Source of the DNA: Nitrospirota bacterium
GTDB taxonomy: Bacteria > Nitrospirota > Nitrospiria > JACQBW01
Length of the DNA stretch: 36,475 nucleotides
Assembly (NCBI GenBank): GCA_016178585.1
Contig: JACOTA010000020.1
Coordinates: forward strand, 1 to 36,475
Direction: 5' to 3'
Positions 1 to 36,475 of this stretch are shown in pieces; the first letter of the stretch is position 1, and the number at the start of each line of letters is the position of its first letter. The translations under genes and the position numbers were made by a program. The notes under the pieces are model-generated. The model did not search any database. It was not told where the DNA came from and saw nothing but the letters and a program-made list of their open reading frames with translations.

Positions 1-192
1 GAGTTTCATAGGGGGCTTGAATGCTACCTGGCTGGAGAAACGGCGGCAAAAAAAATGGTCGAAACGATAAAACGGGAAATCAGAAATAAACGGTTAAGGC
101 AGTTCCTGTTGGGGAAACCCCAACCCTCAAACCTTTCAAAACCCAACGGCAAACAGGCCCTTTATTTTAAAGAAATCAATGAAGAGGCTTGA
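1..192 (+). CDS. C-terminal end of an unrecognised protein (5' truncated by window edge)
   Basis: An open frame enters at base 1 and runs 63 codons to TGA at 190-192. The visible tail is lysine/arginine-rich and partly helical (YLAGETAAKKMVETIKREI), ending in a less ordered, Pro/Asn-containing stretch. I do not recognise the family from this fragment. The next gene starts 2 nt after its stop, so the two are probably translationally coupled. It could be the end of a regulator or enzyme; nothing in the visible part decides this. Confidence 0.6.
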   Translation, partial: EFHRGLECYLAGETAAKKMVETIKREIRNKRLRQFLLGKPQPSNLSKPNGKQALYFKEINEEA

Positions 193-194
193 TC

Positions 195-350
195 ATGGTT
201 TGGGAATATCGGGTAGAGGAACTCAGTGATGTCCAAATGGCAAATCAGCTTAATTTTATTGGCGTAGAAGGATGGGAACTGGTCTATATCCACTATAAAG
301 AAAACGCCCCTTTCCCTTTCCTTTGTTTTTTCAAACGCCAAAAGGAATAG
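195..350 (+). CDS. Small DUF4177-like protein (51 aa)
   Basis: A 51-residue protein starts at ATG 195, two bases after the preceding stop. It begins MVWEYRVEEL and has the core LNFIGVEGWELV, which matches the DUF4177 pattern: W-E-Y at the N-terminus, then a short helix, then L..LG.EGWELV. DUF4177 proteins are about 50-60 aa with no assigned biochemical role. The tail is aromatic and basic (PFPFLCFFKRQKE), as in many members. It is probably co-transcribed with the truncated gene upstream. The family match is by eye from these motifs. Confidence 0.7.
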   Translation: MVWEYRVEELSDVQMANQLNFIGVEGWELVYIHYKENAPFPFLCFFKRQKE

Positions 351-379
351 AGCGCCATTATATAACTTTCTATCGTTCG

Positions 380-500
380 AATATTGAGGCTATATTCCTC
401 TCTGCTCCGGCTCCGAAATTTACCACCTGTCTTAACAGACATGATGGAAGGGTAAACAAATTTCGAAGAGGTCGCTGAAGAGGAACATATCCTCAATATT
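380..500. repeat. Long imperfect inverted repeat (about 120 nt hairpin)
   Basis: The arms begin AATATTGAGG (380-389) and end CCTCAATATT (491-500). Pairing can be followed inward through TTCCTC/GAGGAA, CGAAATTT/AAATTTCG and TACC/GGTA to a small apical hairpin TGTCT-TAAC-AGACA at 428-441. The whole gap between the DUF4177-like gene and the convergent gene at 520-960 is essentially this one structure. It may be a small non-autonomous element or a decayed two-way terminator. It has no T-tract typical of a terminator. Confidence 0.65.
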
Positions 501-519
501 CTTTAGCCTAACATATAGT

Positions 520-960
520 CTATTTAGAAATGATTTTTTCGAGGGTTTGTTTGGCGCTTTCGACCTGTTTTTTAGCTTTCGGATTAAGTTGCGCGAGGCT
601 CACCTCTGTCTCAGAAATCAGTTGATTTAATGGCCGAAGCTGTTTTTTTAACTCACCCTGCGAGAGACCTTCCGCTTTTTCCAGTTTAGTCCGGGCTTCT
701 TTTACCTCGTTAACCGCGCTCCCGAAATTTTTTTCATCCAGGGCCGCAGAAGCCAAAGTCAAATGATCTTTGGAATCATTCAGCGCCATCCAGAGACGAA
801 TGCCTTTGATCGTGTGGTCAAGGTGCGAAGTCTGCGAAGAAATTTCGGATTGTATTCCGGAGAATGAATGAGGGAGGTGAAACGACTGTTTTTCCCCGAA
901 ATAATACCCCATCCCAAACGTGATAACGGAAAACACCAGCCAAAAAAAAGTTTTGATCAT
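520..960 (-). CDS. Membrane-anchored helical protein, unknown function
   Basis: The protein has 146 aa. ATG at 960 is chosen because AAGGGGA lies 8-10 nt upstream; an in-frame GTG at 966 would sit too close to that site. Residues 3-20 (KTFFWLVFSVITFGMGYYFG) are one hydrophobic segment, an uncleaved signal anchor or signal peptide. The rest is soluble, alanine/lysine/glutamate-rich and predicted helical, with heptad-like stretches near residues 75-100 and 115-145. It probably projects a coiled coil into the periplasm. I do not recognise a named family. It stands alone, facing the hairpin at 380-500. Confidence 0.6.
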   Translation of the reverse strand: MIKTFFWLVFSVITFGMGYYFGEKQSFHLPHSFSGIQSEISSQTSHLDHTIKGIRLWMALNDSKDHLTLASAALDEKNFGSAVNEVKEARTKLEKAEGLSQGELKKQLRPLNQLISETEVSLAQLNPKAKKQVESAKQTLEKIISK

Positions 961-1065
961 ACCCACATCCCCTTTTTATGTAGGATGAGTTTATCTTACT
1001 TCTTCAGGATTGAAAAGAAAAATCACTTTTATTTTATTTCTTTTTTAATCAACAGTTTTTGAACT

Positions 1066-1105
1066 AAGGACAGATAATTAACAATTTTGTTAATTATCTG
1101 TCCTT
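1066..1105. repeat. Perfect 19-bp inverted repeat with 2-nt loop
   Basis: AAGGACAGATAATTAACAA (1066-1084) is followed by TT and its exact reverse complement (1087-1105). Neither flank has a T-tract, so terminator function is unlikely. The form fits a palindromic dispersed element or the end of a lost mobile element. Confidence 0.8.
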
Positions 1106-1106
1106 A

Positions 1107-1235
1107 CTATTGGATATGGCAAGTCAGTAGTTTCCGGTTAATCTTGTTCGAAGAACACGAAAACTCTTTATTGATAAGAATTTCAGAGCATTCTCGGATG
1201 GATTCGACTTCAATTTCGTCTTGATATTCAGACAT
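1107..1235 (-). CDS. Possible 42-aa small ORF (weak)
   Basis: An ATG at 1235 opens 42 codons (MSEYQDEIEVESIRECSE...) ending in TAG directly beside the palindrome at 1066-1105. The composition is protein-like and acidic in the first half, with three cysteines. There is no clear ribosome binding site and no recognised family. It may be a remnant of a gene cut by the repeat, or chance. Confidence 0.2.
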   Translation of the reverse strand: MSEYQDEIEVESIRECSEILINKEFSCSSNKINRKLLTCHIQ

Positions 1236-1274
1236 CCGGATATAAATTAACGGACATCTTAAAGTAAAGGTCTT

Positions 1275-1306
1275 CTCTCCCCCTTACGAGAGAGGCTGGG
1301 TGAGGG
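1275..1306. repeat. CTCTCC...GAGAGG...GGGTGAGGG intergenic motif
   Basis: The segment has CTCTC paired with GAGAG around CCCCTTAC, followed by GCTGGGTGAGGG. I recall near-identical motifs as scattered intergenic repeats in many bacterial genomes. Only one copy is visible here, so the repeat assignment rests on recollection. Confidence 0.35.
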
Positions 1307-1379
1307 CAAAAGAGAAAACCTGGTGCCATTCTAATATAAGGCAAAAGCCTTCGGAGTTACGCTTTTCATCCTGCACGAC

Positions 1380-1407
1380 TTGACATCTTGTGTTTCGGAG
1401 ATAGATT
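1380..1407 (+). promoter_or_regulatory. Sigma-70-type promoter for the lipoprotein gene at 1486
   Basis: TTGACA at 1380-1385, a 16-nt spacer and TAGATT at 1402-1407 give a good -35 and a fair -10. Transcription would start near 1414, leaving a leader of about 70 nt that contains GGAGG before the ATG. Confidence 0.5.
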
Positions 1408-1485
1408 TATAGAAAGGTTAGGTCTGGCTAAAATAGTGTGCTGGACTAGCTGGAGTTACCCTTTGGTATGGAGGCATGAACTAAC

Positions 1486-1983
1486 ATGAAAAGTGTCATT
1501 AAGAAATGTTCAAAGAGATTCATATCAGGTATCTTGTCTATGGCTATTTTACTGGAGGTTGTTTCCTGTGGAACAATTCTTTACCCGGAGAGGCAGGGTC
1601 AAAAGTCTGGTCAGATTGATATCGCTGTAGCCGCACTGGATGCAGTCGGACTGTTATTTTTCATCATACCAGGCGTAGTTGCCTTTGCCGTTGATTTCAA
1701 TAATGGCGCCATTTACATGCCTTCGGGTCAAAGAAGACATTTGAAAATAGAGGGTAAAGCGCTAAACCCGGAGCAGGGCGCTGGAGAGGAGATTATAAAA
1801 GTAAAGCTAGAAATCCTTAATCGGGAATCCATCCAACGAACGGTAGCCCAGCAGACCGGACATCAAATTCGGTTAGATGATCACAATCTGATCGTAATGA
1901 AAATGGATTCGGGAGCGGATATCGGCCGGGAACTAAGCCGGTTAAGTTCACAAAACGATAAAACTATGTTTGTAAAAAAATGA
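1486..1983 (+). CDS. Putative lipoprotein with hydrophobic YERXGQ-type domain
   Basis: The protein has 165 aa; its ATG is preceded by GGAGG at 1470-1474. The N-terminus is basic then hydrophobic and ends in a lipobox-like VVSC (residues about 25-28), so it is probably a lipid-anchored envelope protein. The next part, TILYPERQGQ followed by IDIAVAALDAVGLLFFIIPGVVAFAVDF and GAIYMPSG, matches small proteobacterial proteins of unknown function (often misnamed in databases) that carry a hydrophobic hairpin after the YPER.GQ motif. The C-terminal 70 residues look like an added soluble domain. It stands alone with its own promoter, and converges on the gene at 2179-2619. No function can be assigned. 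Confidence 0.65.
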   Translation: MKSVIKKCSKRFISGILSMAILLEVVSCGTILYPERQGQKSGQIDIAVAALDAVGLLFFIIPGVVAFAVDFNNGAIYMPSGQRRHLKIEGKALNPEQGAGEEIIKVKLEILNRESIQRTVAQQTGHQIRLDDHNLIVMKMDSGADIGRELSRLSSQNDKTMFVKK

Positions 1984-2084
1984 TGTTGGATTAATTAAGT
2001 TTTTCTTTCTTAAGAAAAATCCCTTTCCAAAAGAAGGAGACAAACAAGAAAATGACAGGAAGGGGAAGGCAGGCTTATGAATAA

Positions 2085-2112
2085 AGCCCCTTTCTTTTTA
2101 AGGAAAGGGGCT
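2085..2112. terminator. Strong stem-loop between convergent genes, likely bidirectional terminator
   Basis: AGCCCCTTTC (2085-2094) pairs exactly with GAAAGGGGCT (2103-2112). To the right is a T-rich run (2119-2133), and read leftward the hairpin is followed by TTTATT. It lies between the converging genes ending at 1983 and 2179, and fits termination of both. Confidence 0.7.
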
Positions 2113-2135
2113 GAAAATATTTCTTTATTTTTTGT

Positions 2136-2163
2136 ATCAGAAAAATGAAGCCATTTTTCTGAT
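2136..2163 (-). terminator. Second stem-loop after the leftward gene
   Basis: ATCAGAAAAATG pairs exactly with CATTTTTCTGAT around AAGC, 16 nt past the stop of the gene at 2179. No T-run follows in the leftward direction, so it may protect the 3' end or only assist the stronger hairpin at 2085-2112. Confidence 0.4.
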
Positions 2164-2178
2164 TAAGAGAAAAAATCT

Positions 2179-2619
2179 TTAATCAACAGAGTATTTTTGT
2201 TCAATTTTATGCCGCTCTCTACGATATTCTTCTTCAGAAATTTCTTTTTTATCTAGCTTTTCTTCAACAACTTCAAGTTCTTTTTTCATTTTTTGCTTTG
2301 CTCTAAGCACGGTTTCATCATGATTGATGACCAGGGCACCTTCATACCCGGCGATCGGATCCCAGAGAATCGAGAACGGCCATAGCAAAAGGTCTACGAC
2401 TCCAAGCCCCCATTGCCGAGTATAAAAAGAGCCTCCTCCCGGCAAAATACCTAAAGCGGTAGCAGTTCCAGGGCTTTTTTCTTCTACATACACACCATCT
2501 TGGGCTTTATATTGTTCAAGTTCTGACTTCTGTCTAGAATTTAAGGTTGCACATCCAAAAGTCATTGAGCAAAAAAGTATAATAAAGACTCCATTGACAA
2601 AAGTTCTTCCGATGTTCAT
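2179..2619 (-). CDS. Lipoprotein with glycine-rich membrane hairpin and SHOCT-like tail
   Basis: The protein has 146 aa; ATG 2619 follows a very strong AAGGAGG site. The signal sequence ends in the lipobox TFGC (residues about 20-23). Residues 53-95 contain LGILPGGGSFYTRQWGLGV and a hydrophobic segment ending WDPIAGYEGA, resembling the short Gly-rich, TM2-like hairpin of small envelope lipoproteins. The last 40 residues are charged and helical and include KKEISEEEYRRERHKIE, which follows the SHOCT pattern (short C-terminal oligomerisation helix with G/E-I-[ST]-EEE[YF]). It has a good promoter at 2674-2702. Its role is unknown; membrane-associated oligomer formation is an inference from the tail. 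Confidence 0.65.
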   Translation of the reverse strand: MNIGRTFVNGVFIILFCSMTFGCATLNSRQKSELEQYKAQDGVYVEEKSPGTATALGILPGGGSFYTRQWGLGVVDLLLWPFSILWDPIAGYEGALVINHDETVLRAKQKMKKELEVVEEKLDKKEISEEEYRRERHKIEQKYSVD

Positions 2620-2673
2620 TTAAAACCTCCTTAGAATATAAGTAATACTAAAATGGGGAAAATACCTTTTGCT

Positions 2674-2702
2674 AATCTAAACATTTACAATAGCAATGTC
2701 AA
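2674..2702 (-). promoter_or_regulatory. Sigma-70 promoter for the lipoprotein gene 2179-2619
   Basis: Read leftward, TTGACA (2697-2702), a 17-nt spacer and TAGATT (2674-2679) precede the start codon by about 55 nt. The -35 is perfect and the -10 matches 4 of 6. Confidence 0.6.
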
Positions 2703-2759
2703 TATAATTGATATACATTGAATAACAGCAGACAGAAAAATCGTACTAAGGCAAGAGAT

Positions 2760-2790
2760 AAATTTCTTGCTTGTTTTTGGATTTGGGGGT
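2760..2790. repeat. Direct repeat, left copy, flanking hicAB
   Basis: This 31-nt segment (AAATTTCTTGCTTG... to ...ATTTGGGGGT) recurs at 3458-3488 in the same orientation with one mismatch. The two copies bracket the whole hicAB pair. Confidence 0.8.
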
Positions 2791-2853
2791 GGGCAACCCA
2801 ATGACCAAAGATTTAGTCTGGCAGGTGTGAGCGAACGGAGAGGTGGGGGAACC

Positions 2854-3069
2854 TTATGCCAGCATTAACCGACGTCCCTTTGGTTTGGGAACAGGTTCAT
2901 GAAATTCATTAGCCGTATCAATCCACAACTGGATTGCCTCTCTTGCGTTAACCAGGGCCATTTCCTGAGTGTTTCCATGGGCCATACATCCGGGCAATTC
3001 TGGCACTTCAGCGATAAAAGTTTGATCCTCATCGCTCCAGTAAATGATGACTTCGTACCGATCTATCAT
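2854..3069 (-). CDS. hicB: HicB-family antitoxin
   Basis: The protein has 71 aa. YEVIIYWSDEDQTFIAEVPELPGCMAHGNTQ is the typical partial RNase-H-like fold of HicB (beta strand, D...F.AEVPELPGC, then G.T..EAL). The C-terminus is short (PVPKPKGRRLMLA) and has no DNA-binding HTH or ribbon-helix-helix domain, as in the short HicB class. It would bind and neutralise the HicA mRNA interferase. Its ATG overlaps the hicA stop codon (ATGA), so translation is coupled and toxin precedes antitoxin, the usual hicAB order. Whether it represses its own operon cannot be told from the sequence, because a clear DNA-binding domain is missing. Confidence 0.9.
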   Translation of the reverse strand: MIDRYEVIIYWSDEDQTFIAEVPELPGCMAHGNTQEMALVNAREAIQLWIDTANEFHEPVPKPKGRRLMLA

Positions 3070-3320
3070 TCTTTGTCTCCAATTTTGTATTTTAAAATTA
3101 TAGTGCGAACTTGACGCACTTGATAGATTTTCGCTTTGCTTCCATCACATTGGAGATTAATTTTCTCCTCCACGCCCTGTTTCCTGAAAATATGGTGGCT
3201 TCCACGAATACGTTCTTCAAATCCCATATTTATGAGTAACTGACACAATTCATCGAAACGAATATTGGCATCAGAGGTTCCCTGTAGAATCCGGAGAAGA
3301 ATTTTGTCAGACTTAGCCAT
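3066..3320 (-). CDS. hicA: HicA-family mRNA interferase toxin
   Basis: The protein has 84 aa when started at ATG 3320 (MAKSDKILLRILQG). A longer in-frame extension to 3404 is rejected because HicA proteins begin with this helix. The double-stranded-RNA-binding-like fold is visible: a helix with FDELCQLLINMGF, then the signature RGSHHIF at residues 39-45 carrying the conserved histidine, then a strand, IYQVRQVRTIILKYKI. HicA cleaves mRNA independently of the ribosome. At 84 aa it is slightly longer than the minimal 60-aa forms. No strong ribosome binding site is seen. The pair sits inside 31-bp direct repeats. Confidence 0.88.
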   Translation of the reverse strand: MAKSDKILLRILQGTSDANIRFDELCQLLINMGFEERIRGSHHIFRKQGVEEKINLQCDGSKAKIYQVRQVRTIILKYKIGDKE

Positions 3321-3435
3321 GATGATTGACGGGTTTGCTGATTGTGTCGAATAAACACGTGGGTGAAGCCTTTTAAAGGCCACGGTAGAAAGATGGTACG
3401 ACAAACGGCGGGAGGATTCAAGCTAAAAAACCGGG

Positions 3436-3459
3436 AATCACTTTAAAAATCACTTTAAA
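3436..3459. repeat. Tandem duplication of a 12-mer
   Basis: AATCACTTTAAA occurs twice in a row (3436-3447 and 3448-3459), immediately left of the right-hand flanking direct repeat of the hicAB cassette. Confidence 0.75.
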
Positions 3460-3488
3460 ATTTCTTGCTTGTTTTTTGATTTGGGGGT
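3458..3488. repeat. Direct repeat, right copy, flanking hicAB
   Basis: This partner of 2760-2790 has 30 of 31 bases identical (one G/T difference). It lies about 50 nt upstream of the Pit operon start, so the hicAB cassette may have been inserted next to this operon. Confidence 0.8.
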
Positions 3489-3539
3489 ATCTTAATCAAC
3501 GTTTTATCCATTTTTTGATTATTTAAGATAAGGTGTTTC

Positions 3540-4154
3540 ATGTTTAATTTTTTGCCTAAAGAAGAAAAGTTCTTTGAGCTGTTTATCGAGTCTTCAAAAA
3601 ACATTCACCGGGGCGGATTGGCGATCAAAAAGGTGATGGAACCGGGGGCTGATATCGAAAAGCGGGTAAGAGAAGTTAAAGACATCGAGCATCAGGGGGA
3701 TTCGATCACCCACGAAATTATTAAAAAATTGAATAAGACCTTCATTACGCCGATAGACCGCGAGGATATCTACGCCCTGGCCGGGGCGCTGGACGATGTC
3801 CTTGACCTTACCGACGCGGCGGCCAATAAGATGGTGATTTTTAAGATCACCCAGGCGACTCCCGAGGCCAGAAGCCTGGCCGATATTATTTGCCAGTGCA
3901 CGGCCGAAGTCGTCAGAACCGTGTCCCTTTTGGGAAAAGGGGAGATCGATTCCGCTCATTTTATAGAAATTAACCGGCTCGAAAATGAGGCCGACCGGGT
4001 GTTGAATGACGCACTGGCAAAACTCTTTGAAGAAGAAAAAGATCCGATCACGATCCTTAAATGGAAAGAAATTTATGAAAATCTTGAAGAAGCGACCGAT
4101 CGCTGTGAAGATGTTTCAAATATCCTGGAAAGTATTTCCCTGAAAAACACTTGA
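3540..4154 (+). CDS. DUF47-family PhoU-like accessory protein of the Pit transporter
   Basis: The protein has 204 aa, all helical. It begins MFNFLPKEEKFFELF and contains EVKDIEHQGDSITHEIIKKLNKTFITPIDREDIYALAGALDDVLD, the signature of the DUF47 (TIGR00153) family, whose members form PhoU-like helical bundles with metal-binding E/D motifs. A second E..AD..L pattern near residues 145-155 matches the second half of the bundle. Members are nearly always encoded beside low-affinity Pit phosphate transporters and are thought to modulate them. The stop overlaps the ATG of the transporter by one base (TGATG), so the two are translated as a unit. Confidence 0.9.
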   Translation: MFNFLPKEEKFFELFIESSKNIHRGGLAIKKVMEPGADIEKRVREVKDIEHQGDSITHEIIKKLNKTFITPIDREDIYALAGALDDVLDLTDAAANKMVIFKITQATPEARSLADIICQCTAEVVRTVSLLGKGEIDSAHFIEINRLENEADRVLNDALAKLFEEEKDPITILKWKEIYENLEEATDRCEDVSNILESISLKNT

Positions 4155-5143
4155 TGGAACCGGTCTACCTTCTAGTTGTTGTCATTATTCTGGCGCTGAT
4201 TTTCGATTTCATCAATGGCTTTCATGACTCTGCCAATGCGATTGCCACAGTGATTTCGACACGTGTGATGACCCCGAAAATGGGTATTTCCATGGCCGCA
4301 ATCATGAACCTGATCGGGGCCTTTGCGGGAACTGAAGTGGCCAAAACGGTCGGATCAGGCCTGGTCGCGGTGGAAGCGGTGACCCAGGTGACCATCATTT
4401 CGGCTCTGATCGCGGCCATTATCTGGGACCTCATTACCTGGTATTTTGGTCTGCCCACCAGTTCAAGCCATGCCCTTTTAGCCGCGCTGGTCGGGGCTGG
4501 AATCGCGACCGGCGGTTTTAAGGTACTCATCTGGGGAGGGCTAAAAAAGATACTCATTGCTTTGTTGCTCTCTCCGCTTTTCGGATTTGCAATCGGTTGG
4601 CTGGTGATGGTTGGACTTTATTGGCTTTTTCAGAAAAGCACGCCTTCGACTGTGACCTCCATTTCTCAGAAACTTCAAATCCTGTCCGCCTCTTACATGG
4701 CCTTCAGTCATGGAAGTAATGATTCGCAAAAATCAATGGGAATTATTACCGCCGCCCTCGTTAGTTTTTATTCCTGGAAGGAGTTTCGGGTTCCTGTCTG
4801 GGTCATTATTTTATGCGCGATCGCCATGGCGGTCGGGACCGCCTTTGGCGGGTGGAGAATTATTCGTACTTTAGGCCTGAAACTTACTGCGTTAAAGCCG
4901 GTTCATGGTTTTGCGGCGGAAATGTCCGCGGCCTCAGTCATCGAAATGGCTTCCCATATCGGCGTTCCGATCAGCACCACCCACACCATCAGCGCTTCAA
5001 TTATGGGCGTGGGCGCAACAAGGCGGCTTTCAGCGGTGAAATGGGGAATAGGAATCAATATTGTTTGGGCCTGGATCTTGACGCTACCCGCATGTGCGGT
5101 GATGGCCTGGTTTGTTTGCAAGATGCTCAAACTCATAGTATGA
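4154..5143 (+). CDS. pit: Inorganic phosphate transporter, Pit/PHO4 family
   Basis: The protein has 329 aa from ATG 4154, which overlaps the previous stop; a TTG one codon upstream is less likely. It is a polytopic membrane protein with about 10 hydrophobic segments. The two inverted PHO4 signatures are both present: GFHDSANAIATVISTR near residue 22 and the second-repeat equivalent SHGSNDSQKSMGI near residue 185. Both carry the D/N pair that binds phosphate and cation. The family imports phosphate, usually as a metal-phosphate, with H+ or Na+. Its length is typical for the short bacterial forms lacking the large cytoplasmic loop. It forms an operon with the DUF47 gene. Confidence 0.93.
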   Translation: MEPVYLLVVVIILALIFDFINGFHDSANAIATVISTRVMTPKMGISMAAIMNLIGAFAGTEVAKTVGSGLVAVEAVTQVTIISALIAAIIWDLITWYFGLPTSSSHALLAALVGAGIATGGFKVLIWGGLKKILIALLLSPLFGFAIGWLVMVGLYWLFQKSTPSTVTSISQKLQILSASYMAFSHGSNDSQKSMGIITAALVSFYSWKEFRVPVWVIILCAIAMAVGTAFGGWRIIRTLGLKLTALKPVHGFAAEMSAASVIEMASHIGVPISTTHTISASIMGVGATRRLSAVKWGIGINIVWAWILTLPACAVMAWFVCKMLKLIV

Positions 5144-5194
5144 TATCAGGCAACAAAAAACGTAACGTTTATATAAGAATCAATATTCATAAAT

Positions 5195-5306
5195 GAAGCA
5201 GCCGGCTTAGCCGGTGCGAAACGCGGGGTTCGGGAGAGAAAAACTTAGCTTCGCTGCGAGACCGCTCGCGAGCAAGCTTTGTGGCACAGGCTCCTGAATA
5301 TAATAA
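5195..5306 (+). repeat. Dispersed repeat family 1, copy A
   Basis: The order is a small hairpin (CCGGC-TTA-GCCGG at about 5202-5214), GCGAAACGCGGGGTTCGGG, a middle part with TTAGCTTCGCTGCG and GCTCGCGAGCAAGCTTTG, and a right end CTCCTGAATATAATAA. The GGTTCGGG block can pair with the CTGAAT right end. Related copies occur at 20505, 32121 and 32268. This copy ends 17 nt before the groES start. Confidence 0.8.
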
Positions 5307-5322
5307 TCAGAAAGGAACAACG

Positions 5323-5646
5323 ATGAAATTCAGACCGTTACATGACTGGATCCTGATTGACCAGGATTCAACCGTAGAAAAGAGTAAAGGGGGAATTTAT
5401 TTTCCGGAAAGCGCTAAAGAAAAAACCCAAACCGGAGAAGTTATCGCGGTGGGCGAAGGAAAGTTAGAGGAAGAGGACGATAAAAAGGGCAAGTCCAAAG
5501 AAAAAAAAGAAAAGAAGTTTGTTAAAACGGTTGTTAAGCCGGGCCAGCGGGTATTTTTTGAGAAATATGGCTCCACCCAGGTGGAGATCGAAGGGAAAGA
5601 ACTTCTTTTGGTCAGAGAACGGGACGTCCTCGGCTATACTGAGTAA
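5323..5646 (+). CDS. groES: GroES-like co-chaperonin with a charged roof insertion
   Basis: The protein has 107 aa from ATG 5323, preceded by AAAGGA. The upstream in-frame codons to 5281 lie in the repeat and are excluded. KFRPLHDWILIDQD and TGEVIAVGEGKL match the Cpn10 fold, and VKPGQRVFFEKYG...ELLLVRERDVLGY matches its second half. Residues 17-35 (TVEKSKGGIYFPESAKEKT) are the mobile loop that contacts GroEL. Residues 48-66 are a run of Glu/Asp then Lys (EEEDDKKGKSKEKKEKK) at the place of the short roof hairpin, which is unusually charged. The mobile loop has GGIYF where most GroES have a GGI[VL]L-like tripeptide. No groEL is adjacent, so this may be a second, specialised GroES. Confidence 0.88.
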   Translation: MKFRPLHDWILIDQDSTVEKSKGGIYFPESAKEKTQTGEVIAVGEGKLEEEDDKKGKSKEKKEKKFVKTVVKPGQRVFFEKYGSTQVEIEGKELLLVRERDVLGYTE

Positions 5647-5652
5647 AGCCGG

Positions 5653-6234
5653 ATGATGACCTCGTTTTATTTTACCTTTATTCCCCTGTTTGTAGCCATT
5701 GATGTGTTGGGTGTCCTTCCGGTTTATTTTACACTGACGGAGGGGTTTCCGAAGGAAACCAAAAAGAAGATTATTACTCAGTCGATCGCTACCGCCTTTA
5801 TGGTCGCGGTCTCGTTTATCTTTATCGGCCGGTGGGTTTTTTTGATTCTCGGCATTCGTGTAGAAGATTTTATGATTGCCGGAGGGATTCTTCTCTTGAT
5901 CTTTGCGATCACAGAAATACTGAGGCAGGGAGAAAGGAAGATATTAACCGGGGAGAGCATGGGCATTGTCCCGTTAGGCACGCCGATTATCGCCGGACCG
6001 GCGACCCTGACGACGGCGTTAGTTTTGGTGGGATCTTATCCGATTCCGTTGGTGATATTTTCGATCTTTGTTAACCTCATTTTTGCCTGGTTTGTTTTTT
6101 ATGAAGCAGATTGGATTATTAAAGTATTAGGCATTAACGGATCAAGAGCGGTGGGGAAAGTGGCGGGGCTTCTGCTGGCGGCGATTGCGGTTAGTTTGAT
6201 GCGAAGGGGCATCATGGGCCTCCTCGCCTCCTAA
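5653..6234 (+). CDS. MarC-family integral membrane protein
   Basis: The protein has 193 aa with six hydrophobic segments. FYFTFIPLFVAIDVLGVLPVYFTLT at the N-terminus and the central motif VPLGTPIIAGPATLTTALVL are characteristic of MarC/UPF0056 proteins (in the family, P.A.P...GPG.I). Members are inner-membrane proteins of uncertain function; an early link to multiple antibiotic resistance was not upheld. The start is ATG 5653 or 5656, 7-10 nt after the groES stop, so the two genes are probably co-transcribed, although no functional link is known. The stop codon forms the first base of the inverted repeat element at 6233. Confidence 0.88.
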   Translation: MMTSFYFTFIPLFVAIDVLGVLPVYFTLTEGFPKETKKKIITQSIATAFMVAVSFIFIGRWVFLILGIRVEDFMIAGGILLLIFAITEILRQGERKILTGESMGIVPLGTPIIAGPATLTTALVLVGSYPIPLVIFSIFVNLIFAWFVFYEADWIIKVLGINGSRAVGKVAGLLLAAIAVSLMRRGIMGLLAS

Positions 6235-6397
6235 CCGTCGATAAGGGGCCATTTGCTGCGTTGTCACTTCACCCTCGCATCCTCACGTACTAACTTTGTA
6301 CGCTCCGGTGCCTTCAAAGCTACAGCTTGCGACCCACTTCTAAAAATTACAATGGAGGAAGTCCCCGAAGGGGGCCACTGACCCCTTCTCGACGGTT
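6233..6397. repeat. 165-bp element with 16-bp terminal inverted repeats
   Basis: AACCGTCGATAAGGGG (6233-6248) and CCCCTTCTCGACGGTT (6382-6397) are inverted with one mismatch. The interior has TGCTGCGTTGTC, CCTCGCATCCTCACGTAC, a GTAC...GTAC mini-dyad and CAGCTTGCGAC. It fills the gap between the convergent marC and hemL genes and starts inside the marC stop codon. Its overall organisation resembles the element at 8383-8505. It may be a MITE-like element or a paired 3' structure. Confidence 0.7.
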
Positions 6398-6422
6398 AGC
6401 CGAACCGTAGTTTTTCGTTGGA

Positions 6423-7700
6423 TCATAGTTTTTTAAACACTTTTCTTGTTGCTTTAATGGTTTTTTCCAGGTCTTTTTCGGTATGGGCGGTCGAGAGGAA
6501 CGACGTTTCAAACTGAGAAGGAGGAAAATAAATTCCTTCTTTCAGCATGAGGGAGAAAAACTTTCCATATTTCCGGGTATCCGAACTTTTGGCCGACTGA
6601 TAATCGATGACGATTTTGGGTGTAAAAAAACAGGTAAACATCGACCCGAATTTGTTCACGGAAAAAGGAATATTTTCTTTCTTTGCGGCGTTTTCAATTT
6701 CCCGGACCAGAAAAGCCGTTTTTTCATTCAAATCCCGATATAAGTTCTTTTTCCGCAGGAGTTTAAGCATAGCAATGCCTGCCGTCATGGCGAGAGGATT
6801 GCCGGATAAGGTTCCTGCCTGATAAACCGGGCCGGAGGGCGCAACATGGGCCATGATTTTTCTTCTCCCGCCATAAGCGCCGACCGGAAGCCCCCCGCCG
6901 ATAATTTTCCCCAGACAGGTCAAATCGGGAACAACCCCATAGAGCTCCTGAGCCCCGCCATAGGAAACCCTAAATCCGGTGATGACTTCATCAAAAATCA
7001 ATAAACTCCCGTTGTCGTCGCAAAGCTCTCTTAAGCCCTGAAGGAATCCTTTAACGGGTGGCACGAGGCCCATATTCCCCGCGACCGGTTCAACGATGAC
7101 GGCCGCGAGCTGTGAACCAAATTTTTGCATCACTTTGTGAACGGCGTCCAAATCATTATAAGGAACGGTGAGGGTATGTTTTGCAAAATCCCTCGGGATT
7201 CCGGCGCTATCGGGGATCCCTAAAGTGGCCACTCCAGATCCGGCTTTGGCCAGAAGACTATCTGAATGACCATGGTAGCACCCTTCAAACTTCAGGATTT
7301 TATCCCGCTTCGTGTATCCTCTGGCTAAACGGAGGGCGCTTAAACCCGCTTCCGTTCCTGAGCTGACCATTCGCACCATCTCAATCGAAGGGATGGCCGC
7401 ATGAATGAGCTGAGCCATTTCAACTTCGAGAGCGGTTGGGGCGCCGAAACTCGTTCCATTTTTGAGGGCATTTTTTATTTTCGCGAGAATGACCGGATGA
7501 GAGTGCCCCAAGATCATCGGCCCCCATGAAAGGACATAATCGATATAGGTCCGTTGATCTTCATCCGTAATTTTAGAACCCTGAGCTTTTTTGATAAACA
7601 AGGGGTTCCCCCCAACGGCCTTAAAAGCCCGAACAGGGCTGTTGACGCCTCCAGGAATCAAGGCCTGGGCTTTCCGAAATAAAATTTGCGATTTTGTCAT
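6423..7700 (-). CDS. hemL: Glutamate-1-semialdehyde 2,1-aminomutase
   Basis: The protein has 425 aa, full length for the family. It converts glutamate-1-semialdehyde to 5-aminolevulinate in the C5 pathway of tetrapyrrole synthesis, in the cytosol with PLP. Visible motifs are IPGGVNSPVRAF at residues 15-26, SSGTEAGLSALRLARG near 113-128, CYHGHSDSLL at 141-150, FDEVITGFR at 236-244 and the PLP lysine K265 in CLGKIIGGGLP. The start ATG has GGAGA upstream. The gene is monocistronic here, with its own promoter (7727-7755). No other heme gene is in the window. Confidence 0.97.
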   Translation of the reverse strand: MTKSQILFRKAQALIPGGVNSPVRAFKAVGGNPLFIKKAQGSKITDEDQRTYIDYVLSWGPMILGHSHPVILAKIKNALKNGTSFGAPTALEVEMAQLIHAAIPSIEMVRMVSSGTEAGLSALRLARGYTKRDKILKFEGCYHGHSDSLLAKAGSGVATLGIPDSAGIPRDFAKHTLTVPYNDLDAVHKVMQKFGSQLAAVIVEPVAGNMGLVPPVKGFLQGLRELCDDNGSLLIFDEVITGFRVSYGGAQELYGVVPDLTCLGKIIGGGLPVGAYGGRRKIMAHVAPSGPVYQAGTLSGNPLAMTAGIAMLKLLRKKNLYRDLNEKTAFLVREIENAAKKENIPFSVNKFGSMFTCFFTPKIVIDYQSAKSSDTRKYGKFFSLMLKEGIYFPPSQFETSFLSTAHTEKDLEKTIKATRKVFKKL

Positions 7701-7726
7701 TCTTTTCTCCAGATTTAGAAAGTTGT

Positions 7727-7755
7727 ATTCTACTCATGACAAAAGTCCAATTCAA
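7727..7755 (-). promoter_or_regulatory. Sigma-70 promoter for hemL
   Basis: Read leftward, TTGAAT (7750-7755), 17 nt, then TAGAAT (7727-7732). The start codon lies 26 nt past the -10 edge, leaving a short leader of about 20 nt with the Shine-Dalgarno site. Confidence 0.6.
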
Positions 7756-7767
7756 GGCAAATAAATG

Positions 7768-7796
7768 TTGAAACGAAAAGAATATTCCCTTATATT
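7768..7796 (+). promoter_or_regulatory. Sigma-70 promoter for the Rieske-like gene
   Basis: TTGAAA (7768-7773), 17 nt, TATATT (7791-7796), with transcription expected near 7803 and a CCGGAGG site 10 nt later. It is divergent from and almost back-to-back with the hemL promoter. Confidence 0.6.
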
Positions 7797-7823
7797 AACC
7801 TGATTATTGTTCCGGAGGTTTTG

Positions 7824-8384
7824 ATGGAAGGCCAAGAAGAAAATCCGGACGTGCCTAAAGGTTTTTCTTCCTTAATCACGGGAACAGTTATTCCTGTCCT
7901 TTTATTTCTGGGTCTTCTCTGGGTCGGCATAAAGTTTTTAATTCCCACTGTCGAATATAAAGAACCTGCCGAAGTCAAAGCGGCTCCTCTGACTCAAATT
8001 CATGAAGGGGTCAACATGGAGTGGAGAAAGGATTACGAGTTCTATATCGTCAGGGAAGGCCATGTTTTATTCGTTTTAAGCGCGAAGGATAAGACCGCGG
8101 AAAAATTTTTTCATCAAAAAGCTTTGGTGATGTGGATCCCGGACCGGGATCAGTTTGTCGAGCAAAATCACGGGAGTCTTTATGACCGCCGTGGAAACGC
8201 CGTCGGAGGAGGAACGGTGTGGCCGTTAGATCGTCTGGCGGTTCGTTTAAATGACGCGGGAGAGGTCATTGTGGATCCCCGAAACGTTCAAAATATGGAT
8301 GGGGAAACAAAAAAGGTCAATAATCAATACAGTGTTGAAGAGGGTAGCCGCGAAGTGGAACCCTTTTTCCTCAGAATTCCTTGA
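7824..8384 (+). CDS. Membrane-anchored Rieske-fold-like protein lacking cluster ligands
   Basis: The protein has 186 aa from ATG 7824, with GGAGG 5 nt upstream. There is one transmembrane segment at residues 17-40. Residues 70-152 read like a Rieske domain: after FYIVREGHVLFVLSAK, the stretch NHGSLYDRRGNAVGGGTVWPLDRLAV parallels the CPCHGS.YD..G.V.GGPAP.PLDRL part of Rieske proteins. The first Cys-x-His ligand pair is absent (ALVMWIPDRD) and the second box keeps only H116, with EQN in place of the Cys-containing triplet. A 2Fe-2S cluster is therefore unlikely. The fold assignment is inference from motif spacing. It may be a structural subunit or a regulator of a quinol complex. Confidence 0.5.
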   Translation: MEGQEENPDVPKGFSSLITGTVIPVLLFLGLLWVGIKFLIPTVEYKEPAEVKAAPLTQIHEGVNMEWRKDYEFYIVREGHVLFVLSAKDKTAEKFFHQKALVMWIPDRDQFVEQNHGSLYDRRGNAVGGGTVWPLDRLAVRLNDAGEVIVDPRNVQNMDGETKKVNNQYSVEEGSREVEPFFLRIP

Positions 8385-8505
8385 GACTGTTGTAAAAGTC
8401 CAACTGCTTTGTTCTCGCCTCTTGACTTCCTCGACGCACCGACTAAGTGCGTCTGCGTTGTCTTCGGGGCTGCGGCCTCGCATTTGGAGCTTTTTCAACA
8501 GTCTC
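8383..8505. repeat. 123-bp palindromic dispersed element, type 2
   Basis: GAGACTGTTGTAAAAG at 8383-8398 is inverted at the right end (CTTTTTCAACAGTCTC, 8490-8505), with GTCCAA/TTGGAG extending the stems. The interior contains TGCTTTGTTCTCGCC, a GACGCAC...GTGCGTC hairpin and CTGCGTTGTCTTCGGGGC. I recall very similar elements as high-copy intergenic repeats in deltaproteobacterial and Nitrospira-like genomes. The left end overlaps the stop codon of the preceding gene. Confidence 0.7.
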
Positions 8506-8540
8506 TTGCGGAAATGTCATAAAATGAATGAAAGGAAAAA

Positions 8541-9185
8541 TTGGAAGAATTTGATTTATTGATGTTTGATCTCGACGGGACCCTCCTCGATACCAAGGAG
8601 GATCTGGCCCGGTCGGTCAATTTATGTTTGAAAGAACTGGGATTTCCAGAAAAAGACCATCAGGCCATTTATGGGTATATCGGGGATGGCGTGAGGAAAC
8701 TTCTTGGCAAGGCCATTGGGATTGAATCGGGACCCGTTTTTGAAAACGCCATCCATGTATTTAGAAAACATTACATGGATCACCTGCTTGATACCACGCG
8801 TTTCTATCCTGGCATGGAAAAGGTTTTAGAACATTTTAAACATAAACTGCTGGCGGTGGTGACCAATAAACCTGCCGATTATACTTCCAGAATCATAGAC
8901 GGCCTTGGCATCAGAAATCATTTTTCGCTCATCTCGGGAAGTGTTCCAGGAGGCAAACTAAAACCAGACCCCCAAATGCTTTCCGACGTCATGGATGATC
9001 TGGAGATTTCTCCGAACCGGGCGCTCATGGTCGGAGACGGCGTCAATGATATTTTAGCCGCTCGAAGTGCGGGTGCAAAATCCTGTGCGGTCGGCTATGG
9101 CCTGACCCTTCCTGAGCGTTTAAAAGAAGCCTCGCCGGATTACTTTTGTAATGATATTTTGAGCCTGATCGGATTGATCAAGTAG
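8541..9185 (+). CDS. gph: HAD-superfamily phosphatase, phosphoglycolate-phosphatase-like
   Basis: The protein has 214 aa from TTG 8541, with AAAGGA 5-6 nt upstream; this start leaves the usual few residues before the nucleophile motif. FDLDGTLLDT carries the nucleophile D10 and acid D12. VVTNKP near residue 110 supplies motif II, K in GGKLKPDP motif III, and VGDGVNDILAARSAG motif IV. The helical cap lies between residues 15 and 85. The closest relatives are phosphoglycolate phosphatase or PpaX-type pyrophosphatases, so substrate is not certain. It is 8 nt upstream of the M16 gene and likely co-transcribed. Confidence 0.85.
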   Translation: MEEFDLLMFDLDGTLLDTKEDLARSVNLCLKELGFPEKDHQAIYGYIGDGVRKLLGKAIGIESGPVFENAIHVFRKHYMDHLLDTTRFYPGMEKVLEHFKHKLLAVVTNKPADYTSRIIDGLGIRNHFSLISGSVPGGKLKPDPQMLSDVMDDLEISPNRALMVGDGVNDILAARSAGAKSCAVGYGLTLPERLKEASPDYFCNDILSLIGLIK

Positions 9186-9193
9186 GGGAACTT

Positions 9194-10705
9194 ATGTTTT
9201 TTAGGATAACGTCCGCAATTATTTTAGTCACCAGCCTGGTGATGTCTGCTCCTGCGATTACTCTGGGTGATGAGTTGTCCCGGCGGGTGATCAAACATGA
9301 GTTTAAAAACGGCCTGGTTTTGCTGATGGTTGAAAGGCATACCTCTCCAACCATTTCCTTTAATATTACCTATAAAGCGGGTTCGGTTAACGAGCAGACC
9401 GGAATCACCGGGATTGCCCATCTTTATGAGCACATGGCCTTTAAAGGGACTGAAAAAGTCGGAACCAAAAACTATAAACTTGAAAAACCGGCTTTAGATG
9501 AAATGGAAAAGGTTTTTTTTCAGTTAAAGTCGGAACGGGCCTTGGGCGACCGGGGAGACTCCGTGAAAATTGAGAAACTGGAAGAGGCTCTTGATGTTTT
9601 AGAAAAAAAAGGAGAATCCTTTGCGATTCCAAATGAAATCGGTGAAATCTATGGAAGAAACGGGGCCGTAGGGTTTAATGCTTCAACCGGAAAGGACATG
9701 ACCCAATATGTGGTCAGTCTCCCTTCTAACCGGCTTTCCCTCTGGATTGCGCTCGAGAGTGACCGCATGACCCATCCGGTTCTCAGAGAGTTTTATAAGG
9801 AAAAACAGGTTGTTTTGGAAGAAAGACGCCTCCGATATGAAAATTCCCCCGGGGGAAAACTTTACGAGGCGCTTTTACGGACAGCTTTTTGGGTTCACCC
9901 TTACGGTCTTCCCGGTATCGGGTGGACTCAGGATGTTCAGTCTTTATCCGCGTCACAGACTAAAGAATTTTTTAAAACGTATTATGGCATTAACAATATT
10001 GTCATTGCGATTGTCGGAGATATCCATCCGGACCAGGTGATTGCCGAAATGGCTAAAACCTTTGGTCAAATTTCCGCTCCTTCTCTCCCGCCGCCTGTTT
10101 CATTGGTAGAACCTCTCCAGGAAGGGGAGCGCCGGGTCCATATTGAATATGATGCGAATCCGATCCTTGAGATGGCCTTTCATAAACCGGGAATCGGTGA
10201 CCCTGACCAAATGATCTTTGATATGATCGATTCTCTTCTTTCGGATGGGAGGACATCAAGAATGTACAAACATCTGGTGACTCAAAAACAGATTGCGTTA
10301 ACGGTGGGAACGGATTCCGCCACCCCCGGGGAGAAATATCCGAACCTTTTTGTCATTTCTGCCGCGCCTCGCGCCCCTCATTCGCCCGGGGAGCTGGAAA
10401 AAGCGATTGATGAGGAATTAAATCTACTTAAAAAAGAGCCGGTCACTCCTTCTGAATTTCAAAAAATGATTAATCAGTTTGACGGCTATCTCGTTCGGTC
10501 GCTTGAGTCGAACAGTGGTTTGGCAAGCCAGCTCGCCTATTATGAAGCGGTGGCGGGAGATTGGAAATATATCCTGAAACTTCGACAGGAGATGGAAAAG
10601 GTCAAACCTGAAGATATCATCCGGGTTGCCAGGAAGTATTTTGTCGATAAAAATAAAATCGTGGCGACTTTAAGCAAGCCCGATGTTACAGTAAAGGCTC
10701 CCTGA
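9194..10705 (+). CDS. M16-family zinc peptidase, catalytic partner, exported
   Basis: The protein has 503 aa. The first 25 residues are a Sec signal peptide, so it acts in the periplasm. HLYEH at residues 76-80 is the inverted zinc motif HxxEH, and the distal zinc glutamate lies in WIALESDRM near residue 190. Between them is a family-typical insertion of about 65 residues rich in Glu/Lys. The second M16 domain (from about residue 250, VGDIHPDQV...) is intact. AGGGGAA precedes ATG 9194. It is followed 4 nt later by an inactive M16 homologue, matching the two-chain mitochondrial-processing-peptidase-like arrangement in which both subunits form the chamber. The substrate is unknown. Confidence 0.93.
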   Translation: MFFRITSAIILVTSLVMSAPAITLGDELSRRVIKHEFKNGLVLLMVERHTSPTISFNITYKAGSVNEQTGITGIAHLYEHMAFKGTEKVGTKNYKLEKPALDEMEKVFFQLKSERALGDRGDSVKIEKLEEALDVLEKKGESFAIPNEIGEIYGRNGAVGFNASTGKDMTQYVVSLPSNRLSLWIALESDRMTHPVLREFYKEKQVVLEERRLRYENSPGGKLYEALLRTAFWVHPYGLPGIGWTQDVQSLSASQTKEFFKTYYGINNIVIAIVGDIHPDQVIAEMAKTFGQISAPSLPPPVSLVEPLQEGERRVHIEYDANPILEMAFHKPGIGDPDQMIFDMIDSLLSDGRTSRMYKHLVTQKQIALTVGTDSATPGEKYPNLFVISAAPRAPHSPGELEKAIDEELNLLKKEPVTPSEFQKMINQFDGYLVRSLESNSGLASQLAYYEAVAGDWKYILKLRQEMEKVKPEDIIRVARKYFVDKNKIVATLSKPDVTVKAP

Positions 10706-10709
10706 ATCC

Positions 10710-12140
10710 ATGCATTTATCTGAATCTTTTAAAAAACAGATTAGTTTTTTTTCAATAATTTTTTGGTTATTTTTGCTCTCATTTGAGGCAAACGCTGAAT
10801 TTTTACCCTTGAAATTTCCTCCACTTGATTTTCATCCTCCGAAAGGGGAAAGATTGGTTTTACCCAACGGAATGATTTTATATCTGTTGGAAGATCATGA
10901 ACTTCCGTTGATCAATATTTCTGCAACCATTCAGACTGGAAGTTTTTATGAACCTGCCGATCAGATTGGTTTGGCTTCCCTTACGGGAGCTTTAATGCGA
11001 ACGGGCGGAGCCGGCGATAAAACGGGTGACGAGATCGATGAAATTTTGGAAAACCTTTCGGCCAGCATTTCCACGGGAATCGGCGGGGATTCTGGCTATG
11101 CCTCCTTAAATGTTTTGACCCGGGACATTAACAAAGGCTTTGATTTATTTGCGGATGTTTTAATGAGTCCCCGATTTTCGGAGGAGAAACTGGAGATCCT
11201 TAAAAATCAAGAAATCGAAAATATTCGCCGAAAGAACGACAACCCTTCGCCCATCGCAGGGCGGGAATTCGCAAAACTTCTCTATGGAGCGGAAACACCT
11301 TATGCCAGAGAAGCAACCCTTGAAACCGTTTCAAGAATTAAACGCCAGGATTGCGTCGATTTTTATTCCCGTTATTTTCATCCGGACGCCATGATTTTGG
11401 GAATTACCGGGGATTTTAAGAAGGAGGAAATGGTTCAGAAGATCGCCAACAAGTTCAACGGCTGGAAAAAGCGAACAGAGCCCCTTCCCTCCCTTAAACC
11501 CATTCCGGTTGAGTTTAAACCTTCCGTCAGTCAGATTGAAAAGGCCCTTACCCAATCTTATATCCGTATCGGTCACCTGGGTGTGAAGCAGAGCAATCCC
11601 GATTATTATGCTTTATCCATCATGAACGATATTCTGGGGGGGCAGACTTTTTCAAGCCGGTTATTTAAAGAGGTTCGGACCCAAAAAGGGCTCGCCTATT
11701 CTGTCGGTTCTGCCCTTAATCCTGGAAATATGGAGGTGGGGACCTTTTTTGCTTATTGTCAAACGATGTCAAAAAATACGGTAAAGGCTATTTCCGCGAT
11801 TAAAGAGAATATTAAGAAAATGCAGGAAACGCCGGTTACCCCGGAAGAACTTCAGTTAGCAAAAGACTCCTTCCTTAATTCTTTTATTTTTTCCTTCACG
11901 ACGCCCTCTCAAATTGTTTCGAGGCAGATTTATCTGGAATATTATCATTTACCGGAAGATTATATGGAACAGTTCAGAAATGAAGTCTCTAAAGTGACGG
12001 CAGAGGACATTTTGAGAGTCGCAAAAAAATATCTCCATCCCGATGGATTAACGTTGTTGGTTGTTGGGGACCCTGATAAATTTGACCAACCGTTATCGGT
12101 CTTCGGACCTGTCCATACTCTTCCACTTTCGTCTAATTAA
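10710..12140 (+). CDS. M16-family peptidase-like protein, non-catalytic partner
   Basis: The protein has 476 aa with an N-terminal signal peptide (about residues 1-30, ending near FEANA). The N-terminal M16 domain starts LPNGMILYLLEDHELPLINISATIQTGSFYE. Where the zinc motif should be, it reads SLTGALMRTGGAG, so HxxEH is missing and it cannot bind the catalytic zinc. The glycine-rich loop and the SYIRIGHLGV and ...DILGGQTFSSRLFKEVRTQKGLAYSVG stretches, typical of the alpha-type subunit, are conserved. It likely pairs with the active subunit encoded 4 nt upstream to present substrate. It has no obvious own ribosome site; coupling is expected. Confidence 0.92.
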   Translation: MHLSESFKKQISFFSIIFWLFLLSFEANAEFLPLKFPPLDFHPPKGERLVLPNGMILYLLEDHELPLINISATIQTGSFYEPADQIGLASLTGALMRTGGAGDKTGDEIDEILENLSASISTGIGGDSGYASLNVLTRDINKGFDLFADVLMSPRFSEEKLEILKNQEIENIRRKNDNPSPIAGREFAKLLYGAETPYAREATLETVSRIKRQDCVDFYSRYFHPDAMILGITGDFKKEEMVQKIANKFNGWKKRTEPLPSLKPIPVEFKPSVSQIEKALTQSYIRIGHLGVKQSNPDYYALSIMNDILGGQTFSSRLFKEVRTQKGLAYSVGSALNPGNMEVGTFFAYCQTMSKNTVKAISAIKENIKKMQETPVTPEELQLAKDSFLNSFIFSFTTPSQIVSRQIYLEYYHLPEDYMEQFRNEVSKVTAEDILRVAKKYLHPDGLTLLVVGDPDKFDQPLSVFGPVHTLPLSSN

Positions 12141-12178
12141 ATTTGATTTTTAATTTAAAAGTATCCCTTCAGTGAACG

Positions 12179-12313
12179 GTGAGCATTTACGAAAGTGCTT
12201 GGTATGCCATGAATGGAGACTTCGATGAATTTAGATTATCCCACCTTAATATAAAATCCAGAGATGAGGATAAATTCATCGGCGTCGGAGAGAATGGCGT
12301 TCCAGGCGCTTGA
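12179..12313 (+). CDS. Possible 44-aa ORF or gene remnant
   Basis: A GTG at 12179 opens 44 codons, VSIYESAWYAMNGDFDEFR...DKFIGVGENGVPGA, ending in TGA. The composition is protein-like (acidic, aromatic, glycine turns), unlike out-of-frame noise, but there is no ribosome site and no recognised family. It lies in the gap between converging operons. It may be a fragment of a lost gene. Confidence 0.25.
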   Translation: MSIYESAWYAMNGDFDEFRLSHLNIKSRDEDKFIGVGENGVPGA

Positions 12314-12337
12314 GAACCGTTGACTAAACGATTACCT

Positions 12338-13093
12338 TTAATTCTTAGAGGCTTTTGCAGCTTGAATGAAGGCTGTGAAAATTTTTTTTGATGAAATGTC
12401 GGTTTTATAGAGCCATTCCGGATGCCATTGAACGCCGATGGCAAAGGGGTGGCTGACATGCTCGATTCCTTCCACGATGCCATCGGGTGAGAGTGCGTTG
12501 ATTTTTAAACTCCTTCCTGGTTTTTTAATCGCCTGATGGTGGGAAGAATTCACCGTGATAAGCGTTTGGCCTAAAATCCTGAAAAGAAGGGAATCCCTGG
12601 AAATGTTGACCTGATGGGTCTTTTTCACCGCGGGCTTCTTCTGACGATGGACCAGAGAGGTTTGAATTTGGGAGGGAATGTCCTGGATCAGCGAACCTTT
12701 CAATGCGACATTGAACACCTGAGCGCCCCCGCAGATCCCTAACAGGGGTTTATGATGTTTCAAGGCAAGGCGGCACAAACCCATTTCAAATTGAAATCTT
12801 AAAGGTTGAATCAGGGGAAAACGAAATTTTTGTTTCTCGCCGTATAAAGAAGGAGGGAGATCGGGTCCGCTTCCCGTTAAGAGGAGTCCGTCGATTTTGG
12901 AGAAAATCAATTCGGTCGCTTTCTTCTTTTCAGAGAAAGGGAGGAGAACGGGTATTCCGCCCAGATCCCATATCGCGTCGGCGTAACGAGTTCTTAAGAA
13001 ATAAGTGGGTTCTTTCCCTCCAAACTCATTCCGGTTTCCGTTAAAATCCGGGGTGATTCCAATGACCGGCCTTGCGTGACTTTTCTTTTTCAT
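12338..13093 (-). CDS. Class-I glutamine-amidotransferase-like hydrolase, peptidase C26 family
   Basis: The protein has 251 aa. It begins with VIGITPDFNG, has TGSGPDLPPSLYG in place of the family's TGG.D..P..YG, then the nucleophile Cys121 in LLGICGGAQVFNVALKGSLIQDI and the His/Glu pair in GVQWHPEW (H224, E226). This is the gamma-glutamyl-GABA hydrolase (PuuD-like) pattern: hydrolysis of gamma-glutamyl amides. The residue after Cys is Gly-Gly instead of the usual Arg-Gly, which may alter substrate choice. The start codon overlaps the stop of the beta-barrel gene (ATGA). Co-transcription with an envelope-signalling operon is unusual for a polyamine gene, so another gamma-glutamyl substrate is possible. 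Confidence 0.85.
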   Translation of the reverse strand: MKKKSHARPVIGITPDFNGNRNEFGGKEPTYFLRTRYADAIWDLGGIPVLLPFSEKKKATELIFSKIDGLLLTGSGPDLPPSLYGEKQKFRFPLIQPLRFQFEMGLCRLALKHHKPLLGICGGAQVFNVALKGSLIQDIPSQIQTSLVHRQKKPAVKKTHQVNISRDSLLFRILGQTLITVNSSHHQAIKKPGRSLKINALSPDGIVEGIEHVSHPFAIGVQWHPEWLYKTDISSKKIFTAFIQAAKASKN

Positions 13094-14079
13094 TTAAAAA
13101 GGTAATCTATTCCAGTCGTTAGACGATTGACGGTATAATTTGCATAAGATTTATTCGAGTCCCATCTAAAGTATTCATATCCTATTTTCCAGGTCCATCT
13201 AGGGGTGAGTTTGAAATAATTGGTTCCCGCGAGGTTATTCGCCAGGTCATCGCGCCCTCCATGGAGGGGCTCAGCCGGGTCGGCGGTATAATGTTTTTTC
13301 CTGAATCCAACCTTCAACCTGAAATAATCTTCCGGCGAAACATGATGCGTGACCGAAAAGGCGATCCCTGGAGACGTGTAATCGGTATCATCGTTAAAGG
13401 GGACAGTGGAACCCACGAGGGTCCGGAAACCTTTCCGGGATTGACTGACTTCGTAAGCCAACCCCGCGATGGCGGTTGTTTGTTTGTCCATTCGCAGGGT
13501 CAAATCGACGCCAAGAGTCTGACCCATCGCGCTTCGAAAAACAAAGGGTGTACTGTAATTTTTTAGAGTATATTTTTCATAAATATATAAATTATAACTT
13601 TGGCTGAAATCTTTATCCAGAGAAAGCGTAAATACCTGCAGGCGGTAGTTCAGACCGGTATCAATCGACCCTTGCCCGCTAGAAATATCTTCTTCCCGGA
13701 GGACTAAATTCGGAATTAAGGTGTACTTAAGGTTGAGAAAGGCTTTATTTCCGATGCCCTGCTCAAAAAGAACGGAATAAGTTTGATAATTCAAGGGGGA
13801 ATATCGAGAAAAAATATCGGACGAAACATACACGACGAGCTTTTGAGAAAAAAGCGCGTCCCTTCTTTTCATTTTGAAGGTTAAATAAGGTTCAAAAACA
13901 AAATCGCCGGTTGTCGTCGAGGTATTGTTCGCCGTATTGAAAACATAAATGGCGTTGTCAGTATAGATTAAATCGAGGCCTGCCCGGTACTGAAGAAGGG
14001 GATTTTCAGCCGCAGCGGCGTCAACGAGCGTAAAAAATTGAAAAAGGGAGAATAGGAATAAAAGTTTTAATCTTTTCAT
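13090..14079 (-). CDS. Outer-membrane beta-barrel protein
   Basis: The protein has 329 aa. Residues 1-24 are a signal peptide (MKRLKLLFLFSLFQFFTLVDAAAAENP). The mature part alternates polar and hydrophobic/aromatic residues in short strands with turns of charged and Gly/Asn residues, for example FLNLKYTLIPNLVLREED and YNLYIYEKYTLKNYS, and ends YTVNRLTTGIDYLFK. That is a barrel-type C-terminus, although the last residue is Lys after Phe. About 14-16 strands are plausible. AAGGAAAC precedes the ATG. It is fourth of five downstream genes behind a histidine kinase. The family name is not recognised; transport, anchoring and assembly roles are all possible. Confidence 0.75.
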   Translation of the reverse strand: MKRLKLLFLFSLFQFFTLVDAAAAENPLLQYRAGLDLIYTDNAIYVFNTANNTSTTTGDFVFEPYLTFKMKRRDALFSQKLVVYVSSDIFSRYSPLNYQTYSVLFEQGIGNKAFLNLKYTLIPNLVLREEDISSGQGSIDTGLNYRLQVFTLSLDKDFSQSYNLYIYEKYTLKNYSTPFVFRSAMGQTLGVDLTLRMDKQTTAIAGLAYEVSQSRKGFRTLVGSTVPFNDDTDYTSPGIAFSVTHHVSPEDYFRLKVGFRKKHYTADPAEPLHGGRDDLANNLAGTNYFKLTPRWTWKIGYEYFRWDSNKSYANYTVNRLTTGIDYLFK

Positions 14080-14103
14080 TATGTTTCCTTTTAAATCAAA
14101 GGG

Positions 14104-14757
14104 CTACGGTTTTTCGTGAGGGAAATTCTTTTTGTTGAGCTTGTCCAAAAAGGCATGCGCCTGCTTTGAAAATTTCCCTTCAGGGTCAAGCTCCAGATAT
14201 CGCTTAAACATCGAAATAGCTTTTTCACTTTCGGTGAGGTCCATAAATAACGCGCCCAGCGTATAAAACACCTTCCCATTTTCAGGATCTTTCTCAATGA
14301 CCCATTGATATTGCTGAATGGCTTCCTTCTTTTGCCCTTTGCCTAAAAGGGCGTGCCCTAAATTTAAATGGGCCCCGTAATGGGAAGGGGCAAGGGCAAT
14401 GGTCTTTCTATATTCCTGAATTTCCTCATCAAAGAGTTTTTTATAGTAATACACCAGGGCCAGGTTATAGTGAGCGGTCGCGTCTTTAGGATCCTGAGCG
14501 ATGACTTTTTGCAACTCTTTAAAAGCTTGGTCATAATGGGCTTGCCGTAAATAGGCCACGGCCAGATTATTTCTTCCTTTGGTATCCATTGGGTTTTTTT
14601 GAAGGTATTCTTTAAGATAAAAAATACCTTCCTGAGTATTCCCGGCTTCCAATGCTTGATACCCCTTTTGAGATAAAGAGGGCTCCGTGCAGCTCCCGGC
14701 GGCGCTCAAGAGGATCAATAATCCGAATATTAGAAAGCGGCGATTTCTTTTTTTCAT
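14104..14757 (-). CDS. TPR-repeat lipoprotein
   Basis: The protein has 217 aa if started at the third of three consecutive ATGs (14757), which has AGGA at proper spacing; the earlier two (14763, 14760) cannot be excluded. The signal sequence ends in a lipobox AGSC. From about residue 28 to 205 there are five to six TPR units (for example AAYLRQAHYDQAFKELQKV, NLALVYYYKKLFDEEIQEY, NLGHALLGKGQKKEAIQQY, TLGALFMDLTESEKAISMF). Such lipoproteins scaffold envelope complexes. It sits 24 nt upstream of the beta-barrel gene and 9 nt after the coiled-coil gene, and probably acts with them at the outer or inner membrane. Confidence 0.85.
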   Translation of the reverse strand: MKKRNRRFLIFGLLILLSAAGSCTEPSLSQKGYQALEAGNTQEGIFYLKEYLQKNPMDTKGRNNLAVAYLRQAHYDQAFKELQKVIAQDPKDATAHYNLALVYYYKKLFDEEIQEYRKTIALAPSHYGAHLNLGHALLGKGQKKEAIQQYQWVIEKDPENGKVFYTLGALFMDLTESEKAISMFKRYLELDPEGKFSKQAHAFLDKLNKKNFPHEKP

Positions 14758-14766
14758 CATCATTTC

Positions 14767-15699
14767 CTATCTGTCCTCTTTTTGTTGTATCAGGTTTTCT
14801 ATTCTCTTGATTTCCCGTGTCAGGGTCTGAATGGCTCCTTTGTATTTAATGATTTTATTGCCGATGGTTTTAAGAGTTTTTTTAAAATTTAACAGTTCCT
14901 TTTCAAGGATCCCCCGTTGATTGATAGAACGGTTTCCTTCCCGCTCGGTTAATTCTGCGTATTTAATCAGGTTCTGCCGAAGGGCGACCTCTTCCTGGAT
15001 ACGGCTCTTTTCTTCCTGAAGATTTTTAATTTCCCTGTCGAAATTTTCAATGTCATTTCTGGCGAAATCGGTTAATTCCCTGAGTTTTTCCGGCGTTTCT
15101 TTTCCATCCAGGAGGATTTCGACCCGGGGAGGCACAACAATATTGTTGATTGCATACTCCATTTGAAATTGTTTATGCTCCTCCATCAGCTGAAGCGCGT
15201 CTTTGTAATCGCGATCGGCTTCAATTTCATTACCGCTCTGGAAGGCTTCCTGGGCTGATTGAATGAGCCGGTTGATTTCTTTCTCCATCTCCTCTTTCAA
15301 ATCAGTGTTGGTTTTAAACAACTCGTCCCTTAAGAGAGCTTGGTTTTTCTCAGCTTCCCGGAGGGCAATCAGGATTGATCGCAACTGTTTGAGCGAATTT
15401 TCGATTCGAAGATTAAGGTAAAGGCTGGGCACGGTTTTCGATTCATTTTTTAAACTTTTAATTGTTTCGGTAAATTTTGTCTCTTTCAGCTCAAGGTCTT
15501 TTTTATCGACTTCCCGCTGTTGAATTTGATCATTTAATTCGGCTATTTTTTCTTTTAATAACCGGATCGTTTCCGACGAAGGAAGTACGGGTGGAAGGTG
15601 TAAAAAAAAGACAACACCAACCGTCAAAACCCCTAAGACCAAACTCGAAAAAACATTTTGGAAAAAAATGCGGAGGAGACGTTTAGGGAATGAGGCCAT
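14767..15699 (-). CDS. Inner-membrane protein with long periplasmic coiled coil
   Basis: The protein has 310 aa. Residues 10-35 (FFQNVFSSLVLGVLTVGVVFFL) form one transmembrane helix with basic residues before it, so the rest should be periplasmic. Residues 43-165 and 195-310 are almost entirely charged, heptad-patterned helix (for example IRLLKEKIAELNDQIQQREVDKKDLELKE), separated by a short non-coil stretch with NIVVPPRVEILLDGKETPEKL. This architecture suits an envelope-spanning strut or adaptor. Its start overlaps the end of the response regulator gene by 17 nt. It resembles no named family that I recognise. Confidence 0.7.
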   Translation of the reverse strand: MASFPKRLLRIFFQNVFSSLVLGVLTVGVVFFLHLPPVLPSSETIRLLKEKIAELNDQIQQREVDKKDLELKETKFTETIKSLKNESKTVPSLYLNLRIENSLKQLRSILIALREAEKNQALLRDELFKTNTDLKEEMEKEINRLIQSAQEAFQSGNEIEADRDYKDALQLMEEHKQFQMEYAINNIVVPPRVEILLDGKETPEKLRELTDFARNDIENFDREIKNLQEEKSRIQEEVALRQNLIKYAELTEREGNRSINQRGILEKELLNFKKTLKTIGNKIIKYKGAIQTLTREIKRIENLIQQKEDR

Positions 15700-17035
15700 A
15701 TTTTCTCATTTTATACTGCAAAGAACTTCTTTTAAGCCCCAGAACTTTGGCTGTTTTCGTCTGGTTCCAATGATTTTCTTCAAGGGTTTTTTTTAAAATA
15801 TCCATTTCCAGATGATTGATTTGTTCAGGAAGCTTTAAGGAGGCCGCCAAATCCGGCGTCAGCCTAGGAAGAAATGTCTCCTGGTGCATTTCAGCAGGGA
15901 TATCGGCCAATACGATCATTTCGTCCTCTGACAACACAACGGCTCTTTCAATGACATTTTCGAGTTCTCTGATGTTTCCGGGCCACGGATACTTTTTAAA
16001 AACGGCGATAACCTCCTGTGAAAGGCGGTTATGTTTGTGGAGATCTCTATTATATTTTTTGAGAAAATGTTCGCTGAGGCTTTCAATATCGCCTTTCCGG
16101 TCCCTTAAAGGAGGGAGTTTTAACGTGACGACATTTAAACGATAATAAAGGTCTTCCCGAAAGCGTTTTTCGAAGACTTCCTGTTTGATGTCCCTGTTGG
16201 TGGCGGCAATAATACGGACATCCACTTTTAATGTTTTGGTTCCCCCCACCCGTTCGAATTCTTTTTCCTGTAAAAATCTTAAAAGCTTGACCTGAATGGA
16301 TTGGCCGATTTCTCCAATTTCGTCTAAAAACAAGGTCCCTCCATCGGCCATTTCGAATCTTCCTCTTTTCTGGAAAGCCGCTCCCGTGAAGGCTCCTTTT
16401 TCGTGGCCAAACAATTCGCTTTCGAGAAGGCTTTCTGCGAGGGCCGCACAATTAACGGCCAGGAAAGGCTGAGACGGCCTCGAGCTTCTTTTATGAATTT
16501 CTCTGGCGACGATTTCCTTCCCTGTTCCGCTTTCTCCAAGAACCAAAACCGACGTGGTTTGAGGCGCCACCTTTTCTATCATTTTATAAACTTTTTGAAT
16601 GTTTTCTTCCTTTCCGATGATATCTCCGAAATCGAGCAAGTTTCCCTTTAAATAGGTATTCTCTGAAATAAGGTTCTTTTGCTGGAGGGCTTTTTCGACC
16701 TTTATTTCGATTTCGTTGAGTGAAAAGGGTTTCAAAACATAATCATAGGCCCCCTTCCGCATCGCTTCAACGGCGCTTTCAACCGTTCCGAAAGCGCTCA
16801 TCATAATGACAGGCGTTTCCGGAGATTTTTCCCTGGCTGCCTTTAAGACCTCTATCCCGTCTTTTTTCGGCATCTTCAAGTCGGTCAAAATAATATCAAA
16901 AAATTCTTCTTCAATTTTTTCTATAGCTTCTTTTCCATCCTGACATTCGGTCAAGACATATCCCTTTTCGGAAAAGACTTCAATCAGCATTTTTCTCATC
17001 GATTCTTTGTCTTCTGCGATTAATATTTTTTTCAT
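15683..17035 (-). CDS. Sigma-54-dependent NtrC-type response regulator
   Basis: The protein has 450 aa. The receiver domain occupies residues 1-120 with phospho-acceptor D52 (IILTDLKMPKKDG), T/S switch at 80 and K102. The AAA+ domain spans about 138-375, with Walker A GESGTGKE (167-174), the sigma-54 contact loop GAFTGA (214-219), Walker B GGTLFLDEIGE and arginine-finger region FREDLYYRLNV. A Fis-type HTH (NHWNQTKTAKVLGLKRSSLQYKMRKYG) ends the protein. All key residues are present. Its start overlaps the kinase stop (ATGA), so they are a cognate pair. Likely targets are sigma-54 promoters of this operon or elsewhere; none is visible just upstream of the kinase, which has a sigma-70-type promoter. 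Confidence 0.95.
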   Translation of the reverse strand: MKKILIAEDKESMRKMLIEVFSEKGYVLTECQDGKEAIEKIEEEFFDIILTDLKMPKKDGIEVLKAAREKSPETPVIMMSAFGTVESAVEAMRKGAYDYVLKPFSLNEIEIKVEKALQQKNLISENTYLKGNLLDFGDIIGKEENIQKVYKMIEKVAPQTTSVLVLGESGTGKEIVAREIHKRSSRPSQPFLAVNCAALAESLLESELFGHEKGAFTGAAFQKRGRFEMADGGTLFLDEIGEIGQSIQVKLLRFLQEKEFERVGGTKTLKVDVRIIAATNRDIKQEVFEKRFREDLYYRLNVVTLKLPPLRDRKGDIESLSEHFLKKYNRDLHKHNRLSQEVIAVFKKYPWPGNIRELENVIERAVVLSEDEMIVLADIPAEMHQETFLPRLTPDLAASLKLPEQINHLEMDILKKTLEENHWNQTKTAKVLGLKRSSLQYKMRKYGLIP

Positions 17036-18933
17036 GCATTCTCCATACTGCTAAATGGAAGCCTGATTATAAAATCAGTTCCATTATTGATCCGGCTGGT
17101 AAACGAAAGGGTTCCAAGATGGCCCGCAATGATTTTGTGGGCGATGGCAAGTCCCAGTCCGGTGCCTGTCTCCTTTGTCGTAAAAAAAGGGTTAAATATT
17201 TTGGATTGAATCGATTCCGGAATTCCGGTCCCCGTGTCCGATATCAAAATAATGCATTTACCATTTTCAGCCCGCGCCGTAATGGTGAGACTGCCTCCAT
17301 CAGGCATCGCGTGTACCGCATTAAGAAGAATATTGAGCAAAGCTTTTTTGAACTCGTTTTCATCCAGATCCACCCGGGGGAAACCGGACGGAATATGGAT
17401 CCGGGTTTTTAAGGGAATCGCTTGATGCGCGGCGCACGCCATATCCAGTGTTTTATGAAGAATAGGTTCAAGGGTGACGGTCTTCAAATTTAATTTAGGT
17501 TCTCTCGCAAAGGCCAGAAAATCTGTCACAATCGTGTTTAAGATTTTCACCTCTTTAATGATATTATGCGTTAAAAGCTTTGATTTTTCGTCCTGCGATT
17601 TTCGATCAAGAAGTTCCGCGTATCCTTCAATGGCTCCCAGCGGGTTTCTGATTTCATGAGCGACGCCGGCGGAGAGTTCTCCCAAAGCGGCCAGCCTTTC
17701 CTTGATTTTCACCTCTTCCTGGAGCTTCTTCACTTCTGTTAAATCAATAAGAATCAGAGAGGCGCCTGCTAAATTATTTTTATTTTCAAAAAGCGGTGCG
17801 GAGCTCAATTCAAGCCATTTATGTTTTCCTGTATTTGTGACGAATGGAAATTCCACTCTCCCGCTTTCTTTGCGATTTTTCACCGTTTCGACGAGAATTT
17901 GAGCGAGGCCGTTTTCAGACCCTCCCAGGACGGATAAACATGGCTTTCCCTGGCAATCTCTCGCTGAAATTTCAAGAATCCGTTCCGCGGCAGAATTAAA
18001 CGTTGTAATGGTAAAATGTTGATCGACTCCGATAACGCCGCTGGAAATACTTTCTAAAATATAATTGCTGTAATTTTCAAAGGTGTTTGCCCGGATTTGT
18101 TCTTTTAAATACATTTCCTTGAGCTGGTCATCTTTTTCGCTGATATTATCGATCATTTCATTAAAACGGTCGCCTAAATAGCCGATTTCATCATGGGTCG
18201 TAATGGGCACTTTTGAGTAAGCCTGGTTTTGCCCCACACGGTCCATGGCCGAAACCAAATGTTTAATGGGATTAATGATCGATCTGGAGATCAACCAGCT
18301 GAAAAAAATAATGAAAAGGAAGGTTAGTATAACCGGCCAAAATATGTTTTTTTTGAAATTGGAGAGGATTTCTAAAAAATCGGCGCCGGCTTCCACTCCC
18401 ACGACCGCGAAAATTCGCCCATCTTCATCGTAAATAGGGGAATACCCGGATTTATAAAATTTATTATCATTTCCTTTATATAAGACCGACGACGAGGGTC
18501 TCCCCTTCCAAACTTCTTCCAATTCAGTGAGGTCCAGTTTTAAAAAAAGATAAATATTCCCGATAGGGACCTCATCGTCAACGTCGACCAGAATTCGGTT
18601 TTGACGGTCAAAGATGAAAATATCCTTCACCCGGGATTTTTCCTGTATTTTCTTCAAAGATTCAAGCAGGTGCGTGTACAGGTATGAATTTTCATCTCCA
18701 GGGCCTATTTTCTTAAGATAGGAGAGAGGAATAGTTGCCGAAACGATTTCCGAAATCCCTAATAACCTCTTTGAGAGCTCCGTGTCGAGCGCTTTTTTGA
18801 TATGATAGAAGACAATCCAGCTGCCCAGAAGAAAAACCATCCCAATGAGAATCGTGTAGGAAACGATGAATTTCATCAGAAGGCCCCGCCCGGGCAAAGG
18901 AGGATTATTCCCTGTTTTGGAGAAAATTTTCAT
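17032..18933 (-). CDS. Membrane sensor histidine kinase (Cache-HAMP-PAS-HisKA-HATPase)
   Basis: The protein has 633 aa. Transmembrane helices lie at about 22-44 and 197-217, flanking a periplasmic sensor of about 150 residues with the Cache-like stretch IFIFDRQNRILVDVDDEVPIG and later GRIFAVVGVEAG. HAMP covers 218-270, PAS 288-400. The H-box is GELSAGVAHEIRNPLG with H426; the N-box NILLNAVHAMPDGG, and ISDTGTGIPESIQSKIF and TGTGLGLAIAHKI complete the ATPase. The start 18933 would sit only 3 nt from the expected transcription start; a second in-frame ATG 19 codons in (18876) also fits typical kinase N-termini. It heads a six-gene leftward operon. Confidence 0.95.
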   Translation of the reverse strand: MKIFSKTGNNPPLPGRGLLMKFIVSYTILIGMVFLLGSWIVFYHIKKALDTELSKRLLGISEIVSATIPLSYLKKIGPGDENSYLYTHLLESLKKIQEKSRVKDIFIFDRQNRILVDVDDEVPIGNIYLFLKLDLTELEEVWKGRPSSSVLYKGNDNKFYKSGYSPIYDEDGRIFAVVGVEAGADFLEILSNFKKNIFWPVILTFLFIIFFSWLISRSIINPIKHLVSAMDRVGQNQAYSKVPITTHDEIGYLGDRFNEMIDNISEKDDQLKEMYLKEQIRANTFENYSNYILESISSGVIGVDQHFTITTFNSAAERILEISARDCQGKPCLSVLGGSENGLAQILVETVKNRKESGRVEFPFVTNTGKHKWLELSSAPLFENKNNLAGASLILIDLTEVKKLQEEVKIKERLAALGELSAGVAHEIRNPLGAIEGYAELLDRKSQDEKSKLLTHNIIKEVKILNTIVTDFLAFAREPKLNLKTVTLEPILHKTLDMACAAHQAIPLKTRIHIPSGFPRVDLDENEFKKALLNILLNAVHAMPDGGSLTITARAENGKCIILISDTGTGIPESIQSKIFNPFFTTKETGTGLGLAIAHKIIAGHLGTLSFTSRINNGTDFIIRLPFSSMENA

Positions 18934-18942
18934 ATTTTGTCC

Positions 18943-18971
18943 ATCTTATCGGTAAACGATTTTGTTGTCAA
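18943..18971 (-). promoter_or_regulatory. Sigma-70 promoter for the kinase-led operon
   Basis: Read leftward, TTGACA (18966-18971), 17 nt, TAAGAT (18943-18948). The expected start of transcription is about 18936, three bases from the first possible start codon. Confidence 0.65.
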
Positions 18972-18992
18972 TTTGTTTGGCTTTTCTAGCGT

Positions 18993-19021
18993 TTGACATG
19001 ATTTTCGGAATAGTCTAAACT
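18993..19021 (+). promoter_or_regulatory. Sigma-70 promoter for DUF507 operon
   Basis: TTGACA (18993-18998), 17 nt, TAAACT (19016-19021). The expected start of transcription is 19028 or 19029, that is, at the ATG itself; no Shine-Dalgarno sequence is seen. Confidence 0.6.
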
Positions 19022-19028
19022 GGCATCT

Positions 19029-19304
19029 ATGATTTTAAGCGAAGAAAAAGTCTCTGCTTTGTCGCATCAGATTCTGGAAAATGTTATCGAAAAAAAATGG
19101 GCGGCCCTTTTGGAAGATGAAACGAGGGTGCTCAGGGAAATCAAAAAGGCCATTTCTTCTGAATTAAAAATCAGTGAGGAAATCGATTTGATGGTTCGCA
19201 ACAAAATCCATTCTTATAGCCGCAGGCCTGTTGAAGGAAGCCCTGAATGGGAAGTCCTTTATAAGAAGTTTTTTAAAGAAGAACAATTAAAAAAGCAGAG
19301 GTAA
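19029..19304 (+). CDS. DUF507-family protein
   Basis: The protein has 91 aa, helical and charged. LSEEKVSALSHQILENV, then DETRVLREIKKAI..ELKISEEIDLMVRNKIHSYSR and the C-terminal EGSPEWEVLYKKFFKEE match DUF507, a short family found in Aquificota, Nitrospirota and some deltaproteobacteria. Its function is unknown. The gene has no Shine-Dalgarno sequence and its promoter would place the mRNA 5' end at the ATG, so it may be leaderless. It is followed at 3 nt by a VOC gene whose ribosome site overlaps this gene's stop. Confidence 0.88.
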   Translation: MILSEEKVSALSHQILENVIEKKWAALLEDETRVLREIKKAISSELKISEEIDLMVRNKIHSYSRRPVEGSPEWEVLYKKFFKEEQLKKQR

Positions 19305-19307
19305 AAT

Positions 19308-19700
19308 TTGGAATTCCGTCTGCACCATATTGCGATCCAGAGCCGGGATCTGGACAAATCATTGTTTTTTTTCCAAAATATTTTAGGGTTTCCGGTCATT
19401 AAAAAAGAGGTGAGTTCGAAAGGGAGAAGGATCGTGTGGCTGAAGGCAGGGGACGGACGTCTGGAACTTTACGGCGGAAAGCCTTCACAGTCTTTAAATT
19501 CGAAATGGAATGAGAATGGGATCGGACCTCTTTCGCTCGGGTTTTTTGTTCCGAATCTGGATCTGGCTGTTCTGCGGTTAAAAGAACAAAATGTTGTTAT
19601 CCTCAAGGAACCCTATGAACCGGTCAAAGGGGAGCGGGCGGCAATGATCACGGGGCCTGACGGAGAAGAAATCGTTTTGTTGGAAAAGGAAGTCGGATGA
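19308..19700 (+). CDS. VOC (glyoxalase/bleomycin resistance) family protein
   Basis: The protein has 130 aa from TTG 19308, with GAGGT 5 nt upstream. Two beta-alpha-beta-beta-beta halves are visible: FRLHHIAIQSRDLDKSLFFFQNILGFPVI, ending LELYGGKP, and the second half LSLGFFVPNLDLAVLRLKEQNV, ending ITGPDGEEIVLLE. The metal-ligand pattern H in HHIAI, E in LELYGG and E in EEIVLLE is present, so it could bind a divalent metal. The family includes methylmalonyl-CoA epimerases, glyoxalases and dioxygenases; the substrate cannot be told. It is co-transcribed with DUF507 and a patatin-like gene. Confidence 0.85.
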   Translation: MEFRLHHIAIQSRDLDKSLFFFQNILGFPVIKKEVSSKGRRIVWLKAGDGRLELYGGKPSQSLNSKWNENGIGPLSLGFFVPNLDLAVLRLKEQNVVILKEPYEPVKGERAAMITGPDGEEIVLLEKEVG

Positions 19701-19710
19701 AGGGGCCTTC

Positions 19711-20502
19711 TTGACGAAAAAACCGCGGATTGGTATCGCGCTCAGCGGAGGAGCTGCCCGGTGTATCGCCCACCTTGGTGTTTTGGAGGTTCTTGAAAAA
19801 GAAGGGATCGTCATCGATTCCATTGCGGGAACCAGCGGAGGGGCTTTTGTCGGCGCCCTTTACGCGTCCGGCCTCGGCGTCGACAAAATCAAAGAGATCG
19901 CCCTTCAGCTTTCATGGAGAGCAATGGTTAAGCCTGTTTTTTCGAAACAAGGTTTAATCTCCGGGAAGAATCTCCATCGTTACATTTCTAAATATATTGG
20001 CGCTCTCCATTTTAAGGACCTTCAAATCCCTTTGGCTGTTGTCGCCGCAGATCTAAAATCAGGGGATAAAGTTGTCCTGACTGAGGGTTTGGTCTCCGAA
20101 GCGGTGACCGCCAGTTGCAGTCTCCCTGTCATCTTTTCCCCCGCGCATGGCGTCGGGAAAATCCTGGTTGACGGCGGAATCGCGAGTAATCTGCCGGTTT
20201 TGACCCTTGTCGAAAATATGGGAGCGACGCTGACGATTGCCGTCGATGTAAACGACCGGGCAAGGGAGCTTTCAAATTTGAACAATTTATTTCAAATCGG
20301 AATCCATACGGTGACTCTTTTTGCGAAAAAAAACGCCGCGGTTGAAAAAAGATTTGCCGATATCGTCATTAACGTGGATGCCTCCGGAATTTCCCTGATC
20401 GACCTTAAAAAAGGCCCGCTCATTCTTAAGAGGGGAAGGGCCGCCGCGGAAAAACAGATTCCTTTTTTAAAAAAATGTCTAAAAGAGTTTTCCTATTTTT
20501 AA
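19711..20502 (+). CDS. Patatin-like phospholipase, RssA-like
   Basis: The protein has 263 aa from TTG 19711, with GAAGGGG 6 nt upstream. It has the patatin catalytic dyad: S42 in GTSGG and D154 in VDGGIASNLP. The oxyanion region reads LSGGAARCIAHLGVL where the family normally has SGGGARG.AHIGVL: the third Gly is Ala and the Gly after Arg is Cys. The serine hydrolase acts on lipids or acyl esters in the cytosol or at the inner membrane. The final segment, KKGPLILKRGRAAAEKQIPFLKKCL, is typical of small bacterial homologues. It forms an operon with the preceding VOC gene (10 nt). Activity is likely but the oxyanion change deserves notice. Confidence 0.9.
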   Translation: MTKKPRIGIALSGGAARCIAHLGVLEVLEKEGIVIDSIAGTSGGAFVGALYASGLGVDKIKEIALQLSWRAMVKPVFSKQGLISGKNLHRYISKYIGALHFKDLQIPLAVVAADLKSGDKVVLTEGLVSEAVTASCSLPVIFSPAHGVGKILVDGGIASNLPVLTLVENMGATLTIAVDVNDRARELSNLNNLFQIGIHTVTLFAKKNAAVEKRFADIVINVDASGISLIDLKKGPLILKRGRAAAEKQIPFLKKCLKEFSYF

Positions 20503-20504
20503 GT

Positions 20505-20580
20505 GAGGCGACTGGCTATGCCAGCGCGAAACGAGGGCTTCGGGGGCATTGGGAGCGAAGCGAACAGGCCCCTGAATATT
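20505..20580 (+). repeat. Dispersed repeat family 1, copy B (short form)
   Basis: GAGGCGACTGGCTATGCCAG, GCGAAACGAGGGCTTCGGGGGC and GGCCCCTGAATATT appear in the family-1 order. It lacks the middle GCTCGCGAGC part of copies A and C1. It starts 3 nt after the patatin stop and ends 19 nt before the radA start. Confidence 0.75.
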
Positions 20581-20598
20581 TGAGACGAGGCCTTTCCG

Positions 20599-21954
20599 GT
20601 GAGTAAACTGAAATCGTCCTTCCACTGCCAACAGTGCGGGTACCTTTCGCTGAAATGGTTAGGGCGGTGTCCCGAATGCGGTGCGTGGAACAGTTTGGTC
20701 GAAGAATTGGAAACCGCTGATTCACGGTGGAAGTCCGAGGGAGGACCTAAAAACGAACCAAGACGGTTTATTGAGATTGAACAGGTGGAGGAAGACCGCC
20801 TCCCGATTGGAATCGAAGAGTTTGACCGGGTTTTGGGAGGAGGGGTGGTTCGGGGGTCTGTGACCCTGATCGGCGGAGATCCTGGAATTGGAAAGTCGAC
20901 CCTTCTTCTCTCTGCGTCCGGTAAAATGGCCTGTTTTCAAAAAGTGTTGTACGTTTCCGGAGAAGAGTCCCTGGCCCAGATTAAAATGAGAGGGGGCCGT
21001 CTTGGAATTCGATCAGAAAATCTTTATCTATTATCCGAAACCTCGTTAGAAGAAATCTTTCGAGCCGTCAAAAATATTTCTCCGGGAACGATTATTCTCG
21101 ATTCGGTACAAACCCTTTTTTCTTCCGGGTTGCAGTCTTCCCCGGGAAGCGTAAGCCAGGTCAAAGAGGTCGCTTCGCAGATGATGATCTTTTCCAAAAA
21201 AACCGGCGTTTCTTCTTTTTTGGTGGGCCATGTAACCAAAGAAGGGGCGATCGCAGGTCCGCGCGTGCTTGAACACATCGTCGATACTGTTCTTTATTTT
21301 GAAGGGGAAAAGGGACACCCTTACCGTATCTTGAGGGGGGTAAAAAACCGCTTCGGTTCGACCCAGGAAATTGGTGTTTTTGAAATGAACGAAGAGGGAT
21401 TGGCGGAGGTCAGGAACCCTTCCGAACTTTTTTTGGCCGGCCGGCCGGAGGAAGCCACGGGTTCGGTCGTGGTCTCCAGTCTCGAAGGGAGCCGGCCCAT
21501 CCTGGTGGAACTGCAGGCCCTTGTGACTTCCGGGTATCTGGGAATTCCAAGGCGTGTTGCCAATGGTGTCGATCCGAACCGTCTGGCCCTTCTTTTAGCC
21601 ATCCTTGAAAAAAGAGGAGGCCTTCAGTTTCAAGACCAGGATATTTTTATTAACGTGGTTGGCGGTATTCATATTCAGGAACCCGCCATTGATCTGGGGA
21701 TCGTGGCCGCGGTCGCCTCAAGTTTTAAAGAAAGAGCGGTCGATTCCCGGACCCTGATCCTGGGAGAAGTCGGTCTCGCGGGAGAAGTCCGGGCGATTAA
21801 TGATGTTCAGACAAGGTTAAATGAAGCCGCCAAGCTGGGCTTTAAAAAAGCGATTATTCCATTTCAAAATAAGGAATATCTCAATAAGGCGACGCCTCTT
21901 GAACTGGTCCCTGTCAAAACGACCGATGAGTTGATGGGGACCCTTTTCCCGTGA
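20599..21954 (+). CDS. radA: DNA repair protein RadA
   Basis: The protein has 451 aa from GTG 20599, with GAGG 9 nt upstream. The N-terminal zinc finger has C10, C13, C24 and C27 (FHCQQCGYLSLKWLGRCPECG). The RecA-like ATPase has Walker A GGDPGIGKST (92-101), then the RadA-specific KNRFGSTQEIGVFEM near residue 248. The C-terminal third is a Lon-protease-like domain without the catalytic serine (DIFINVVGGIHIQEPAIDLGI..AVASS). The helicase processes recombination intermediates with RecA. It is full length and intact. A LolB-like lipoprotein gene overlaps its stop (GTGA). Confidence 0.97.
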   Translation: MSKLKSSFHCQQCGYLSLKWLGRCPECGAWNSLVEELETADSRWKSEGGPKNEPRRFIEIEQVEEDRLPIGIEEFDRVLGGGVVRGSVTLIGGDPGIGKSTLLLSASGKMACFQKVLYVSGEESLAQIKMRGGRLGIRSENLYLLSETSLEEIFRAVKNISPGTIILDSVQTLFSSGLQSSPGSVSQVKEVASQMMIFSKKTGVSSFLVGHVTKEGAIAGPRVLEHIVDTVLYFEGEKGHPYRILRGVKNRFGSTQEIGVFEMNEEGLAEVRNPSELFLAGRPEEATGSVVVSSLEGSRPILVELQALVTSGYLGIPRRVANGVDPNRLALLLAILEKRGGLQFQDQDIFINVVGGIHIQEPAIDLGIVAAVASSFKERAVDSRTLILGEVGLAGEVRAINDVQTRLNEAAKLGFKKAIIPFQNKEYLNKATPLELVPVKTTDELMGTLFP

Positions 21955-22748
21955 AAACTGGCGCAACCCCGTTTTTTGTTTTATTGGTGATCAGTCTTGT
22001 TCTGGGAGCCTGTGCTTCCTCCCTTCGGACCCTGGCGTTCAAAAAAGACGCGACTTCCCAGGAATTACTACACCTGTTTGCTCAAAGAGAAAAAGCCCGC
22101 CAGGAGATGAAAGCCATGGTGTCATTTTCAATTCATCCCAATCAGGGGGCAAGCCAGGCACTGAACGGGATCCTTTCATTCGAACCGGGGGATCATGTCC
22201 GTTTCCAGGGATTTGACTCTTTCGGGAGAACCGTTATTGACCTCACCCTCTTGAAGAATTTTTATAAAATCAGCCTCGGAGGGGATCCGCCATTAAGAGG
22301 AAATTTGGAGGACCGGGGAGATTTATCCGCCAAAATGGGACCCGGAGCGGCAGAAAAGATTAACTGGGAATTCTGGCTTAAAATGATGAATGAGTTTCGT
22401 TACGGGGGGAACCCCGTGCTCATGGAAGATGAGATGATTTTTATTGAAAAAGGGAAGGATCATTTTACCGGGTCGGTTCTTAAAATAAAAGGAAAGCAGG
22501 CCATATTATTGAAAAAAATCTGGTTTGAACGCTCCTTTTTTTATCCTGTAAAAGAAGAAATTTATGAGGAAATGACGGGGGATTACCCGCTATCCGGAAC
22601 CATTTATTTTTCCGATTTTAATGATAAAAATAATGGTTCATGGCCAGGTCGAATTCAGGTAAAATCAAAGGAGGGAGATCTTGAAGTCGAATTTGTGGAG
22701 ACCAATTTCTCCCCTTCGTTTTTGGCTGATTATTTTAACCTGGATTAA
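21951..22748 (+). CDS. Outer-membrane lipoprotein, LolB/DUF4292-like
   Basis: The protein has 265 aa from GTG 21951, overlapping the radA stop by 4 nt. The signal peptide ends with the lipobox LGAC (about residues 17-20). The following part contains SFSIHPNQGASQALNGILSFEPGDHVRFQGFDSFGRTVIDLTLLKNFYKI, a beta-rich pattern of the lipoprotein-localisation fold (LolA/LolB, DUF4292): strands carrying a hydrophobic ligand pocket. It ends IQVKSKEGDLEVEFVETNF. It may receive lipoproteins at the outer membrane or bind lipid. True LolB identity is not demonstrated because the characteristic protruding Leu loop is not obvious. Confidence 0.7.
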   Translation: MKTGATPFFVLLVISLVLGACASSLRTLAFKKDATSQELLHLFAQREKARQEMKAMVSFSIHPNQGASQALNGILSFEPGDHVRFQGFDSFGRTVIDLTLLKNFYKISLGGDPPLRGNLEDRGDLSAKMGPGAAEKINWEFWLKMMNEFRYGGNPVLMEDEMIFIEKGKDHFTGSVLKIKGKQAILLKKIWFERSFFYPVKEEIYEEMTGDYPLSGTIYFSDFNDKNNGSWPGRIQVKSKEGDLEVEFVETNFSPSFLADYFNLD

Positions 22749-22781
22749 ATATCTTAATAAAATAGGCGGAGGACAAGCTGT

Positions 22782-23456
22782 TTGATCATATTATCAGTTG
22801 AAACATCCACCCCGATGGGAAGCGTCGCGATTTTAGAGGACGGACGTCTGCTGGGGGAATATATGGTCTATCATGAGAGGCATCATTCCCGGGTGATTTT
22901 GAAAATGATCGACGGTCTTTTGAAATCCTGCCGTCTTGGCCTTTCCGATATTGATCTTTTTGCCGTTTCGGTTGGTCCGGGATCTTTTACCGGCCTTCGC
23001 GTAGGGATTGCGACTGTTAAAGGGTTTTCGACCGCTTTGGATAAACCGGTTTCCGGCATCCCAACCCTGGAGGCCTTTGCGGGACGAGTTTCACATACCC
23101 CTTATCCGATTTGTCCTGTTATTCAGGGGCGGAGAAATGAAGGGTATGCCGCGCTCTATCAATATGACGAATTTTTCAGATTGAACCTTTTAAAACCGGC
23201 CAGAGTGGTTTCATTGGAAAGTCTTTTGGACGAGATTGATGCTCCGACACACCTTTTGGGTAATTTTTCTCCAGAACTGTTTAAAAAAATGTCCAACAAA
23301 AATATTTTTTATGCCCCCCTGTTAAAGTTCCCGGCTGCGTCAACGGTAGGGTTAACGGCCTATCAAAAGATGGATTTTGCAAAAAACGGAAAGGTGGAAA
23401 TGATTCTCCCAGCCTTTCCCTCGGAAAAAGTTCAAATTCATGGACTGTACCTTTGA
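22782..23456 (+). CDS. tsaB: tRNA threonylcarbamoyladenosine biosynthesis protein TsaB
   Basis: The protein has 224 aa from TTG 22782, with GGCGGAGG upstream. It begins ILSVETSTPMGSVAILEDG, followed by HHSRVILKMIDGLL and the signature VSVGPGSFTGLRVGIATVKGFSTAL. This is the ASKHA-fold TsaB (YeaZ), which partners TsaD and TsaE in t6A37 formation on tRNAs decoding ANN. Full length. It overlaps the downstream rimI start by 17 nt, the common tsaB-rimI arrangement. tsaD is not in the window. Confidence 0.95.
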   Translation: MIILSVETSTPMGSVAILEDGRLLGEYMVYHERHHSRVILKMIDGLLKSCRLGLSDIDLFAVSVGPGSFTGLRVGIATVKGFSTALDKPVSGIPTLEAFAGRVSHTPYPICPVIQGRRNEGYAALYQYDEFFRLNLLKPARVVSLESLLDEIDAPTHLLGNFSPELFKKMSNKNIFYAPLLKFPAASTVGLTAYQKMDFAKNGKVEMILPAFPSEKVQIHGLYL

Positions 23457-24183
23457 AAAAATGAGGTTAGAAGACCTTGACGAAGTTTTGAAAATTGCCA
23501 CGGCATCTTTTAATCAGCCATGGACAAAAGCGATGTTCGAAAATGAAATTTTAAAAAATCCGTTTTCGGAGCAATTTCTTGTCAAAGTTGAGGGCGAAAA
23601 TGCCGGCTATCTTTGCATGTGGTCTTTGTTCGATGAAGCTCATATTCTCGATTTTGCAATCGATCCTCAATTCCGGCGGAAAGGTTTGGGAGAAAAAGTT
23701 ATTTTAAACGTGATTGAAAGAATAAAGGAAAATAAAATAAAAAAAATATTTTTAGAAGTCAGAGCTTCCAATGAAGCAGCGAAATCGCTTTATAAAAAAG
23801 TGGGTTTTCTCAATCTCGCCGAAAGAAAGGGTTATTATTCGAATCCCACAGAAGACGCCTTGATTTTCCAGTGGAAGGCCACTGAAGCTGATCGAACGGG
23901 TTTTCCAGAAGCGTTAACCATTTTTGCACTTATGAGGGAGGGGTTCATGTCTGAATATCAAAAAGATGATGAATTGGTCAAACAGATTCGGAAGGAAAAC
24001 AAAAAATTTCGTGATTTTGAAAAGGAACATGAACAGCTATCCAAAAAACTCGAAGCGCTCAATAAACGCAAAACCCTGTTGCCGGAAGAAGAGGTTGAAG
24101 TTAAAAGAATTCATAAAGAAAAATTGGTCTTTAAAGACCAGCTGAAGCAAATGATTAAAGAATTTAAAGAGAAAAAGGTGTAA
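23440..24183 (+). CDS. rimI: RimI-type N-acetyltransferase fused to a DUF465 (YdcH-like) helical tail
   Basis: The protein has 247 aa. Residues 1-150 are a GNAT domain: FEKMRLEDLDEVLKIATASF, the CoA-binding A motif HILDFAIDPQFRRKGLGEKVI and the VRASNEAAKSLYKKVGF B part, the RimI pattern (acetylation of ribosomal protein S18 or other N-termini). Residues 170-247 (MSEYQKDDELVKQIRKENKKFRDFEKEHEQL...) are a YdcH/DUF465 helical hairpin, usually encoded separately. The frame is unbroken between them. An AGGGAGGGG Shine-Dalgarno sequence sits 5 nt before an in-frame ATG at 23947, so the tail can also be made alone (78 aa). Confidence 0.88.
   Translation: MDCTFEKMRLEDLDEVLKIATASFNQPWTKAMFENEILKNPFSEQFLVKVEGENAGYLCMWSLFDEAHILDFAIDPQFRRKGLGEKVILNVIERIKENKIKKIFLEVRASNEAAKSLYKKVGFLNLAERKGYYSNPTEDALIFQWKATEADRTGFPEALTIFALMREGFMSEYQKDDELVKQIRKENKKFRDFEKEHEQLSKKLEALNKRKTLLPEEEVEVKRIHKEKLVFKDQLKQMIKEFKEKKV
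23935..23949 (+). promoter_or_regulatory. Internal ribosome binding site and start for the DUF465 tail
   Basis: GGGAGGGG at 23936-23943 and ATG at 23947-23949 lie in frame inside the rimI coding sequence. It is among the strongest Shine-Dalgarno matches in the window. Confidence 0.6.
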
Positions 24184-24190
24184 GACTCCC

Positions 24191-24430
24191 ATGTTTGGAA
24201 TAGGCTTTCCTGAATTAGTCGTAATTTTAATCATCGCTTTTATCGTTTTAGGCCCCGAAAAGATTATGACTTTTTCAAAAACTTTGGGCCGGATGGCGGG
24301 CGATTTCAAAAAAACAGCCGGTCGGATTGAAAGTGAGGTTTTAGGGGAGCTTAAAAAAGTTTCTCAGGAGGATCCCATTGCAACTGAGAATCGGCTCAAA
24401 AAGGAAACTGGCGGAAAAAAAGATGGTTAG
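24191..24430 (+). CDS. tatA: Sec-independent protein translocase TatA/TatB
   Basis: The protein has 79 aa. MFGIGFPELVVILIIAFIVLGPEKI is the hallmark N-terminal membrane helix followed by the FG/GP hinge, and residues 25-60 are the amphipathic helix (FSKTLGRMAGDFKKTAGRIESEVLGELKKV). The C-terminal tail is charged. The glutamate after the first helix turn (FPELVVI) and the short length suit TatA or a TatB-like protein; only one TatA/B family protein is in this locus. It is 7 nt after rimI and overlaps tatC by 8 nt. Confidence 0.93.
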   Translation: MFGIGFPELVVILIIAFIVLGPEKIMTFSKTLGRMAGDFKKTAGRIESEVLGELKKVSQEDPIATENRLKKETGGKKDG

Positions 24431-25196
24431 CCTCTGGAAAAAAGAAAAAAAGACAGAGTCGACCATGCCGATTACCGGTCATCTGGTTGAGTTACGCTCC
24501 AGACTCATTAAATCCCTGGTTGTTCTAGGAATCTTTTTTGGAATCGCATTACAGGAGATCGATCCGATCCTCAAGGTATTAAAAAAACTTTTACCCGCCG
24601 ACCTTTATTTTAATTCGCCGTCTGAGGCGTTGTGGGTAAGCTTTAAGGTCGCTTTTTTTGCCGGTTTTTTTGTCTCTTTTCCCTTTGTTTTGTTTCAGGT
24701 TTGGAAGTTTATTTCGCCGGGGCTTGAGCCGAAAGAAAGAAAATGGGTTTTCCCTTTTATCCTGGGAGGATCGTTCTTTTTTGTCGCAGGCGTTCTGTTT
24801 TGTTATTTTGTCGTTCTTCCCTTTGCCCTGTCCTATTTGGTCCAGTTTGGGGTTGAGAGGGGAATCAAACCCCAGATTATATTAACCAGTTATATTGACT
24901 TTATTTTAAAATTAATGATGGCTTTTGGCCTAATTTTTATGATACCTATAGCTCTAATTCTTTTAGCGAAAGCTGGAATTGTTTCCTCAAGGGTGTTGGC
25001 AAAAAACAGGCGGTACGCTATTTTAATTAATTCCATTATCGCCGCCGTATTAACCCCGACGCCGGATGTGTTTAACATGATGCTGATGATGATTCCCTTA
25101 TTGATCTTGTATGAGCTTGGGATATGGGGGATCAGACTGCTGGGGGAAGGTCCTCCGAAAACCATTAAAGGCTCCGGGAAAGTTTCACCCGTTTAG
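24423..25196 (+). CDS. tatC: Sec-independent protein translocase TatC
   Basis: The protein has 257 aa from ATG 24423, which overlaps tatA by 8 nt; an upstream in-frame extension lies inside tatA and is excluded. MPITGHLVELRSRLIKSL is the conserved amphipathic N-terminus with the E/R residues that read the twin-arginine motif. SPSEALWVSFKVAFFAGFFVSFPFVLFQVWKFISPGLEPKERK is the diagnostic first-loop/second-helix region. Six membrane helices are visible. With TatA it translocates folded proteins carrying SRRxFLK signals. Confidence 0.96.
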   Translation: MVSLWKKEKKTESTMPITGHLVELRSRLIKSLVVLGIFFGIALQEIDPILKVLKKLLPADLYFNSPSEALWVSFKVAFFAGFFVSFPFVLFQVWKFISPGLEPKERKWVFPFILGGSFFFVAGVLFCYFVVLPFALSYLVQFGVERGIKPQIILTSYIDFILKLMMAFGLIFMIPIALILLAKAGIVSSRVLAKNRRYAILINSIIAAVLTPTPDVFNMMLMMIPLLILYELGIWGIRLLGEGPPKTIKGSGKVSPV

Positions 25197-25224
25197 GGGC
25201 TTTATTAAACAGGAGAAAGAACCG

Positions 25225-25776
25225 ATGTCAAAAAGTGAAAAAGTCGCAACGCTCAAAACTAAATTCGGAAATATTGAAATTCAATTTTTCCCGGATTTGG
25301 CTTCTAAACATGTCGAGAATTTTATTGAGCTGGCCGAAAAAAAATTTTACGATGAAACGTCTTTCCATCGTGTGATTCCGGGTTTTATGATCCAGTGCGG
25401 GGACCCTAATACCAGACTCTATAAAGATGACCGTTCAACGCATGGAATGGGCGGGCCCGGCCATACGCTAAAAGCCGAGTTTAATCAGAAAAGTCATAAG
25501 AGAGGAATTGTTTCGATGGCCCGGTCGGCAAGCCCGGATAGCGCCGGATCTCAGTTTTTTATCTGTGTTGCCGATTCTAAATTTCTTGATGGTCAATACA
25601 CGGTGTTTGGCGAGGTCACTTCTGGGATGGAAGTGGCGGACAAAATCGTTAACCTTCCGAGAGATGGCCGGGATAACCCAAAAGAAAGAGTTGAAATGCA
25701 CGTCGTGGTGAGCGCAAGGCAGGCAGAGCATCAGTCGTTTAAAAACGCGGCTTTTAAGGATGGGGCCGTTTCTTAG
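25225..25776 (+). CDS. Cyclophilin-type peptidyl-prolyl cis-trans isomerase
   Basis: The protein has 183 aa from ATG 25225, preceded by AGGAGAAAG. Cyclophilin motifs: FHRVIPGFMIQCGD (catalytic Arg), GSQFFI, FGEVTSGMEV. MSKSEKVATLKTKFGNIEIQFFPDLA, without a signal peptide, indicates the cytosolic class. The C-terminal extension of about 15 residues is unremarkable. It is 28 nt downstream of tatC and probably in its operon. It accelerates proline isomerisation in protein folding. Confidence 0.94.
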   Translation: MSKSEKVATLKTKFGNIEIQFFPDLASKHVENFIELAEKKFYDETSFHRVIPGFMIQCGDPNTRLYKDDRSTHGMGGPGHTLKAEFNQKSHKRGIVSMARSASPDSAGSQFFICVADSKFLDGQYTVFGEVTSGMEVADKIVNLPRDGRDNPKERVEMHVVVSARQAEHQSFKNAAFKDGAVS

Positions 25777-25845
25777 ACCTTGAATTTGCCGTGAGAACCC
25801 TTTCCGGAATCCTTTTCGGAAGGTAGATGGTATTTGATAAACGCC

Positions 25846-25980
25846 CAAGAACAGAGTTAGAAAGCTGTCATTGCGAACAAAGTGAAGCAATCTCAAGACT
25901 TTACGATAAGATTGCCACGCACCCTTCGGTGCTCGCAATGACATGATTAATAAGTGGGTGCGAAGTCTATCGCTGGTCTT
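25846..25980 (+). repeat. Composite palindromic element (type 3), copy 1
   Basis: The outer arms are CAAGAACAGAGTTAGA (25846-25861) and TCTATCGCTGGTCTT (25966-25980), imperfectly inverted. The inner arms are GTCATTGCGAACAAAG (25867-25882) and GGTGCTCGCAATGAC (25928-25942). The inner GTCATTGCGAGC...GAAGCAATCTC...TCGCAATGAC type is a dispersed repeat I recall from many bacterial genomes. A second composite copy is at 27254-27390. The right end touches the ATG of the LysM gene. Confidence 0.8.
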
Positions 25981-27102
25981 ATGTTTCTAAACCATCTTAA
26001 AACAAAAGCGATTGTGCCTCTTTTATTTTTATTCATTTTTTTTCTCGTTTCGACAGGCCATTCTCAGGAAATTCCCGGTTCCGATTATAGTGTGAAAGAA
26101 GGGGATACCTTGTGGGGGATATCATCGTCTCATTACTCCGATCCGTTTTTATGGCCGAAACTTTGGGGGAAAAACCTTGCAATTTCTCATCCGGACAAGA
26201 TTTATCCTGGACAAAAAATATTTCTTCCGTCTGAAGAATTTTTAAAAGAGGTAGAAAAAAATAATCAGGCGGTTGAAACTGAAAAACCCTCTGAAATGCC
26301 TGAAGCGCCTAAACTTCAAGCTTCAATAGTCCCTTTCCCTCTTCAACCTGAAATCTCAGAGCCTGAACCTGAAGGGGTAACGCCGGTTTCCGCCTTAACC
26401 GAAACAGATCTTTTCACCAGCGGTTTTATCCTAAAAGATTCCTCAGCCATCGGGAAAATAGGAGAAATTATCGCGTCCGAAAATCAACATGCGCTTTTGG
26501 GAGAGGGGGACATCGTTTACCTTTTGCCGGTATCTTCCCATACCTTCCATATCGGCGAACGGTACTCTATTTACGAAGTCGTTCGATCGATTCATCATCC
26601 CCAAAGCCATCGTTTAATGGGAAAATTAATTCGTGTGAAAGGTTTCGTTGAAATAATTCCCAATCAGATGCCCGGATCCAGAAAAGAAACATTTTCGGCC
26701 AAAATCGTCAAATCTTTTGATCTGATTAGTTTAAAAGATTTTCTGATGCCGTATCAGTCGATGGATTTGATTGATTTAACCCTTCCTTTTCCAAAGGAAC
26801 TCAAGGGGACCATTGTCGGGACAAGGGACCTTAAAGAAAATAATGGTCCAAATGATTTTGTTTATTTGGATAAAGGGAGCCGGGACGGAGTTCAACGGGG
26901 CCATCTCTTCGTGGTTGTTAAGAACGGGAAAAAGGTTCCTTTTTTCTCTCCGGGGGGACGGGAAAGGTTGCCCCAGAGAATTATTGCGGAATTAGAGGTC
27001 GTCTCGGTTCAAAAAGAGACTTCTACAGCGATTGTTGCAAAAAGTATTGAGCCGGTCGTGGTTGGAGATCAAATCTCCAATCCTCCTCCCGCAACCCCCT
27101 GA
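25981..27102 (+). CDS. LysM-domain envelope protein
   Basis: The protein has 373 aa from ATG 25981; upstream in-frame codons fall in the repeat. Residues 8-27 are hydrophobic (KAIVPLLFLFIFFLVSTGHSQ), a signal peptide or anchor. LysM is at about 36-84: YSVKEGDTLWGISSSHYSDPFLWPKLWGKN...HPDKIYPGQKIFLPS, a peptidoglycan (GlcNAc) binding motif of the FimV/NlpD style (with the W.KLW.N variant). The remaining 280 residues are Pro/Glu-rich then beta-rich (VGEYSIYEVVRSIHHPQSHR..., FVYLDKGSRDGVQRGHLFVVVKNGKK), resembling secreted LysM proteins of Nitrospira- and delta-type bacteria. No enzyme motif is seen. It is flanked on both sides by copies of the same composite repeat. Confidence 0.83.
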   Translation: MFLNHLKTKAIVPLLFLFIFFLVSTGHSQEIPGSDYSVKEGDTLWGISSSHYSDPFLWPKLWGKNLAISHPDKIYPGQKIFLPSEEFLKEVEKNNQAVETEKPSEMPEAPKLQASIVPFPLQPEISEPEPEGVTPVSALTETDLFTSGFILKDSSAIGKIGEIIASENQHALLGEGDIVYLLPVSSHTFHIGERYSIYEVVRSIHHPQSHRLMGKLIRVKGFVEIIPNQMPGSRKETFSAKIVKSFDLISLKDFLMPYQSMDLIDLTLPFPKELKGTIVGTRDLKENNGPNDFVYLDKGSRDGVQRGHLFVVVKNGKKVPFFSPGGRERLPQRIIAELEVVSVQKETSTAIVAKSIEPVVVGDQISNPPPATP

Positions 27103-28359
<1,257 letters not shown>

Positions 28360-28382
28360 GCCAAACCTTCTTTTTCATTGGA

Positions 28383-28411
28383 TTGACAACTTTTTCCGAT
28401 CGGTTTACAAT
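28383..28411 (+). promoter_or_regulatory. Strong sigma-70 promoter for the sigma-54 activator
   Basis: TTGACA (28383-28388), 17-nt spacer, TACAAT (28406-28411): 11 of 12 consensus matches. Transcription is expected near 28418, giving a leader of about 75 nt. Confidence 0.75.
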
Positions 28412-28492
28412 CAAATCCGTAAATAAATTGTCTCTTCGCCATCCTTAAAAATAGAGAAACGAACGTCCTATCCTTTGATTTTAAGAGGTTTT

Positions 28493-29830
28493 GTGCAGGA
28501 AATTCCTTACACCTTTAACCCTGAGTGGTTGCTAAATTCCTTTCCTGAAGGAATCATTGCCCTTAATTCGGATCAAAAAATCCTCTTCGTCAACCCGTCT
28601 GCCGAATCCCTTTTGGGGATCTCGAAAAAAGATTTTGTGGGTAAAAGATGTTCCCACCTGATAGAGGTGGAGGGCGCTGAACAGAAGTGTCTTTTGGAAA
28701 GGACGCTTCAAACAGAAGAGCCTTTGACCCAGATTGAATCGAAGTGCCAAAATAAACAGGGTGAAAAGCTGGTTCTTAGATCGTCTACATTTATGCTGAA
28801 AGATGAACATGACAAGTCGGTTGGAGCGGTGATTCAGTTCAGGGTCATCTCTTCGGAGAGGCCCGCTGGAGAAACAGCTCCTAAAAATCTCCTGTTCGAT
28901 AAGGTTGTCGGAAAAAATCCGAGGATGCTTGAGATCTATAATTTGATTCCTGGTTTAGCAAGGACAAAATCGACCGTCCTTATTGAGGGGGAAAGCGGAA
29001 CCGGAAAAGAATCGATCGCCCACGCTCTTCATTCTAACAGCCCGAGGCGGGAGAAGCCCTATGTTCGGGTAAACTGCGGAGCTCTCGCGGAAGGGATATT
29101 GGAAAGCGAGTTGTTCGGGCATGTGAAAGGGGCTTACACGGGCGCGATTTCCAATAAACAGGGGAGATTTGAACTCGCCCATGAAGGGACGATTTTCTTG
29201 GATGAAATCGGAGATGTCAGCCTGTCGACCCAGGTGAAACTTCTCCGGGTGCTTCAGGAAGAGGAATTTGAGAGGGTGGGCGATACGAAGCCGATCAAAG
29301 TCGATGTCAGAGTGATTGCCGCGACAAATAAAGATTTAAAAAAGGCCATGGACAATGGGCAGTTCAGACAGGATCTGTATTACCGCCTTCGAGTGGTTCC
29401 CATTACACTCCCGCCCTTGAGGGAGCGTCGAGACGATATTCCGCTTTTAATTAATCATTTTATGAAAGTGTTTAATCAAGAAATGGAAAAAAATGTAGAA
29501 CAGGTTTCTCCCCAAACCATGTCCACTCTGATCAATTACGAATACCCTGGAAATATCCGGGAACTTGAAAATATTATCGAACATGCCCTGGTTTTGTGTA
29601 ACGGGAATATCATATTGCCCGAGCATTTACCCCGGGACATTCAGATCCGAAAAAGCGATCATGTGGACCGTGCCATTTCCAGAGAACATCCTTTGGAGGC
29701 GATGGAGCGGGAGCTCATCATTCAAGTTCTCAATCAATGCAATTGGAATTTTAAGGAAACGTCTGAAAAATTAAGGATCAGCAGGACAACCCTTTGGAGA
29801 AAGATGAAAGATTATCATATCGTAAAATAG
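28493..29830 (+). CDS. PAS-AAA+ sigma-54-dependent transcriptional activator
   Basis: The protein has 445 aa from GTG 28493, chosen because AAGAGG lies 4 nt upstream; the TTG at 28475 has no such site. Residues 10-120 are a PAS domain (GIIALNSDQKILFVNPSAESLLGISKKDFVGKRCSHLI). The AAA+ core has Walker A GESGTGKE (about 166-173), GAYTGA at 213-218 in place of GAFTGA, a substitution tolerated in natural activators, and Walker B GTIFLDEIGD. The C-terminal Fis-type HTH is NQCNWNFKETSEKLRISRTTLWRKMKDY. It has no receiver domain, so a ligand or redox signal through PAS is likely. Dyads and a sigma-54 promoter follow downstream. Confidence 0.93.
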   Translation: MQEIPYTFNPEWLLNSFPEGIIALNSDQKILFVNPSAESLLGISKKDFVGKRCSHLIEVEGAEQKCLLERTLQTEEPLTQIESKCQNKQGEKLVLRSSTFMLKDEHDKSVGAVIQFRVISSERPAGETAPKNLLFDKVVGKNPRMLEIYNLIPGLARTKSTVLIEGESGTGKESIAHALHSNSPRREKPYVRVNCGALAEGILESELFGHVKGAYTGAISNKQGRFELAHEGTIFLDEIGDVSLSTQVKLLRVLQEEEFERVGDTKPIKVDVRVIAATNKDLKKAMDNGQFRQDLYYRLRVVPITLPPLRERRDDIPLLINHFMKVFNQEMEKNVEQVSPQTMSTLINYEYPGNIRELENIIEHALVLCNGNIILPEHLPRDIQIRKSDHVDRAISREHPLEAMERELIIQVLNQCNWNFKETSEKLRISRTTLWRKMKDYHIVK

Positions 29831-29837
29831 GGTATGT

Positions 29838-29867
29838 TTCATAAATGAATTTTGTTCCATAAATGAA
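29838..29867 (+). promoter_or_regulatory. Tandem dyad, candidate enhancer site for the sigma-54 activator
   Basis: TTCATAAATGAA (29838-29849) and TCCATAAATGAA (29856-29867) repeat with 18-nt spacing. The first is a perfect dyad (TTCAT-AA-ATGAA). They lie about 150-180 nt upstream of the candidate sigma-54 promoter, the normal distance for an upstream activating sequence. Confidence 0.55.
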
Positions 29868-30014
29868 AAAATGATACAAATATTTAAATTTATTGGATTT
29901 TTTATACGATACGTTTAATTTTCAGATGTTTTAAGGCTAATTGAAATAGATTTACAAATCATCAAAAAATTTATAACTTATTAATATTGTTATTTATTTT
30001 ATAATTAAAAAAAC

Positions 30015-30030
30015 GGGTATACTTCTTGCT
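30015..30030 (+). promoter_or_regulatory. Candidate sigma-54 promoter
   Basis: GGGTATACTTCTTGCT has GG (30016-30017), 10 nt, GC (30028-30029), with TTGCT fully matching the -12 element. The -24 element GGGTATA agrees with TGGCACG at GG and the A only. Transcription would begin near 30041, 48 nt before the zinc-ribbon start. Confidence 0.5.
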
Positions 30031-30088
30031 CTTTATTACGTTACTAGACAGACTAAAATAGTCGGATTTAAGTAAGGAGAGTAAGAAT

Positions 30089-30292
30089 ATGCAGTGTCAT
30101 AGATGTAAAGGCGAAATGGTTGTTGAAAAATTTCAAGATTTTAATGACGATACGGGCCGTTTAAATTTTCACGGATGGAGATGTTTGATTTGCGGTGAAA
30201 TTTTTGATCCGGTTATTTATTCGAATCGGAGACAGCATCCCCCTCCCCTCATTGGGAAAAACAGGAAATTAATCATCGCCTCTAAACGATAG
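30089..30292 (+). CDS. Small zinc-ribbon protein
   Basis: The protein has 67 aa. MQCHRCKGEMVVEKFQDFNDDTGRLNFHGWRCLICGEIFDPVI has two CxxC pairs (C3/C6 and C32/C35), a zinc ribbon typical of small redox- or RNA/DNA-binding proteins. The remainder is basic (NRRQHPPPLIGKNRKLIIASKR). I recall similar DDTG-GWRC-CG proteins in Nitrospirota/NC10 genomes without function. AAGGAG at 30074 precedes ATG 30089. It is 29 nt upstream of the NuoF-like gene behind a sigma-54-type promoter, suggesting joint expression. Confidence 0.75.
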   Translation: MQCHRCKGEMVVEKFQDFNDDTGRLNFHGWRCLICGEIFDPVIYSNRRQHPPPLIGKNRKLIIASKR

Positions 30293-30321
30293 GTTGGAAA
30301 GACCTTAAAACATCGGGTTCA

Positions 30322-31647
30322 ATGTTTGCGCAAAAAGTAAAGCATTTACTCCTGGAGCAGGATGTTCCGTTCCGTTCTTTCAAGGAGAAAAAAACTGTTT
30401 CACTGAAAGAATATCGTGATCGAGGGGGCTATGATGCCTGGCTAAAAGCGATCACCAAGATGAAACCCGATGAAATCCTTTGCGAAATCAAGGATTCAGG
30501 GCTAAGAGGCAGAGGGGGAGCAGGTTATCCCGCCTGGAAAAAATGGGAAATTGTCGCCGGAAAGGAATCTTCCCAGAAGTATCTCTGCTGCAACGGCGCT
30601 GAAGAAGAGCCGGGAACCTTTAAAGACCAGATATTATTAGGCACAAACCCCCACCAACTGCTGGAGGGCGCTTTAATTGCCGCCTATACCGTAGGCGCCT
30701 CAAAAGTTATTCTTTATCTCAATACGAAATTCAGTCAGGAAATAAACGGTGTTGTAGAGGCTTTGCAGGAAATCAAAACGCTGGGGTTCTGGGGCGAGAA
30801 TATCCTTGGAACCGGCGTCGGAATAGACGTTACCCTTTTTAAAAGTCCCCTTGCCTATATTGCGGGGGAAGAAACCGCCATGCTGGAAGTCATTGAGGGA
30901 AGAAAACCGGCTCCCCGGCAGAAACCTCCGTTTTATCCTGTTCATAACGGACTTTATGGCAAGCCGACTTTAGTGAATAACGTTGAAACGCTGTGCAACA
31001 TTCCCCATATTGTTCAAAACGGGTCTGAATGGTATAAAAAAATCGGGACCGAAGAAAGCCCGGGAACGGCCTTATTTACCCTTACTGGGGATATTAATCA
31101 GCCCGGGGTTTATGAATTGCCAATGGGGACCCCGTTGCGCCAGTTAATCGATTTTAATGGCAAAGGCCTTAAAGCGGGGAGGAGATTAAAAGCGGTTTTT
31201 CCCGGAGGACCTTCCTGCGGAACAATTACGGAAAAAGATTTGGATGTAACGTTAGATTATGAATCTCTGAAAAAAAGAAGGAGTGCGTTCGGTACCGGAG
31301 CGGTCATTGTTTTCGACGACACAGCCTGTTTGGTCAACGCAGGACTCCATATCGCGGAATTCTTTGCCGAAGAGTCATGCGGTCAGTGTCCTCCCTGTAA
31401 GATGGGAGGGAGGCATCTCGCGGATTTACATCAGAAGATTGAATCGGGCAAAGGGGAAGGTGAGGACCTTCAGTCGATTGAACAGATCTGCGGCGTGGTG
31501 AAAGGCCGGGGGTACTGTAGTTTAATCACAGGCGCTGCAGTTACTGTTGAGAGCCTGGTGAGAAATTTCAGAAACGAATACGAAGACCATATCAAAACAG
31601 GGGAGTGTCATTTAAAAGATGCAAAGATTATGCAGAACATTTCCTGA
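30322..31647 (+). CDS. NuoF-like NADH-binding flavoprotein (NADH dehydrogenase subunit F / HoxF / FdhB type)
   Basis: The protein has 441 aa. NADH/FMN sites: SGLRGRGGAGYPAWKKW (59-75), ...CNGAEEEPGTFKDQ and YIAGEETAMLEVIEG. An SLBB part is TLTGDINQPGVYELPMGTPLRQLID. The 4Fe-4S site is ESCGQCPPCKMGGRHL near residue 352, with a later C in QICGVVKGRGYC. This is the complex-I subunit F fold shared with NAD-reducing hydrogenases and formate dehydrogenases. No NuoE, NuoG or catalytic partner is beside it, so its complex cannot be assigned; it may feed electrons between NADH and a ferredoxin-like partner encoded elsewhere. It is co-transcribed with the zinc-ribbon gene. Confidence 0.9.
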   Translation: MFAQKVKHLLLEQDVPFRSFKEKKTVSLKEYRDRGGYDAWLKAITKMKPDEILCEIKDSGLRGRGGAGYPAWKKWEIVAGKESSQKYLCCNGAEEEPGTFKDQILLGTNPHQLLEGALIAAYTVGASKVILYLNTKFSQEINGVVEALQEIKTLGFWGENILGTGVGIDVTLFKSPLAYIAGEETAMLEVIEGRKPAPRQKPPFYPVHNGLYGKPTLVNNVETLCNIPHIVQNGSEWYKKIGTEESPGTALFTLTGDINQPGVYELPMGTPLRQLIDFNGKGLKAGRRLKAVFPGGPSCGTITEKDLDVTLDYESLKKRRSAFGTGAVIVFDDTACLVNAGLHIAEFFAEESCGQCPPCKMGGRHLADLHQKIESGKGEGEDLQSIEQICGVVKGRGYCSLITGAAVTVESLVRNFRNEYEDHIKTGECHLKDAKIMQNIS

Positions 31648-31684
31648 TCCATTTTTCAACGGCCGGGGGCAAACAAAACATCTC

Positions 31685-31713
31685 TTGATTTAACCTGATC
31701 GGGATGATATATT
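31685..31713 (+). promoter_or_regulatory. Sigma-70 promoter for the Fe-S carrier gene
   Basis: TTGATT (31685-31690), 17 nt, TATATT (31708-31713). It lies 37 nt before the ATG; GGGAGG (31735-31740) provides the ribosome site. Confidence 0.55.
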
Positions 31714-31750
31714 TTGAAAGTAACATATTAAAGCGGGAGGTAAACGATTC

Positions 31751-32074
31751 ATGGTAACTTTGACTGAAAAAGCGAGTGAAAAAGTAAAAGAGCTCCTTGC
31801 GGCCGAGCAAAAGTCGGGATATGGCCTGAGAATAAATGTGAGTGGCGGCGGCTGCAGCGGATTTCAATATGGAATGGATTTTGAGGAAAAAGCAAACGCC
31901 GGAGACCAGGTCATCGAGGCTCACGGGGTAAAGCTGTTCGTGGATGCTCAAAGTGTTCCTTTTCTCGAAGGTGTGCAGGTCGATTATGTCGATACCGTTC
32001 AAGGCGCCGGTTTCGCCATTCAAAACCCCAATGCTAAATCTTCTTGCGGTTGCGGAAAATCATTTAGCTCTTAA
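31751..32074 (+). CDS. erpA: Iron-sulfur cluster carrier, ErpA/IscA (HesB) family
   Basis: The protein has 107 aa. VTLTEKASEKVKELL, RINVSGGGCSGFQYGMDF and the C-terminal CGCGKSF give the three conserved cysteines C35, C99 and C101. The A-type carrier delivers 2Fe-2S or 4Fe-4S clusters to apo-proteins. SGGGCSGFQYGM is the usual GGC[SA]G.[QS]Y pattern. The gene sits right after the NuoF-like Fe-S protein but with its own promoter. Distinguishing ErpA from IscA or SufA is not secure without phylogeny. Confidence 0.92.
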   Translation: MVTLTEKASEKVKELLAAEQKSGYGLRINVSGGGCSGFQYGMDFEEKANAGDQVIEAHGVKLFVDAQSVPFLEGVQVDYVDTVQGAGFAIQNPNAKSSCGCGKSFSS

Positions 32075-32098
32075 ACCGCAGTAATCAAAACAACCCGG

Positions 32099-32266
32099 AC
32101 GGGCCTCTGAATAAAATAAGAGAAGCAACTGGCTTTGCCAGTGACGGACTTGGGAATGGTCGTAGTTAGACCGAGCGGAACGCGGGGTTCGGGGGCTTAA
32201 AAAACTTAGCTTCGCTGCGGGATCGCTCGCGAGCAAGCTTTGTGGGACGGGCCCCTGAATAAAATA
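32099..32266 (+). repeat. Dispersed repeat family 1, copy C1 (with preceding tail)
   Basis: A family-1 right end (GGGCCTCTGAATAAAATAAG, 32100-32119) is followed by a full copy from 32121: hairpin ACTGGC-TTT-GCCAGT, a 33-nt segment found only here, CGGAACGCGGGGTTCGGGGGC, TTAGCTTCGCTGCGGGATCG, CGCGAGCAAGCTTTGTGG and GGGCCCCTGAATAAAATAA. It is nearly identical to copy A in the middle. Confidence 0.82.
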
Positions 32267-32267
32267 A

Positions 32268-32350
32268 GAGAAGCAACTAGCTTTGCTAGTGCGGAACGCG
32301 GGGTTCGGGGGCATTGAGAGTGAATTTCTCGAAGGCCCCTGAATATAATG
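32268..32350 (+). repeat. Dispersed repeat family 1, copy C2
   Basis: This copy is arranged head-to-tail with C1. Its hairpin is ACTAGC-TTT-GCTAGT, with compensating G-to-A and C-to-T changes against C1. It then has GCGGAACGCGGGGTTCGGGG, a different middle, and GAAGGCCCCTGAATATAATG. The right end runs into the start of the small gene at 32360. Confidence 0.82.
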
Positions 32351-32359
32351 AAGAGGATT

Positions 32360-32548
32360 ATGGCGAGTTTAAGGTATAAAGTGGGCAGCTTCATTGACGA
32401 AACGTCAATTGTGGATTCCTTCAATGATTCAGGTCTCAAAGAATGGAACCACTCCAATGAGGATATGCTCAGAGATTTTGGAAAAGCATTATATGACATC
32501 ATCCTGTTAAATTCTGTCGAGCAGGATGGTTTTATTACCTGGAACTAA
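32360..32548 (+). CDS. Small hypothetical protein (62 aa)
   Basis: ATG 32360 is preferred because AAGAGG lies 4-5 nt upstream; an in-frame ATG at 32348 is inside the repeat end. MASLRYKVGSFIDETSIVDSFNDSGLKEWNHSNEDMLRDFGKAL... is acidic and mixed helical, without cysteines or membrane segments. I do not recognise a family. It lies 26 nt before the aldehyde dehydrogenase in the same direction and may be translated with it. Confidence 0.45.
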   Translation: MASLRYKVGSFIDETSIVDSFNDSGLKEWNHSNEDMLRDFGKALYDIILLNSVEQDGFITWN

Positions 32549-32574
32549 ATTTGACTTAATAAAAAGGTATTCAC

Positions 32575-33996
32575 ATGAAGCCCAAGCCTTTTTATTCAGG
32601 CGGGGAATGGATTACCTCGTCTCAAACGATTGAGGTAATCGACCCCTACCATCGCAAATCCATCGCTTCTGTATCCTTAGCCTCTTCCGATCAGGTCGCT
32701 CTTGCCATAGACCAGACCGTCTCATCTTTTCAAAAGACAAAAAAATTAGATTCAAATGTCCGCTCGGAAATCCTTCATCAGATTTCGGATGAAATTGCCC
32801 ATCGAAAAGACGAGTTTGCCAAAACCATCTCTTTAGAAGCGGGAAAGCCGATTACCGATGCCAGAGTGGAAGTAGACCGGGCAATTTTCACCTTCCAAAC
32901 CGCGGCCGAAGAAGCCAAACGGATCGGGGGAGAGGTGATTCCGTTAGACCTTCTCAAAGGATTCGAGAAAAGGTTTGGGATGACCCGCCGTTTTCCCCTG
33001 GGCCCGATTTTGGCCATTACCCCCTTTAATTTTCCTTTAAACCTGGTGGCCCATAAATTAGCGCCGGTCATTGCCGCCGGAAACAGCGTATTGTTAAAGC
33101 CTGCTGATAAAACCCCTTTAACATCTCTATTATTGGCCGACGTTATTTCAAAAACGGCGCTCCCTCCAGGGGCTATCAATGTGGTCCCCTGCGAAGTCGA
33201 GGATATCCAGCAGGCGGTTTTGGACGACCGGATTAAAATGCTGACCTTTACCGGCAGCGGCAAAGTAGGGTGGGCCTTAAAAGAAAAATCAGGGAAAAAG
33301 AAGGTTGTTTTGGAATTAGGGGGCAACGCGGGGGTGATGGTCCATCACGACGCCGATCTCGATTATGCGGTTTCTCGTTGCGTGGCGGGAGGTTTTTCCT
33401 ATGCGGGCCAATCCTGTATTTCGGTCCAGAGAATTTATGTCCATCAGAAAATTTATGACCTTTTTCTCGCTAGGATGGTTGAAAAAGTAAAAGCCCTTAA
33501 AACCGGGGACCCCTCCCTTGAAACGACACAGGTGGGCCCGTTGATTAATCACACCGCCCTGGAAAAAACCGGGAGCTGGGTAAAGGAAGCGGTTAAAGAA
33601 GGGGCACAATGTTTGACCGGGGGGAAAGCGGAAGGGACGGTCTTTTTACCGACGGTTTTAACCAAAACAACCCCTGAAATGAAGGTCAATTGCGATGAAG
33701 TCTTTGCTCCCATCGTGACCGTAGAGCCTTATCAGGAAGTCGATCAGGCTCTAATAGAGCTCAATCGATCCAGTTTCGGGTTGCAGGCAGGGTTATTTAC
33801 CCGGAACATCGATCACATCTTCAAGGCTTTTCAGGAGCTTGAAGTTGGCGGTCTTCTGGTCAACGATGTTCCTACCTTTAGAATGGACCATATGCCCTAT
33901 GGCGGGATTAAAGATTCCGGGTTGGGCCGGGAAGGTCTAAAATACGCCATCGAAGAAATGACCGAATTAAAGCTCCTGGCCTTTAATTTTCCCTGA
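32575..33996 (+). CDS. Aldehyde dehydrogenase family protein (NAD(P)-dependent)
   Basis: The protein has 473 aa. Motifs: ITPFNFPLNLVAHKLAPVIAAGNSVLLKPA (cofactor side), FTGSGKVGWAL, the general base in VLELGGNAGVMV and catalytic C281 in GQSCISVQRIYV, then the family's F.PI.T.EPYQEVDQAL part. PMRMDHMPYGGIKDSGLGREG-like ending (FRMDHMPYGG) is typical of lactaldehyde, succinate-semialdehyde and non-phosphorylating glyceraldehyde-3-phosphate dehydrogenases. Substrate is not decidable by eye. AAAAGG precedes ATG 32575. Confidence 0.92.
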   Translation: MKPKPFYSGGEWITSSQTIEVIDPYHRKSIASVSLASSDQVALAIDQTVSSFQKTKKLDSNVRSEILHQISDEIAHRKDEFAKTISLEAGKPITDARVEVDRAIFTFQTAAEEAKRIGGEVIPLDLLKGFEKRFGMTRRFPLGPILAITPFNFPLNLVAHKLAPVIAAGNSVLLKPADKTPLTSLLLADVISKTALPPGAINVVPCEVEDIQQAVLDDRIKMLTFTGSGKVGWALKEKSGKKKVVLELGGNAGVMVHHDADLDYAVSRCVAGGFSYAGQSCISVQRIYVHQKIYDLFLARMVEKVKALKTGDPSLETTQVGPLINHTALEKTGSWVKEAVKEGAQCLTGGKAEGTVFLPTVLTKTTPEMKVNCDEVFAPIVTVEPYQEVDQALIELNRSSFGLQAGLFTRNIDHIFKAFQELEVGGLLVNDVPTFRMDHMPYGGIKDSGLGREGLKYAIEEMTELKLLAFNFP

Positions 33997-34023
33997 AAAC
34001 TCCCTTCATTTTTATTAAATGGA

Positions 34024-34053
34024 TTGACTTATACGCCATAAATAAGGTAAATA
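34024..34053 (+). promoter_or_regulatory. Possible sigma-70 promoter for serS
   Basis: TTGACT (34024-34029), 18-nt spacer, TAAATA (34048-34053). The -35 matches 5 of 6; the -10 is weak. It is about 48 nt before the ATG. Confidence 0.35.
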
Positions 34054-34097
34054 AATACTCTTTTGCCACCTAACTGAAGAGTCCCTGTTTTTCCTGA

Positions 34098-35390
<1,293 letters not shown>

Positions 35391-35391
35391 T

Positions 35392-35410
35392 CTTCAGGTG
35401 AAGTTTTTTT
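35392..35410 (+). terminator. Short stem and T-run after serS (weak)
   Basis: CTTC-AGGT-GAAG followed by seven T lies 2-20 nt after the stop. The stem is only 4-5 bp, so termination is uncertain; the tRNA-Ser genes follow 40 nt later. Confidence 0.35.
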
Positions 35411-35450
35411 AAAATAAAAAAAATAACAAATTCCACAAACCAGTGTGAAG

Positions 35451-35539
35451 GGAGAGGTGGCCGAGCGGCTTAAGGCAACGGTTTGCTAAACCGTCGTGGG
35501 GGGTAACCTCTACCCAGGGTTCAAATCCCTGCCTCTCCG
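35451..35539 (+). tRNA. tRNA-Ser (anticodon GCT)
   Basis: Length 89 nt, class II. Acceptor GGAGAGG/CCTCTCC with discriminator G, D-arm with GGCC-GAGCGGC-TTAAGG, anticodon arm ACGGT-TTGCTAA-ACCGT with GCT at 34-36 (decodes AGC/AGT), long variable arm GTGGGGGGTAACCTCTACC and T-loop GGTTCAAATCC. CCA is not encoded. It is enclosed by an extra inverted repeat, CACAAACCAGT / ACTGGTTTGTG (35434-35444 and 35545-35555). Confidence 0.93.
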
Positions 35540-35591
35540 TTCAGACTGGTTTGTGAAATTATTCCAAAACCCCCGGTCCGGGATATTATCG

Positions 35592-35676
35592 GGAGAGGTG
35601 GCCGAGTGGCTTAAGGCGGCGGTCTTGAAAACCGTTGTGGGGAAACTCACCGGGGGTTCGAATCCCTCCCTCTCCG
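35592..35676 (+). tRNA. tRNA-Ser (anticodon TGA)
   Basis: Length 85 nt, class II. Acceptor GGAGAGG/CCTCTCC, discriminator G, anticodon arm GCGGT-CTTGAAA-ACCGT with TGA (decodes TCA and wobble TCN), long variable arm TTGTGGGGAAACTCACCGG and T-loop GGTTCGAATCC. CCA is not encoded; the next bases are the start of an inverted repeat fragment. It is 52 nt downstream of the other tRNA-Ser. Confidence 0.93.
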
Positions 35677-35677
35677 T

Positions 35678-35714
35678 CAAAGCTTGCTCGCGAGCGATTC
35701 CACAGCGAGACTAA
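35678..35714 (-). repeat. Fragment of dispersed repeat family 1, inverted
   Basis: CAAAGCTTGCTCGCGAGCGA and GCGAGACTA are the reverse complement of the middle section of copies A and C1 (TAGCTTCGCTGCGGGATCG, CGCGAGCAAGCTTTG). It follows tRNA-Ser(TGA) after one base, and is the only inverted copy with clear identity. Confidence 0.7.
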
Positions 35715-35757
35715 TGTTATCTTTTGACTTGATCTAATTAGCTTGGAAGATCATTTT

Positions 35758-36180
35758 ATGAAGCCACGAATTACAATGATTACCATTGGCGTAGACGATT
35801 TGGAAAAGTCGCTCAGGTTTTATCGTGACGGACTCGGTCTGCCGACAGAAGGTATTATTGGAACAGAATTTGACCATGGCGCGGTTGTGTTTTTCGATTT
35901 GCAGTCAGGATTAAAGTTGGCGATTTGGCCCCGAAGAGACATCGCGTATGACGCGAAGATTCTTCAAACCCCGTCAAGTCCCACAGAGCTCACCATCGGC
36001 CATAACGTAAACAGCAAAGCAGAAGTGGATGCAGTCATGGAACAAGCAAAAAAAGCTGGAGCAAAGATCACCAAACCTGCCGGAAATACGTTTTGGGGCG
36101 GCTACGCCGGCTATTTTCAAGACCCCGATGATCATTTGTGGGAAGTAGCATGGAACCCGCAGATGGAAATTGCAGAATAG
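35758..36180 (+). CDS. VOC (glyoxalase) family protein
   Basis: The protein has 140 aa from ATG 35758, preceded by GGAAG about 8 nt upstream; a TTG 15 nt earlier is less likely. TMITIGVDDLEKSLRFYRDGLGLPTEG and the second half, ending YAGYFQDPDDHLWEVAWNP, show the paired VOC modules. FFDLQSGLKLAIWPRR replaces the usual first metal glutamate region. The family resembles lactoylglutathione-lyase-like proteins of many bacteria. The function is not known. It stands alone between tRNA genes. Confidence 0.88.
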   Translation: MKPRITMITIGVDDLEKSLRFYRDGLGLPTEGIIGTEFDHGAVVFFDLQSGLKLAIWPRRDIAYDAKILQTPSSPTELTIGHNVNSKAEVDAVMEQAKKAGAKITKPAGNTFWGGYAGYFQDPDDHLWEVAWNPQMEIAE

Positions 36181-36213
36181 TGATGAGGCTCCCCCCAAGC
36201 TCCCTTTCATTAA

Positions 36214-36232
36214 GCGCCCGTAGCTCAGCTGG
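36214..36232 (+). pseudogene. 5' fragment of tRNA-Arg fused to a repeat-like sequence
   Basis: GCGCCCGTAGCTCAGCTGG repeats exactly the first 19 nt (acceptor and D-stem) of the intact tRNA-Arg at 36304. It then departs into GTGCGAGCCTCCGAGCTAGC and TTTGGGAGCGTTTCCGCAGCG, which weakly recalls an inverted family-1 core (CGCTGCGG.A.CGCTC). Confidence 0.7.
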
Positions 36233-36303
36233 TGCGAGCCTCCGAGCTAGCTTTGGGAGCGTTTCCGCAGCGGACATAAGGTTTTTAAATTTCATCTAAA
36301 AGC

Positions 36304-36380
36304 GCGCCCGTAGCTCAGCTGGATAGAGCATCAGACTACGAATCTGAGGGTCGGCGGTTCGACTCCGTCCGGGCGCACCA
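36304..36380 (+). tRNA. tRNA-Arg (anticodon ACG), CCA encoded
   Basis: Length 77 nt. Acceptor GCGCCCG/CGGGCGC, discriminator A, encoded CCA; D-arm GCTC-AGCTGGATA-GAGC; anticodon arm TCAGA-CTACGAA-TCTGA with ACG (inosine-modified, decodes CGT/CGC/CGA); T-arm GGCGG-TTCGACT-CCGTC. It is the only tRNA here with encoded CCA. Confidence 0.95.
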
Positions 36381-36386
36381 TATTTT

Positions 36387-36473
36387 TCAAGCACTTACGC
36401 ACTCTGTTTCCACCTCTTTGCTCTCAGGTATGACCAAAGTATGACAGAGAGCTTCGACCCCACCCCTTAAACT
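36387..36473 (-). CDS. Possible C-terminal end of a protein entering from the right edge
   Basis: Read leftward from the window edge, an open frame of 28 codons ends in TGA 7 nt beyond the tRNA-Arg CCA: ...VEALCHTLVIPESKEVETECVSA. It is too short to identify. A gene ending head-on at a tRNA 3' end would fit an integrase of an element inserted there, but nothing in these residues proves it. Confidence 0.25.
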   Translation of the reverse strand, partial: SLRGGVEALCHTLVIPESKEVETECVSA

Positions 36474-36475
36474 CT

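Follow-up and report, generated by a model that had tools for sequence, protein, structure and literature searches.

The window, a stretch of 36,475 nt, contained an intact ORF on the forward strand that begins with an ATG at 7824, ends with a stop codon at 8384, and encodes a protein of 186 aa (hereafter, X). The window genome (G000) was compared with the other two same-family genomes examined, G001 (JACQBY01, Nitrospirae bacterium NC_groundwater_954, a groundwater metagenome-assembled genome) and G002. The features of X and its upstream region were as follows (all on the + strand).

7768..7796, +, sigma70-like promoter of X, TTGAAA-17-TATATT (10/12 matches)
7814..7818, +, Shine-Dalgarno sequence of X, GGAGG, read in the sequence just 5′ of the ATG
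7824..8384, +, X, cysteine-free PetC-type Rieske paralogue, 186 aa (from the ORF, homology, and the orthologues in G001 and G002)
7824..7871, +, N-terminal tail of X, aa 1–16, the most conserved X segment, without a twin-arginine motif
7872..7946, +, predicted transmembrane anchor of X, aa 17–41 (peak 19-residue hydropathy, 2.49)
8106..8123, +, degenerate box 1 of X, FFHQKA, aa 95–100, preceded by a 6-residue insertion; H97 invariant
8163..8177, +, degenerate box 2 of X, QNHGS, aa 114–118; both orthologues have WGS instead of HGS
8280..8381, +, C-terminal tail of X, aa 153–186, homologous to the lineage-specific PetC tail

The intact gene, the promoter and the ribosome site reported in a preliminary description of this DNA were all found. 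The −35 and −10 hexamers were largely kept in the orthologous intergenic regions of G001 and G002, and the putative promoter and the GGAGG sequence support expression of X. Directly after the X stop codon, a dispersed repeat of ~125 bp with inverted ends (GACTGTTG...CAACAGTC) was located at 8383–8510; diverged copies (70–76%) were present elsewhere in the window genome and also in G001 and G002.

Orthologues of X were found in G001 (68% identity) and G002 (64% identity), and X occupied the same locus in three genera. The gene order in the window and in G001 was phoU-like, pit-like, groES-like, marC-like, hemL (divergent), X, gph, and two M16 peptidases, and the hemL-X-gph-M16-M16 core was also present in G002 (gene names were read off the sequences, not database-assigned). 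Among 270 genomes of the class, no X was found beyond the window genome, G001, and G002. Nor was a further X found in 396 genomes sampled evenly across the phylum. The remaining matches scored as ordinary Rieske proteins, and those that were aligned were ligand-bearing except one. No relatives of X were found in viral contigs and plasmids, and no cryptic X was found upstream of gph in other families. A search for neighbouring cytochrome b genes had been suggested, and none adjoined X, the neighbours being hemL, gph, and the two M16 peptidases. The locus showed no gene-neighbourhood link of X to any respiratory complex.

The Rieske relationship of X proposed in the preliminary description was confirmed by homology. 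When the profile of X was compared with the canonical PetC profile (hhalign), as had been recommended, the match had an E-value of about 1e-17 over residues 33–185 (145 columns) and spanned the end of the anchor, the hinge, the domain, and the C-terminal tail of the lineage. The PDB entry closest to X was 9rk3, kustd1480 of Kuenenia stuttgartiensis (phmmer, E = 6.5e-7; family profile, E = 1.8e-7). The NCBIfam PetC model was weakly matched by X (2.3e-4) and by one of its orthologues (7e-5). X aligned full-length with PetC of its own genome (G000:C19:18176, protein P0004) at about 32–35% identity. Both proteins have the hinge (YKEP in X vs. YEPP in PetC), the glycines of the core (GS, GN, GG), and the lineage-specific C-terminal tail, ending in VEPFF. 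Unlike PetC, X has no Cys ligands, no disulfide, and no Tat motif and does not lie beside cytochrome b; it also has the 6-residue insertion before box 1 and a more hydrophobic anchor. Homologues retaining the ligands were found as well: each of the three X-bearing genomes has a normal four-ligand PetC encoded next to cytochrome b. These alignments make X a divergent paralogue of PetC, the Rieske subunit of the bc/b6f-like complex in Nitrospirota, and we are highly confident that it is a cluster-free Rieske paralogue.

AlphaFold models of X were built with two-sequence alignments as input, and their mean pLDDT (41.6 for full-length X and 48.3 for the X domain) was too poor to confirm the fold. 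The nine best PDB matches of the low-confidence domain model were all Rieske structures (best E = 0.015, probability 0.98), as were the four best matches of the low-confidence full-length model. These fold-search matches are no more than suggestive. The quality of the models, together with Pfam, in which the whole protein had no match, Rieske or other, at E-values up to 5 (a scan of the anchor alone gave nothing useful), would agree with X being a non-Rieske protein whose likeness is a short motif match. Such a reading is hardly credible given the 145-column hhalign match and the phmmer match to 9rk3, and the Rieske structures recovered with the domain model also speak against it.

The cluster boxes were analyzed in an alignment of the X proteins with 46 other Rieske sequences. 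All 45 ligand-bearing comparison sequences retained both boxes. In X, neither the C-x-H-x-x-C of box 1 nor the C-P-C-H-G-S of box 2 of functional PetC was found. Box 1 (CRHLGC) was aligned with FFHQKA, MIHQTA, and LIHQKA in the three X proteins, only the His being in register, and box 2 (CPCHGS) was aligned with EQNHGS, EPSWGS, and EQTWGS. H97 was the sole ligand position retained in all three. The loss of cluster ligands noted in the preliminary description was therefore real, and it extends to every cysteine: the three X proteins contain none. Two details of that description were revised. The segment ALVMWIPDRD (100–109), given as the replacement of box 1, begins at the last residue of FFHQKA, aligns with a CTPNWFPDQQ stretch, and was rejected as box 1. 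H116, given as the only surviving ligand, does align with a ligand His in the window X; H97 aligns too, and H116 is replaced by Trp in both orthologues. The sequence of X excludes a standard Cys2His2 cluster site and, with it, Rieske-type electron transfer.

The remodelled site could instead bind another cofactor or ligand (metal, heme, or quinone) through H80 and H97. Both His residues were invariant in the three X proteins, and conservation was 75% over 12 residues at and near the box 1 loop, compared with 56% for the box 2 loop. However, more than half of all columns were invariant among three sequences, and two invariant His residues therefore mean little. X also has neither a heme c motif nor a cysteine, and the low-confidence AlphaFold models are unreliable for geometry. 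We consider the binding of another cofactor improbable.

Membrane anchoring of X, also claimed earlier, was borne out by prediction. The peak 19-residue hydropathy of 2.49 in X compares with about 1.3 in the same-genome PetC (PetC range, 0.7–1.7), and the low-confidence AlphaFold model showed a helix at residues 12–39. Nearly all PetC sequences carry the RR-x-F/L (Tat) motif, whereas none of the three X proteins does. Tat export is usual for Rieske proteins, as cluster insertion precedes export. A cluster-free protein would not need Tat, and we infer that the loss of Tat features in X fits the loss of the cluster. The predicted anchor is flanked by one K/R before and three after. By the positive-inside rule, these counts would place the X domain in the cytoplasm, where the PetC site would be inaccessible; thus, the domain may face the cytoplasm. 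When other proteins with the N-terminal module of X were searched for, a single 54-aa frame was obtained (E = 0.32), which is antisense to a ubiA-like gene and was taken as a chance match.

Pairwise dN among the three genomes, with dS saturated for X, was 0.22–0.27 for X, 0.15–0.18 for hemL, 0.14–0.20 for gph, and 0.09–0.11 for PetC. The rate of change of X was about 2.4-times that of PetC in the same genomes. No stop codons were found in the three X genes. The conservation of X was inverted relative to PetC: the N-terminal tail appeared best kept in X (88%, compared with 56% for the box 2 loop), whereas the cluster loops were best kept in PetC (box loops, 96–100%; N-tail, 63%), although the X figures come from three sequences only, which makes this argument thin. 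Residues 5–17 were invariant in all three X proteins. Judged from these substitution patterns, X is clearly under purifying selection, though faster-evolving than PetC. Its presence at one locus in three genera, with open frames and with this dN against saturated dS, agrees with the earlier claim that it is maintained rather than decaying. In the trees, X was placed on a very long branch, too long to date the duplication, and its grouping with the PetC of its own family was neither supported nor rejected (p-AU 0.056).

Decay of a PetC duplicate that is still open by chance would account for the higher dN of X, and another family does have one PetC duplicate that stands alone and whose ligands are damaged (G005, L058 6901–7458). 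Nevertheless, X is full-length and open in three genera at saturated dS, its segment 5–17 is fully invariant, its promoter is conserved, and its neighbours hemL and gph evolve just somewhat slower than X does. A decaying duplicate is thus a very unlikely explanation.

The paralogue of G005 (contig G005:C183), the second stand-alone PetC paralogue with altered ligands, belongs to another family of the class. Its box 1 is CRYEGC and its box 2 is CSCCGS, both ligand His residues being replaced (by Tyr and Cys), and the twin-arginine motif is retained. It is not flanked by a cytochrome b gene; upstream lies a CHASE2-like gene and downstream an amidohydrolase-like gene. A search of 267 class genomes yielded no close orthologue.

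In G000 and G002, petC was read as part of a full operon that also encodes a split cytochrome b and a c-type cytochrome. Neither of the window genome's two cytochrome b genes lies at the X locus, and each has its own ligand-bearing Rieske gene beside it. Because both are paired in this way, there is no orphan cytochrome b for X, and an orphan cytochrome b as its partner was ruled out.

The Cys ligands, the disulfide cysteines, and the Tat features were lost in X, yet X is under purifying selection, its locus was kept, and an intact PetC is present. These observations point to a diverged, neofunctionalised PetC paralogue that lost its [2Fe-2S] site and would be kept for a non-redox job, a reading to which we give slightly less than even credence. 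Maintenance of a membrane-anchored scaffold that lacks a redox centre suggests a function in structure, assembly, or regulation, and X is probably a membrane protein of this kind rather than a Rieske-type electron carrier. We propose that X would fold as an empty Rieske sandwich, would be inserted without Tat by means of its more hydrophobic anchor, and would act by protein-protein contact through the conserved N-terminal tail and the anchor. Its likeliest role would be to help assemble, stabilise, or regulate a membrane complex that handles quinol, with the PetC-bc complex as the first candidate. An accessory or assembly role is put forward tentatively, as somewhat more doubtful than the general reading, and the bc complex specifically is a rather unlikely partner. 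Counting against the explanation as a whole are the lack of a respiratory neighbourhood link, the K/R counts, the sample of three sequences, and the low confidence of the models.

X retains the full PetC architecture (anchor, hinge, Rieske core, and a C-terminal tail with VEPFF), as would be expected of a decoy or alternative subunit that replaces PetC in one monomer of the bc dimer, blocks quinol oxidation there, and throttles or re-routes the Q cycle. We doubt strongly that X acts in this way: the cluster loops, which would have to dock on cytochrome b, belong to the less conserved segments of X (box 2 loop, 56%), the anchor is very unlike that of PetC, the topology may be reversed, and there is no operon link. 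It is likewise a long shot that X is a dedicated redox-silent Rieske protein that either assembles with the bc complex or competes for it, switching its Q cycle, in which case the control surface would be the N-tail and anchor and not the cluster tip.

For X as a non-redox membrane protein, the nearest precedent is PSB33/LIL8/TEF5, an analogue in kind, likened here by description. These membrane-anchored Rieske-like proteins lack the residues that bind metal, and PSII assembly depends on TEF5 (PMC12164590; also PMC8003979); for the algal PSB33/TEF5 orthologue, ligands were assigned in PMC6006212. PSB33/TEF5 and X share a conserved, ligand-free Rieske-like domain with a membrane anchor, and the complex for whose assembly TEF5 is required, PSII, is quinone-reducing. 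However, the anchor helices are C-terminal in PSB33/TEF5 and N-terminal in X, the Rieske-like domain of PSB33/TEF5 is stromal, and PSB33/TEF5 proteins are confined to the green lineage, whereas X is from Nitrospirota. A second Rieske-family protein with substituted cluster ligands is the NirD-type subunit of Bacillus bataviensis, in which cluster Cys and His are replaced and function was proposed to persist (PMC3475470). NirD is a small nitrite-reductase subunit encoded with nirB, whereas X is membrane-anchored and is adjoined by no nitrite reductase gene; an assignment of X as NirD was rejected on the absence of nirB beside it and on its anchor.

The cluster is normally what defines a Rieske subunit of a quinol complex. 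X, a conserved paralogue without cluster, disulfide, or Tat signal in a genome that retains a working PetC, offers a natural test of what the Rieske scaffold does apart from electron transfer, and it provides a bacterial counterpart of PSB33/TEF5 in plants and algae.

Some further observations were made at the Rieske loci and in the window. In the window genome, A/V-type ATPase-like genes lead straight into the second Rieske-cytochrome b pair in an operon-like arrangement (L060 235–10360, G000:C70). A GltD-like oxidoreductase gene of roughly 600 aa lies directly 5′ of petC (L057 8244–10073, G000:C19). A GltD-like gene was also found before petC at L131 6214–8049 and L132 8619–10433, the arrangement being seen in the X family and in G005. 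In two further loci of the class, L129 and L130, that position held no such gene. The window also contains an intergenic repeat family other than the repeat at 8383–8510, with copies at 5189–5306, 20499–20559, and 32097–32324 (some 80–91% alike), and a dispersed repeat pair at 25844–25989 and 27252–27398. A frame across the copy at 25844–25989 (SLRAPKGAWQSYRKVLRLLHFVRNDSFLT) recurs elsewhere in this genome, in L062 and in L141.
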